A stretch of 64,000 bases of DNA from Polytrichum commune (lineage: Eukaryota > Streptophyta > Polytrichopsida > Polytrichales > Polytrichaceae). The stretch is from positions 21,299,666 to 21,363,665 of the forward strand of contig OX485807.1 in assembly GCA_950295325.1 (NCBI GenBank), written 5' to 3'. Shown here in pieces: positions 1-64,000 of this stretch. A model generated the notes under the pieces. It was not told where the DNA came from. It was given only the letters and a program-made list of their open reading frames with translations, and searched no databases. The position numbers and the translations under genes are program-made. Each line of letters begins with the position of its first letter. Position 1 is the stretch's first letter.

Positions 1-280
1 TATTTTCACTTTTTTAGAGATAACATTAAATCTGGGCTGAATGCCATAGACCATATAAGATATTACTTAAATAATTGTTAAAGACCAAACATTGTATATC
101 CCATACAAACAAACGCCCAGCCCCTTAAGAGTTAAGGACTGTGAAGATGCATGATCTCATTCTCATAGAGGCAGTAGCTTTTTCTATATCACTAGTTTGG
201 AAATTTCATTCAAACTGAAATATACAAGACAAATATTGCAATTGACACAAGAAAGGGTTGAATGAGTAATGACGTACATT

Positions 281-480
281 AAGGTAGATGGGTCTTAAGT
301 GGCTCATTTTCTTAAACAAACCCCTAGATTTGATTGGTATGTGGTTCACTGAGGATCAAAGAGCAAACATCATGCAGACACATGTTTGAAAGAGATTGGA
401 CTATGTCTTCAAAATATAAATAACTACTCTACACTCAATAGTGAACACATTTGGGAGGACCTATGTATCCAGTTAAGAAA
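281..480 (+). mobile_element. TTAAGGTAGA-ended MITE-like repeat, left part (copy 1)
   Basis: The left end reads AAGGTAGATGGGTC, the reverse complement of the GACCCATCTACCTT end seen at 14839-14852. The body shares the phrases GGTATGTGGTT, CATGTTTGAAAGAGATTGGA and CTCAATAGT with other copies in the window. The right end is not found, so this copy is probably truncated. Confidence 0.55.
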
Positions 481-866
481 TCAACAAACATGCACCTCCG
501 ATAACCATAGCTAAATCTGGGGAGGCTTGGTTTTCAATCCAATTTTTCCATATGTTTCGTCGTAGATTTGCTAATGCAATACGAGTTTGGAGTGTGTAAA
601 TCTAATCAGTAGAAGTTGGAGATTATGAGAAGCGAACAAAATAACACCCAAATACCATAGTAATAAGAAACATGCATGATGGCATTGTTGGCTGCAGCCA
701 ATGTAGACCTCAGAAATAGAAAGTATACAAGTAGTGTGATTTTCCTTAATGACTATGAAACAATTTCTGCACAGTTCAAACGTTGATCTGTGGGACAAGG
801 GCTGCGTAGGAGACCCATCCCTCTCCGCCATCTGTTTCTTTGAAATGCCCACTCCTGCAACTTTTT

Positions 867-1248
867 TAGGTAGACATGCCTAATTCAGTGCCACATTCTA
901 AACAGACACCTATATTAGTGTGGTGAATGGTTGGGTGTGGATCTAAGAACAAACACCAAAAAGACATGGGTTGAAAAGACATTGGACTATGTGCTCAAAC
1001 TTTACTAACCATTTTAGACACAATAGCCAACATAATTGGAGAAACCTATATGATCATAACTCAGATAATCTTCACTTTGAAGATGAACAGGATATTCACA
1101 CGAGCTCCAAAAATTAGGAGGAAAATGGATTCAGGCAAAGTTTGAATTTGCTACTCATCACACTCTAATTGCATGTTTCATATCTGTTATATATCCTACA
1201 AGAAGTGGGTGCAAGGAGATAAGTGTCCGTTTAAGACCCGCTTACCTT
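867..1248 (+). mobile_element. TTAAGGTAGA-ended MITE-like repeat (copy 2)
   Basis: This full-length but diverged copy starts TTAGGTAGACATGCCTAATTC and ends AAGACCCGCTTACCTTA, an imperfect inverted pair. The body carries the family phrases GGTTGGGTGTGGATCT, CAATAGCCAACATAATTGG and ATATTCACACGAGCTCCAAA. It contains no intact coding sequence. Confidence 0.65.
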
Positions 1249-1401
1249 AGTATCACTATTTCCCTAATGCAAACCGCGGCTGCATGATTCCATTTTAGCA
1301 AAAACTGCATTCTGACCTACGGACTAACTGGAGAGATTCGAGAAAAACCCTAGAATGCATCCCATCAACCTCCAATACTTATCTTTGACGATAAGTCAAA
1401 C

Positions 1402-1416
1402 TAGGGTTTAGGGTTT
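1402..1416 (-). promoter_or_regulatory. Double telo-box (TAGGGTTTAGGGTTT)
   Basis: Two plant telomere-type units lie side by side, with a further AAACCCTAG at about 1346. Telo-boxes are typical of promoters of plant translation genes. No start codon belonging to a convincing gene follows within reach on either strand, so the role is unknown. It could be an interstitial telomeric scrap. Confidence 0.35.
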
Positions 1417-2120
1417 ACGCAAACAGCAAGAAGTATAAGAACAGGACTGCTTAAACTCTTCTGTGCAGGCTCAGGGACAAGCAAAGCTAAATCCAACGGA
1501 TTGTCTCATCTGGAGTTCACGTGATGACTTCCCACTTAAATCAGGCAGAATAAATTGCAGCAGCAGTGTTTCTGTAGTCCTATATCTTGGGAATGAGAAC
1601 AATGCCGATGATTCGGAATTGCAAAACCTCCTTGAAGCATCAGTAACAAACATCTACATGACCTAAGTCGACCATTCAACTCCATGACTGTTATGGCATC
1701 CTCAAAGACTCTGCAGACCAGCCACTAACCTAATCCTTTTAAGTGAAAATCAAGCGACAAATCAACACTCATCGTGCAATGTCAGAGAGCATGCAGGTTT
1801 CTAATGTTCCCAAAGCTGACTGATGATATAGAGAATGCTGAAGAAAACATGCCGATTTTGAATTCAACATATGTTAGGCTGCACATGCCAAGGGAGTCCA
1901 GAAATCACACACGCCTAATCTTGTGCAAGAACAGATGACCTAGCATAATGGCTTAAGAATTGTAAGCAATATGATAGAAACCCTTTATTGCCTTGCAACA
2001 AACTACAAGCGCAACAAGCTGCAAAGCTCAGAGACCTATCGTGGCACATCTCCGGCATCACAAGCACCTGATATTCAATTGTGATGGTACTCCACACTTT
2101 CCTCACATCCAAGAGCTCTG

Positions 2121-2453
2121 TCACTTCTTCTTCTCACCACCACCGGTGGCACGCATCTTCCGCAACACGGTGGTCATCTCCTCTCTCTTTCGCTTGGCAC
2201 GCAAGTGCGTGCCCAGTTTCCTCTTGGCCACCTTGAGAGCGCGCTTGTCCTTTCCAACCTTCAGGAGCTCGGTGATCCTCTTCTCGTAAGGAGCAAACCC
2301 TGCCACCTCGCGGATGAGCTTGCGCACGAGCGAGGTGCGCTTGCCGAGCTTACCTTTGGTGCTGGACGGCCGCTTGGCGATTTCGCGCTTCGTCACCTTG
2401 TGACCCCTGTTCATGCCTACGGCGATGCCGTTGCTCACAACGGAGGGCGCCAT
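2121..2453 (-). CDS. RPL36: Large ribosomal subunit protein eL36 (RPL36)
   Basis: This gene encodes a 110 aa basic protein of the cytosolic 60S ribosomal subunit. Family hallmarks are visible: NRGHKVTK near residues 15-22, [20 protein letters not shown] around 38-57, then [13 protein letters not shown] and [17 protein letters not shown]. It ends in a short Gly/Lys tail, GGGEKKK. Length and order match plant eL36 (about 110 aa). The start was chosen as MAPSVV because it opens the conserved domain. The frame stays open for another 62 codons upstream, up to 2639, but that Ser/Arg-rich stretch is not part of the family and is probably leader. The coding region has no intron. A telo-box lies about 70 bases upstream, as in many plant ribosomal protein genes. 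Expression is likely constitutive and growth-linked (inference). Confidence 0.95.
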
Positions 2454-2525
2454 CGCTGCCAAACTTCTGCTCCACCTCTCGCTTGCAGGGAAGCCTCCGC
2501 TTGCAAAAAGAGCGTCTCCATCGCC

Positions 2526-2537
2526 AAACCCTAACCC
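2526..2537 (-). promoter_or_regulatory. Telo-box in eL36 leader/promoter
   Basis: AAACCCTAACCC on the plus strand lies about 70 bases before the eL36 start codon. Telo-boxes are a recognised element of plant ribosomal protein promoters and 5' leaders, where they help coordinate growth-linked expression. Position and sequence fit. Function here is inferred. Confidence 0.55.
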
Positions 2538-2639
2538 TTGTGCTCTGGGGCTGAGCAGACGGTCGTCGAGCTCTCGATGAACGTTTGTGGACGAACGTCG
2601 TTCGTTGCTCAATCTCGTCCGTTGCTCAACCTCGATCAA

Positions 2640-3580
2640 CCGGAAATTAAACTTACCCGGTGACTTATTTTTTTGGGTGGACCTTAAATCGAAGTGGTTG
2701 GAATCCTTAATTTTTCTTGCTACTATTTTTATTTAAAATTAATATTTTTATTTAAAATTTTATTTTTATATAAATTTACGAAACTCGTTATTGAATCAAT
2801 CAAAGTAAGCTCAAGGAATTATGATGATCTTGCAATTCTAGTTATAATCTGGAAAATAAACACTTCTAAAATGAGTTGGTGAAGATCAATGATGATGATT
2901 TTCTTGCAACCACATGGATGTAGTCTATAATTCACCCGTTATAACTTTCTCTTTTAGACATGCCAAGGCCATAGTGGGTATAAATGTGAGTAGGTGTTCA
3001 ACAAAAAGGTAATTAAGGTGAAGAAAAAAGTTTCATTTTTGGTTGTCGGTTGGTTAAACTTCTAAAAGCTCAACAATTTTCCACGTAATGACATGCATTT
3101 TTTTCATTTGCTAAAACGACGGTTGCAATGCTAATACATAAAAGCTTGTAAATGTTTAATAGGACTTGTGAACGTTGAATTGGTCAATTCTGGAGCATTG
3201 TCCCTTGTGTTGAACTTCTTGGCATCACAGAGATGTACTTATGCCAATGGATAAAGCATCAGTAGGGATCCAACGTGGATCCAACAAACATAGATCAAGT
3301 GAAAATCGGGTTCAATACTTGTTGGGGGACATAGATCATGTAATGGAAGCTTGAAAATCTTAAGGGGTTAAGGCATGGCCACACGTTTTAGTGACACCAA
3401 GCAATAATATTAAGGGGTGTTGATTTGGGCAACTTCTTTTGAGAGGAGACTAACCCTCTCTATATGTAATATACATTTACTTCAAGTTGTGGATTCCATG
3501 ATCAAAAATAATTTCTACACCACATAACACTCTACTAGATAAAGTTGAAGCTAGGATGATATTTGGTCAATATTACACAT
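2640..3580. other. AT-rich intergenic stretch
   Basis: No gene is seen. The first 200 bases are extremely AT-rich. The rest shows no open frame with coding character and no clear repeat. Confidence 0.5.
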
Positions 3581-3583
3581 GAA

Positions 3584-3637
3584 GGGTTGTTTGCACTGTA
3601 AAGGTGATTATGGTTGTGGTTAACAATAATAATTAAA

Positions 3638-3672
<35 letters not shown>

Positions 3673-4024
3673 TCCCTTTGCACTTGTCTTGTGCAAATCC
3701 TTGTGTTGTGGTCATAGTCAATGGTGGGATTGGTCTTTGCAATCTATCATTAGTTCTCGAACTTGGAAAGAAACGAAGTGATTATTTTCCTTGTTGGCCT
3801 TGGATTGGCAGACCCTGGCCTTGAAGCTCTCTAGTGGTACCACGTGAGCATGAACAACCAACCTAAGAATGTTAACCATGCATATTGGTGGGGTTGGTGG
3901 AGGGTGAGGGTGAGGGTGGTTGCAATTGTGGTTTTCATCTATTAAGCCATTTTCTATTAAAATATTTTTTAAAAAAAAGTAAACCACAACCACAGCCGCA
4001 ATCACCCCTAATGTAAATGATCCT
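3584..4024. mobile_element. Inverted-end MITE-like element with internal (CA)n
   Basis: The left side contains GGTGATTATGGTTGTGGTT (3603-3621). The right side contains its near reverse complement, AACCACAACCACAGCCGCAATCACCCC. The outer parts (GGGTTGTTTGCACTGTAAA on the left, TTACATTAGGGGTGATT reversed on the right) are also similar. A (CA)n tract lies inside at about 3640-3670. Target duplications were not resolved. Confidence 0.55.
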
Positions 4025-5490
4025 TGAGATGATGATAGTTCATACCCTTATAATAGAGGGGTTGAAAATCTCCACTATATGTGTATGCATATTGAAGTGT
4101 TTAAATGGGAGGAAGTGCTTCTAAATTTAGCCATAACATAGACGATTGCAGTAAGTTCTCCTCTCTCAAAGTGTGGATGGAAACTTAATGTAGAAATAAT
4201 GAATGTCAGCTGCTCTAATTTGTATAGTTAGGGTAGAATGGGCCTAAGGCTTGATGTCTTCCCCTAAGTCTTTGTGGAGATTTCCCACCAACACCTTGCA
4301 TCCTTAGTTTTAAGGGAAAAAAAACAACATAAATGTAAACAATCATCCACATCAACATCCTACAAAACCAAATAATGTGGTCCTTACTAAGTTAAACTCA
4401 AAGACATGGCGTGGGTTGAAAATCAACGGGGCCCACATCTATCCTCAGTATGAGAATTAATGTGGGATCTAGAGAATTGTTATGGCCTACATTAATATGA
4501 CAATGTAGTGCACCTACTATGTCAACCCCCAATGCTCAATACAATCCTAATTGTGTCTCATTTGCTAAAGGACTTAACCCTAATGTCCCTTAACCCTAAT
4601 GTCCTATGAGCAGTTCATTCTAACCCCTTTGACATTAGTTCGGATGGTTTCTTGATTGTTTACACTACTACTCTTGTTCATGTTTAAGTATGCTATATTT
4701 TTCCATGTGGATAATTTCAATTAAACAAAGTTAGTTATTTCAGATTAATTCAAATTTGGGAATATGCTTTCAACCAGTTTACAGTTGAACCAGATTACGA
4801 ACCAAAACTTGACATTTGTCACCTCCGGGTTTAAGGGCAACATATTCTAAACATGTTTTCTTTTGTTGATTCCTATGTGTAAATGATTCCCCATTGAATT
4901 GAAGATTTGCATGACACTCAAACGCATCATATCCAAAAAATCTACCATCCGAATTTCTAGTTGGACATGTGGAAGGTGGGTGTAAATCCATGTGGAAGGT
5001 GGTAGTTGTGGCACGACTGCCTCAACTTGCAAAGCTTCTTCAAAAATTAAAATAATGATTTCAAGATTTGTGAGTTGATTTGAGTAGATATATTGCCCAT
5101 TTTTTGTACGAGGATAACATTTTGTCACTTGTGAGCTGATTTGAGTGGAGGTTTGACCAAAAAAAAACCAACCCTAATTTAATTTTTAAATTATTTCCCC
5201 TTGAGACCACTATTGACATTCCTGTTATAACCTCCTACATAATAAAGCTTCAACATTTCAAATTTGGAGTGTGAGTAGTCATCTTTAACTAGCAAACATC
5301 TATATAGTTGGATTTGTCAAAAAAAACTTTAGATCTTCAGCTACAATTGCTAAAATTGAGGTCAATTTTTTTGGGCAAATTTGAGGGAAATTGGACGTGG
5401 GAAGTTAGGGGTCAAGGGCTAAATGTCATTTTTAAATTGGTTGCATGAGGTTAAAGGTGTCCATATTGGCAAAATGCGGGGATGGTCTTA
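4025..5490. other. Intergenic, no gene seen
   Basis: No supported coding region. A short direct repeat of AACCCTAATGTCC occurs near 4575-4605. The stretch is otherwise unremarkable AT-rich DNA leading to the foldback that borders the satellite. Confidence 0.5.
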
Positions 5491-5496
5491 TAGGCC

Positions 5497-5563
5497 CCCC
5501 ACACATACTGGTGGTGGGCAGCAGTGAACGGGCGAACACCGTTCGCTGCCACCAGTATGTGTG
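5497..5563. repeat. GC-rich foldback with GTGAACG motif, left border of satellite
   Basis: CCCCACACATACTGGTGG on the left pairs with CCACCAGTATGTGTGGGG on the right. Between them lie CAGTGAACGGGCG and CGTTCGCTG, which also partly pair. The result is a strong hairpin. Similar GTGAACG-containing foldbacks occur at about 8127-8255 and 21453-21609. Confidence 0.7.
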
Positions 5564-5605
5564 GGGATGTTTTCAGATTCTCAAAATATTACGGATTCCT
5601 TGTAC

Positions 5606-8080
5606 GAATGAGTTTGAGAAATAACCGGTTGAGCTTTAGGGTACACCATGAGATAATAATATTCACGTGCACATTACGAATGAGTTTGAGAAATAACCGG
5701 TTGAGATTTAGGGTAAGCTAGGAGACAATTTTATTCCAGTGCACATTACGGATGAGTTTGAGAAATAACCGGTTGAGCTTTAGGGTAAACTAGGAGACAA
5801 TTTTATTCCAGTGCACATTACGGATGAGTTTGAGAAATAATCGTTTGAGCTTTAGGGTAAACTAGGAGACAATTTTATTCCAGTGCACATTACGGATGAG
5901 TTTGAGAAATAACCGGTTGAACTTTAGGGTAAACTAGGAGACAATTTTATTCCAGTGCACATTACGGATGAGTTTGAGAAATAACCGGTTGAGCTTTAGG
6001 GTACACCATGAGATAATAATATTCACGTGCACATTACGAATGAGTTTGAGAAATAACCGGTTGAGCTTTAGGGTACACCATGAGATAATAATATTCACGT
6101 GCACATTACGAATGAGTTTGAGAAATAACCGGTTGAGATTTAGGGTAAGCTAGGAGACAATTTTATTCCAGTGCACATTACGGATGAGTTTGAGAAATAA
6201 CCGGTTGAGCTTTAGGGTAAACTAGGAGACAATTTTATTCCAGTGCACATTACGGATGAGTTTGAGAAATAACCGTTTGAGCTTTAGGGTAAACTAGGAG
6301 ACAATTTTATTCCAGTGCACATTACGGATGAGTTTGAGAAATAACCGGTTGAACTTTAGGGTAAACTAGGAGACAATTTTATTCCAGTGCACATTACGGA
6401 TGAGTTTGAGAAATAACCGGTTGAACTTTAGGGTAAACTAGGAGACAATTTTATTCCAGTGCACATTACGGATGAGTTTGAGAAATAACCGGTTGAGCTT
6501 TAGGGTACACCATGAGATAATAATATTCACGTGCACATTACGAATGAGTTTGAGAAATAACCGGTTGAGCTTTAGGGTACACCATGAGATAATAATATTC
6601 ACGTGCACATTACGAATGAGTTTGAGAAATAACCGGTTGAGATTTAGGGTAAGCTAGGAGACAATTTTATTCCAGTGCACATTACGGATGAGTTTGAGAA
6701 ATAACCGGTTGAGCTTTAGGGTAAACTAGGAGACAATTTTATTCCAGTGCACATTACGGATGAGTTTGAGAAATAACCGTTTGAGCTTTAGGGTAAACTA
6801 GGAGACAATTTTATTCCAGTGCACATTACGGATGAGTTTGAGAAATAACCGGTTGAACTTTAGGGTAAACTAGGAGACAATTTTATTCCAGTGCACATTA
6901 CGGGTGAGTTTGAGAAATAACCGGTTGAACTTTAGGGTAAACTAGGAGACAATTTTATTCCAGTGCACATTACGGATGAGTTTGAGAAATAACCGGTTGA
7001 GCTTTAGGGTACACCATGAGATAATAATATTCACGTGCACATTACGGATGAGTTTGAGAAATAACCGGTTGAGCTTTAGGGTAAACTAGGAGACAATTTT
7101 ATTCCAGTGCACATTACGGATGAGTTTGAGAAATAACCGGTTGAGCTTTAGGGTACACCATGAGATAATAATATTCAAGTGCACATTACGGATGAGTTTG
7201 AGAAATAACCGGTTGAGCTTTAGGGTAAACTAGGAGACAATTTTATTCCAGTGCACATTACGGATGAGTTTGAGAAATAACCGGTTGAGCTTTAGGGTAA
7301 ACTAGGAGACAATTTTATTCCAGTGCACATTACGGATGAGTTTGAGAAATAACCGGTTGAGCTTTAGGGTAAACTAGGAGACAATTTTATTCCAGTGCAC
7401 ATTACGGATGAGTTTGAGAAATAACCGGTTGAGCTTTAGGGTAAACTAGGAGACAATTTTATTCCAGTGCACATTACGGATGAGTTTGAGAAATAACCGG
7501 TTGAGCTTTAGGGTACACTAGGAGATAATAATATTCAAGTGCACATTACGGATGAGTTTGAGAAATAACCGGTTGAGCTTTAGGGTAAACTAGGAGACAA
7601 TTTTATTCCAGTGCACATTACGGATGAGTTTGAGAAATAACCGGTTGAGCTTTAGGGTAAACTAGGAGACAATTTTATTCTAGTGCACATTACGGATGAG
7701 TTTGAGAAATAACCGGTTGAACTTTAGGGTAAACTAGGAGACAATTTTATTCCAGTGCACATTACGGATGAGTTTGAGAAATAACCGTTTGAGCTTTAGG
7801 GTAAACTAGGAGACAATTTTATTCCAGTGCACATTACGGATGAGTTTGAGAAATAACCGGTTGAACTTTAGGGTAAACTAGGAGACAATTTTATTCCAGT
7901 GCACATTACGGATGAGTTTGAGAAATAACCGGTTGAGCTTTAGGGTAAACTAGGAGACAATTTTATTCCAGTGCACATTACGGATGAGTTTGAGAAATAA
8001 CCGTTTGAGCTTTAGGGTAAACTAGGAGACAATTTTATTCCAGTGCACATTACGGATGAGTTTGAGAAATAACCGGTTGA
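5606..8080. repeat. 72-bp satellite array, about 34.4 units
   Basis: Unit starts fall exactly every 72 bases from 5606 to 8054 (2448 = 34 x 72), so no unit has changed length. The unit core is GATGAGTTTGAGAAATAACC followed by GGTTGAGCTTTAGGG. Two body types exist: type A (ACACCATGAGATAATAATATTC) and type B (AAACTAGGAGACAATTTTATTCC). Named variants are C (GAGATTT, AAGCTAGG), D (CCGTTTGAG) and E (GTTGAACTT). Units 6-12 and 13-19 both run A-A-C-B-D-E-E, a 504-bp higher-order repeat at 5966-6469 and 6470-6973. Units 1-5 (A-C-B-D-E) look like a shortened copy. The right part is less ordered. Type A runs are open for 24 codons per unit, but type B has in-frame stops, so the array is non-coding. Confidence 0.97.
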
Positions 8081-8126
8081 AACCTAATAGTCCAAAAAAA
8101 ATTATCTTGTGCTAGGTCGACATTCA

Positions 8127-8255
8127 CAGTGAACGGGCGAGCTGGGCGTTCGTTGCGCCCAGTCGCTGCCGTTACAAAAATTTATGGGAAAAGTGGCCCC
8201 CTGCTGGTGGGAGCCTGGGACTGGCCCTCCCACCAGCAGGTGTGGGCGGGCTATT
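8127..8255. repeat. GC-rich foldback at right border of satellite
   Basis: CAGTGAACGGGCGAG opens the segment. CCTGCTGGTGGGAG (about 8200) pairs with CTCCCACCAGCAGG (about 8228). GTGTGGGCGGGCTATTAG follows, matching the GTGGGTGGGCTATCAG that ends the foldback near 21609. The shared words suggest one family on both sides of the satellite. Confidence 0.65.
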
Positions 8256-9150
8256 AGTTGCAAGACCTAGTTTTCTTTGATCTTGGGCGCTAAGGGTGCA
8301 TTTAAATTGGGGTATGGGTCTAAAAAGCTTAGGGTCCATAACATAACTTAATGATCTTACTTTCAAACTCAAGATTGGTCCCTCAAACTAGGAGGGGACC
8401 ACCAAGATTTGGCAAGAAAGTGATGCCACATTAGTGCCACTTCATTCTTTTATATATTGAACATGAAACCTAACACAAACTCCTGGAGTCCTAATCTTTG
8501 CTCTCGACCGATAAAATTGCTCAAGTTTAGAGATTCTTTGGTCTTGGACCCTAATGTAAACCCACCCTATGAGATTAAATTTCACCTTTAAATTGGCAGA
8601 ATGAGTCTAGAGGTGTCCTTATTAACAACTTATGAGGACGCTCTTAGTTGGAGATGCCATACCTATGAGAGTCTGTGTTCAACTTAAACATCTCTCAATA
8701 AACCTTACTTTTGTACTCAAGATTAGACCCAAGCTCGAAGATGAATAAACTAGGAGAAACATTTCTTGAGTCGAGACCTCAAAGATATGGCAGGAATGTG
8801 ATGCCCACATGAATGCCACTTCATTTTTCTCATAGCTTGGACCATGAGCCTAGTGTAAACTCCTTGGGTCCAAAATTTTGTTGACCAATAGGATCGCTCA
8901 ATTTTGAAGTTTCTTTGGTCTTGGACCCTACTAGTATAAACCCACCCCATAGTTATATTGAAGATTGCAAGTAGAGGCCTTGATGCCAATGAAGCTTTGA
9001 GCTCCCAAAGTACGCCAACCTCTTCATACAAATCTCTGTTTGTTGTTTGTTGTGAGCTTGAATGTTGATTGCGAGAGAGAGAGAAGCTCGACAATTTCGA
9101 TCGTTAGCGAGAGAAAGCGAGAGAGGGAGAGGAGCTTAGCAATCTTTTGA
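8256..9150. other. Region upstream of the chaperone-like gene
   Basis: No gene is supported. Two phrases recur about 440 bases apart (near 8340-8560 and 8720-8950), for example TTTGGTCTTGGACCCTA and AAACTAGGAG, which suggests a diverged tandem duplication. The last 100 bases are GA-rich and probably form promoter and leader of the downstream gene. Confidence 0.45.
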
Positions 9151-9155
9151 TTGAT

Positions 9156-9157
<2 letters not shown>

Positions 9158-9191
<34 letters not shown>
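9158..9191 (+). repeat. (GA)n tract ending at a start codon
   Basis: About 17 GA units run directly into ATGGCG, so the last A of the tract is the A of the predicted start codon at 9192. GA/CT tracts near plant start sites are common. This one would be leader sequence or core promoter. Confidence 0.85.
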
Positions 9192-9196
<5 letters not shown>

Positions 9197-11482
9197 GGGC
9201 ATGCCGGATCCCCTGACGGACATCCCTCCGCCCTCACGCTTCGACCCCGACGACCTCAACAACTTCGCTTCCAGCCCCGTCGACTTGTGCACAAAGCCGC
9301 TCGTGCTGGTAAGAACTCGTTTCCTACTTCCTGTTAAAACAATTAGAGTATAGGGTTTAGGGTTTCCATGAAAAGAAGAATGTCGCATCGTGTCTGGCCA
9401 CATCAGTATTTGCTTGCGAGGACAGAAGACAACTTTTTTTATGTTGTGCTTGTCTCATATCTGTTGCTGATTGGCAGTGGGCTCCTTGGGCCAGGAACCT
9501 GCTGCAATCTGGGGCGTTGGAGCCGCGGTTGCTGCTTCTGTCTCTGTCCAATGTCGGCAGCCACCTCTTGCACCATATCCCCAACAAGCGGATCCTTGGG
9601 TCCATTGTGCTTCCAGAAATTTCCATGGTGAGTGTCATCCATCTGTTGGACTCTTATTCGACTTATTGCATTCTTGTGTTGTTCGGAATTCAACATGGTG
9701 AATGGGAATCAGAGGTGTCATTGAAAGAAGCAGGATGGATGTGTTTCCATATGGCTGTAGATTGCAGAAGAAGGCTTTGACGTAAGGTGCAGCGGTCTGA
9801 TGGTGTGCATGATCCTCTAAACAATGCTTATGTTCTTAGTTTTTGATATTTTAGAATTTGATGTGCAGGTGAATAATCAAATAGAACCAAGTCCACATAA
9901 CAAAGAATGCTACCTGTTTACAGTCGATCCTGAAGCCTCAGTTGTTTTAGTGTCGGTTCAATACACAATTTCACCTGAACGCGCCTCTGTGTGGGCAAAG
10001 ACTCTGTTTGAAGTCATTCGCCCTGACAGGTATGTCTTAATTCATCCTTGCTTGCATTAGAATTCATCCCGTGGTTGTTTCTCTGGCACTGTTGATTTCT
10101 GTGATCAAATAGTAGAGGTCTTTATTAGGGACTTTCCCTCTTTTAGGGTTTATTGATTATCGCCAACAATTATGTGGGGCACAATAGAAGGGTGCGTTAT
10201 TTTAATTTGTACCAATTTAACTTCAAAGAGTTTCTGGTCTGGGCAGAAAGTTAGACATGTCAATGCTACAAGAGCAACCTTTGCTCTCTGCTAGAATTGA
10301 TCTCTCTCTTTGGCGAGGATTGCATTTGCATGCACATTTCAATGTGCTAACAGTCAGACTTCTATCCACAAGTTGAGACTGTAGGTGTCCAAAAGGAGTG
10401 ACACTACTTATTTTGTAAGTCATGTGATTGTGGAGTACTTGCTGACAGTAATAGTCATTTTTTTCCTGAGTGTCCGTGGCTTCCCTGGATTGGAAGTTGG
10501 AGATGAAATAAATATTGGTTGTGGTTTTGTGGTATAGGGTGTTGATGTTGGGGGCCATATCCAGCCATCATTTCAGGGGAAAAATATCTGCAGATGAACC
10601 TTTATTATTCCTGCTGGAAAGCAGTGAACAGAAGGTACTTACTGAATACGTTCCTATTGTTAAAGGTTTATAACCATAGTTGATGTTATACCTGTGGTTA
10701 ACATAATGTATAAGTGTTCCACAAAGGATGATAATTTAGGCACGAATGTTAACTTGCATTTTTTTTTCAAAATTTATCCATCACCTTGTAGAAACTACTA
10801 CGTTCTGGACAAGGTGGTCACCTTCTTAATAACTGGAATCAGGGTTATGTCTGGTCAATTTTTATCTTGAGTGCTTGATTTCCTGAGGTGAGATCACTTT
10901 GATGATACATAAACTTCACCCACCAATCATGGTTTGGATATGTGGGTAGTAAATACTGTTGCTCAAGTTCTGAAGAATTGTGCAACTTTATGTTTGCAGA
11001 AGGCAGACAAGGATCAATTAGCTGTGGCTCCATACTATCCATCTGGGAGCTTGGTGGATGGTGTTGCTGCAGCCCTCATTACCCATGTACGAGATTATTG
11101 CACATCCACCTTTGCAGTTCTTAGGTGCTGAAGAACAAATTTCTCTTAATTTTGCTAGACTCAGCTAGTGTGGACCTGACTGTTGTTAGGTTATGAATAA
11201 TAATTGCCTGAAGTAGATGATGCTTTCTTGATGTGTAGTTGCTGCTTTGTTTGTTGCATGACGAACCTATTTGTGGTGTTGCAGTGTCAAATACGGGGTT
11301 TGAAAGCGCGCTTGTTGATGTCGTGGCCAGATACAGACTTTAGTGTTGTCCGCCAGATGTCATCAGCTCTCAATGTTCTCTGTAAACAAGCCCTTCCCAA
11401 GCTCTTGGGCCTGGATTTCATCACTGCTGGAAAATCTACTGTTGGGAAAAAAATACAAGCAGATTCTGAGCTCTACATGTGA
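9192..11482 (+). CDS. Proteasome assembly chaperone 1 (PAC1/PSMG1)-like protein, six exons
   Basis: Exons are 9192-9308, 9478-9627, 9869-10029, 10577-10634, 11000-11086 and 11285-11482. All introns are GT-AG. Phases agree (0, 0, 2, 0, 0), giving 256 aa and a TGA stop at 11480. The N-terminus is Pro/Asp-rich (PDPLTDIPPPSRFDPDD). A buried strand segment (SVVLVSVQYTISPE) lies in the middle. The C-terminal part runs GSLVDGVAAALITHCQIRG, then ARLLMSWPD, then GLDFITAGK. This order and the ending resemble PAC1, which pairs with PAC2 to help build the 20S alpha ring in the cytosol. The family call rests on recalled resemblance, not a search. A further small exon between 10634 and 11000 is possible but did not keep phase. 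Starting inside the GA tract is unusual. The next ATG (codon 4) is an alternative. Confidence 0.7.
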
Positions 11483-14480
11483 GACCTGCCTTATCTTCTC
11501 AAGACAATCATTTACTTATACCCTACGGCAGTCAGGGCTTACTTGCTGTGTCTTGCAGAGTAAGAGAAATTTGGAGCTTCTGAACGGGTCTGAGGGACCA
11601 GATTTTAAAGCTTAACCTTCTTGATGCATGAGGCTTCTGTGCCCTTCATATTGACTCATTGCCACATCTAGCAATAAAAGAAAAAGCTGATGCAGGCGTA
11701 CAGACACTTGTAGAGACACATATAGTTGCAACTATAAATGATGAGGCATGCTGATACATTGATCCTGAGCCTTTCAGTTGCATTTATATGGGATATAATA
11801 TGCTTGCAACTGCAAGCCTTGAATTTTGAAATATACTCTTTTCCTCAAGTACCAGAAGAGATCCAGTCTGTCTGTTCAGTGTGGTATGGGGTTGGACAGG
11901 CCATATGTTATGTACATGCAAACGAGGGTATTAAGGAGGGTTTCAATACACACAAGTGACTAGGTAACCAAATCCAAGCATGTAACTCTCTAAATTTCAA
12001 AGATATCAACAATGTGAAGTTTGATGACTCACCAAAGCCATTTACCACTTCTTTACTCAAACTATTGTTTCAAATATGTAGTTGATTCTGGAACGTTGAC
12101 ACAGAAATCTTAAATCTGACCTCCATTGTGACCTGAGAGTTTGGGAGGGATGGATCTGAATCTTGCCAGCACCCTGCTGATGTTTGAAATAAACATGTGT
12201 CATATTATTCGCACATGAATTGAATAATTGTCAGTCACCTCTTTACAGTGTCTCAAAATATCTCTTCTACCTGAAGCTGGATTTAGACAATCGAACTACT
12301 CAATACTTCATGGCTTGTTTATAGGGCAAGTGACAGTGTCTGATTGTTGTGAACACTTGAAAATTTGGAAATTGACATTGCCTGCTGAAGAAGCAATCCT
12401 ACCTTATGCCTGCTAGTTTTTTGTCAGCAGCTGGAGACTCAGGTGATTCCGCCACATTTTGCAATTTTATAAGCATCCAATTCTGGTGAAGTCATCAAGA
12501 GCTATAGTGATCAATAGTAACTGCTAATGACCTCTGCTTCTGCTTAAATTGAAAGAAACGCCAATTTATTGGAAGCGACTGATCACAAACATATAAGACT
12601 CGCTGGAGGATAAGTGCTGTTCAATTAGGGTTTTAGGAATCCTCAATTCTTCACTGAAGAATGTCACCATTACACAATGTCCTTTCTGTAATGGTTCTCT
12701 AAAGTGTCATGATACGCAATCATTTTGAACTCAGGTTATCATTGGCCATGTGGATTACACCACAACTTGCAGGGCCCTGGACCAGTGTTCAAGATTGAAG
12801 TCTTCAATGCCTTCAAACGTGATTTGGCCCTTCAAAATATACTTGTCTCAAAACAACCCTTCATAATGCAACCCCAAATTGAAAATGAAGACGTCACTTG
12901 AAGTCCTCAATATAATTTGCCCGTCTCAAGAACCAACATGCGTAGGGCATTGTTACTACAAGAAGTGGAGTTAGATTTTTGATTCTTAATTCTTCACATT
13001 GTACTGGAAACATGTACCATATAATTCATAGTTTAATATGGGTTTTGTATATCATTTCTATATTCTTGGATTGAAGTCTTGGATTTGAACCAACGCTTCA
13101 GCTGAAGGGACCAACGAAGTATGTGAATGCAAGATGGATGTAAAGTCCACATGGATTCGTACGTGGCATCGAATGGATAGTGTTTCATGGTCACTTTGAT
13201 AATTTTGAAAAACCACCTCGTGGAGGTAGGCCTAACACAAATCCGAACTCACAACCATTATTTTATTTTATTTCAGCTTGCATGAATAGAAATTCATTGA
13301 AATAGCAGTTGATTGAGGGACCTGTCACATATGACTTCATACTACACTTGAGGGTCCGTGACCACCCTACATGATCTTGGAGGTGTGTTGGGACGGCCTT
13401 CGGACGCTTTCTTTTGGGCTCTCACAATTTCATAGTCATGGCTCTTGGCCCATGTGTGAAGTGGCCCTAAGGACGGGTGACCTTGTAGCACTTGAATTCC
13501 AATCCACCCTATCATTATGGCCCACCTAATCTTAGTGGGAGTATCCAAGTAAACCACTTTTTTTTCTTTTTTTTTAATTTTTTTTTTTAAAAATCAACCA
13601 TGTGGGTACCTAGCTAGAGGTTGATATTATCTACCCCTCCTCTTTAAGTGAATGAATGTAGGTTGGAGATGATAGAGATCGGAAGTTTTTGGTCTTGCTA
13701 ATGTAAGCGAGGATGTTTACCAAAAACTCTGACAAATTCCATACAATAATTATCACATTTGTGTGGGTGGACGACCTCAAGATACATCCGATGTTATAAG
13801 CGTTGCCACTTGGTCCATCTAATGTCAAAAACTTTAGATCTTATATCTAGAAATGAAAGTCAACCAATTCAAGGGTTTGATGGATGTCAATGATTGTCTT
13901 TCTAAGGCCACTCTTGGCAATGTTACTTTTTCTTTTCTTTTTCATTTGTGCGTTTATGCATATTGGAGTGCTAGTGCTCATGTTTTCAATGTTATGTTGC
14001 AATTAGACAGTAGGTGTTCATTGCACGAGTATCTCAATGCATGCTCAATTCTTATCCACAAAGATACACAAACATGCATTTACTTTAAAATATATTAGGC
14101 ACAAAGATTGTGGCTTTAAAGAGTTTAGAGTAGTGACAACAATTTAGGGTTTGCCACGTTAGGTAGGAACCTTATTCAACTTAGGAATACATGCTTAGGA
14201 CGTGAATCTTAGTGTTGCTTGACCTACATTTATTAAAAAAAAAATTAAAATCAAATAGCATGCAATAAGCAAGAATTCTTTTAATATTTTCTATATATGA
14301 AGCATCTTATGATTGAGAAATACATAACATTAGTTGATACGTGGTATGAAGAGTTCACCCCCACATAGCAACACTACTTACCTTCAAGTTACATATGCCA
14401 TAATTCAAATTATCACACATGATGTAAGAGCCTAACTTCGAAAGAAGAGGTTTATCATACAAGCAACCGCTAAGCAATGT
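11483..14480. other. Long gene-free stretch after the chaperone-like gene
   Basis: The first few hundred bases are probably 3' untranslated. No further gene is supported. A GC-richer patch at 13340-13560 stays open for 71 codons on the minus strand but has no recognisable product. T-rich and A-rich runs lie at 13558-13592. Confidence 0.45.
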
Positions 14481-14490
14481 GGGACATTAT

Positions 14491-14852
14491 AAGGTAGACA
14501 ACCCTTATTTGATTACTTTTCTTATTAGAACACCCTTATTTGAGTGGTATGTGGTTTGGTGTGGCTCCAATGATGGATACCAAGAAGGCTTGTGTTTAAA
14601 AGAGGTTAGGCTACATGCTCAAAATCTAATAACTATTCTAGGCTCAATAGTCAACATAATTGGCAGGTAAAAGGGGTCCTATATGACCATTTAATGAGCA
14701 CAAGGATGAATAAGACATGCATACGAGCACCAAAAGTGGATGAAAACTTGCATTTTTTTTCATCTTGCATACCTCTTGTACAATTTGCATTTTCATATTG
14801 TAGGAGAAGTGGGCTTGTTGGGAAAAGTAGTCATTTTCAACCCATCTACCTT
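14491..14852 (+). mobile_element. TTAAGGTAGA-ended MITE-like repeat (copy 3, complete)
   Basis: The left end is AAGGTAGACAACCC and the right end AACCCATCTACCTT. The body matches copy 2 and others (GGTATGTGGTTTGGTGTGGC, CTCAATAGTCAACATAATTGG, CATACGAGCACCAAAA). At 362 bp this is the best delimited member of the family. A tandem repeat block begins immediately to its right. Confidence 0.7.
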
Positions 14853-14854
14853 AA

Positions 14855-15860
14855 TTGACATTGTCTCTCTATCCTCAATAAGACATCTCAAGTTTTCGCG
14901 CAATCATCCTTAGATTGCTATTGTATGGATCCTCAAGAACACAACACACACACACACCAGTTACACCACATAATAATATTCCAATAGCTGATAAATCTTC
15001 AAAAATACAAACCTCGATGAAGTTGAGAACATGTTAGAAATCCTCCACTGAGCAATACTTTGATGGATTGACATTGTACATCAATGTGGGAAGGATTCAA
15101 GTTACAATCAACAGGATTCAAGCTACTAAACTGACTACCTAGAAAATAAGAGATTCCTCGTACAAACCACCACAAGTTGACAACTAGTCAATGTGGATTC
15201 CGGATTGACATTATCTCCATCCTTGATCAGAAGATATTTCAAGTTCTCGAGCAGTCTTCCCAAAATTGATATTGTACACAGCCTCACACACCAGTCTCAC
15301 CACAGATAGCATCCCAACACCCGATACATATTTGAAAATTCCAGCCTCCGCCAGGCTGAGAACACATTACAATTCTTCCGCCGTGCACTGATTTGGTGAA
15401 ATGGCATCGCACATCAATGTGGGAAGGATTCGCAAATTACATATGACAGAATTCAAGCTAATAAACATGTTGCAGGATTGGAATGGGTGACCAATCTGAA
15501 ATAAGAGATTCCTCATATGAACCACCACAATTAATCAATGTGTTCTTAAATTGCCATTGTCTCCGTCCTCAATCGAAAGACACTGCACATCAATGTGGGA
15601 AGTATTCACAAGTTACATACACCAGGATTCAAGCTAATATACTTGTTGCAAGATTGGCATGGGTGACATATCTGAAAATAAAAGGTTCCTCCTACGAACC
15701 ACCACAATAAATCAATGTGAATTCTGGAGTTGACATTGTCTCTGTCCTTGATCGGAAGACACCATCTCGAGTTTTCGAGCAATCTTCCTGAGATTAATCG
15801 ATTGATTGATATTGTACACCAACCTACACAAATACTACTACTGACTACCTTCATCATCAT
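14855..15860. repeat. Diverged tandem repeat, about 348-bp unit
   Basis: The phrase TTGACATTGTCTC with TCCTCAATAAGAC or close variants starts at about 14855, 15205, 15551 and 15730 (spacings 350, 346, 179). Each unit also carries ACATCAATGTGGGAAGGATTC and AGAGATTCCTCGTAC. The third unit is half length. The block ends just before the 3' end of the transporter gene and may reach into its untranslated region. Confidence 0.8.
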
Positions 15861-15939
15861 GTCATGTAATGTCAGACAAACATGTACAAAGAGTCCTATA
15901 AATTCGATTCTACTTGGTTGAGGAAGAAGGATGGGCGTT

Positions 15940-18900
15940 CTACCGCGATTTGCGCTGCGCCCGTCTCTTCTTCTCGATCGAGCCATTCGGCCCATATAGG
16001 TCTTGGTACAAGGGGCGGATCCGAAGAATGAGCACCACATTGAGGAGGATACCAATTGCACACATCCCTGCCATGACCAGGAAGACGGAACGGAAACAAT
16101 GAGACCCCATGCACCTCTGCTGGGGGTCACCTCCGAAGCTTGCAAAACTCTGCAAAACTGTGCTGAGGAGTGATGTGGTCGTTGTGAGGTGGGGTGCTTT
16201 AGCTGCCTCTCTGTCATACAGCCACCCGGCGAGCACGCCGGAGAACAGGAAGGAGCCCAAGGGTATGTTGAGAATGAGGAAGTTGTACAAGATGCCAAAA
16301 TGCTTCAATCCAAAGAGCTCGGAGGCGGTGGGCACGGTGATGGAGATGTGAACACCGTAGCAGACCCCGACCACAATGGAGCCGAGGTAGAGTGACCCTG
16401 GTGCCGCTGTCGCAAAAAGAATGTAGCCCATGACCAGGAATAATTGTGCGAGTGCCATCCACACTGGTCGCGGGATGGCTGCTTTCCTGCACATTTTCAT
16501 CAGCAAAAAAGAGTCAAACCTCCGTTCTTGTTCAACATATGTGTATAAATATCCTTGTAAGTATTGATGTGCAAATATCAACACTTACAGATAAACATAA
16601 ACCATAACAAAAGAATCAAGAGAGATAGGTAATCCAGCGCTTTTCGAGTTACATACTGCATACAGAGCAATCAGAAACTCGAATGGAAAAGAAAACAAAT
16701 CACACATGCACAATAGCCAAAGTGGAGGCAAGCCAATTGACCAGGGGCCATCCACAATGATCTATCTGCATGGACGAAGCCACCTTCAAAAACATCCCCA
16801 CTGACTTCATCATCAGTTCCCAAGAGTGGATGCTTGTTTTGATTTTCTCCTACTGATCTCTAGAGGCAACGAAAACACTCAAGGAAATTGTTTTACTAGT
16901 ATGTATAATAAGACCTCTAATTCGAGACATGGAAACCGGGAGGGATAAGACGAAAACCCTGAAGCAGGAAAAACAAAAGCTAAAAGTTTAGTTTGTTCAA
17001 CAGAGCCACCCTATTTTTTCTAAGCAGATTTTGACAAGCTCCCCTTTATGGTTCATCCAAACTCTTGAAAATTGTTTCTAACACTCCAAAATGTAGGGGC
17101 TCAACCCAAACTAAAAACAAAATGCACAACTTGCAATGAGAGCATGTCAGTCCAGGTCAAAGAATTGCGCAAGTATAGTATGAGAATGGATTTGGCAGAT
17201 ACTGCAATGTGACTTGAGGGATGGTAATTAAAAAGAGTAAGGTCTGGCAGATTCATACTTGACATAGTACTCGGAGATGGCGCCAGCGCCAATGCGACCG
17301 AAGAAGCCCCAGATGCTGACGAGGGAGATGAAGAGGGAGACGTCAGTAAACCCTTGCGCCTCACCAATTTGGCCCAAATTGTTGATGGCCGTAATCCCAG
17401 TGCCAATCCCGCACAAGAAAGTGAAAAACAGCAACCAGAAGTCGATTGTTACCAAGGCTTCGGAAAGGGTATGATCTTGCCCTAACACAGGCGCTCGGCT
17501 CACCTTCGAATCCTCACGTTCCTTCAAATCCTCACACTCATCAGCAGAATCAGCTTCCTTCTCAATTTCACCCTCACCACCATCCTCCACATACTCTGTA
17601 CCCATGTGCTCAGCATCCTCGTTGTTTTCTTCTTCCAAAAGTGGCTTCTTAATGCCATCTGCTGCCGGTGCTTCGGAGGAATTCGAAGACTGGGTTAACC
17701 TTCCCTCCGTGTAGGCTTTGATCATGAGCTTGAAGGGGACACCAAGAGGGGCAACGAGGAATATCAAGAGCACAACTGCGAAGAGCTTGAACTCGAGGGT
17801 GGTGAGAGGGAAGAAATTCTCAAGCAGGGTGAAAGTTAGAAGGTAAACTGCGAGAGAGAGTGAGATCCAGTTGAGGACGGTGAAGTTGGCCTGCTCTTCT
17901 ACGTCTTCTTCGTGACTGGACGATGGGGGAACCTCGCTCAAGAACAGCATGGCAACGAGGCAGACGAGGGCGGGGAGGAATGTGAGCAGAAGTAGGAAGG
18001 CGGAGGCTGAGCTGGTGAAGAGCGCTGCGCACAACTGTGTGAAGATGGCGGTGCTCAGACCAATGTAGCCCTTGAGTGTACCGGTGACAGTGCCTCGGCT
18101 CCGTGGGAAATTGCGCATGCATGTCACCAGCACCGCCGTGTTCATCCATGTGCTGCTGTTCCCGCCCATGCACAGGACCACGCACATCTGCAAACACACT
18201 CCCACCAAACTCTTTAAGGTTCAAGAATCTCTAACAGCAGTCCTACAGACATGGCAAATTCGAACCTCCCAGGTGTGAGAGGGGAGAGAGAATTGGAGAG
18301 TAATAATGAAGATGGAAGCAAGCGAAGGATCTGAAAGTGATGCATGTGGAAACTGTGAGGTGTTTTTTTCCTAAAAGCAATCAGACGACCAAGTGATGTC
18401 ACATTTGACCAGAAGTGGTTCTGTAGACTCCCCCTGTCTGTTGAGTGCAACCGCTGTGGGAGAGGTTGAGAAATGGAAAATTCGAAGCTCAAAGTTTAAG
18501 GAGGAGAGAGAGAATAGGAGAGTGGCCTTGATGGAACCGAGCGGGGTTCTGAAAAAGCGAGGTACATGGAAATTCTGAGGTGTTTTTTCTCTGGAAGCAA
18601 TCAGACGACCAGGTGTTGTCCACATTGACCAGAGTGGTTTTGGAAAATCCCCTGTCTGGTCAGGGCAACCTCCGTAAAAGAGAGTGTCTTTGAGAATGCA
18701 GTGACTACTCAAAGTACTCTGCCCTTTCACATCACACCTTATCCCTTCTTGACTTTCATGAAGCGGGGAACATCAAACACCGTCTTGGATAGGTAGTCCC
18801 TAGCCTCTCGACGATCCTCACCCGTTGAGAGACAAGACAGTAGGAACTGATGGGAGAGGCGGGGGAGGGCAGAGAACTGGAGGAGTAGAAATGCAGAGAA

Positions 18901-19412
18901 ACCACACATACTTCCACAACAGTACAAATTGCACAAGCCTATCATTCCTTCCAAACACTTTCACGGACTACGAAACCACCAACTCCGTCATGCATGTCAA
19001 CAATCCTCTTCCACTGAATGAAGAAAAAGTGAAGGAAGGAAGGAATGCAGAAACAGAGAGAGGGGTTGGGGGGGGGGTATCAGACCTGCCAGTACGAAGG
19101 GGGAGAGATTCTCTGCCCAATGACCAAGTATTGCACACCATAGCCCACCGCGCCTTCAAGGGCGCCGATCAAGAGGATAGCCCAGGTGGGCAAACTGTCC
19201 GCCAATAGGCCTGCCACCAAGCCAAACGATTTGCCTACATCCTTCGCCACACCCAAGTTGTTGAGCTGCAGCTGGTTGTATCCCATCACCGCCTTCAACT
19301 CCGACGAGTAGTTGGCGAATGTGTAATTGTTCCCCGCAATCGCTTGCACCCATATCGCGGTCACTAAACCCACCCATTTCTTGCTAATCTTCGAGTACCT
19401 CGAGTTCAACAT
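15940..19412 (-). CDS. Nodulin-like / NFD4-type major facilitator superfamily transporter, three exons
   Basis: Exons are 19412-19086, 18187-17259 and 16486-15940, joined in phase (0, then 2) to give 600 aa. The N-terminal half is the nodulin-like domain: KWVGLVTAIWVQAIAGNNYTF, GVAKDVGKSFGL, then MCVVLCMGGNSSTWMNTAVLV and RGTVTGTLKGYIGLS. A long acidic cytosolic loop lies at about residues 272-355, rich in Glu/Asp. The C-terminal half is a second six-helix bundle with FWLLFFTFLCGIGTGITAIN, KAAIPRPVWMALAQ and a basic tail ending RAQRKSR. About 12 membrane helices are expected, and length is normal for the family. Members are plant membrane transporters of mostly unknown substrate; some act in nuclear fusion or metal and organic acid movement. 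The start is the first Met before the domain, preceded by a possible splice acceptor, so a leader intron is likely. Confidence 0.93.
18240..18700. repeat. Tandem duplication inside transporter intron 1
   Basis: Two diverged copies about 220 bases apart share TGAGGTGTTTTTT, AAGCAATCAGACGACCA, CACATTGACCAGA-like and CCCCTGTCTG. They lie wholly within the 898-base intron 1. Both copies begin with a GGAGAGAGAGAAT-type purine stretch. Confidence 0.75.
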
Positions 19413-21240
19413 TGCACTAGAAAAGAAAACAGTTTTTAAATACAAATACTCCACCAAGAATCACAAGTCTTGCATGCGTGCGTCCCCTGAGGTTGCTTAC
19501 GCCCTTCGATCATGCCACCTTACTCGATACCTCCCTCAATAGCCCAATCTCTTCCTCGCTCTGTGTACACGCACACAAAAACGGTCCTGAAGAAATTTAT
19601 ATCCAACCCAAAGTTACTACGTTTCAGTCTCTCCAATTCCCACGTGCCGATCGCTTCTTCATCGCTGTTCTGTCATGCTTGTGAGAATGCGGTCAGTGTT
19701 CTTCCAGCAACACTTAATTGACTCTTGCGCTCTCACTTCATTCCACACTTTTTATCTTGCAGAGTGCAAGAACAACTATGATTCCTGCCTAAACAATTTT
19801 TCTGGCCTCGAAGTACTAATGCCTGCCCCAAGGAAGGCGAGTGTCTCTTCTGGAAACCGAACGATAAGTCGGTGCTATTGATGAAAGCCAGCAACAACGA
19901 TGTGCCAGGGTTTAAGAATTGATAGAGCGCAGGTGCTTGAGGCCTTTGTTTAAACACAAGACAAAGTTCAATTAATTCATCCACTCTCCTTACTTCCACA
20001 AACTATTTTGCGGCGTACAAGAACAACTACATAGCATTCCTGCCTAATTAAATAAGACGTTTGTTTTTGCCGCGGTAACTTAATGCGTGCCCCGAAGGAA
20101 GGAGTCTCTCTTCTGAAAAAACGAACGATCGATCGGTCCTGTTGATGAAAGCCAGCAACAAACATGCCAGCAATTTGAGATATGGACTCAGTGCAAGTGC
20201 TTGAGGCCAGCTTCTGTATTGTTCCCTTCTACCCACTGGGAAGTGCCACGCGCCCTGTTTCTCGTCACCTTCGCCCCTCCAACCGCTGCGAAACCCCAAC
20301 TAATTTTTTTACTAAGCCACGAACTCCCTCGCCTTCCAATTGCCCCGCAGTAAACAGACTCACCAAAACCAACTCTCCAATCAGCCTCTGCTTCTTCTAT
20401 ACTAATAACTCAACTTACTCCCCGGTCGCAATGACTTACTTAACCCTCAAACCCACTCACCCACTTGCTCGCTCGCTCACTCTCCACCGCTTACGTCGAG
20501 CCGGCTGATCTGACGGAAGAAGTTTCCAATACCAAGTGGCCACAAATTACTTATTACACCACATGACACTGGGTGCATGCACATATAATCGTCACCACCG
20601 CGACTTATTATAACGAACAACTGAGAAATCGGGAACCGAATATTCTCCATGCATTATCCATCGCCGCTATCCTCGGTTCCAATCTCTCCCTCTCTCCTAC
20701 TACTGCGGATGCATGGGAAACTCGAACTCTGATGAAAGCTCCGATGGTTCTCTCTATCTCTACATCTATCTATCTATTTCCTCGCAGGCTCTTTTCCTTC
20801 TGTGAGTCTTCGAATATTTTTGTATGTCTGCGTAGATATTTATTGATGCTTACTGAATATCCGGCTTATTACCGCTCGCGATACAGAGTAGGTATGTAGG
20901 ATTCAGAAATTGAGAATTCTTTCTGTCGATTTACGAGTTGCACGACGGCGACTCAAATGCTCCTGGACAGAAACTCTCGGCTGCGAAGAAAGATAGGCGA
21001 CACATGGACGGCGGTCATGGGGGATGGAAGATGGGTAGGTGGATGGATGAATGGATGGATGAATGAGGTTGGAATTGTTGGATCCGTTAGGCGTTCATTA
21101 TTATTATTAAGTCATCATCACTTTCGTCAAAGCCGGGTGGCAGCCAATAAGGGGAGGCGGTGGGATTTATGTGAGCACCCAATAGGTGCGTCTTGCATGA
21201 GTGAAACTTATAACGGAAAAGGAATAAATAAGTAGTAGTA
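19413..21240 (-). promoter_or_regulatory. Probable leader and promoter region of the transporter gene
   Basis: This stretch is GC-richer than the flanking intergenic DNA and changes abruptly near 21.25 kb. It lies upstream of the minus-strand transporter. No gene is supported. It contains a diverged tandem duplication (19745-19945 and 20005-20200) and a GGAT/GAATG microsatellite near 21040-21066. Specific promoter elements cannot be assigned. Confidence 0.4.
19745..20200. repeat. Diverged tandem duplication upstream of the transporter
   Basis: Copies about 260 bases apart share AAGAACAACTA, ATTCCTGCCTAA, TGCCCCAAGGAAGG (or TGCCCCGAAGGAAGG), ATGAAAGCCAGCAACAA and TGCTTGAGGCC. The copies retain similarity over about 200 bases each. 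Confidence 0.75.
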
Positions 21241-21452
21241 GTAGGCATCCGCTCTTCAAAAATGAATTTGTTGTCTATGCTAAAGTTAGGACTAGACTTC
21301 CTCCACTACTTATCTCATTCAAAGAGGGGGTGGGTTAATAGTGCGTGTGGGAAATCAGTGTAACCACAAGATCTAGGGTTTCAGAAGTCCAAAGTGTCAA
21401 AGTGCTAGAAACTTGTGATGCAAGCTCTCTTCAGTTTCTTAGTGTTATAAGT

Positions 21453-21609
21453 TAGCCCACCCACACTTACTGATGCCGCCCACCAGTGAACGATTCCTAC
21501 CAACATGAGTCGGTTTTAGAGTTAGTTTAGCCAATGAGAACCACTGGTTGCAACCAGTGTTGGTACTCACCGTTCATTGGTGGCCCGCACCGGTAATTGT
21601 GGGTGGGCT
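21453..21609. mobile_element. Foldback element with GTGAACG motif
   Basis: The ends are AGCCCACCCACACTTAC and, inverted, GTAATTGTGGGTGGGCT. Inside, CCGCCCACCAGTGAACG pairs with CGTTCATTGGTGGCCCGC. No clear target duplication is seen. It shares its motif and terminal words with the foldbacks that border the 72-bp satellite. Confidence 0.7.
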
Positions 21610-24600
21610 ATCAGTAGATGCTTCAAGAGTGAGTGATGGTGACCGAAAAAGAACAGGAAGCAGAAGCCTCTTTGAGCTCACCAAAACAAAACTATGCACT
21701 CTATAAACACCTTAGAACACGCACTAAGTATCTTGAAATGTAAGGTAAATGAGGATGCTTTCATGAATTCAGTGTCACTCTAGAAGAAAGAAAAATTCAG
21801 CCCTCGCTAATTATGAGATTTGGCAAAGTAGCGTGTTTCGAGAACTAGTACCACACGCACTAAAATGGGATAATTAGTGTACTAAGTGTCGCATACGATT
21901 CGATCGGAAGCATGGAACGCTATAAAAAATTTCTATATATAACTCACTTTCTCTTCTTCCCCAAATGGTATTGTGGCCATTGTAGAATACCAAACGCGGG
22001 ACAAAGTGCAGGTTCAAGTTGATGGATGAGGTCATGGTAGTTTTGTCGAGGTCGGCACACACATGTCAAGTGTACTTGCTGCGGAAATAGTGTGAACGGT
22101 TGGACCCGATCTCTATAGTAATCGTGGTCATGTTTGGACTCACGTGGAGCTTTATCATCTTCAAAAGTGCACACTTCCCATTTGCATTCGTGATATGGTA
22201 CAATGGTTTACTTCAATTTTTTTATTACAAAACAACATCCAACTTTAACTTGGAAAATTCCATCTACATTCTAAGTATATCATTATGACACACTGCATCC
22301 ATCCATGTCTAAACCCTTGCCTCCAAAGAACCAGTGTACGGGTTGTTTCGCTCCAGCCATCCATCCATGTAGTAGGTGATACTAATTACCATAAACAATG
22401 TAGACCAATGATAGAGGGGGGGGGACCAACAATGGTACAAGAAATCTTATTGAAATAGCAAAAATATGATTCAAATTTCAAGCCTTAGAAGGAAAGGGGA
22501 TATATATGTGTGTGTGTGTGCAAAGAATAATAAAGTCTTCCAAGATTATCAATTTTTTCTCCTTCTGCGGTTAATGTTTGGGTTAGCGTTTCTTTTTGTT
22601 GCCATTTCAATCATTTGGGTTGTAAGAAGTTGGCAATTTATCAAGTAACTTCGAGTAAGGCTTTACATCATCATACTTTCCATCACTATCAACATACGAT
22701 TTCTCGACAATCTTCATGCATCACTGAAAGAACAGTACAAATCTATCACAATGGTAAATTCACATATATACATATATTCCAATGATGTAGGACAAGTTTT
22801 CAGTGATGCATGTCAATGATGCAAGACGTATATCATAAGAGTACTCACCACTTGGCGCTCGTTCAGTGGGCCCTCGAAATGTAACGATCGAATGCTCGGA
22901 GAGTTGTGCAAGGAGACTCATATTCTACATGAACTCCCAACATCCGACGGTTATATTCCAAGGGCCCACTTCGTCTTGTAATGTTACAATGCTTGTAGTG
23001 GATGCTTATAAGCTACACAAAATCTGATATTTAATGTTTGATTAGATTTAGTGTTGTTACCACCCTACCATGCTCAACAGTAATTCTCAATTCTTTAACA
23101 ATTAGTGTTAGACATAAATGTGTTGCTACCTTCCCTACTGCCACCTCTCTTATTCTATCCTTTTCTTTCATATCCTTACTAACACTAAATTCAAACATGT
23201 ACCTTCCACATAATACCATAGTTGGTATTTAGTGTTGGAGTTTAGATTTAATGTCACTTACTTTCATAGGGTTATTGATATTTAGTGTATGTGTTCGTAT
23301 TTAGTGTATCAAACACTACATATCATATTTTGTGTAGTTGATAGTAACTTAGAACACGTAGCTGTAATACTCTTCCGGAAAAGCAACTAGAAGTGCAGTG
23401 GATGGATGGATGAAAAAGAAAATGGATGAAAATGAAGATGAAGCCGCTTTCAGTTAGCCTTTGGCTCCAAATTGAGGAAGGGGAGGTCACAATAACACCG
23501 TGAGGGATGGTCACATCGGAATGCCCGTCCGCCGCGAATAAAAAGAGTTTTCAATTTCCCCGGCTCTTGTGCCACAAGCAATGTTGAAAGTTATGTTGGT
23601 GGGCCACTTAAGGTAAAGAGTGCTCCAACCCGTCACTTTGAGCAATGAGTGTGTATTCTATTATTACATTGGGAAAAAACCAAAGCTCCTTGAAAGGGGA
23701 TTTCCAACGCACCAAAGTGTGCCTTCTAAAGTTTCATTGGTAGATTACCCAAAATCTTTGGGGAGGCTAATGTTCACATGGTGAACATTATCATAATCGA
23801 TATGTACTTATCGTGCAAGACTTTACAGTGTTGATTTTGGGTGGGGTGTTGTTTTGAGCAGCCTCAATCTTAGTGGTGGCGACGGCGGATGTTCCTAAGG
23901 CCTAAAGGCCATCTTAGGTTGTTTCGTCAAAGTTACAAGGGGTCCAATTATAGGGCATTTCTCATCTTGGATATCACATAACATTATTCATCATCACTGT
24001 GCATCATTGAACCATGTAAACGACCTTGTAATCATTGGGTTGCAACCACATTGGGTGGCATTGGACATTTGTTATTACGGTGCAAGTCATGGAGACCATT
24101 CAATGTTACATTGATTTCTAATGCCACACTATATCATATACTAGTGTAGTTTCTAGTTACTTCTTTCTTTCTTTTTTAAGATGAGACCTCCCTACAAGTA
24201 TTGTGGAGATAAGGAAGGTGCAAAGTACAACATAACATTACTTAACGATGTGTACCCTAAGAATATAACAATGCGATGTTGTTTTAGTCTTATTTTGAAT
24301 CTCCGTGCACAACTTTTTGAGCATCTGAATGTTATATTCTAAGGACCCACAAAACGAGAGTTGAACATTGAGTAATGGTATGCACCGTCCAAGCCTCTCA
24401 ATAATAAGTGGATTTGAACATGTGTGGCGGCCTTGACTTACATGATCCCATCATTAGCATGAACATATTTCCAAGTAAACTATCTATTCTCAGAGAGAGA
24501 GAGAAAGAGAGAGAGAGAGAGCCCTCGATCGCATACCTAGAATTTAAGATTCTCCAAGACTTAGATTCAAATACATACCACGTACGTTTTATCACTATTG

Positions 24601-24760
24601 TTACTTATGATTTTTTTTGGGGGTCCTCTTTGAAACAATTTGCATAGTATGTAGTTCCAATCTCATATACCAAGTAGAGTTTGATTTCGGCATTTCAAAT
24701 TGTTCGAGTCTTCTCATCACGTTTTGGTTTGCGGCTGGATGTGCTAGGTTCATAACTTAC
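21610..24760. other. Gene-free stretch
   Basis: No supported gene. There are short microsatellites: (TG)n at about 22508-22520, GA-rich at 24489-24520, and ATGG-type at 23400-23425. The words ATTTAGTGT and TTTAGTGTTG recur at 23030-23340, hinting at a decayed repeat. No RNA gene was recognised. Confidence 0.45.
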
Positions 24761-24769
24761 TGGATACTA

Positions 24770-24860
24770 CACTAATTATCCCAACCAGTGCATGTTACTA
24801 TTCGAAGTTATGTGGTGCAATAACATCTTACTTAGGAGTTTAACTTTTACTAACAAAATT
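24770..24860. mobile_element. TA-flanked foldback MITE, left part only
   Basis: CACTAATTATCCCAACCAG and GTGCATGTTACTATTCGAAG match the left end of the complete copy at 56876. GTGGTGCAATAACATCTTAC matches that copy's right end when inverted. The right half is diverged or lost. Confidence 0.55.
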
Positions 24861-25079
24861 TTAATGAGTTGAATAGATAGAGTTGTGCAAATTATGGTTT
24901 GAGCGAAATCATTAAAGCTTCCTACTTGCCACGTTATCTCATTGCTCTACAAGGTGGGCAATGTTGTCACTCTATTTTACAATTTATATATACATATGTA
25001 ATTGGACTCCGGGCAACATGAATTAGCATGAAAACACCCCCAAGTTAGTGTTATGTGATCCGATTGACCACAAAACTAT

Positions 25080-25440
25080 GCTCTGGGCTAAATCACATAT
25101 GTGTTTGGTTGGGCCCCGCCCCTCCCACGCCTCTTTCACTGCTTGCTCTTCCTGTTCGCACCTGTGTGGGAACTCTTCCCCGTTGGGAACCAATGTGACA
25201 ATAGTTGGTCACTTAAGCCATTAAGCTCCTTTGGTATGTGAAGGAACTTCACCAATTAGCTTGGGAATAATGAAAGTGGTGTCAACTTGAATATTTGTAA
25301 TTTTGACCGGGTATTATCACATTGGTTCCCAACGAGGAAGAGTTCCCACACATGTGCGGGCAGAAAAACCAGGCAGTGAAAGAGGCGTGGGAGGGACGGG
25401 GCCCAACCAAACACTATACGAATGTGATTTAGCCCAGGAC
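25080..25440. mobile_element. MULE-like hairpin transposon with 9-bp target duplication
   Basis: The 361-bp element is flanked on both sides by CAAAACTAT (25071-25079 and 25441-25449). Arms at about 25083-25204 and 25311-25437 are inverted copies at roughly 90 percent identity over 120 bases. They begin CTGGGCTAAATCACAT and include GTTTGGTTGGGCCCCG and GTGGGAACTCTTCC. The spacer is about 106 bases and non-coding. Long inverted arms plus 9-bp duplications are the signature of Mutator-like non-autonomous elements. The transcript would fold into a long hairpin. Confidence 0.88.
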
Positions 25441-25489
25441 CAAAACTATAGCGAGGTTTGATTACGTACACCAATGAACAGGGAGAACC

Positions 25490-26770
25490 AACCGTTAGTT
25501 ACAAATGAACCGGTTGAGTTTGAAAGAATAACCGGTTCAAATTCAAGACGTCAAGAAAAGTACCAATCCCTTTAGAGGAATATAGAAAGAATATTCTTGA
25601 TTAAATTAAAGAAAAACACCACACAATGTCGACACACAACCGGGTTTGTCTTGGAAACCCTTAGAATCTCGACCGATATTGTCCAATAATCTCCCCTGGA
25701 CACTCACTTACACTCATTGAAGTGTGCACATGCATTTCAATGTGAAGGGCTTCAAAATAATCACACTTCACTCAAACTTTCAAACTTTTTTTGCAACAAT
25801 CCATAGATAAAAATAAAAATAATTGCACATTCACATATAGCTATGTATGCCAAGCCGAAGTTGTAGGAGTTATTGGAATTTGGAAATGTCTTCTAGAGTG
25901 TCAAGATCAGAGTCTATCTATGTTTTTATTTGCAAATTGCAGCCATTGTATTTTGTGACATGCAATTTTTGAAGAGGTCTTCATTGTGAAGGGTGAAAAC
26001 TTTACAGAGCACATTTTTGTGAAGTGCCCAAAAGAAGGGGAAAAAAAAAACTTTTTCGACATCCAAAATGACATTTGACAGGTGTTGAAGACTTCAACAC
26101 TGAACACTGCCTACACTGCCAGCGAAGCCAGTAGGAACTCTCACCGACAGCTCCCACGTCGACACGTGTCCGACAGAAAGCACCTTGTACGGAAACTGTA
26201 CTTTTCATGTACCTTGCCATCATTTTACGGCCAATAGGAAGCGAGGGCAGCGTCAGAAAGGTTTTCCTACGCCGAGCCTTTGCCCGCGGGCAGGCCCACC
26301 AATATATGGGTGCCCCCCACAAATATGTTTATTATTACCAAAATATCCAACCTCCAAAAACTCCCAACAACCAATCAGGACTCACTGACTTGCATGGGCA
26401 CCAGGTCGCCAAATATATCTATACATACTTTGTGGATGCCATGCATCCTCCACATGGCGAGCCCCTATTGGCTCGTGACGAGGGCTGAAGTTTAACCCAT
26501 GTCTTCATTTGTTGTCGAGTCATCTCAAATGACAAGCCCACTCTCCTTGCATCTTCACTTTAACATCCGCAATGCAGATGCAGATGCAGGGAAGTTGCCC
26601 ACTCATTGACATAAATATCAAACACTTATGAAAATTCATATATGCTAGAAGTCTTGTACTCCATGCATATATATGTGAGAGATTATGCAGGGAGGGTTAT
26701 ATATAATAAGGCACAGATTTGTTCGACCTTCGGCATGTTATGTTTCTCTAGTATCAGCTAGTTATAAATG
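25490..26770. other. Intergenic, no gene seen
   Basis: No coding region is supported. AACCGGTT occurs twice at 25509-25535, in GAACCGGTTGAGTTTGA and ATAACCGGTTCAAATTC, echoing the satellite motif. The 26100-26500 part is GC-richer with several overlapping short open frames on the plus strand, none recognisable. Confidence 0.4.
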
Positions 26771-27015
26771 AAGCAGATGAGTTTGAGACTTCAAAAAAAA
26801 AATACTAGTTACAGATGATCCGGATGGGTTTGAGAAATAACCGGTTGAGGTTTGGGACTTCAAGGAAATTACTAGTTATAAATGAACGGGATGAGTTTGA
26901 GGAAATAAGTGGTCGAGGTTTGAGACTTTAGAAAATTAACCATCGCATACGAACCGGACGAGTTTGAGAAATAACCAATTGAAGTTCGTGACTTCGGAAA
27001 ATTACTGGTTGTTAT
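26770..27015. repeat. Dispersed, diverged relatives of the 72-bp satellite
   Basis: GATGAGTTTGAG or close variants occur at about 26776, 26829, 26889 and 26957. Several are followed by AAATAACCGGTTGAGG-like sequence, then ACTTC...AAATTACTAGTTA. Spacing is irregular (about 53-68). It is the same motif family as the array at 5606-8080, but aged and scrambled. Confidence 0.75.
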
Positions 27016-28084
27016 AGAGGAAATTCAAAAGTTAGTATCGAAAACAATGCAGGTTGAGTGGCAATTTTGCCTGGGTTTGCATTTGCATCTTGGATGGAGG
27101 CCACTTTTCATTCCCGAATGCAGTTGCAGATCCAAGAACAACATGGCTTGCTCTAGTTCAAGGTCTTTAAAGCAAATTTTGGTGTCAAATCACCTAAAAC
27201 AAATGATGTCCAAGTTGTATCACAAATTTTAAGTTGGATAGGCACGTTTGTATGATGATAATTCCTCCCTCTCTCTGGGTTAGGCTAGGGATCCATGGTG
27301 TCTATGTAAATTCATCCATTGTGAAGGTGAAAACGTCGTGGATTATAGTATAGCCCGAAAATGAGTATTTTAAGATAATTTGACTCCAATAGTAAAGTCA
27401 AAGACCTTGAATGAGTCTAGTGCAGTTGAATTTGGATGAAGCGACCCTCAATCTTGTAGGGGATTTTTTTATTCTTTTATCTTTTATCTTTCCATTGGAG
27501 TCCTTTCATTCACGATGGACGAGTTTATGTAGATGCCATGACTCCCAAGCCTCCGGGCTAGACATCCAACTCTTTGAGTTGGGCCCCCACCACTATTGCC
27601 AAGTTAAAGGTGGTTTAGTACAAACATGACTCATGGGGAACTCCATTGGGAACTTAGGGAACCTTCAAATCCCACACAAATGCTCTCATACAACCGGTTG
27701 CATTTCATTTCATTTCAAGGTTGGTCATCAAAAGGGGCTTGGAGTTGATGGTTAGTACCCTTGGTTCTACCTCTTAGAAGGAAGAGGTAGGAGTTCAGAC
27801 CCCCCCCCCTTCCATTGGCATCATCTCCTCTACATGTCCTTTTAATGAAGGACTTAGTTTTAAAAAAATTCATCCAAGATTCGTGAGTGGATGGAGGTGG
27901 AAATTTCATACAACGTGAAGTTTTTCAAGCCCTACCCAAGGGGAAGAAAAGCGAGAAGTTGGGGCAGCATAGGAGCCTTTGGATCTGTCAGATTGCAATT
28001 GATGACCGAGATCTTCCTAGCCCCTGACCACACGGGAGGCGTTCACAACACCTCAATGACGCGGAGGGCCCAGAGCAGAGAAAT
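27016..28084. other. Intergenic, no gene seen
   Basis: No supported gene. Short open frames overlap each other on both strands. A C run lies at about 27800-27810. Confidence 0.4.
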
Positions 28085-28463
28085 ACTATTGTAATGAATT
28101 TTTAATGAATCTTTTTTGGGGGAAGAAAAGATGAAGACAAAAGACGACAAGAGAATGATCAAAGAAATCAACACACATTCACTTGTTGGTACATGGTCAT
28201 TCCTCTTGGTCCACATTCGGTTTACACAGCTAGGGCGAACCAACCCGTACAGTGGTTCCTTGGAGGCAAGGGTTTAGGCATCCAACAAGGAACGAGTGTA
28301 TGGGCTGGTTCACCCAAATCCGGTTTACACCTAATGAGGGGCCCAAAGGCTCTATAAATTGGATTTTTGAAAGAAAAAAAAGAAAAACTTAAAAAAAAAC
28401 CAGACCATGGGAAAAGGCCATCTTCCATGGTCCGACTTCATGGTCCATGGTGTAAAGCGGCCC
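28085..28463 (-). mobile_element. PIF/Harbinger-like MITE, reverse orientation, interrupted
   Basis: The right end (GGTCCATGGTGTAAAGCGGCCC followed by TAA) is the inverted left end of the complete copy at 47428-48013. The shared body includes GGCCATCTTCCATGGT, GAGGGGCCCAAAGGCT and GACCATGCACC-type words. The other end (beyond about 28085) is lost. A 93-bp hairpin is inserted at 28228-28320. Confidence 0.75.
28228..28320. mobile_element. 93-bp hairpin MITE nested in a PIF-like element
   Basis: It is flanked by a perfect 10-bp direct repeat, CGGTTTACAC (28218-28227 and 28321-28330). That word occurs once at the matching place in the uninterrupted relative at 47428-48013. The ends GGGCGAACCAACCCGTACA and, inverted, GGGTGAACCAGCCCATACA form a nearly complete hairpin with GTTCCTTG near the loop. 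A 9-10 bp duplication suggests MULE-type mobilisation. Confidence 0.85.
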
Positions 28464-28469
28464 TAAGCT

Positions 28470-29264
28470 TACATGATGAAGGTTGGTAAGGTAAAATTGT
28501 GGATGGGGATGAGGAGGTGTAAAGGCATCGGCCATGCATTTGACATTAGACAAGTGTTGGAAAGCAAGGATGACATGGCATCGCCAAGTCAATGAGGGAG
28601 GTCGAGCGTGCCAGGCGTTACTAATCAAAAGGTCTTGTTGTACGAGCCCGGCCATTTGTTTGTACTTTGGCTGCTTGTCTTTGCATGGGGGAGGTAAGGT
28701 AGCATGGGGTTCGGTGAGCGACCTAAATAAGTTAAGTTACCAAATGGGGAGATTGAAAACGTTGATTGTTATGTATGCATGCATGTACACTAACTAGGGT
28801 TGTTAAGTTAGTGTGATTAACACTAGTTTCTCTACCATTTCGTAAACATTTAGGAAACGTATTTTTAGTATGATAGCAACTCTAATGTTGGACTAAATTT
28901 ACTTGAGAAAAAGAATTATGGCGACATCAATTAAGTAAGAAGACAATCCTGCATAGTTTCACGTGTCTCCACTTGTCATCATGGGTAGAAAATAGGGTTT
29001 AGGGTCACGATAACGTTATGGGGTCACAAAGTGCCTCTCATATGCTCCTACGTTAAGGGATAGTGCCCCGACTATGTTTGGAATGGTCCTACCACATTGT
29101 GTCTGTCCTTTGAATGTCGGGGGGAGGATGCAAAAATCCTAAGCGTTTGACAAGAAACGGTGTCATTTTGTCGCAAAATTGAGACATTGCATTAACTAGG
29201 GCTTTACTTCGCAGTAAGTAAGTTCCTAGTATTCTAGAAAGTTACGTTCGGCCTGATGATGCCA
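28470..29264. other. Intergenic, no gene seen
   Basis: No coding sequence, RNA gene or clear repeat is supported in this stretch, which precedes the SINE. Confidence 0.4.
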
Positions 29265-29276
29265 ATGACATGATTG

Positions 29277-29467
29277 CTTTTTTTTTTTTGGAGACAGAAG
29301 GCCGACATGCCAGCGGCAAAGCACAGGAGGCAACTCACCACCTGGCAAGTTTTCCATCAAGTAGAGAGGAGATTTCATAGCCGGGATTCGTACTGCCAAC
29401 CTCTTCCTTGAGATTTGGGTATCTCTCCACCATCATCCGGTAGTTTAAGGTCATCTCGGACCAAATG
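29277..29467 (-). mobile_element. tRNA-derived SINE with A-tail
   Basis: The element is flanked by a perfect 12-bp target duplication, ATGACATGATTG (29265-29276 and 29468-29479). On the minus strand it begins near 29467, ends at 29290 and has a tail of 12 A (29278-29289). A box-B-like AGTACGAATCC sits in GGCAGTACGAATCCCGGC. A box-A-like GATGGTGGAGAG lies about 40 bases upstream. The 3' body is GC-rich and non-coding. These are the features of a Pol III SINE moved by LINE machinery. Confidence 0.82.
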
Positions 29468-29984
29468 ATGACATGATTGTTGTTGGCGTCTAGTGTGACT
29501 GGGTCTTTAACTCAACCCTAGTCCAAACTCCATCGCCCCTTGCAAACCCCAACCGTTGCCACATGCCATGACCACATGGTGAGCTCAAAGGAGTGGATAA
29601 CAAATACGGTGAGAGACCTAATATGGACATCTTTTGGATTTCAATATAATCATGCATAGGTTTGTTTTAAAAGAATAACGCTACATGAGCACATCCAAAT
29701 GAAGAATATGAGAATTGAGCTAGCTATTTTTGAAGTCGAGATGAGTATTTCTTGAAGTGGAAGTTGACCTAAAGAATCAATTATAGTAAAACATCATAGG
29801 GGAAAAAACAAACAAGAATATTGTCATATGAAAAAGTTGACCTATGATGTTGTTTCTTTTGGATTAGTGATACCTTTCATATTTGAATGAGTGCCCATAC
29901 GTGACAGTTCATTGTAGGTCACCGTTCATGATAACTATGACCTTTACAGTTATCAAACACTTTAGCTTTACACCCATTTCACTC

Positions 29985-30255
29985 ATGATTTTAGAAGAGC
30001 TCTCATGAATATTTTTATTCATTATCAAAGTCAAGGTTCTCTTTCTCATTAAATGATCATATAGGTCTCCCCCCATTATCTTGGCTCGTAAATCTAGAAT
30101 GGTTAACGGATTTTGAGCACATTGTCTAATCACTTTTAAACACATACCTTCTTGGTGTATGTTCTCAGATCCACACCTAACCACACACACTCGAATTAAA
30201 AGTGTCCATTCAAGATAAGTAACCGAATTAGGCCCACTCACCTTGGATGTAGCAT
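29985..30255 (-). mobile_element. TTAAGGTAGA-family MITE-like repeat (copy 4, minus)
   Basis: Read on the minus strand it begins AAGGTGAGTGGGCCTAATTC and continues GGTTACTTATC, GTGTGTGGTTAGGTGTGG and GATAATGG...GACCTATATGATC. The frame across it stays open (part of a 126-codon reading frame). A similar frame is open in copy 3, so the family may derive from an element with coding sequence. Confidence 0.65.
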
Positions 30256-30338
30256 ACCTTTGAACACATAATTGTGACCATTCATTCATGGACGTTGTTG
30301 TTGGATGGAATCACATGTAAGTTTAGACCCATAACTTA

Positions 30339-30783
30339 GGGTTGGTTTACAATGGTGACCAATGACCATTGTAAACCACCCCTTTCTAGAATCTCTCATT
30401 GGTTGAGAATTCAGTGGCGGTCACACTTTGTTTTACACAAGGTCATCTAAAATAGGAATGACCATGGGTGAGCATGTTAGAAAATGAAAGCAAAAATTAA
30501 GGGTGACCATGTCCATGTAAAAGAAAATTCCATTAAAACCAAAATATATTTATATATAATATTATTAGACTATACTTTTGTTCAATTAAAAGTATTAAAA
30601 TCATCTTAATTAAAGATACCACATCCCAATATAAGTCCGCTTTGCACTATGACGCGCGGCCAAGGTTTTTAAAACGTGATGTGGATTGCTCTTGGTCATG
30701 GTCTTCACATCACCGACCATGACCATGATAAATCATAAATCATTTTTTTCTATTGGTCACTAGTCATTTGTGTAAACTAGCTC
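30339..30783. mobile_element. PIF/Harbinger-like MITE with TTA target duplication
   Basis: The ends are GGGTTGGTTTACA and, inverted, GAGCTAGTTTACA, flanked by TTA at 30336-30338 and 30784-30786. The subterminal sequences (GGTGACCAATGACC on the left, GGTCACTAGTCATT on the right) also pair. The 445-bp interior is AT-rich and non-coding. The ends resemble the 47428 family, but the body differs. Confidence 0.8.
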
Positions 30784-30789
30784 TTAGAT

Positions 30790-32430
30790 ATCTTCCTTTT
30801 GGGCATTGTGGTGCATCATGCACTTGGCATTAGATGTTGAAGACCTTCAAAACATTAGAAAGTGACCGTGTAACTTGAACCTTTCACTCTTGGTAGTAAA
30901 ACTTCAGGTAGATTTGACTAAATTTAGTCACATGTTTATAAATGACTTTGTCCTTGAGAAGTTGTCGTGACCTCATTAACCCTTTAGCGTCTAAGAGGCC
31001 CAAAATGGGCCCTCTCTCCATGCATAAAGATATGTATTTGAGTTACATAAATCCACTTGAAGTCAACCATGTCAAAAGCGGTCCTACCTAAAATCAATTC
31101 ACTCTTCAAATGCACTTTCTGACTTCATAAAACACCTTGATGTCAATGAAAAATCATGCAGTCCGAGCAACCTTGGATGCAAATACATACGTTGTATTCT
31201 GATGATCAATGTCAAGTACAGGTAGATTTTGGTCTTCTTCTTGACACAAAACAATGCGTAAAACAAGGCTTCAAACCCATGAAAAAATACTTAGAATACG
31301 AGTTTATGAACTCGAAGAGGCATGTGCGGGATGTGTGTTTGGTCGTATAACGGAACCCCATGTCCTTTGAGGGTTAACATTGTCATCCCCATGTTTCAAC
31401 GATTTTGACCTCAAGCAAGGATTTCGGTTTACGAATCAAATAGCTACTCGGTAAGTCTTTTTGGATACGGTAAGAAAGTGACTTTCATTCCACATTTCCG
31501 CCATCAAAGGGGAGGAAACTTACGCTTTTCGAGCCTATTCTATTATTAACCGAGCCTTTGTACACTTAAGTTACCACAACTTTCGAGTCAAGTTGGGCAT
31601 GTTCTTTGTTTAATATTGAGTCCTATTGAAACTCGGGTGACACGAGGCATTCCGTCAAAACTATCCAAAATTTCGGGTATGTGGATTTGAATGGTTTTTT
31701 TTTTTTCTATCTATTTTAGATTTTTCAAGCATTAATTGAAGATGTTGAAATCTTGGACAACGGGAACATGCGTAGAATTGATGGTGTATGATTTGTTGCG
31801 AAAACAATGCGTAACACTAGAGTGTGTTTAACATGCACGTAATGAATGTGAGGTTTTGTTTGCTTTACTTATTTTACACAAATTATGGATACTTGCTCGT
31901 TTAAGAAAAGAAAAAAGGAAAGAAAAAATGATGTAAAGTAAACTTCCTTGTATTGTAATTTTCCCAAAATGATGTTAAAAAATCTCAAAGAATATTCCAT
32001 TTATGCCTACAACATACTCCGTAAGGAAAATATATGTAGTCATTTTCTTGTTGTAGCCAAAGTGGTGATCATCGTTATGAGAATGTTCCTATTCCATGAA
32101 GTCGATTTGATGGATTGTGACATTCATCCTAAACCTTACTAATACCTAATATTAGTTTTCATATCATTACTCATCTCCTTTGGTTGTGTTCTGAGGGGTC
32201 AGGTATCACATGAGCATAGTTCGTCTTTTTGTAAAGGATTTCCTGTTGGTGGGGAGCACTCAAACTATAAACTGTGAACTTTTCAACAAGCAATTATAAA
32301 TAATAAGAGTATTTTAATTGCAACCTCTTTCTTTGGGAAGACACCATCATTTAGTAGCTTAGCAAAGTTATGTTGGGCAATTTCATCCATTTTTAAAATT
32401 TCTAATTGGATAAAATTGTGAAAAAAAATT
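30790..32430. other. Gene-free stretch
   Basis: No supported gene or repeat family. Open frames of about 64 codons (31156-31350 and 31948-32142, plus strand) lack recognisable content. Confidence 0.4.
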
Positions 32431-32435
32431 ATTTG

Positions 32436-32989
32436 TCCCATGTCAGAGGGCATTTTTCCATGGCCACACTTCATGGTCCCACTTTCATGGGCTGATTTCT
32501 AGGAAAATGCATTGTTGAAGCCTTTTGGCCCCTTACTCAATGTAAACTGAACATGGACCTAGAGAAGTGACCATGCACCAAACAGTGGATGTGTTGATTT
32601 TTTTAATAAGTGTCTAAAAATGGAAAATTTGAGAAATTTCTTCATGTTTGACCTTCTCCCCCCCTTCTTCTTCTCCCTTTCTTTCCTCGTAGCTATGGAC
32701 CCGTTTGGCAAAATATATATATATTAAAACGGCATTTGTTTGACATGGTCCCTTGACATTTGCAAAGAGAGAACCCCTCTTGCCTCTCTCACCACAAAAC
32801 CCACTGGACCATGAGAGTAGGCCTGAAAACAAGCCTTTCGGGGACCTCAAATTACATGGTCACTCTTACATCCCCCCCCCCCCCCCCCCTTGAATGTAAA
32901 CCAAAGTGGTCCCAGGTCGAGTTCAACAACCAATCGCATATTTTAGAGGAGCAAGGGAGGACTTCATGGTCCATGGTGTAAACAACCCC
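32436..32989 (+). mobile_element. PIF/Harbinger-like MITE, left end missing
   Basis: The right end CTTCATGGTCCATGGTG...AACAACCCC is followed by TAA. The body follows the complete copy at 47428-48013 throughout (GACCATGCACCAAA, CTCACCACAAAACCCACTGG, GAGTTCAACAACCAATC). The first 40 or so bases of the left end are gone. An internal run of 18 C lies at about 32872-32889. Confidence 0.8.
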
Positions 32990-32992
32990 TAA

Positions 32993-34070
32993 GAATCTTT
33001 TACAACCAACCGAGGCCCTCGGCCCAAGTAAAATTGCAATTAGCCTAGTACACGGGTTGCAAAGCATGAAAATTTTGCGGGATGGCGCCTTCATTTGAGG
33101 GTCACCGTCCAAATTCCAAAAGTCTTGTTCCATGGTCCCATATAAAGTATGCATGATTCTAGATATATAGAATCTATATTGTTCAATGGCATGCCTAAGT
33201 TTCAAGTTGATTCTTGGTCCCACAAGGGTCCCACTAATTTACCCTAGCCGAATATATGTTCACCTAAATGTAAGCGTGCCTAGAACTCCACTAAATATTG
33301 TATTTAGTGTCATATGGTATTATATGTCACCATGGTAACTTTTTTAAAATGACACTTCTTATGAAATAGTTTACAAATAGTGGAATGCCAACGTACTTAA
33401 ATTTCATCCAAATGTTGATTTATTGAAACAAAGTTTGGTATGTTTAGCATCCAAACATCAATGTAAAAAAACAATGTCGTGAATGAATGAAATTTAGGTG
33501 AAAGATCACTTAGTACGTGACAATAGTTCTTGCAACATTGTGAATCTATAGTGTCCTTTTTCTTTTTTTCTTTTTTTCACAAGGAACGACAAATAATGTT
33601 AGGTCTATGTGTTTATATATATATATATAATAAAACAAATATGAGGGTGGAGACCTTATTTGGAGTTGACATACATGTCGAATTCTAAAGGGTAATATTT
33701 GAACTCCGTCTATAGATTTAGGATACGCTAGGTCATTGACATCGATCTTCACCAAATCATTCTAGAACCATCTAGGACTTGAGAGGGGCCGCTCCTTTGG
33801 GTACATAAGAAGTGAGCTTAAAGGAGGTGCATATACTTTCTACGGCTTATATGATAGTTTGCATGAGCCCCCAACAAGTGTTGAAGCAACCCAAGTGATT
33901 GAAATTATATTTAACTTAACTTACTACAATAAGGATATGAAAAGTATGGTCATATGTGTTAACTCTAATATTAATGTGTGGTGTGTATTCGGATCTACTA
34001 GAAGTCATGCTATAGATATTTTCAATCCAAATGGAGTAGTTTACCTAACCTCATCTCAACCTAACCTCAC
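32993..34070. other. Intergenic, no gene seen
   Basis: No supported coding region. Contains a short (TA)n at about 33615-33630. An open frame from 33859 to 34161 runs into the foldback element that follows and is not convincing. Confidence 0.4.
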
Positions 34071-34072
34071 TA

Positions 34073-34292
34073 CACTATTATTAGTATACGGTGCCACTTA
34101 CTATTTGAAGCTACGCATTGCTATAACTTCTTGCGAAGAATGTAAACTTTTTACCAAGTAAAGTCATTTATGTTGAATATTTTCCATACAACTTATTGAA
34201 CCATTGTTGGTAACAAATGAAATCTCTATGGTGAGAAGTTATAGCCTTGTGTAATTCCAAATAGTAAGTGGCACAAAATACCATGAAGGGTG
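34073..34292. mobile_element. TA-flanked foldback MITE, 220 bp
   Basis: The ends are CACTATTATTAG and, inverted, CACCCTTCATGG. Inner arms GTGCCACTTACTATTTG and CAAATAGTAAGTGGCAC pair perfectly, followed by GCTATAACTTCT and its complement. A TA lies on each side. Length and layout match the element at 56876-57093. Confidence 0.78.
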
Positions 34293-34442
34293 TAGAGTAC
34301 TTTAGGGCATGTGATGCCAATGCCAAAGTAGTTTCACAAAAGAAACTTCCAAGTTGTAAGGAGTTCCCAATGCTTTGACGGTCAAGTTACATGAGTGTTG
34401 CAAGTCTTTGGCCATCCATGTCTAGTTGACTCATAAGGGTTC

Positions 34443-34446
<4 letters not shown>

Positions 34447-34522
<76 letters not shown>
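34447..34522. repeat. (AT)n microsatellite
   Basis: A nearly pure TA dinucleotide tract of about 75 bases, followed by AAATAATTAATC and a (CTTT)n stretch. Confidence 0.97.
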
Positions 34523-34526
<4 letters not shown>

Positions 34527-35384
34527 TTAATCTTTCTTTCTTTCTTTCATGAAGTTATTGTTTGACTATATTACATAATGAATGAAGGGTTGTGCTTTTG
34601 ACAAAGGTTTCAAACCATGAGTGGATGAAAAATGTTGTGAGAACCATTGTAAATTGATTAACAACAATGTACCGCATCTCTAGAAAATTGTGTGTTCATT
34701 AAGACTACTTAAGCCTTGACCATACTTGTGGACCCAAAATAATCACCGAATTGTAATTGGATCATTCTTTGAAGATCCCGTGGTGTCTTATATTCACTTA
34801 CGAATTTGATAACTCCAAGGCGTTTATGTTTGCAACATGTGTGTATTAAGTTTGATTTGTCACTTGTCATGCCCTAACAAGCCACCCGTTAATATATCTA
34901 TAATAATCTAAGGTGGGTCTCAATAACTTGACCAACCAACTTGACTTGAAAGTGACAATTTCCACTTAATCGCAAGTGGAGTTCTTGATTAGTATTTTGG
35001 TAATTTTGGACATTCTAACCAATTTTGGGCAAGAGGGAGTATGAGTGATAAGCAGTGAGCGGTGAGTGGTAACACATGAGTGGATATGCCAAATTTAGTA
35101 AATATGCAAAGTTTTAGGGTACATACTCAGAAAATTGCACTCTTTTCAATCGTAAAGGGCTAATATATTGATTGAACAGGAATGAAGGGGGCCTATTACC
35201 TTGGACACTTCAAAAATCTAAAAACTCTTTGTTGAATTTTATTATAAGAATCCACACCAATACATGTCACTTATTGACATTATCAGACATGCGGTTGAAC
35301 ATAACACTCGGAGCACTACCCACACTCCATAACACCGGTAAGTTCATATGACCTCATTGGAGCGTGAATGAACTTGTCATTGTT

Positions 35385-38123
35385 TTAATCCACATTGCAT
35401 AGAAATCTAAACATATAATATAGATGTTTGCAATACACCCATTTCACTTTCTTACCCAAAGACTGAGATGGCATTTTCATAAAGTCAGGACATGTGTAAT
35501 GCAAGATGTTGCCAATTGTGACAAGATATGCGATATCGTCATCAGAGACGCTGTTGATTACTACTCCAAAGCCAGGATATGGATAGGCAATGACTCCAAC
35601 CACATAGTAACCGTTTATGAGTTCGGGGATTTCTTATTTGTTTTTGTGATTTGTCATTGGTGTTGCTAGATTGCAATGAATTGTCTTCCCAAACCTGGAA
35701 GTTGGATGGCACATGGAAATGTGACCAATGGATTGGGAGTATGGCAATCTTAGATAGCCTACAATGAGGAGAAAGTGCCTCCCTACGGTACAATTGAAGC
35801 GCGACGTCGTCAACAAGCAACACCTCCTCCCTTTTAAGATTTATAGCTATCTTTAGCGGCCATGTGTTGGGTACTATAGGCCAATCAAGCACATACTACT
35901 TCTTGTTGCCACCTCACACAATGTTTGATGTCGTCAAGGCATGGGCAAAATTTGCACTCAACATTGTTGGTTGAGCCGTACCCTTTCTTCATACCCTTGT
36001 AGGTCGGGGCAAGTGTGCCATGTTTGCCAACTCTGACTTTGGCATTGCACAAAATACTTGTATTGCCTTAAATTGCCCAACATCATTTGACATAGTTATG
36101 TGTTAATATTGCAATGTGCCATTGGGAAGACGGGCAATCAATTTCTAACATCATTGTGGTATGAACCACACCATGCTTTGTATAATTTATGGACTCCTCT
36201 ATACATGCTCTTTTTGCCCTAATGTTAGGTTGAGTGGTTCATTTTGTCGAGTCTATGTGAGTCTCAATCGGCACAGGGAGTCAAGTCGAGCTTATATTTG
36301 GTGGAGCCGAAGAACTCCAATTCCTCTAGGGCACAATCCCATGTGTTAAGAACTTTTACCCCTGGATACAACTTCATGGCATCTACCATCAATTTGGGAT
36401 CACCAAACCTTGCAACAACCTTTAGTTTCAAGGACATTGAATTAGGGCCTTTACCAATAGAACCCCCTTTCAATCACAACCTATAATTTGCAATGTGCAT
36501 AAATGCACATATCAAATTTTACATTGTTGCTTTGTAAAGGCAAGTCATCTTGTTGTTGAATTATTGCAACCACTTGTTGTACATTGTTCTACAAGGTTAC
36601 ACTTGGCATTTCCGCATATTCATCTATTTTCATATACTGCAAACACCACACAAATCCTACAAGATTTTTTATATTTGTTATGTGTAAAGAAATGAATCAA
36701 CATTAAAAATAGATTGTAACAATGCACTGGCAATAAGCATATGACCACCCCATTGCCCGTAACAGAATTGCTAGAATCCCAACCATTGAGTACTCCGAGA
36801 AATCGAGAATGCCTTCATCTGTAGCAATTTCGGATGACAACCACCATGAACGAGTAAGATGATATTTAGTTTCAGCTTTGTCCATTATCTTCACGTCCTC
36901 GTAATCCTCGCATTGTTGATTGTGTTGGAATTGAAAGGATGGTTTAATATATTTATGTGTCACCTTTTCCAAGCTTGCAAACCAATGAAAAGACATGTGC
37001 ACTCAGGACCGATTGTAGCTAGATTTGGGTTGCGATCCCCGTAGATCTTTCTCACCACGTTCCGATTAACTTGGGCATTGTCTACCATAAACCCCTAGAA
37101 GTTTACCTTTGGCACTCCATTTATTTCTATGACAAAATTTGAGTACTTCTAGAAGAAAGTATGAGTTGCGCCATCCTCTTGTTGTATGTCATAGTAAAAA
37201 GTTGTCAACACCTTCTAATACTTGTTATCATACACATGACATGCCAAGGTGGTCCAATGTTTCAAGCGTTTGACATGGTTAAACATTATCCATAAGTTCT
37301 CCATATCACTACTGACTTGCATACGTTTCACAAGATCCACACCACTCCTTAGAAGGTCTATGGACAATTTGAAAACAAACACTTGGTTTTTGGACTGCCA
37401 TGGGAATATACTACTGTGGACATAGTTATAACCAGAGCGGTCTTTCGCTGCCATAATATTGAACAAAACGATTTGAATTCGACACAAAGTTATGGCAATT
37501 GGGGGAGGCAAGATATTGAGTTATCTATAACCATCTCTAGTAACGAACGTGCCATGTGATGGACTTCTCCATTTGATAGAAATTTAAGAAGTTAGTATGC
37601 CAAAGATTATTTACTTGTTGCCATTCCTATAGCAATATTTTTGGTTGTGGGTGTTTTCACGACCTCCCTAGCAACGCATTGGTAAGCCATGTCCCATGAC
37701 TCACGATATGTATCATTAAGAACAAGGTGGTCATGCACACCTAAATGAAAACAAGTCCTAGACATCCTAGGGAATGTGTAGTGGACATATATTATACAAA
37801 CATGGCACAAAACAATGTACACATGTGTGGAATAACAAACCTTGCACTCCACCCTAGATTTATTAGGCGCTACATTGCCAACCAAAAATGGGATGGGAGT
37901 TAGTCCAATCCATTCGTTGCAGTTGCGAACCCCCCATTGCGATACATGTAGGCACAATAGTTGTTTGAGCATTGTAGATGACTGGCACAACAATCATGAA
38001 TGAAGATCCAAAATCATATTGTATATTGGTTCTTCTTATTATGCACCCATGGATGTCCATTATACTTTTTGTCTTTGTCATCCATAAAATGGTTATATGC
38101 ATTAGGAACACCAAAAAACACAA
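35385..38123 (-). pseudogene. Degenerate transposase-like gene (remnants)
   Basis: Open segments occur in several frames at 37863-38123, 37607-37993, 37215-37511, 36703-37002 and 35542-35892, separated by stops and frame changes. Recognisable words include CKVCYS, then TWLTN/WDMAYQCVAREV, VKRLKHWTTLACHVYDNKY, FHWFASLEKVTHKYIKPSFQ and YHLTRSWWLSS. The order, with a Cys-containing N-terminus followed by an Asp-containing core and a C-terminal Trp-rich helix, is like MULE-type transposases. I cannot name the family with certainty. No intact frame longer than 130 codons remains, so it is inactive. Confidence 0.5.
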
Positions 38124-38179
38124 GGGGGTAACATAAACAAAACATTGCCATCAAAAGATGTTGGCAAGTACTTGACATC

Positions 38180-38722
38180 ATGGACATCTATACCCTCAAA
38201 ATTAATGGTAATATGATCGGATTTAGACCATTTTCTAGAACCAATATCCCACTTTGTCATTTGATTCTATCGCCTCTTGTCAAACCTAACTTAGAGGTGG
38301 ATGTACAACTCTTCAAAAATGAATATGTGAATGGTTACATGGAAGGAGATATGGTGTTGCATGTGTTGCCTTTTAACAACCATGGGAAATGTATGAAGAT
38401 CAATGACTCTGAAACATGGGTGGAGCATTGGCTATCATGCAATGAATCATTTGAGGAGATGCTTAAAAGTGATAAGGGCTATAAGAGGTTCAATAGCAAA
38501 ATGTTCTACATTTGGGATGGCAATCACCATGTGATAGCTTGGCATAGACACATTCATAGGGTGCACCCTGAAAACAAAGAGTGACATTACTCTATGGATT
38601 GCTTTGTGCTCAAACCGGCCAGTTTCATTGCTATTCTTCTAGATGCCATGCATGATGTCAATAGGTAAATTTATTTTCTGTCATTGTTTTAAGAGTTTGA
38701 TTATTTATGTCAAGCTAAAAAT

Positions 38723-38787
<65 letters not shown>

Positions 38788-40325
38788 ATATATTTATTTG
38801 TCTTTGTCAGGTATACAAAGAGTGATCATGTTAAAGTGCATAAGTTCCATCGTGTACATGGTTTTGGTATTCTCAAATTAGAGGACTTCAAGGATATTTT
38901 GACCTTGAATCAATACTCCAAGTGTGTTCAAAAGGGTGAGAAGCCAATTTGGTATGCTTTCACTAAGAATGTGTTTGCCAGTTTCTTTACAATGTAGATG
39001 TTCTACTATTTGTATATTTGACATAGTTTCAATCACTATTCTAGAGCTAATGTATTTTCTCTTCTTGTAGCATGAGGTGACATCTATCACTAAAAAGGCA
39101 TCTCTTAAGTACAACGAGAAAAAATCCTTTGATGTATGGTGTATGAGATGCAATGTGAAATGCAACTTAAAAAAGAAGCAATAGTTTCAATTCGTGGGAA
39201 GGAACTCAAGAAGCTAATAGCCGTGGCTAATCCAACTAATGATGTGGGCTTCATGAATGAAGTGAGTCAATTCAAAGTGCTTCCTATTGGTTTTTTTTTG
39301 TTATGCTTTCAATGGGTTGTTGACATTTTTCATTTTGCAAATTTGTCAAACATTATGAAGTAAATGCAGATCCTTCAAATGATTGCCACCACCCCAACGG
39401 GTGTTGTTTCAAGGCTAGGTGGTTGAAGTGGTGGAATTCAAGTGATATGGTCTGTGAGTCATTGCACTATCCATTAGAAAATATCAAAGAGAAGGTATTT
39501 GATGCATGGTTGATTAAGGCTTCTTTTTGGACTAAGTTTACCTTTACCCAACTTGTTGTTTATTCATTTTCTTATTCTTCTAAAGTTTTAGGTTAAGACT
39601 ATTAATTACTTGGATTATTTGGCAATTAGATGGTTTTGTGAAGGAGCTTCTGAATATGGAGAAGTGATTGAAGGAGAAGGTTTGTTGGGATGCATTTGTG
39701 CTTGCGCCTTTTGAGAATGCTAAGAAATGGTGCATCTTACTATGGACTAAAAGCATTTCGACCATTTTTCAGTGGCCAAGATACTTTCACAAAATCAAGT
39801 GACCTCAACAAAGTGTTAGGCGGTGACATTGCGATCAAACGAGTTATATACAAGTTGTTGTTTCATTGGTTTAACCTACTTGCAACATTTTTAATGCACT
39901 TTATGATTTTTTATTATATCTTCCACCTACATTCAAACTAACATGGGTTGTTTGATTGTGGTAGGTATTTAAAGTGGGAGTTGTTGCCGGCAAATGCCAT
40001 CTCCTTTGCATCCATTCCTGACTCCTTTGCTTCATGGATTGACACATCCCTCAAATTTTGTATTTTCACCACAAACCAGATGAAAATATGGGATTATTCC
40101 AATTGAGGTGTTGTCCATGATTTATTATTTGCCCTATTACTTTTCACCTAGCCAAAGAAGAGGAGGTGAGGAAGAAGACCAATCCAATAGAGTTGCCTCG
40201 AGATGATGTAGACACGATACACTATAAGGATGAGGTAGAGGTAGTTGTCAAACATGTAGGGAAGGGTAAACATATACATCGCTCCGAGACCGAGGAGGTT
40301 AAAACTACAGTTGCCTTCCAAATTG
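38180..40325 (+). pseudogene. Decayed multi-exon gene with ParB/Srx-like DGNH motif (5' part)
   Basis: The first exon (38180-38664) starts MDIYTLKINGNMIGFRPF and contains MFYIWDGNHHVIAWHRHIHR, resembling the DGNHR core of ParB/sulfiredoxin-like proteins but with His in place of Arg. A TGA at 38582 interrupts the frame, which then continues HYSMDCFVLKP to a GT donor at 38665. The next exon begins at 38811 after an AG acceptor and keeps phase (YTKSDHVKVHKFHRVHGFG). A frameshift follows near 39137 (SFDV to VYEMQCEMQLKKE). The last piece before the insertion (about 40154-40331) encodes an acidic/basic tail, ELPRDDVDTIHYKDEVEVVV. The function of the intact protein is unknown. It probably belonged to a mobile element. 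Confidence 0.55.
38724..38786. repeat. Perfect (CA)n-TATATA-(TG)n palindrome
   Basis: About 14 CA units run into TATATAT and then about 13 TG units, so the whole segment can fold into one hairpin. It lies inside the predicted intron (38665-38810) of the decayed gene. Confidence 0.95.
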
Positions 40326-40331
40326 TAGTTG

Positions 40332-43300
40332 TGTCGTAGCACGGTGGTGGCGTATTCATTAAATTAACCTGATAAACGCGTAACACGTCACAACCGCGCC
40401 AAGTTTGTTCCCACGAAGAACCTACGGTTGTTTACGACCCTAGAGAGAGGGAATCTTTCACAAACACACACACAAGAAACACCAGAAACTAAGACAACAC
40501 AAATCGGATTAAGAAATCCGGGATATTACGGAAAGTATGGCACGGATATTTCCGCCTTTCCGGTAGTGGACCGAAGTATGGAACACAACACAAAGTATAG
40601 ACAAACTCCCACCCTCGAGTAGTAACAACAATAGACTCAGTGTCCCGAATCCATAGTATAACAACTATATACACTCCATTCTAAGATTCCTTATTACGGG
40701 TCATGACTTCCAGGATAAGGTTTCCGCGATAGAGGTAGCGGATTTTACCTGTATTTCCACTATCCGCTAGATTTTCGACCGTGTCACAAAGACCATAGTT
40801 CTAGTGTTTTAGGCTAGAATGCTCAGAGAGATTTGGTAGTTGTTCATCAGGATTTCACCCTTTAGGTTGATTTCTTAGGGTTGTCTCCCTATCTCCATTT
40901 CCTCCTTCTAACTACTACCCCCTTAGACTAGTGTTATGATGGGGGCAACCCTCCCTCGGGAAGGTGTCCCACTCAAGTATCCGACGCGTGCCACCCCCTT
41001 TTACGGGGGAGAAGGTGGAAGAAGTTTTGGGTCTACAAAACCAGCTTGATCCGGTTTCCGTGATGACACAGTTTTCACTATACCACACGCGGAAACCGAA
41101 TCCTTCCTCGAGAAAGGTGGAAACACAACATCTTCACTCCTATCCTCACAATGGGTAGCTTGTGCTGTTCCACAGGTCACACAGGATAGGACCTAAGGTC
41201 TGTTGATTTCCGTGACGGCGGGGCTAACATAGGGATGGGGCTACCATGCCTACCATCCGCGGTGGGAACCAAGCGTCAGTTGCGGCAGGTGCATGAGTGT
41301 TCTAGACCAGTCCGTTACTGCTGATCGGTGTGATCCACCTCCAGGTCACGGCAAGCGGAAGGTGTAAACCAGAACTCTTCCCCTACTATTGGACATGTTT
41401 ATCCACTGCTGCTCATTGTCGGTCCCTACTTGGACGGAGTAAGTGGGGAAGAACCTACCGTGTGTGTGGAACTTCCCTTGTCCAACAACCCCACGGTGGG
41501 GTTCTTTCCCCTTGCTCGGCCAATCCTTTCCTCCTTTCCGCGCTTAAGATTCCTCCGCCCATCACCTGCTCACACAGGGGCGTTTCAACCACACGCACCT
41601 CGGGGTATTACTGTTCCCCTGTCCTATCACGGAATACTACCTAACCAACCTACACAATGATAGGGAATGGCGGAAAACTCGGAAACCTCAAGTAGGGGAA
41701 GGAGGGACCACTTGCATTACACATGTACTCAAGACTCAACTCAAAACGAAGGTGAAGTAAAGCATAAGGTCCGAATTAAACAAAAGAACATTTGCATTGC
41801 AAAATGATGAGAAAAACACCGGAGTGCTCCCTCTTAAACCAAATTAACACCCACATGCCATGGTTTCCATGCTGGAAATCACGGGCCACGTGACAGTCCT
41901 GACAATCCACCTCAATGAGAGGTCAGAACCTAAACAAAGAAAATGAAAAAGCACCCAACCCGGGGCCAATTAACTACTTGCCCAAAACAACTAAAAATGG
42001 AATCCTAACTAAAATCTACTCCTTATCCTTCCGCTTCTTCAACTTGGCCTCCTTCTTATTATGCTTCCGCTCCTCGCGGCGGTCCACTCTATCTGTTACC
42101 AAAGATGGAGCACGTGGTGGTGGCCCTGACACCTCGTGTCCATCGGGTCCGGGAATCGCTCCCACGCGGTCCACCGTCTCCGCAACGTCCGGTGCCAGTG
42201 GTGCGGACAGTTGGTTATCCGGCAGAAATCCCGGAGTAAAGAATTGCAAGTGGCGGCGGATCCCGGGCAACCACTTGGAAGTCCGTGGCAAGGCTCGGTG
42301 TTGAGACCTCGGCCACGTGACAATCACCCAAGGTTTCATCTCCAACCGCGGCAGAAACTGGGGAGGCATTGGGAACTAACACCTCAGTGGTGGAAACCGG
42401 TAGGGCCGTGATCGCCGTGATGTCCTCCACCTGGTCCACCTCTTCCGCATATTGGTTTCCACCTTCTACCGCGGCATCCTGAATTTTCACCATGTCATGA
42501 GGGGTCAGGTCGGAGTAGCTCGATGAGGACTCTCTTTCCTCCGATGACTCAACTACGACGGGAAACAATTCCGTGCAGCTAGCAATGAGGGCCTTCATTA
42601 CTTTCAAAGATGCGTCCATCTTACTCCCTTGATCCATGATGAAGGTAACCATCTTCGACCCGGAAACGTGGCCCGCATTCTTCAATTCCGTGTCGAATAT
42701 CTTGGCTTTCCACCACACATTCCCCGGGATTTCCACCATATCACTCACCTTTTGTACCGTGAGGGTGGTATCCTTTACCTGCTTAAGGAGCTTCTCTCGC
42801 TCCGCCTCCAACTTCCGCACTCGTTCCGCGGTCTTCCATTTTTCCGCAGTAAGGTGGTCAACCTTACGCTCCAGCTCCCGCAACCGGCGCGGATCTTGGA
42901 TGGCCTCATGTATTGCGGCAACCGAACTCTCCCGCGGAAGGTTGCCCACCAATTCCCCTACTTGTTGCATTTGCAGCTCATATTCCGCAATCCGGAATCG
43001 TACTCCCTCCAAGTCGCGGATAATGGTGTCCACCAGATTGTCCTCCAAGGGGAAGGTGGAGGTTCCACCTCCTACGGGCTTGGTGGCGGACCTGGTCCGT
43101 GTCGCACGATTCCCCAACATTAGTTTCCGTTTTTTGGTCACGGGCCGCTCTTTGTTGCTCAACTCCATCACATCTTCCTCTTTCGAACCCTCATGGCTCA
43201 TTTCCGGCTCCGAGTTGGTAGTCTTGACCCCCCGCATGAACTGATGCGATGTCCATTGGGTTTCTTCTTCGTCTGTGAGTAGGTTTCCGTGTGCGTAAAG

Positions 43301-44151
43301 GTGGAAGAGGAAATGCCCAATGTAAGAAGGTTGGCCTCGCTTAGTGTTGGTTGCCAACTTGTGCACCAACTCCCCAATGATGCTTCCCCAATCCACCACG
43401 TTCTTCTCATAGTGTGTAAGAAGTAAGGTGGTGGCAAGGGTAAGAGTGATGTTATAGGGCTTCTCCGGGCTAAAGATAGACACTAGAAAAGTTAACATTT
43501 TCCTTTCCCTCTCGTCTTTACAATCCTTCACAAAGTAGCCATACTTGGGTTCAACCTCTAGGAGAATTTGTCCCTGGTACAATCCTCTCTCTTAGTGGCC
43601 ATACCTTCCTCTCCCTGCTTGAACCCGTAAACATTATTCCACAATTCCGCATTCCACTTATCCGGTCGGCCCCGGATGGTGGAAGCGTAAACTTGATCTA
43701 CCTCCCCAGTGACCAACTCCCTCACCATCTCCTCACAGCGCACTCTCCAAGATTTTTCCCATAACCCGAAGTAGCCCATGCGCCTCAAGTCTGCCTCCAA
43801 TTCATTGCTCTCCTCTCGACCAGTGGGGGTGACCACGTGCACCTTGCGGAGGGCTAGCGGCTTGTCCGCAATCCTCTTCCGGGTTTGGGTCGCCATGGTG
43901 GTTGCAGCCCGCCGTCACCTGTGCGGTCCGCTCCGCTCTAAGGTTTCCGAGTCGAAACGGAATTCCTAACACTAACTTAATTTGATGTTTTTAACTACTT
44001 TAAGGATTTTAATTTTTCTTCTCAATTCTAAATAACGTACCTAATAATCTACCTATAAAGTACTCTACTTATTATGTTTTCCTTGGTCAAACCTATTTTT
44101 TAAACTTAAAACAAGGTTACTTAAGATTTTAAGAAAATGCGGGCTACGACA
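40332..44151 (-). mobile_element. 3,820-bp TG...CA element with 5-bp target duplication (solo-LTR-like)
   Basis: The ends are TGTCGTAGC at 40332-40340 and GCTACGACA at 44143-44151, a perfect 9-bp inverted pair. AGTTG lies on each side (40327-40331 and 44152-44156). Removing the element and one AGTTG restores an open reading frame in the host sequence. TG/CA ends plus 5-bp duplication are typical of LTR retroelements. I see no pair of direct terminal repeats and no reverse transcriptase or integrase, so it could be one very long solo LTR or an unusual non-autonomous element. Base composition (CCGC-rich words, higher GC) differs sharply from the flanks. It carries one minus-strand gene. Confidence 0.8.
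42215..43896 (-). pseudogene. Element-encoded coiled-coil protein, one frameshift
   Basis: The frame opens at 43896 (MATQTRKRIADKPLALRKVH) and runs about 105 codons to a GA-repeat near 43584. There it shifts to the frame of 43582-42215 and runs about 455 more codons. A gain of one GA unit would explain the break. The first half (LRRMGYFGLWEKSW, VYASTIRGRPDKWN, ALTLATTLLL-like helices, GHFLFHLYAHGNLL) has the layout of the plant transposon-protein domains found in retroelement-derived genes. This is inference from memory. The second half is a long charged coiled coil (about RRLRELERKVDHLTAEKWK through LEAEREKLLKQVKD), then an acidic, low-complexity tail. No catalytic motif is visible. Length if intact would be about 560 aa. 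A programmed frameshift or sequencing error cannot be excluded. Confidence 0.6.
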
Positions 44152-45410
44152 AGTTGTAGCACCCATTCCAAGTCCTCTTACAACTACTCCTAGTCCATCG
44201 TCACATTGCTAGTATGCCTTCGCCAAATTCATGTACTTTGAGATTTAAAAAGTTCCAAAAAACATAGTGAGTAATGCGTCCCTGTCTGACCTAGTTTGTT
44301 TAGTGTTGTTGGAGAATACTTCTAATTGATGATGGCCCTTTTCATTTGTTTGTCCTTGAGGGAAAAAAAATGTTAGGGATGATGTAAGAATCTTTGTAGC
44401 CTCTTATGAGTTTTTTTTGCGGAAAGATTGATGGGGTTTCAATGAGTTGCCATTGTGCTCTACACTGAACACTATATTATTTTTCAACCTTTCATTTGTA
44501 CCTTTTCAATATGTGCAATGTTGATTAGGAATTTGATATCCAACTCTAAATTCTAGTTAATGTGTTTCCGCATCATGTTGTTCCTCCGCGTAATTCCCAA
44601 GCCGGAGTTTTTTTTTTTTTTTTTTTTCCAAAAGAAGAGATCAACGTTTGATGTTGATGTGGAGGCTTTGGATGTGTACTTCAATCTGACATCGGCGAGC
44701 ACTTAATTAATAAATGAAAATATCATGGGGAGGTAAAAGGGAAAAAACTTTGAATCAATGCAGATTTTAATTGAAACTTTAATAACTCCAAGGTTCGTTG
44801 TCCTTGATGCTTATGCATGTAAGACTTGGTATTCTTAAATTCTTGATGTTATCATGCAAATAAAATTCATTTTGGTTTTAAATGTGACTTGTGCTAATAT
44901 TTGACCTTCAAACGTATCAATGGCACTGGGTGCATCTATTCATGCTTGTAGACGTGGTGGCTATCATTTAGTTGCTTACGAGGAGGACTTTGCACTATTT
45001 GATGTGATCCCCATTGTGTGATGCAAAACCGACTACTCCTCCAAGTGGGCCATGTTTCCCATGATGCCTCCACTGAATCCGATGAAGAGCATGTGAAGAA
45101 GGTTCCAAGGAAAGCTTGTTTGAGTGAGTAAGTTAAGGATTTATTCATGTATTGTGTGATTTAAAACTTTCTAATGTAAAACAATACTTGAACTTTGAGC
45201 TTTACGTTTTTAATTTGCAAAAAAAAGAAAAAGCATGAGCACCACTCCAAGTTCTATGGTGTTGCCTCTATATGCAAAGAGGGCTGCTCAGATGGTGGCA
45301 AAGTAGGCATCGCCGATTCCTTGATGTAGGTCAAAACAAATAGCTCGTAACCCTTATGTAGATGACGAGGTGGATGAGTGTAATGAACTTGAGGACTAGG
45401 CTAGACTATT
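44152..45410 (+). pseudogene. Decayed gene continued beyond the insertion (3' part)
   Basis: After the second AGTTG the frame continues VAPIPSPLTTTPSPSSHC to a stop near 44215. Later fragments such as GYHLVAYEEDFALFDVIPIV (about 44951-45020) and QNRLLLQVGHVSHDASTESD (about 45022-45080, another frame) lie in the same direction. A run of about 22 T occurs at 44608-44629. These look like scraps of the same plus-strand gene that starts at 38180. No intact exon remains. Confidence 0.4.
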
Positions 45411-46266
45411 GTGATCACATTTAGTTAGTTGACAATGCCATCTAATGTGTGTTTGATAGGATTGGAAATGGTTGGATTGGTTTGAATTGGAATTCATGCA
45501 ATCAATGGACGTTCATTTGTGTGAGGATTTCCTCTTCTCTTTCCATCCATGCCCAAGTACTTGAGTTTTCTTTCTTCCACAATGCCTACATGACATGCTC
45601 AAGACTTGGTATGTGCTTGCATATGTTTGAGAAGTGGATGTTACATCTATCAACATTAGTAGATTTAGTTTCCATCCCCTTGTAGTTGTTGAATCTAACA
45701 GTAGAGTTAGTCATTCATTAGGATTATTGCACTTTGTTTGTGGACACCATTCAAATTATTATTATACAAAATTGTTATCCTGAAATATCACAGTTATAGG
45801 ATACGAGGTGGGCTATTACCAAATATTTTTGCCCCCTTAGCGCTCATGTGTTATTGCTCACCGTTCACATGATAACACTCCCCTTCGGTACAAAACCGGT
45901 GCTTGACATCATCCTTTTAATCCCCTCAATATTGTGATTTTTTTCCCATAATTTTTTTGTCATGCATCATATGTGACTTCTACTGGTATTGTATTATGCA
46001 TTAATGACCATATAGTCATGTGTTTGCACTATGTTTTTTTTTGGTTATCACACAATACATGCATAATTCTAGTATCTCTGAAGGTCTGAAATTACCTAAA
46101 GATCAATTTCCTCCATTTCAAAACCTGGAATTCAATAACTCCTACAACTAGCCGAATAATAATGTTGTCTCCATCTTTTAACAACATATTGAGTATACGG
46201 AAAATTCCCACTTGTCAAGGGAATATGACAATGTAAAGCCATAAAGGAGGCCATAGGACCACCATA

Positions 46267-46575
46267 GTAGAAAGGGTATTAGCAACCAATGATATAGAGT
46301 TGCTATGGAACACAACAAGGTCATGTAGTCTAAGAACTAGACCAAAAGGAACAATGTTGGAGGAGATGGACGTGTTGCAAGGAATAACTTCCTCTACCTT
46401 TTATGGTCAATTTCGTTGGTCTAGAAAGGGTATTAGCAACCAATGATATAGAATTGCTATGGAACACAACAAGGTCATGTAGTCTATGAACTAGACCAAA
46501 AAGAATGAGGTTGGGGGAGATGAATGTGTTGCAAGGAATAACTTCCTCTTACTTTTTATGGTCAATGTCGTTGGT
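46267..46575. repeat. 154-bp tandem duplication
   Basis: Two copies start with AAAGGGTATTAGCAACCAA at 46271 and 46425 and end TTATGGTCAATTTCGTTGG / TTATGGTCAATGTCGTTGG. They differ at only a handful of positions, so the event is recent relative to other repeats here. No coding potential. Confidence 0.93.
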
Positions 46576-46579
46576 CTAG

Positions 46580-47420
46580 GCTCTCTATAAAGATTCAACT
46601 TTGCCAAGAATAATACACTTTTGTGTTGAGAACAAGGACAACAAAGTGCCAAGGATGTCGGTATGATTGGTGGCTTGTTTTTACATGTTATTTCTATGCC
46701 GTATATGGTATTTTAGTGTCACATACACTATTTGCAAAAGGCGTAAACTAGATGCCTCAATGTCTCAAGGTGTCACGTCCGTTAATTGTCGATGCATGTG
46801 ATACTTTTTGTCAGTATAAGTACTTTTTTGAAGTGAAACATTATTTACGTTATGACATTTAGTAGAGTACATTGGAATACTTCAGATTATAACTTTACGT
46901 TTAGTATGGAAGGGAGGAAGATATTATTGAGCATATACTAATGGAAAGTGTCATGTGTTCACATTTTAGTAATGCAAGAGGAATACTTTCTAGAGCATCC
47001 TAATGCCAAGTGTCATTTGTGTGCACTTTAGTCAACTTGTAGATCATTCTGATTAACATAGGTGTACATCTCATAAACACTATTGAACATACTCATGTCA
47101 ACGTATTAATTAGCACACTCAATCGCCAAGTGTCATGAGGTGACAGTAATGGTGAGGTTATTGATTATTTTGGGAACCTACCATACGCGTCAAAGTAGTA
47201 TAAGTGACACTATTACACATGTGACACTAACTACCATAGAATGGTGTAGTATTACATAAGTTATTGTATTTAGTGTCACCAATTCTTTTTCTCTTGCTCA
47301 ATACTAATTGTAAAGTGCCCGCGTAGTGTCACCAACACTAAATGTAAACCTAACATTATTTGTTATTCCTTGGAAAACATATTGGACATCATGGATTTAC
47401 AATGTTGCAATTGTTGTTAC
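46580..47420. other. Intergenic, no gene seen
   Basis: No coding region. The words TAGTGTCAC and AAGTGTCAT recur many times (46730-47345), suggesting a decayed repeat of unknown type. Confidence 0.4.
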
Positions 47421-47427
47421 TTATTAA

Positions 47428-48013
47428 GGGCTAGTTTACACCATGGACCATGAAATCTAACCATGGAAGATGGCCTTTTTCCATGGTCCAACTTGACGGT
47501 CCAACAACCATGGTCTTGTTTCTTAAAAAATCAATTTACAAAGCCTTTGGGCCCCTCACTAGGTGTAAACCTAATGTGGACCAAGAGGAATGACCATGCA
47601 CCAAAAGTGAACGTGTTGATATTTTTAATATATGACCCAAAAAGGGAAATTTTGAAAAAAAAAAAAAAAGTTTGACCATTCTCTTGTCTTGTCTTGTCTT
47701 GTCTTGTCTTCATCTTCTCTTCCCCCCAAAAAAATTTCATTCAAAATTTATTATAACATCATTCCTCTATCATGGGCCCTTGCCATTTTCTATTAAAGCA
47801 CCTCTTTTACCTCTCCCACCACAAAACCCGTTGGACCATGTCAGTGGATAATGCATGAATTAAAATATGTCTTTTAGGGATCTCGAATGTCATGGTCACT
47901 CTGACATTTTTTCCTTGGTGTAAACCGAAGTGGTACCGGGACAAGTTCAACAACCAATCACAAATTTTACAAGGCCTTGGGACAACTTCATGGTCCACGG
48001 TGTGAACAACCCC
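47428..48013 (+). mobile_element. PIF/Harbinger-like MITE, complete (586 bp)
   Basis: The ends are GGGCTAGTTTACACCATGGA and, inverted, GGGGTTGTTCACACCGTGGA, each flanked by TAA (47425-47427 and 48014-48016). The terminal pairing extends about 30 bases (ACCATGGACCATGAA). The interior is non-coding, with an A run and a (GTCTT)n stretch at about 47690-47711. Two other copies lie at 32436-32989 and 28085-28463 (reversed). TWA duplications and GGG(C/G)TnGTTT ends are typical of Tourist-type elements. Confidence 0.88.
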
Positions 48014-48019
48014 TAAGTG

Positions 48020-50340
48020 ATTTTAATCATTTGTACCAATACTTCATTACAGAAATGTTAGAATGCAAAATATCCCAAACTACCAGTGGATGACTTCAAA
48101 GTGGATGAATTAGGAATAAGTTGAGATGACAAGATTTGTAAACTTATTCATAAGAACTTGAGAATGCTCAGGCGGAGGCAGGCCACAAGAGACTCTTCAA
48201 CTTTTTAAACTTGCACACCAAAACAACCTGTGACATGTAAGTTGTAAGATTTCAACAACTCTTGTGATCAATTGGCATGCAAATCACCCAACGATGAGCA
48301 CATGGAGAGGATGTTAGAGCAACATTCACATCAAAGCATTAGGGAAACTTTGAGGCCTCAACATGCCCCTGAGTTTTTTGGAGGAAAGTGAATTGTTTGG
48401 AGGCCTACATGCCTAGGAAAGACACTAGGAGTGTACCCAAGTTGGGTACTCCATGTTAGGTAACCGATACAAAGGTAGAAGTTGACGGGAGAAGGTAACT
48501 GAGGTTGCCAACGTCGGAGTGGTACTCCCAGGTACGCTTCTTTGCATGATTGGACAAGGGTTTACCAAGCTGAGGTCACCATACATGGGTACGAAAGTGG
48601 GAGGTACTATGAGACCTTCTAGTTTTATATTGCTATTTGGTGGTGCACTTTCCCAGGGGTCATTGTTCATGGGTATTGATGTCGTTCAACCCCCTCCCAT
48701 CATGCCCATCTTGGCCGTCAATTTTTTTGCACAATAACTCGGGTACGTGTACAAAGTGAGTGGAAATAGGGGTTTGGGGACCAAGGGATTTCTTTGTGTT
48801 CTTAAATGAATCCTAAACACTACGGGAGGGTAACACTACGGGAGGAGCATGTTGAGGCCTTAAAGTTTCTCTAACGAGAATGACCCGCTCTTGTCCTCAT
48901 CCTCCAGGCTCTTATGGTGATCCCTTTGTGATGTACCTTGGTTTAGCAGTTGATTGATTGATTGATTGATTGATTACAGAAGAATGATGACTAAGCACAC
49001 TCTGTTGTACTTAGCATGTGAGCGAATGATGATTGGCGTCAAACAACTCTAGAGGAAGAAATGGGTCAGACAACCCAAGAATGAATTGTGCACAAATGTT
49101 TTATAATGAATAAGTTAAATCTCATTATAAAGGTACATCACCCCCCCCCCATGTCTATATAGTGTCTATTATTAATTAGAAGGCATCCCTATCCCATTAC
49201 CATTGGGCCACTTCTCTAATTGATATGTAAAATTAGGTTGCCCCAACCTCCTTTATCGACATTCGACATAATTTTTGAATATTTCTTATCACAATAACAA
49301 AATATAAGAATCATATTTTACTCCTATGGTTGCTATATAATGGATCAATTAACAAAGTTATAAGTTTTATGATCTAATCTTGACCCAGGGTAATCTACAT
49401 GGATAAAGAGACAACCTATTTGCAAAGGCAACCTAATTACACATATCAATGTAGGTATCATGAATAACCCCATCGAGATGGAGGTGAGGGCTCGCATGTT
49501 ACACTTGTGCACCTAAACAAACGTGGAAGAGGAAAAAGGGGGGGGGGGTGCATATATCAATATAGGGAATGGAGTTGTCATTCTTCAAAATTTTGGCGAT
49601 ACACACACACGTTCACGTGATAATTTCCCTATATATGTTGGCTTTGTCTGTAGGACAGAGACTATGCATCGACTTCCATGTTTCAAGAGCAAATTTCCTA
49701 ACCACTTTGCGTTCACACTTGGACGTTACTTGTTCTTCCTATTTTTGGTCAAGTTTATTTAACGTGGATGGTGAAAGCTTGCACACCCTGGACAACTAAC
49801 CAACTAATTCAACTATTAGTTAACTAATTGCCTTTCGTAATTATAGTTGTTCGCAATTTGACTTGCCAAAAAATGTAGTTAACTATAGTTGTTCTAAAAT
49901 CTAGTTATATATAGTTATATATATCCAGTTAACCATAGTTTTTCCCTAAAATGTATGGAAGAAATATATAATTCACTATATTTGGTTATAGATATAGTAA
50001 ATAGTCATGGACTGGCATGAGCAAAGTGTACAACTGTAATTAAAGTTTTCATAAAAAAAGAACAGAGCCTCACGGTTGTACCATTTTCTTGTTCTTATAA
50101 AATCAAAAGGCATTGTGATCGTAAATAGTCACCGATTCTTCTAGCAACATGATTCTTTGGAAAATGGAGAGGTCCATTTTGAAATGATTAGGCCATTTAA
50201 GGTTAATATACCCTTGGCTTTCTTTTCCTTTTTAATTTCAAAAGTTGTCCAATATCACATTAACCCAAGATGCCCTTTCCAGACCTCAACATGCACAAAA
50301 CTATTTTTGAGAAACATACTTCCATCCTTTGAATATCTTC
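48020..50340. other. Gene-free stretch
   Basis: No gene supported. It holds (GATT)n at about 48952-48976, a C run at 49141-49150, and an AT-rich patch at 49800-49990 with repeated TAGTTAACTA-like palindromes. Open frames of 70-80 codons show no recognisable product. Confidence 0.4.
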
Positions 50341-50344
50341 ATCA

Positions 50345-50575
50345 TCCAACTGAAGATTCTTGTGCTCGTTAAATGGTCATGTAGGTCCCCCAATCATGTT
50401 GACTAGTGAGCCTAGAATGGTTATTATATTTGAGCACATTGTCCAATCTCTTTTCAGCACATGTATACTTGGTATATGTTCTTGGAGCCACACCAAACCG
50501 TATGCCGCTCAAATATAGGTGTCCAATTAAGATAAATAATTGGATTACACTAGTTGTCTTTAGGTAAGTATGTCA
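50345..50575 (-). mobile_element. TTAAGGTAGA-family repeat (copy 5, minus)
   Basis: Minus-strand reading gives GTGTCCAATTAAG on the complement, GGTTTGGTGTGGCTCC, ATGTGCTGAAAAGAGATTGG and CTAGGCTCACTAGTCAACATG, all matching other copies. The ends are diverged. Confidence 0.6.
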
Positions 50576-51339
50576 AACTTGGTTGCTTATCTTAAACCAA
50601 ACACCTGTAATTGAGGGGTGTTTGGTTAGATGTAGATTGAAGAATGAACACCAAAAAAGATGTGTGCATGGGTGGTGGACTCTTCATACAACGTACGAAC
50701 TTATGTGAATGTAAGAAGGGGTATTATTTGAGGCGTTTGCGTTCATAGTATACATAACGGAGAGGTATTATTTTTCTTCAACGTGCACATTTAGAAAGGC
50801 TACTAAAATTTTGAAGTAAGTATAAATGTACAAAAGGGGGCCCTGAGGTTTAGAGAAATTTTTTCACAATAGATGTGTTAGTTTCATCTGATTCACAATT
50901 TCACCCATTGTTGTCATGTGGTAATAGTCCTCAATGACTACCTTGTCCATTCTTGTTAGGGTATGCATTTGAATTCTAGGTTTTAAAAACTAGAGGCTCT
51001 TGGAGTGCTCATGGGCTCCATTGAGTTTTTGTTCTTTGGATTGTGGCTAAGTTGTTATGCTTTTGTCTGTGTTTGTTTGATGCAATCGTTGAGTTCTATG
51101 AATGGATGAAAAAACGTTCAATGGCTTTCTCATTGGAAAGTGAAAGTGGATTTCATAAGTAATAAAGGCCTGTTTGAATCATGATCATTATTATGTATAT
51201 GTAGTGGATGCATTTATCACATAATCTAGAAAGCTTAGTATATATACATGAGCTCATTCTCTAGCATGTTGTTAGTACACATACATTTGCTTTTCTCTGT
51301 AAACTTCTCGTATATAAGGGGGTCTAATATCATAGTGAC

Positions 51340-51680
51340 CCACGCACGTCGTTTAGGTATCCAATGAAGTGTCCACCCCCAAGGATATGTGTTTGAAAGA
51401 GATTAAACAAAGTGTTCAAAATTTGTTAGCTATTCTAGGTTCGATAATCAATATCATTGAGGAAACATGTATGGCTGTTTGGGAGGAAAGAGAATAATTA
51501 ATTTGATGATGAATCAAACATCTATGAGTGTCAAAATTGTTAAGGAACATGGTTGCGGTCTCGGTTTTGAATTTTTAAATCATTGTGTGCTAAATCGCAT
51601 GTTTAATATCCAAGGAGAAGTGGATGTAGAGTAAAAAGTATCCATTTGAGAACCCATCTACCTTAAAGCGAGAGTTTTTT
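51340..51680 (+). mobile_element. TTAAGGTAGA-family repeat (copy 6)
   Basis: It shares GGATATGTGTTTGAAAGAGA, CTAGGTTCGATAATCAATAT and the right end GAGAACCCATCTACCTTAAA with the complete copy at 14491-14852. The left end is not recognisable. Confidence 0.6.
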
Positions 51681-52109
51681 CACATAAGCCTTAAAGGTCT
51701 AAGGGGCTCAATGTACAACAACATGATTATCTATCTATATATATATTGCCCATGTATTTGCATCCAACGCACCCAATTGTATATGTGAAGCCTGACCCTT
51801 AATTACGTTGAGGTGATCAACTAATTCAAATATTTACTTGATGAATGAGTTTATTTTAGGTAGGGCCACTATAAGGTATTGAGGCCTTATAACAACAATT
51901 TAAGAAACTTTTGTTATTCTAGGAAGGTTAAGTGACTTGGAAAATTTTCAAAAAAACCCATAGATTAGCAAATCCATATAGAGTCTACCTTGTACTCTCA
52001 ACTAGGGGGAAGTTGTTGCTTGAATTCCTCAATACCTTATAAGCTATACAAGCTCCAAAAATTATGAGGAAAGTGGCTACATCCTTTTTCGGACTTTCTA
52101 ACCATCTCA

Positions 52110-52465
52110 TAATGTAGACGTGCTTGATTTGCTCACTTATCTAATCAAACACCTATATTTGAATGGTATGTAGTTAGATGTGGCTCCAGGTATGGATATC
52201 ATCAAGATATATGTACAAAGAAGATTGAACTACGTGCTCAAAACATGACAACCATTCTATAGTCATTAATAAACACAATGGGGGGGGGGGATCATGTGTG
52301 GCCATTCAATGAACACAATAATCTTCACATTGATATGAATAGGATATTCATACAAGCTCCAAAAAATTCCAAGGAAAGTGGCTATGGCCTCCATTTGGAT
52401 TTGCCAAACATCTTATATTAACCATGTGTTTCATATCATAGTAGGAAAAATGGTCTAGTCGGGGG

Positions 52466-52499
<34 letters not shown>

Positions 52500-52520
52500 G
52501 TAAGACCCATCTACTTTACA
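52110..52520 (+). mobile_element. TTAAGGTAGA-family repeat (copy 7) with (AT)n
   Basis: GGTATGTAGTTAGATGTGGC, CATAATAATCTTCACATTGA-like and AAGACCCATCTACTTTA words match the family. A (TA)n tract (about 52467-52497) has expanded near the right end. Confidence 0.6.
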
Positions 52521-52976
52521 TGGCAAATTCAATGTGGTTGTGAAGTGCAAGGGAGGATCTCGGGGAGTTCATTGCGATAATATTAGAAAACAACGTGCGG
52601 GAAAATAAAGGGTAATTCATATTCACAAAAGGAAAAACTTAGAATTTTCTTAGATGTAATATAGGTGAGAATGTATGATAAAATTTGTATTATAAATAAT
52701 ATAGACTTGATACAAATAAGGCATATTTTTAAAATATTTGTAAAAATATACCGTAGGATTTAAGGATCCTAGGTTTTTTTTTGAAATAGGGTGTCCTTTG
52801 TGTTCAGAGTCGGGAAGATTTTGGATGAAAAACTACGTCGATTTAGTTGAAAAAATGGGATGAAAGATTGATGAGGGCGGATGATGGATTAGGGTTTAGG
52901 AAAAATTGGGGGAGAACGCACCTGGGAGGTTCAAATTCAAATACGAGCACACGGATTGTTTTTGGATAGATGTTGA

Positions 52977-53403
52977 GGCCATTATATCCACGGTCACTTT
53001 AAGTAGGGACCCTTTGACTAAGGTATATGAGATTGATCATGTACATGGAATGGCTCTTGATGACATTGTTGCTAGACAGACTTAGCAATAGTGTTTTCTA
53101 TCTGTTTTTCCTAGAAAATACTTTGGTTTCATTTAGATGACATTCAAAAGGCATTAAGAAGAATTTTCTTTTTTTCCTTTTATTCCCTTTTTGTCCTCTT
53201 TTTTGTCTCGTTTTGGACTTTGCAGATTACCATGTAACATCAATTTGCAAGATGGTGTCCCCGTTGCTAAACCACCTCCTCTAGGGTTCCACCACATGTT
53301 TGGCAACGAAGAAGCTGGAGTGCAAGTCTTGGAGAACGTTTGTGGACAACTCATTGAAGGCTATGGCGATGAAGTTGGGGCGCTGGGATGTAACATATTA
53401 TAG
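52977..53403 (+). pseudogene. Two exon-like coding scraps
   Basis: A segment at about 52968-53086 reads DVEAIISTVTLSRDPLTKVY then EIDHVHGMALDDIVARQT. After a 140-base gap ending in a long pyrimidine tract and CAG (53225), a second segment to 53403 reads DGVPVAKPPPLGFHHMFGNE then EAGVQVLENVCGQLIEGYGD to a TAG stop. They could be exons of a small unknown gene or remnants of a mobile element gene. I do not recognise the family. Confidence 0.3.
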
Positions 53404-56400
53404 ATATTAAAGGCATGCATTATTTGTTGATTATATACTAGTGTTCTTAAAAGCTAAGAATTGTTTTGCAAGATGAACATGACATCTTTCATTTGCTATG
53501 AACAGTTTTGCTAGTGTTTTTAAATGCTAGAAACAATTTCTCAAGATAAATTAGAGGAGTTTTGGTTGGTCTTGTGTTTGTCTGCTTCAAGTAGGATGTT
53601 GTAGTATTAACTCTATACCCTTCTGCATTATTGCATGGACCCTATTTTTGCTTGCTTTGTTGTTGGTGTTTTAATTGTTTTTTTTGACACTCAGTACCGT
53701 TGTGTTTAATTGTGCGTGTAACTTGATCGAGGAACATGGGCTGATTTTGTTGTTTGAAACTGTTTATGAACACTCTTAATGTATAACCTTGCTGTGCCTT
53801 GGATTTTGGTGACTTAGTACTTTGAATGCTCTTAAACCCTTTGGAGCAAAATCAAATAATTATAATGAACATACCTAACTTAAAATTAGAGCTTCATCAA
53901 ATTTAAAAGTAATTATAGGGTCATTTTAAAAACAATAAATTAGCAAATTATATAATAATACGGTAGAAAAAATTAAGGATGAATAATTAAATACCCCTTG
54001 AATAAATACCCTTGTCACACACGTGTATACATATATACATGTCTAGTGAACTCCCCGAGGGGAGGATGCAATTAAAGACGACTCATTCTCAATGGCGAGT
54101 GTCAAGGATGGGTGACTGTGGGACTTATTCAAAGAGGCTCACCAAATAGGAGACCAAATGCGGTTTATGTGGAATGAGCAAAAACTTTGATTGACATTGA
54201 CTTGGTATGCCTACGAAGGCCCATTCTCATGGTGAGTAGTGAGGGTCTTGAAATCACGAGATCCCCGTTCAACATCCCAAGTCGCAACTCAAGTCCCCTT
54301 TAAATCGGTTGTTTTTTTTAATTGCTTTAATGTCTCTTATACATTTGATGATTTGTCATTTCACAAAGAGGAGCATTATCTTCGTTTGAAAAGAGGTAAT
54401 TGAGGGGAATCTATTGGTATCATTTGTGTATGAGTTAGAAAAAAGGTCTACACTTTTGAATATTTATTTTACAACTAGGTATGATTCTTTTGCTTTAAGG
54501 ATGAGTCTAACGCATTTTTTTTCCACTTCTAAACAATGATTACAAAATTTCCTATGATTCACAGTTCAAAACATGCTTATAATACAAAAAGAGATGTTAA
54601 AAAATGCTTTACAGAAGTATTAGCAATCCCAAACCAAGATCTAAATGCATGTAACATTGATCCTATACATGTTACATACATTTGACACCCTAAGTTGCCT
54701 TTTAATGTCCAAAAAATGAACCTTACCCTAAGTTCATGCATTTAAAAAAAAAAAAGGCTAATGTTTTGGCTACAACAATCACCAATGATGGTCGCATGTG
54801 CTTATGAGAAACTCATGCGGTCATCAAAAAAAAAGGTTTATTTCAAATAATTGGCTTTCAAGGGACATTTGGGGGAAGGCCGCATCCTCATCCCACCCAC
54901 AAAGCCCAAATTTTGAGAGAGAAACAAAGCTCTCCAAGCCACTTCCCACCCTCAAAGATTGAGGGTCAAAGAATTTTAGAGGGTTGTCTTTCTTGCAATA
55001 ATTGGTGACTGATGAACATTCATGATATGTATATAAACTTTGTTGTAAGATGTACACAAAACATTATTAAGCCTTTGGAATTGAGTTAGGTCCGTGGGTC
55101 CATAAACATCTTAGGTTTGTTGCGTGCAATTCGTTAAAATTTCACCCATCTCCAAATCTAGAAGTTATATATGGTGTCTTCGACCCACATACTACTTCCA
55201 ACTCTAACCTCTTGTATTCAAATATGAATTATATAAAATAAATCTATACTCCTGCTTTGAATAACATTTTGCCTGCAACATTGATCCAAAAACTTTGAAA
55301 GTCGATAATTGAGAGAATCATTATACAATGATCATAGGAGTTGCCCTAAAGAGATCTAACTATACTTGACAAATATGACCGGGGTCTGCCAGTAATATAA
55401 TGTTGAACATGTGACTATGAGTGAGCATGACTTTGAATAAACTCAATAGCCTATGATGGCTTATGCATGACAACCCTTTTGTGAAAATCACTTGGGCTAG
55501 TTCATTAGGAGAGACAAAATTATCGCATAAGAGTATACCTCTCCTCCATCCAACACAAAAACATGACCTCCTAAAGGTTTGTGACTGATCCATCTCAAAT
55601 GCCTTGGACAAGTCTAATTCAAGGACTTAACAATTAATTATGTTGTCAAATCAACTAAAAATAATACCACCCAGGTTGCATCCTATTCCAGGGCTTTTAT
55701 GTTGGATGAATGGGAGGAATCCTCGTACGTGATACTTCCCTCTCTCTGGTTCACTGTACCTCACTTGAGATTGGTCACTTACATTGTTGACAAATGCATC
55801 TAGGTAAGGTAAGGTAAGATAAGTGTGCGTATCATGGGCAATTCTAACTCCACATACCAATCAGGCCATTGGATCAATAAACTAAAGAGCCTATTTTGCT
55901 AGCATTTTTGAATAAGGAAGAATGCTAGTGAGGAATTTGCGATCGTGAGTTCATATGCTCCTAGGGTTTGCAATCAAGGTGCATGTTTTATGATCTATAA
56001 GGTGGTTGTGTAGAGGGATTCATTTCGAGGTTCACATGTGTTTAGAATGACATTCATATGTGCCTGGTTTGGTGTCAAATTGTGTGTATTATACTTTGCC
56101 ACATTCATACACACACGTATTGTGTTTGAAACTTTGCCTATGAGGAACTTGGACACATGGGAAGTGGTGTCAAAGTGGTTATAAGATAAGATTCTACTCC
56201 TCAAATTGGAAGCAGTCGCAAAGTGGTTCCACTTCTTTGACTACCATAACCAAGTTCCATGAATGAAAGTGGACACCAACAACATTGTACAACTATGTCT
56301 AGAATTGTCTAGAATTGCTTGATCATTTTTTTTTTTATTTACACTTGATTTTGGACAATGTTTGTGCTTAAAGTCCAATTGAAACTCTAAACTAGATAAT

Positions 56401-56870
56401 CATATAAGACAAGTGACCACATAGGTACAAGGCTTGAAGTTTACAAGGATTTTGCCCAATTCGATTAACCCTTGCGCATTTATATGGATTCATCGTGATC
56501 CATAGAAACCTATGTAAATTGGCCTCATCTACAAACAACAACTTACCCCTCTAGATGGTGGCCCAACATTGCTTTTGGGAAATCTACAAGTATCATGGCA
56601 TTCGGAGAATTATGAAGATAAGGTAGATGAGGCTAATTTGGTGAGCTTCCTCAATAGGACACCTAACTGGCAATGCAATTGCTCTAAAGTAATACATGCT
56701 AATTTATCTGCCACCTTGATGATAATTGGATTGGTCACCTTCGCAAAAATCAAACTACACCCACCATCCTTCATAATTAGGAGTGCTATCCACTGAGCTA
56801 TGACACACTTGATTTCTGTGGGCGAGGTGGGCAAGTTAGGAGGCGGCATGTGGGCATATAGTCAGAAGAG
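53404..56870. other. Gene-free stretch
   Basis: No supported gene. AT-rich DNA with scattered open frames under 85 codons. A GGTAAGGTAAGGTAAG short repeat lies at 55803-55819. Confidence 0.4.
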
Positions 56871-56875
56871 AATTA

Positions 56876-57093
56876 CATTGATTATCCCAATTAGTGCATG
56901 TTACTATTCGGAGTTATGCAGTACTATAACTATTCATTGAGAATGCAATATTTTTCCAAGCAAAGTCAGGTATGTTCTAAAATGTCTGAACAACCTATTG
57001 AACTTTCGTCAATAAAAATTGAACTCCTGAGTAAGACATTATTGCACTGCGTAACTTTGCACAGGAACACACACTAATTGGAAATAATCAATG
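56876..57093. mobile_element. TA-flanked foldback MITE, 218 bp
   Basis: The ends are CATTGATTATCCCAATTAG and, inverted, CATTGATTATTTCCAATTAG, each next to TA (56874-56875 and 57094-57095). The arms continue GTTACTATTCGGAGTTATGC against a diverged complement. It has the same layout and nearly the same length as 34073-34292, with a partial relative at 24770. Confidence 0.85.
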
Positions 57094-57334
57094 TAGCCCT
57101 CCTGTGACTATGTCCATACTAATGCCATCTAAGAGACACACAACACTTAGAACTCACGACTTGCCTTAAATAATAAAGATGAATTATTGTGAAATGTGAT
57201 TAAGGTGAGTGAACCTTAAGCCAAAACTTCTAGCTCTGCGTGCATTTCTCCTAGGTTAATAAACACACAAGTAGTGTGAGATGATTAGCAAAACCAAATT
57301 GAGGCCATAGGCTTTTTCCTCATAGTCTTTGGAG

Positions 57335-57555
57335 CTCATATGATTTCGTCATCAAAGTGAAGATTCCCTTTCTTCTCAAATAATCATATATATCCTGGGA
57401 ATTATGTGGACTGTTGAACCTAGAATAGTTAAATTTTGAGCATTAATTTCAATCTTTGTTTAAACACAGGTCTTTTCAGTGTCCGTACGCCACTCAAGTA
57501 TTGGTGTCCGATTAAGAGAAGTAACCGAATTAGGCCCACTGACCTCAGATCAACA
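57335..57555 (-). mobile_element. TTAAGGTAGA-family repeat (copy 8, minus)
   Basis: The right side reads ACCGAATTAGGCCCACTGACC, the inverted left end of the family. It also carries GTGTCCGATTAAGAGAAG and CTAGAATAGTTAAATTTTGA. The 5' side is diverged. Confidence 0.6.
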
Positions 57556-57661
57556 AAGAAAAACATCTACCACTAAACAATAGACATACAAAATATAACT
57601 TTTGCTGGAGACACTGGCAAGAGGCCATCATCGTACTAAATTTAGTAACCCAACAACTTAT

Positions 57662-60399
57662 TTACAATTCATTTGCCAACAATACGGCTTCTCGACAGTG
57701 TTTCTTTGCAACGTCGAGCCTCTCCAACAAGGTAGACTCCTTTTGCGATGCGCTCACAAGCTTCAAATCCATCTCCAACAGCCGTGTTACGCGAATAACT
57801 TCAAATATGAGTTGCTCATTTACTCCATCTTCTAGTTTCACGTTTTCAATTTCTTCCGAAACTTTTTCGATAACAGCACTTCCAGCTGCTGCGATCATGC
57901 TGCCACTTCCAAAAGGTCTGTCCAGAAGTCCACCAAAAATCATGAAAATGTCTGCAAGAATTGCACCTTTCCCCCTGTTGAGAGGGATGTTGATGGTTCT
58001 TTCATACACTCCTGCTGCTTCCTTGGCCTCCTCCACTGAAGGCCCCGCTTCACCACCCCCTGCATATGTGGAGACAGTAGCTCAATAATGCATATTCAGG
58101 GGTAACAGATATCACCAGGTAGGGCGTTCACAGGCAATGGAAATTGTTCTCAAAAAGCATTGGACTGTGCTCGAAGAGAGGAAAAGCTATACTAAACATG
58201 AAATGCTAGAGAAACAAAAGTGGCATGTCAACACACAAGGGCCATGACAGAAAATTGGCAGTAATGAACTCTAGGAAATGATAAAAACCCTTTCCCTTGT
58301 TTAGAATAGTAAGAAGGCCACTCTAAAATCCCTTCCAAAATTTGAGGGTCAAGCGCACAAGTACCTTGGCCGTCAAGTTTGGGAAGGGCCTAGACAAGTG
58401 TCCTACAATGTGAAGAACTCATATGTACATCTTACATATTTAGTAGAATACATCTTATGTCTACAAGTAAAAGATTGAGCTACAAGATGTGTCTGCGAGA
58501 CAAATTCTGTAAGCTGTAGCATTTCCTCGGTGAGAGAAGGTACAAGAGAGAAACTGGGGCAATTCTTAGACTTTGAATGCTTAGACTATGTCTAAAGGCA
58601 TGAGCACCTTTCATAGCAAGGTCACTGTGTAATGGTTGGAGATAGCGTTGAGGCTCTATAAGCTTGAGACAATTACTAGCCAATGCCTCAAGGTTGGAGC
58701 AACTACTAAGTTTACTATGATATGGAACTCATTACTGTTATAGCTAGTAGTGGCCTTGTTTAAGGTATAAACAAATACTTAATTCACTATGCAATGGGAC
58801 TCGGTCCCCTTTGATGCATGGCCCAACAAAAGTAAACTCGTGATATTCACAAAAGAGTTTTAGCTTTAAGAAAACGCAGAACTCGTGGACAAGGAGTCAG
58901 GACCAGTTAATCAGACTCAGGATTTGTCCAAAAAAAATTTGGGTTTAGGGTTCTCACAGGCTGAAACCTTGTTAGACACATGATACAGAACACTCTAACC
59001 AGCTTAATTGAATGACATGAACATTGTACTTCTTCAGATAACATCTAGCCTACAAGGCTTAAGAATTCTACTGGGTTACCCTAACAAACAGTATCGAGAA
59101 TGCCTATTAGGGGTTTATTAAACTGGCAAGCTACCTATCCTGGAAGTTCCTTCAGGATATCCTTCTCACTCAATTCGGTTTAATAATAAGAAGTGTTGAG
59201 TGCTAATTCTTGCCGTGAGCTTCGCAGTTGCGACGGCGTAGGACCAGACCAAAAAGTGACCACAGTAGATTCAGAGAATTACTTACACGGGTCACTACAT
59301 TCTTTTTGACAAAAATAGAGAGAGAGAACACCCTAGCCAGCTTTATCGAATGACATCGACATTGCACTTCTTCAGATACATTTTAGCCTACAAAGCATAA
59401 GAGTTCTACTTGGTTTCCCTCACAAACAATATCGAAATGCCTATAGGGAATTTTGAAACTGGCAAGCTATCCTGGCTCCATAAGGATATCCTGCTCAACT
59501 GGATTCAGTTTGGCAAAAAGCAGTGAGCTTCATCAAAGCTCACACGAAACATGTGAGTCACATTAGCGATGCGTAGAACCAGACCAGTGAACAGAAAGTA
59601 TATTCAGAGAATTACTCACAAAGTCAATGACCAGGTCCTTCATTGTTTTGGATATGATAGAGAGAGAATACCCTGACCAGCTTAATTGAATGACATGGAC
59701 ACTGCACTTCTTCAGATAAAATTTAGCCTATTCACATGCAATATCGAGACTGCCTAATAGGGGAGTTAAGAAACAGGCAAGTAATCCTGGCTCCTTGAGG
59801 ATGTCCATCTCAATTGAATTCAGTTTACTAATAAAGAAGTGATCTTCATCAAAGATTACACATAAATGTATGTCACAGTTCAGATGCGTAGAACCAGAGC
59901 AACAAGTGAACAGACATTATATTCAGAGAATTTCTCAATACAGCTCAGTGACGAGTCCTACATCATTTCGACAAACAAACCTACATATGGGTACATGCAT
60001 CCAATTGTCTGCTCTCAGGTAGGTATACTCACCGAAAACGATACAAAACAAGTTACAGCACAAGTTAAACGCACCTTGCTCAAAATTTAATGCCTCGCGA
60101 GCATCTTCTTCTGACAATCCTCCCTGCCATGATTGATCTGCCGGGCTGTCCGAACTTTCAGAGACGTCCCGCAAGTCGGTTACGTTTAGCGTTTCATTCT
60201 CTACACCTTCTTGTGACTGTGCATACACTCGGCGAGCTTCTCTCAATTTCGTTCTGGAATTAAAACTGCACAAAGGCCCCTCGCCTAACCTACACTGAGA
60301 AGAAGGAGAAAGAAAAGAAGAGCGGAAGGAGATTGAAGGCACAGGATTGTAATGTCGCGTAACTAAAGCGCAACTGTAAGGGACCGATAGGAGCTGCAT
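57662..60399 (-). CDS. Unrecognised protein, probably chloroplast-targeted, two exons
   Basis: Exons are 60399-60075 and 58059-57662, joined in phase (EQ-G-GGEAGP) to give 240 aa with a TAA stop. The first 60 residues are rich in Ser, Arg and Leu with few acids (MQLLSVPYSCALVTRHYNPV, SISFRSSFLSPSSQ), as in plastid transit peptides. An acidic linker follows (about residues 75-110), then a C-terminal domain of about 120 residues: VYERTINIPLNRGKGAILAD, IFMIFGGLLDRPFGSG, MIAAAGSAVIEKVSEEI and two closing helices with RLLEMDLKLV and RLDVAKKHCREAVLLANEL. The Gly/Ala-rich MIAAAGSAV stretch could be a short membrane or packing helix. I do not recognise the family. It lies downstream of the TRM1-type gene on the same strand. 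The 2,015-base intron holds a three-copy repeat. Confidence 0.75.
58995..59965. repeat. Three-copy tandem repeat inside an intron, about 339-bp unit
   Basis: Copies start at 58995, 59333 and 59673 with CTAACCAGCTTAATTGAATG or close variants. They share TTCTTCAGATA, TTTAGCCTAC, CTGGCAAGC, AGGATATCC and GTAGAACCAGA. They lie wholly inside the intron of the 240 aa plastid-type gene. Confidence 0.88.
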
Positions 60400-60736
60400 T
60401 GTGCCAATTTAATCAGTTGAGCTTAATCATATAACAAAACTTTTGATCTTCAGTGAACCGTGTTGTAATTAACAAGGGGAAGTCTGAAATTGGAGAAGTC
60501 TTCCTGATTCCAAAAATTTTCAACTACCGAAACTAGGTCTCAATAAGAAAATGGCACGGAACAAGAAATTTTTGGCAGAAAGATTAGACCGAATTATATC
60601 GAGAACGCGTCTTTGCACGCTACATAAGTGAGAATCTACACAGGAACGAACTAACAGGTGGCTGAAAAGTCCTTCGTCACATGCAAATTACACAGAAAAG
60701 AACTGAAATGACTAAGTAGAATTGCAGCTACACAAT

Positions 60737-60934
60737 CTGCATAGAAGATTGCCGAAGCAAAAAGAGAGCTGGACTTACAAACCCTAAAATTTGCCTAGAA
60801 TCTGCTTGAAAGGGAATGTGTGATGTATGAGGAGCCTGCATAGAAGATTGCCGAAGCAAAAAGAGAGCTGGACTTACAAACCCTAAAATTTGCCTAGAAT
60901 CTGCTTGAAAGGGAATGTGTGATGTATGAGGAGC
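60737..60934. repeat. Perfect 99-bp tandem duplication
   Basis: Two copies with exactly 99-base spacing start CTGCATAGAAGATTGCC at 60737 and 60836, with no visible difference. Ninety-nine is a multiple of three. On the minus strand the frame is open through both copies (33 residues each, QAPHTSHIPFQADSRQILGF and onward), but no gene is otherwise supported there. It is located 340 bases upstream of the 240 aa gene. Confidence 0.95.
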
Positions 60935-61692
60935 CTGCAGTTGAGCTCCTTTGTGAGGCAGGCAGGATATGGCTGCACCATAGCTTTGACTTCTCATCCA
61001 TTTTGGATGATATTCATCAGGGCTTGCCTTTCAAGGACAAGAATTTAAGAGAATACCACCAAATGAAAAAAATTCAACTCCATCTATAAATGTATAAATT
61101 TTTCGATGGGACGGTGTGTATAAATGTCCCCTAGATAGAAATAATTGACGGGCACAATGTAAATGGAAAGTGAAATTTGCAGAGGGGGAATATACTCCTC
61201 TCTGTGTTGGAACTAGAAAGTGACTTTCAGTATGCATGGAAAAAAATGGATTGCATAAAATTGTTGGTGGGGACCCGAGATCATTGTGGCATGTTGCACT
61301 AATTTTTATTTTTCCATGTTAGTCTCATTATTCAAACCTTGCTCAAAGTTTTGGAATGTTTTAGGGTTTGTTTCCATTTTTCAAGAATCTCAAGATATAA
61401 AGTGCAACAAATCCACTCATGCAACATTCAAATTGAGTGATTGCGATGATGACCACATTCCACTCACATGTTTGACAACAAGACAGATCTATTCTCATAT
61501 GTTGGGCCCCCTACCCCACATGGAAGTGCTCGGACATGATATCAATAATTTAATCATTGAAATTGAATATCAATTTCAACTTGTGTTGAATCGTGAAAAT
61601 GCAGTGAGACATGCGTCAAGTGTAGACCTTTCTCTAAATTGCAATTATAAACTGCCTGAAGATTTCTATTCCTCCAAAAGAATGTAGATACA

Positions 61693-63912
61693 CTAAGCTG
61701 CCATAGTCAGAACCCGGGCAATTTCAACACATTGGCTTAAAGAGCAATTAGTTTTTATTGCATTAGGTGCTATATGTGACCGGCTGGCTGCAAATCCTTC
61801 CTGCAAAGTTCCATAATCACACATTTTTAGTCCACAAGCTCAATATTCTTGCTGAACTAGAAGCATAGACTCAGCCTGCTATCCACAGACATCATAAAGT
61901 CTGCAAATGCTTCAAAGAAACAAAGTTTTCATCTCCTTGAATTGGTAAAGTGCGGGTCAGATTATCATACATTAGATTTTTTTTCAAAAAAAGAAACACA
62001 TGTCATCATGTGTGTGGTTTAAATCTAAAATATGACATGTAAATTCAATTTAAGCAGAGATGTGCCCAATCAGACCTGAATGTACAGTGACTGTCTGTTT
62101 GTTACCTCATGCAAAGCAGTAATTAGACGAGCTCGTCTCGGGGTTGAGAATTTTCCCCTCTTTGAAATCTGCATAATGTGTAGAATTTGGTCAGAGAGAT
62201 GACACCCACTAACTGTAATTGATTGACCAAAGCAAATTGCTAGACTTTGACATGTAGCAATCTGACCACCTGTTTGCACCAAGTAGACACTTGAAAAGCC
62301 TTCCACAACTGTTAGGAATTGTGAGCTATTTTTGTCCACAAGAACAACCCAAGGTAAGTTCTTGTGATACCATAGAGTGCTTCGTGCTTTGGCTTTTAAT
62401 GTATGATTATTCTTGAACTATTTTGCTGTGTGGCAGTCTTACATTGCATTAGAACAGTTCAAATCCACATGGAAATCATAGTTTGACATAGAAAAAGACG
62501 AATCAGGAAGCACCTCAAAGTATTGTTCACAAGACTTTCTTACTCACCTCATCAAGCTCAATGTAACCAACTTGTAAATCCGGATGGCTTTCTTCCAGCA
62601 TTACATCAAGGAGTTCCTTCAACTTCCGATCTTCAGCTGAGACAGTGGCCAAATTTCTATAATCGGCACCAGGTTCTAAATCCCTCTCTATCCAGCCCCA
62701 ACACTTGGCCATTTCAATCATATCCTTCAAGTCATTGATGTTATGCAAAGGGCCAGTCCATAGAGGACCACACACAGTCATTGAGGAAGACACCTGGCAA
62801 TAACAAAGCATAAGGATTCTCATTTTCTCCAAATCAGATGTTATTTCTCATATACTATAATTGTTCACACCTTGTAAAGTCCAGATGATTAAAAGGTAAA
62901 TGAAACTACAATGAAAACAAACAATGACAAGACTGTTTCTTCAGTGTCTTTCACTTCGTTCAATGTCTTTGACAAACTTGCTCAAATTCAACAGAACATT
63001 TTGTTGTGGGCCTAACCTCTGAAGGTAATGAGCATAAGCACTTGATGCGGCCAAGAGCATTCCACTGGATGACTTGTGTTTCACCACATATGTTGCAATT
63101 TGCAACGAATTTGTAATGCCTGTGAACAAATTACTCAGCAATTTGCACAGATGCATGACTACAGACCGAACTTCTGAGTAACATATGTTCGATTTCCAAG
63201 CTTCCCCACAGCACGTTTGCCTTTCAATTTGAAACTTCCATATCAAAATACCAATCCTGAGAAACTCGCATCAATGCCTCAATCCCCTAAGTCTATCTAA
63301 AGAAACATGAAGAACTCTTCAACAGATCATTTCGCAATATTCAAATCAGCCCCCTTCCTGAGAAAGGATGCAATCCTCTGTACAATTACAACAACTTTGA
63401 AACTCACACTTTGAAGCCCATGTAAAGAAAAAAGTATAGACTATCACGTTGACATTGATCAGGCAAAAGGTTCACGAAATTGTACATCACAAACTTCCAA
63501 AGGCAAAATTATCATGTAGAAACAATAAATTGTCGAAATTTCATTACAAATTGATGATGAATGTGTCATAATTGCATGACTCTCTTGTTTTCTTCAAATA
63601 TATGCCTCATTGTGCTACTATAAAGAAATTGTTACCATATGAATGATACAAACAATATAGGATAATTACATTATACACCACCCTTTGGAAAATTTTGATG
63701 TAAACACTCACTTTGTCTGAAGCATTTTGTTGGGAAGTACGCGAAGCATGACACGGAAGACAGGGCCGTGAAATGAGTAATGTGAGAATACTGGATAAAC
63801 ATGCATGTTGCGAAGAGCTGCCTCTCGTACCACGCCCCCAATCAGCATTCGCACCCCCAATTCATTGGCAAAACTCATGGGTTTTATGTAGGCCCCATAC
63901 GATGCTAATGCA
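61693..63912 (-). CDS. TRM1: TRM1-type tRNA (guanine26-N2)-dimethyltransferase, 3' exons (partial)
   Basis: Five exons are visible: 63912-63712, 63119-63017, 62793-62548, 62168-62106 and 61800-61693. All have GT-AG borders with matching phases and end at TAG. The 5' exons with the SAM-binding core lie beyond the window. The first visible exon reads SYGAYIKPMSFANELGVRML, then SHYSFHGPVFRVMLRVLPN. The next holds a zinc-type cluster (CNICGETQVIQW, then CLC). Next comes CGPLWTGPLHN with MLEESHPDLQVGYIELDE. Then RARLITALHE, and last GFAASRSHIAPNAIKTNC. This order is that of TRM1, which makes m2,2G26 in tRNA. It matches the plant branch that I recall as distinct from the main nuclear TRM1 and may act in an organelle (inference). 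The 63017-63119 exon lies in a different frame from the longest open frame over it. Confidence 0.88.
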
Positions 63913-64000
63913 CTTGCGAACATACATGCAAAAACATGTTATTCCTGATCACACAAAGAGCATCTCATAAGTTTTGAGGGCCCTCACAATTACATGCTCG

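Follow-up and report, generated by a model that had tools for sequence, protein, structure and literature searches.

In a survey of plants, 5-bp duplications accompany 93.4% of LTR elements, LTRs reach about 5 kb, and extra ORFs are common (PMC6317226). The additional ORF of Grande is reported to have its own promoter (PMC7264820). Here we describe a Polytrichum commune unit of 3,820 bp with AGTTG on both sides, at 40332-44151 of the window, the 64-kb stretch of contig OX485807.1 that we analysed. Its boundaries read AGTTG, then TGTCGTAGCACG ... CGGGCTACGACA, then AGTTG, and its features are collected in Table 1. The family to which it belongs is either a strange solo-LTR family or a mobile element of a new kind.

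Table 1. Features of the insertion unit, in window coordinates.
Feature	Position	Strand	Basis or remark
Target-site duplication, left, AGTTG	40327..40331		5/5 or 4/5 duplications in 36/38 complete genome copies, including the window copy
Whole element, 3,820 bp, shown on the gene's strand	40332..44151	-	Single genome copies with the same two ends
Terminal sequence, left, TGTCGTAGCACG	40332..40343	+	11/12 inverted match to the right end in the window copy
Noncoding half	40332..42015	+	Varies slightly less from copy to copy than the gene half; retained in short forms
Open piece 3, ends ...KKEAKLKKRKDKE like several other copies	42016..42375	-	Open frame
Open piece 2, 458 codons, predicted helical with coiled coil (low confidence)	42215..43591	-	Open frame; genome relatives
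Open piece 1, ATG at 43896 in ACCACCATGG context	43558..43896	-	Frame broken near its end in the window copy
AT-rich putative gene leader, GC 0.36, TTTATAGG at 44059	43897..44151	-	Presumed leader function
Terminal sequence, right	44140..44151	-	GGGCCGCGACA or GGGCCACGACA in most other copies
Target-site duplication, right, AGTTG	44152..44156		Window sequence

Within the window alone, the signal of the ends is weak: pairs combining a 5-bp repeat with at least 11/12 inverted matches number 11, where 30 shuffles average 1.7, and 2 against 0.13 when TG is required. A host frame restored across the joined flanks, which the preliminary description took as boundary evidence, carries little weight, since its 88 aa compare with a median of 52 at random window points, where the 90th percentile is 98. 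The genome settled the boundaries. The unit is one copy of a family dispersed through its own 408-Mb genome; the genome contains 89 exact matches to its 16-bp left end (control, 0), and the dispersed copies of about 3.8 kb have common ends, almost all being flanked by a 5-bp duplication. These copies confirm that the TG...CA unit with its AGTTG duplication is real. There is no second copy within the window and no LTR pair inside the unit.

We examined 38 complete copies, defined as those with both mapped ends at the ends of the window unit, so that the definition itself contributes to the agreement of copy ends. Four fetched places where one end was unmapped (L031, L034, L036 and L044) were excluded from this set, and L010, an identical tandem copy of L009, from all counts. 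A perfect 5-bp duplication flanks 27 of the complete copies; nine match at 4/5 positions, with each mismatch C/T or G/A, and two lack a duplication. TG...CA ends are present in 35/38, one base being changed in L019, L037 and L042, and the exact 16-bp left end is present in 30/37 (C5 copy excluded). Only part of the inverted match between left and right ends is common to most copies, and given the right ends found in most of them (GGGCCGCGACA or GGGCCACGACA) the match is usually weaker than in the window copy. Single copies always bounded by 5-bp duplications had been proposed as the mark of a new non-autonomous class. We did find single copies without an LTR pair, with 5/5 or 4/5 duplications in 36 of 38; the two complete copies without one make "always" too strong. 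The class itself is unproven, as the single-copy outcome also fits an old family made up wholly of solo LTRs.

Thirty copies were aligned, short copies and copies split by large insertions being excluded. A tree of 29 copies is star-like, with terminal branches of 1.8-5.3% (median 3.5%) and branch sums of 1.00 for terminal versus 0.17 for internal branches. The family is old, and its copies are now mostly broken. Partner elements with the same ends and a different interior were sought at 8 of 15 left ends picked from the places still unread, over about 400 bp each; none was found, and all eight lead into the same family.

The unit has a GC of 0.50, versus 0.39 in the remaining window, and a CpG observed/expected ratio of 0.80 versus 0.51. 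The strong difference from host DNA claimed earlier holds in that both values are higher, but it is not unique: elsewhere in the window, single 3.8-kb stretches (n=107) come near, with GC up to 0.48 or CpG up to 0.77. Segmentation by composition alone puts the step at 40279-43966, which is 53 bp left of the unit and 185 bp inside its AT-rich right end, and the duplication-defined ends score lower than this step (160 versus 172 log units). The unit is enriched in the motif GGTTTCCG, with 6 occurrences versus 0.17 in shuffles.

The unit's gene comprises about 630-650 codons (longest stop-free frame, 644 aa) and starts 255 bp from one unit end in good start context. In the window copy a second frame break separates open pieces 2 and 3. 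Shuffling the element 300 times gave a longest frame of 277 codons, versus 458 in piece 2, whose relatives in the genome account for 95 match rows. This minus-strand gene was under purifying selection during the spread of the family: a test that excludes changes common to 2 or 3 copies gave P = 1e-8 without CpG-type sites, and the shifted frames and noncoding part gave no signal.

Across the six reading frames of the unit, Pfam detected neither gag-pol nor any other polymerase domain; these frames, like the longest natural frames of five copies, also lacked any known domain, transposase and integrase included. The preliminary description thus holds in that neither an LTR pair nor a polymerase is detectable. 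A suspected similarity to Transposase_32/Athila ORF1 (PMC11728184) gained no support from Pfam; the profiles for Athila ORF1, Transposase_32, Transposase_28 and the plant mobile domain gave no match to E 10 with the window pieces and five copies as they stand, in a search whose HMMER filters may drop weak matches. Structure prediction on two separate pieces, without an alignment, yielded helical but unusable models (mean pLDDT 42.5 and 38.2), and a BFVD search with the first, low-pLDDT model returned no match at E <= 0.001. In PDB sequence searches, the first 131 residues of piece 2 matched nothing and the whole piece matched three entries at E about 0.4. No relatives were found in NCBIfam, PHROGs, viral contigs, prokaryote contigs, plasmids and phages, and Rfam gave no match over threshold.

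A two-LTR form was sought in the genome. Same-strand neighbours within 30 kb revealed no LTR pair among the 89 exact left ends: the three pairs at this spacing comprise one host tandem duplication, one end that occurs twice at 78 bp distance, and one case of two separate insertions. Likewise, no copies flank an interior in the similarity searches (40/159, 92/617 and 40/112 candidates scored) or among the 89 exact-end places, a search that could miss paired copies with changed ends. Three candidate pairs were rejected. At C7:16912781/16918423, the copies and 300/300 bases of left flank are identical, so host DNA has been tandemly duplicated; the same 12 bases lie right of both copies, and further right the flanks differ (235/300 alike). 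At C1:47930968/47949471, a duplication of its own, GGGGA, flanks the first copy, and the stretch between the two contains a frame with an NIF phosphatase domain. At C5:38602448/38608329, a copy with its own duplication, CCCAC, stands with a separate 83% variant.

Primer binding sites were sought as a TGG lying 0-6 bp beyond an exact end, which gave 8 and 16 places for the two ends (reversed-pattern controls, 1 and 3) and no recurrent primer-site-like sequence beside either. All 8 spacers at the former differ; at the latter, two places have no spacer yet continue differently, and four read further are unrelated, one not being a copy of the element. In an unsystematic look at flanks mostly of 200-1,500 bp, gag-pol did not turn up next to any fetched copy. 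Integrase genes are plentiful in the genome (2,105 first-look candidates, 150 scored); at one sampled gypsy-like place, two 3.2-kb stretches shared no repeat that would mark LTR ends.

Shorter relatives accompany the complete copies. Four were fetched, and both ends were mapped in three (1,976, 2,469 and 2,488 bp). All four retain the noncoding half, keeping about 1.7-2.1 kb from that side, and no more than roughly a quarter of the gene; two have duplications of their own, ACATA and TGCAT. Simple deletion does not account for the short forms, as their right 200 bp are just 73-77% alike.

We give about an even chance to the unit being a solo LTR of a large LTR retrotransposon, with the gene within the LTR and the family found here only as single LTRs. 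The 3.8-kb LTR would bear the extra gene; a retroviral-type integrase, as the ends and duplications suggest, would insert new copies, cutting at TGTCG...CGACA and producing 5-bp duplications; and recombination between the two LTRs of each element would remove the interior, leaving single LTRs alone. The gene product, for which helices and a coiled coil are predicted, would be needed by the element during its spread, as the selection implies, perhaps as an accessory protein, a role suggested for additional ORFs of plant retrotransposons. The duplications in 36/38 copies, the TG...CA ends in 35/38, an inverted match that is partial, as at LTR ends, and the wealth of integrase genes all count for this reading, and an old, star-like family with a median terminal branch of 3.5% has had time enough for solo formation. 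Against it stand the missing LTR pair, primer-site sequence and gag-pol. A gene-bearing solo LTR of 3.8 kb had been called extraordinary; with plant LTRs published to about 5 kb (PMC6317226), size alone is not. Our literature search found no gene inside a plant LTR, and its one match to "LTR contains an ORF" was a review of a mammalian retrovirus.

A close rival, which we hold to be a real possibility though short of an even chance, is that the unit is a complete, free-standing one-gene element that has never belonged to an LTR pair. An integrase or integrase-like transposase, acting in trans or as the element's own unrecognised protein, would join its ends to the target, and the short forms would be non-autonomous relatives. 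The 89 exact left ends without a pair, that same end in 30/37 complete copies, the lack of a primer-site class, the eight further left ends that all continue into the same element, the selected gene close to one end, and the short forms' own duplications all favour such an element. It is less easily reconciled with the absence of a transposase or integrase domain, with inverted ends that are weak in most copies, and with short forms that keep more noncoding sequence than transposase ends should need and are not simple deletions. Those forms fit LTR variants at least as well, since retention of the noncoding half is expected if that half is the regulatory part of an LTR. Still more tentatively, there may be a class of such elements, with LTR-type ends, 5-bp duplications, integrase-type chemistry and no two-LTR stage, carrying one promoter-led, selected gene of 630-650 codons and a 1.7-kb conserved noncoding half. 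It is improbable that the unit instead derives by deletion from a two-LTR element, having lost all but a few bases of one LTR and fixed an internal accessory gene plus the other LTR as a mobilisable unit. Plant gypsy elements often carry extra ORFs adjoining the 3' LTR (PMC7264820), but complete copies have both ends in common, so the truncated form would itself need to have spread, and the best internal repeat of the ends (10/12 at 41620) is at chance level. A classical DNA transposon is very improbable, despite a gene between imperfect inverted ends and the existence of short forms: no transposase domain was found in the unit frames or five copies, and 5-bp duplications do not fit hAT (8 bp), CACTA (3), Mutator (9-11), PIF/Harbinger (3) or Ginger (4).

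On the solo-LTR reading, a selected protein gene inside a plant LTR would be unusual, and the accessory gene would be seen to sit in the sole portion of the element left after recombination. On the complete-element reading, LTR-type insertion would need no LTR pair, contrary to the assumption of current classification. In both cases the family offers a clean test set, with shared ends, 5-bp duplications, many datable copies, and long and short forms.

Among known systems, LARDs and TRIMs are also non-autonomous, with enzymes thought to be needed in trans (PMC7215508), but are two-LTR retrotransposon groups without protein-coding capacity; our unit is single and coding. The semi-autonomous RLG_Quinta likewise has one protein gene and takes its enzymes from a partner (PMC11302176), yet has two LTRs, a primer site and a recognisable GAG. 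Grande gene23, RIRE2 and Retand ORF4 are large, conserved additional ORFs with no clear relatives, like the gene described here, but lie between pol and the 3' LTR rather than inside a putative LTR (PMC7264820). Solo LTRs are recognised by TG...CA ends and a short duplication of fixed length, the pattern that we observe. Unlike the large Ty3/gypsy elements of the Ogre/Tat/Athila group, the unit has no two-LTR relative found in the genome, holds its gene within itself, and encodes a protein without a Pfam match to the group's named extra-ORF domains. With the solo LTRs of that same group, in which extra ORFs are known, it shares TG...CA ends, 5-bp duplications and a kb-scale LTR (PMC6317226).

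The TG...CA ends and flanking AGTTG of the 3.8-kb insertion at 40332-44151 were found as the preliminary description had placed them. Its estimate of their strength from the window was too high: 11 repeat pairs of such a kind occur there against 1.7 in shuffles, and 2 against 0.13 once TG is required. The claimed restoration of a host frame lost its force: at 88 aa the frame is longer than the median for random points (52) but short of their 90th percentile (98). Within the unit, GGTTTCCG / CGGAAACC occurs six times (0.17 expected from shuffles), and the shorter GGTTTCC is present on both strands. The right flank of this copy, AGTTGTAGCAC (44152-44165), is like the unit's own left end, GTCGTAGCAC (40332-40343); no such likeness was seen by eye in the flanks of other copies.

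The whole unit served as query against the assembly from which the window comes (64 contigs, 407.8 Mb). With 40 of 159 candidates scored, at least 50 rows matched, and at least 24 of them, not counting this copy, spanned the unit in full, reaching base 3813 or 3820 with an identity of 87-93%. The left end, searched as an exact 16-bp string, occurs at 89 places, against none for a reversed-pattern control, and in 30 of 37 complete copies. In all, 38 complete copies were examined, this copy and three short forms included; a tandemly duplicated copy on contig C7 was counted once, and four places with an unmapped end (L031, L034, L036, L044) were excluded. Perfect 5-bp duplications flank 27 of the 38, and nine more agree at four of five bases, all mismatches being C/T or G/A; two (C2:6386194 and C5:48056104) have no duplication, agreeing at one or two of five. 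Later insertions split L038, L048, L050, L051 and a C5 copy, with the duplication still 5/5 or 4/5. Across these copies, therefore, the ends are fixed and insertion proceeds via 5-bp staggered joining, which, judged from ends and duplications, would be of integrase type.

The unit carries a gene, whose frame in this copy has two breaks. Its 458-codon piece exceeds the longest frame of 300 shuffles (277). Elsewhere, stop-free frames reach at least 644 aa among the matches listed (C5:36054513), and the longest ATG frames in 29 aligned copies have 581 and 579 codons. Using the 581-codon frame of copy L009 and leaving out changes in two or three copies, we counted 174 synonymous and 384 nonsynonymous changes private to one copy, against 140 and 135 common to at least four (P = 6e-8), counts that are not independent events, the copies being related. 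With CpG-type sites removed, the counts were 80/227 private and 95/88 shared (P = 1e-8); P lay between 0.08 and 0.82 when the frame was shifted or the noncoding half (40332..42015) was tested instead. At codon positions 1/2/3 the gene has 64/60/151 shared changes; the corresponding counts for the noncoding part are 48/46/49. Selection thus kept the protein during copy-making, and decay followed insertion. No Pfam family scored above its cut-off for the gene or protein; weaker matches were mostly coiled-coil families, and the protein is tentatively predicted to be helical.

Nearest-neighbour identity is 92-96%, the tandem pair excluded. Among 29 copies, the median terminal branch is 3.5% long and none is below 1.7%. 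Terminal branches total 1.00 and internal ones 0.17; the family is thus an old burst. All four fetched short forms retain the noncoding half, and of the gene they keep no more than about a quarter. Both ends could be mapped in three (1,976, 2,469 and 2,488 bp), and a perfect duplication flanks two of those three. Over the right 200 bp, the short forms are 73-77% alike to this copy. Between copies, the gene half is slightly less uniform than the noncoding half.

Other features of the window and genome are collected in the table. The 72-bp array has a diverged 67-bp relative, 19 kb off and about 70% alike. We take the best PDB matches of the eL36 gene to be plant sequences. Each of the seven large contigs has a single cluster of integrase genes, at a position that might be centromere-like; some such frames lie outside the clusters.

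Coordinates of features in the window and of integrase-gene clusters in the genome
Feature	Position	Strand	Remark
Gene, three open pieces	ATG 43896 to 42016	minus	codon-type GC periodicity
72-bp tandem array	5603-8080		34 copies
67-bp relative of the 72-bp array	26781-27010
Dispersed repeat, about 200-250 bp	about 870-1128, 14503-14746, 29974-30243, 50330-50547, 52114-52381, 57261-57545	both	MITE- or SINE-like
99-bp tandem unit	60737-60939		2.1 copies, 100% alike
Ribosomal protein eL36 gene	2121-2540
Integrase-gene clusters (Mb)	C1 33.4, C2 47.3, C3 33.2, C4 35.5, C5 46.6, C6 25.5, C7 13.6		many frames of about 1,363-1,373 aa

Two readings of the family were weighed: orphan solo LTRs of a gene-bearing retrotransposon, which we prefer at roughly even confidence, and a free-standing class of one-gene element, a plausible but somewhat less likely account. 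No LTR pair was found among the 89 exact left ends, taken on the same strand within 30 kb. Three candidate pairs arose: that on C7 reflects host DNA duplicated in tandem (the copies are identical, as are 300/300 bases of left flank), that at C1:15187507/15187585 has left ends only 78 bp apart, and that on C5 joins a copy with its own duplication to a separate variant. A further C1 pair, from the protein search, is independent as well. An LTR retrotransposon should also have some ends preceding a common primer site. TGG lies 0-6 bp beyond the exact left end, in gene sense, at eight places (reversed-pattern control 1; about 10 expected by chance for 89 ends, by hand estimate), and all eight spacers differ, revealing no common site. 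Beyond the right end it lies at 16 places (control 3); two have no spacer and continue differently, and four read further, one of them no copy of the element, had nothing common past the end.

If these are solo LTRs, nearly every two-LTR copy must have been lost: with none at about 87 independent left ends, intact copies make up at most some 3-5% (hand estimate). A free-standing element, for its part, would need machinery that is not visible. The open-licence literature searched yielded no protein gene within a plant LTR; its sole wording of an LTR containing an ORF came from a review of a mammalian retrovirus. PMC7264820 places the extra ORFs of plant LTR elements between pol and the 3' LTR. 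We favour orphan solo LTRs because the family is old, because the short forms retain the long noncoding half, and because LTR size and duplication length match those in PMC6317226, which describes LTRs of up to about 5 kb.
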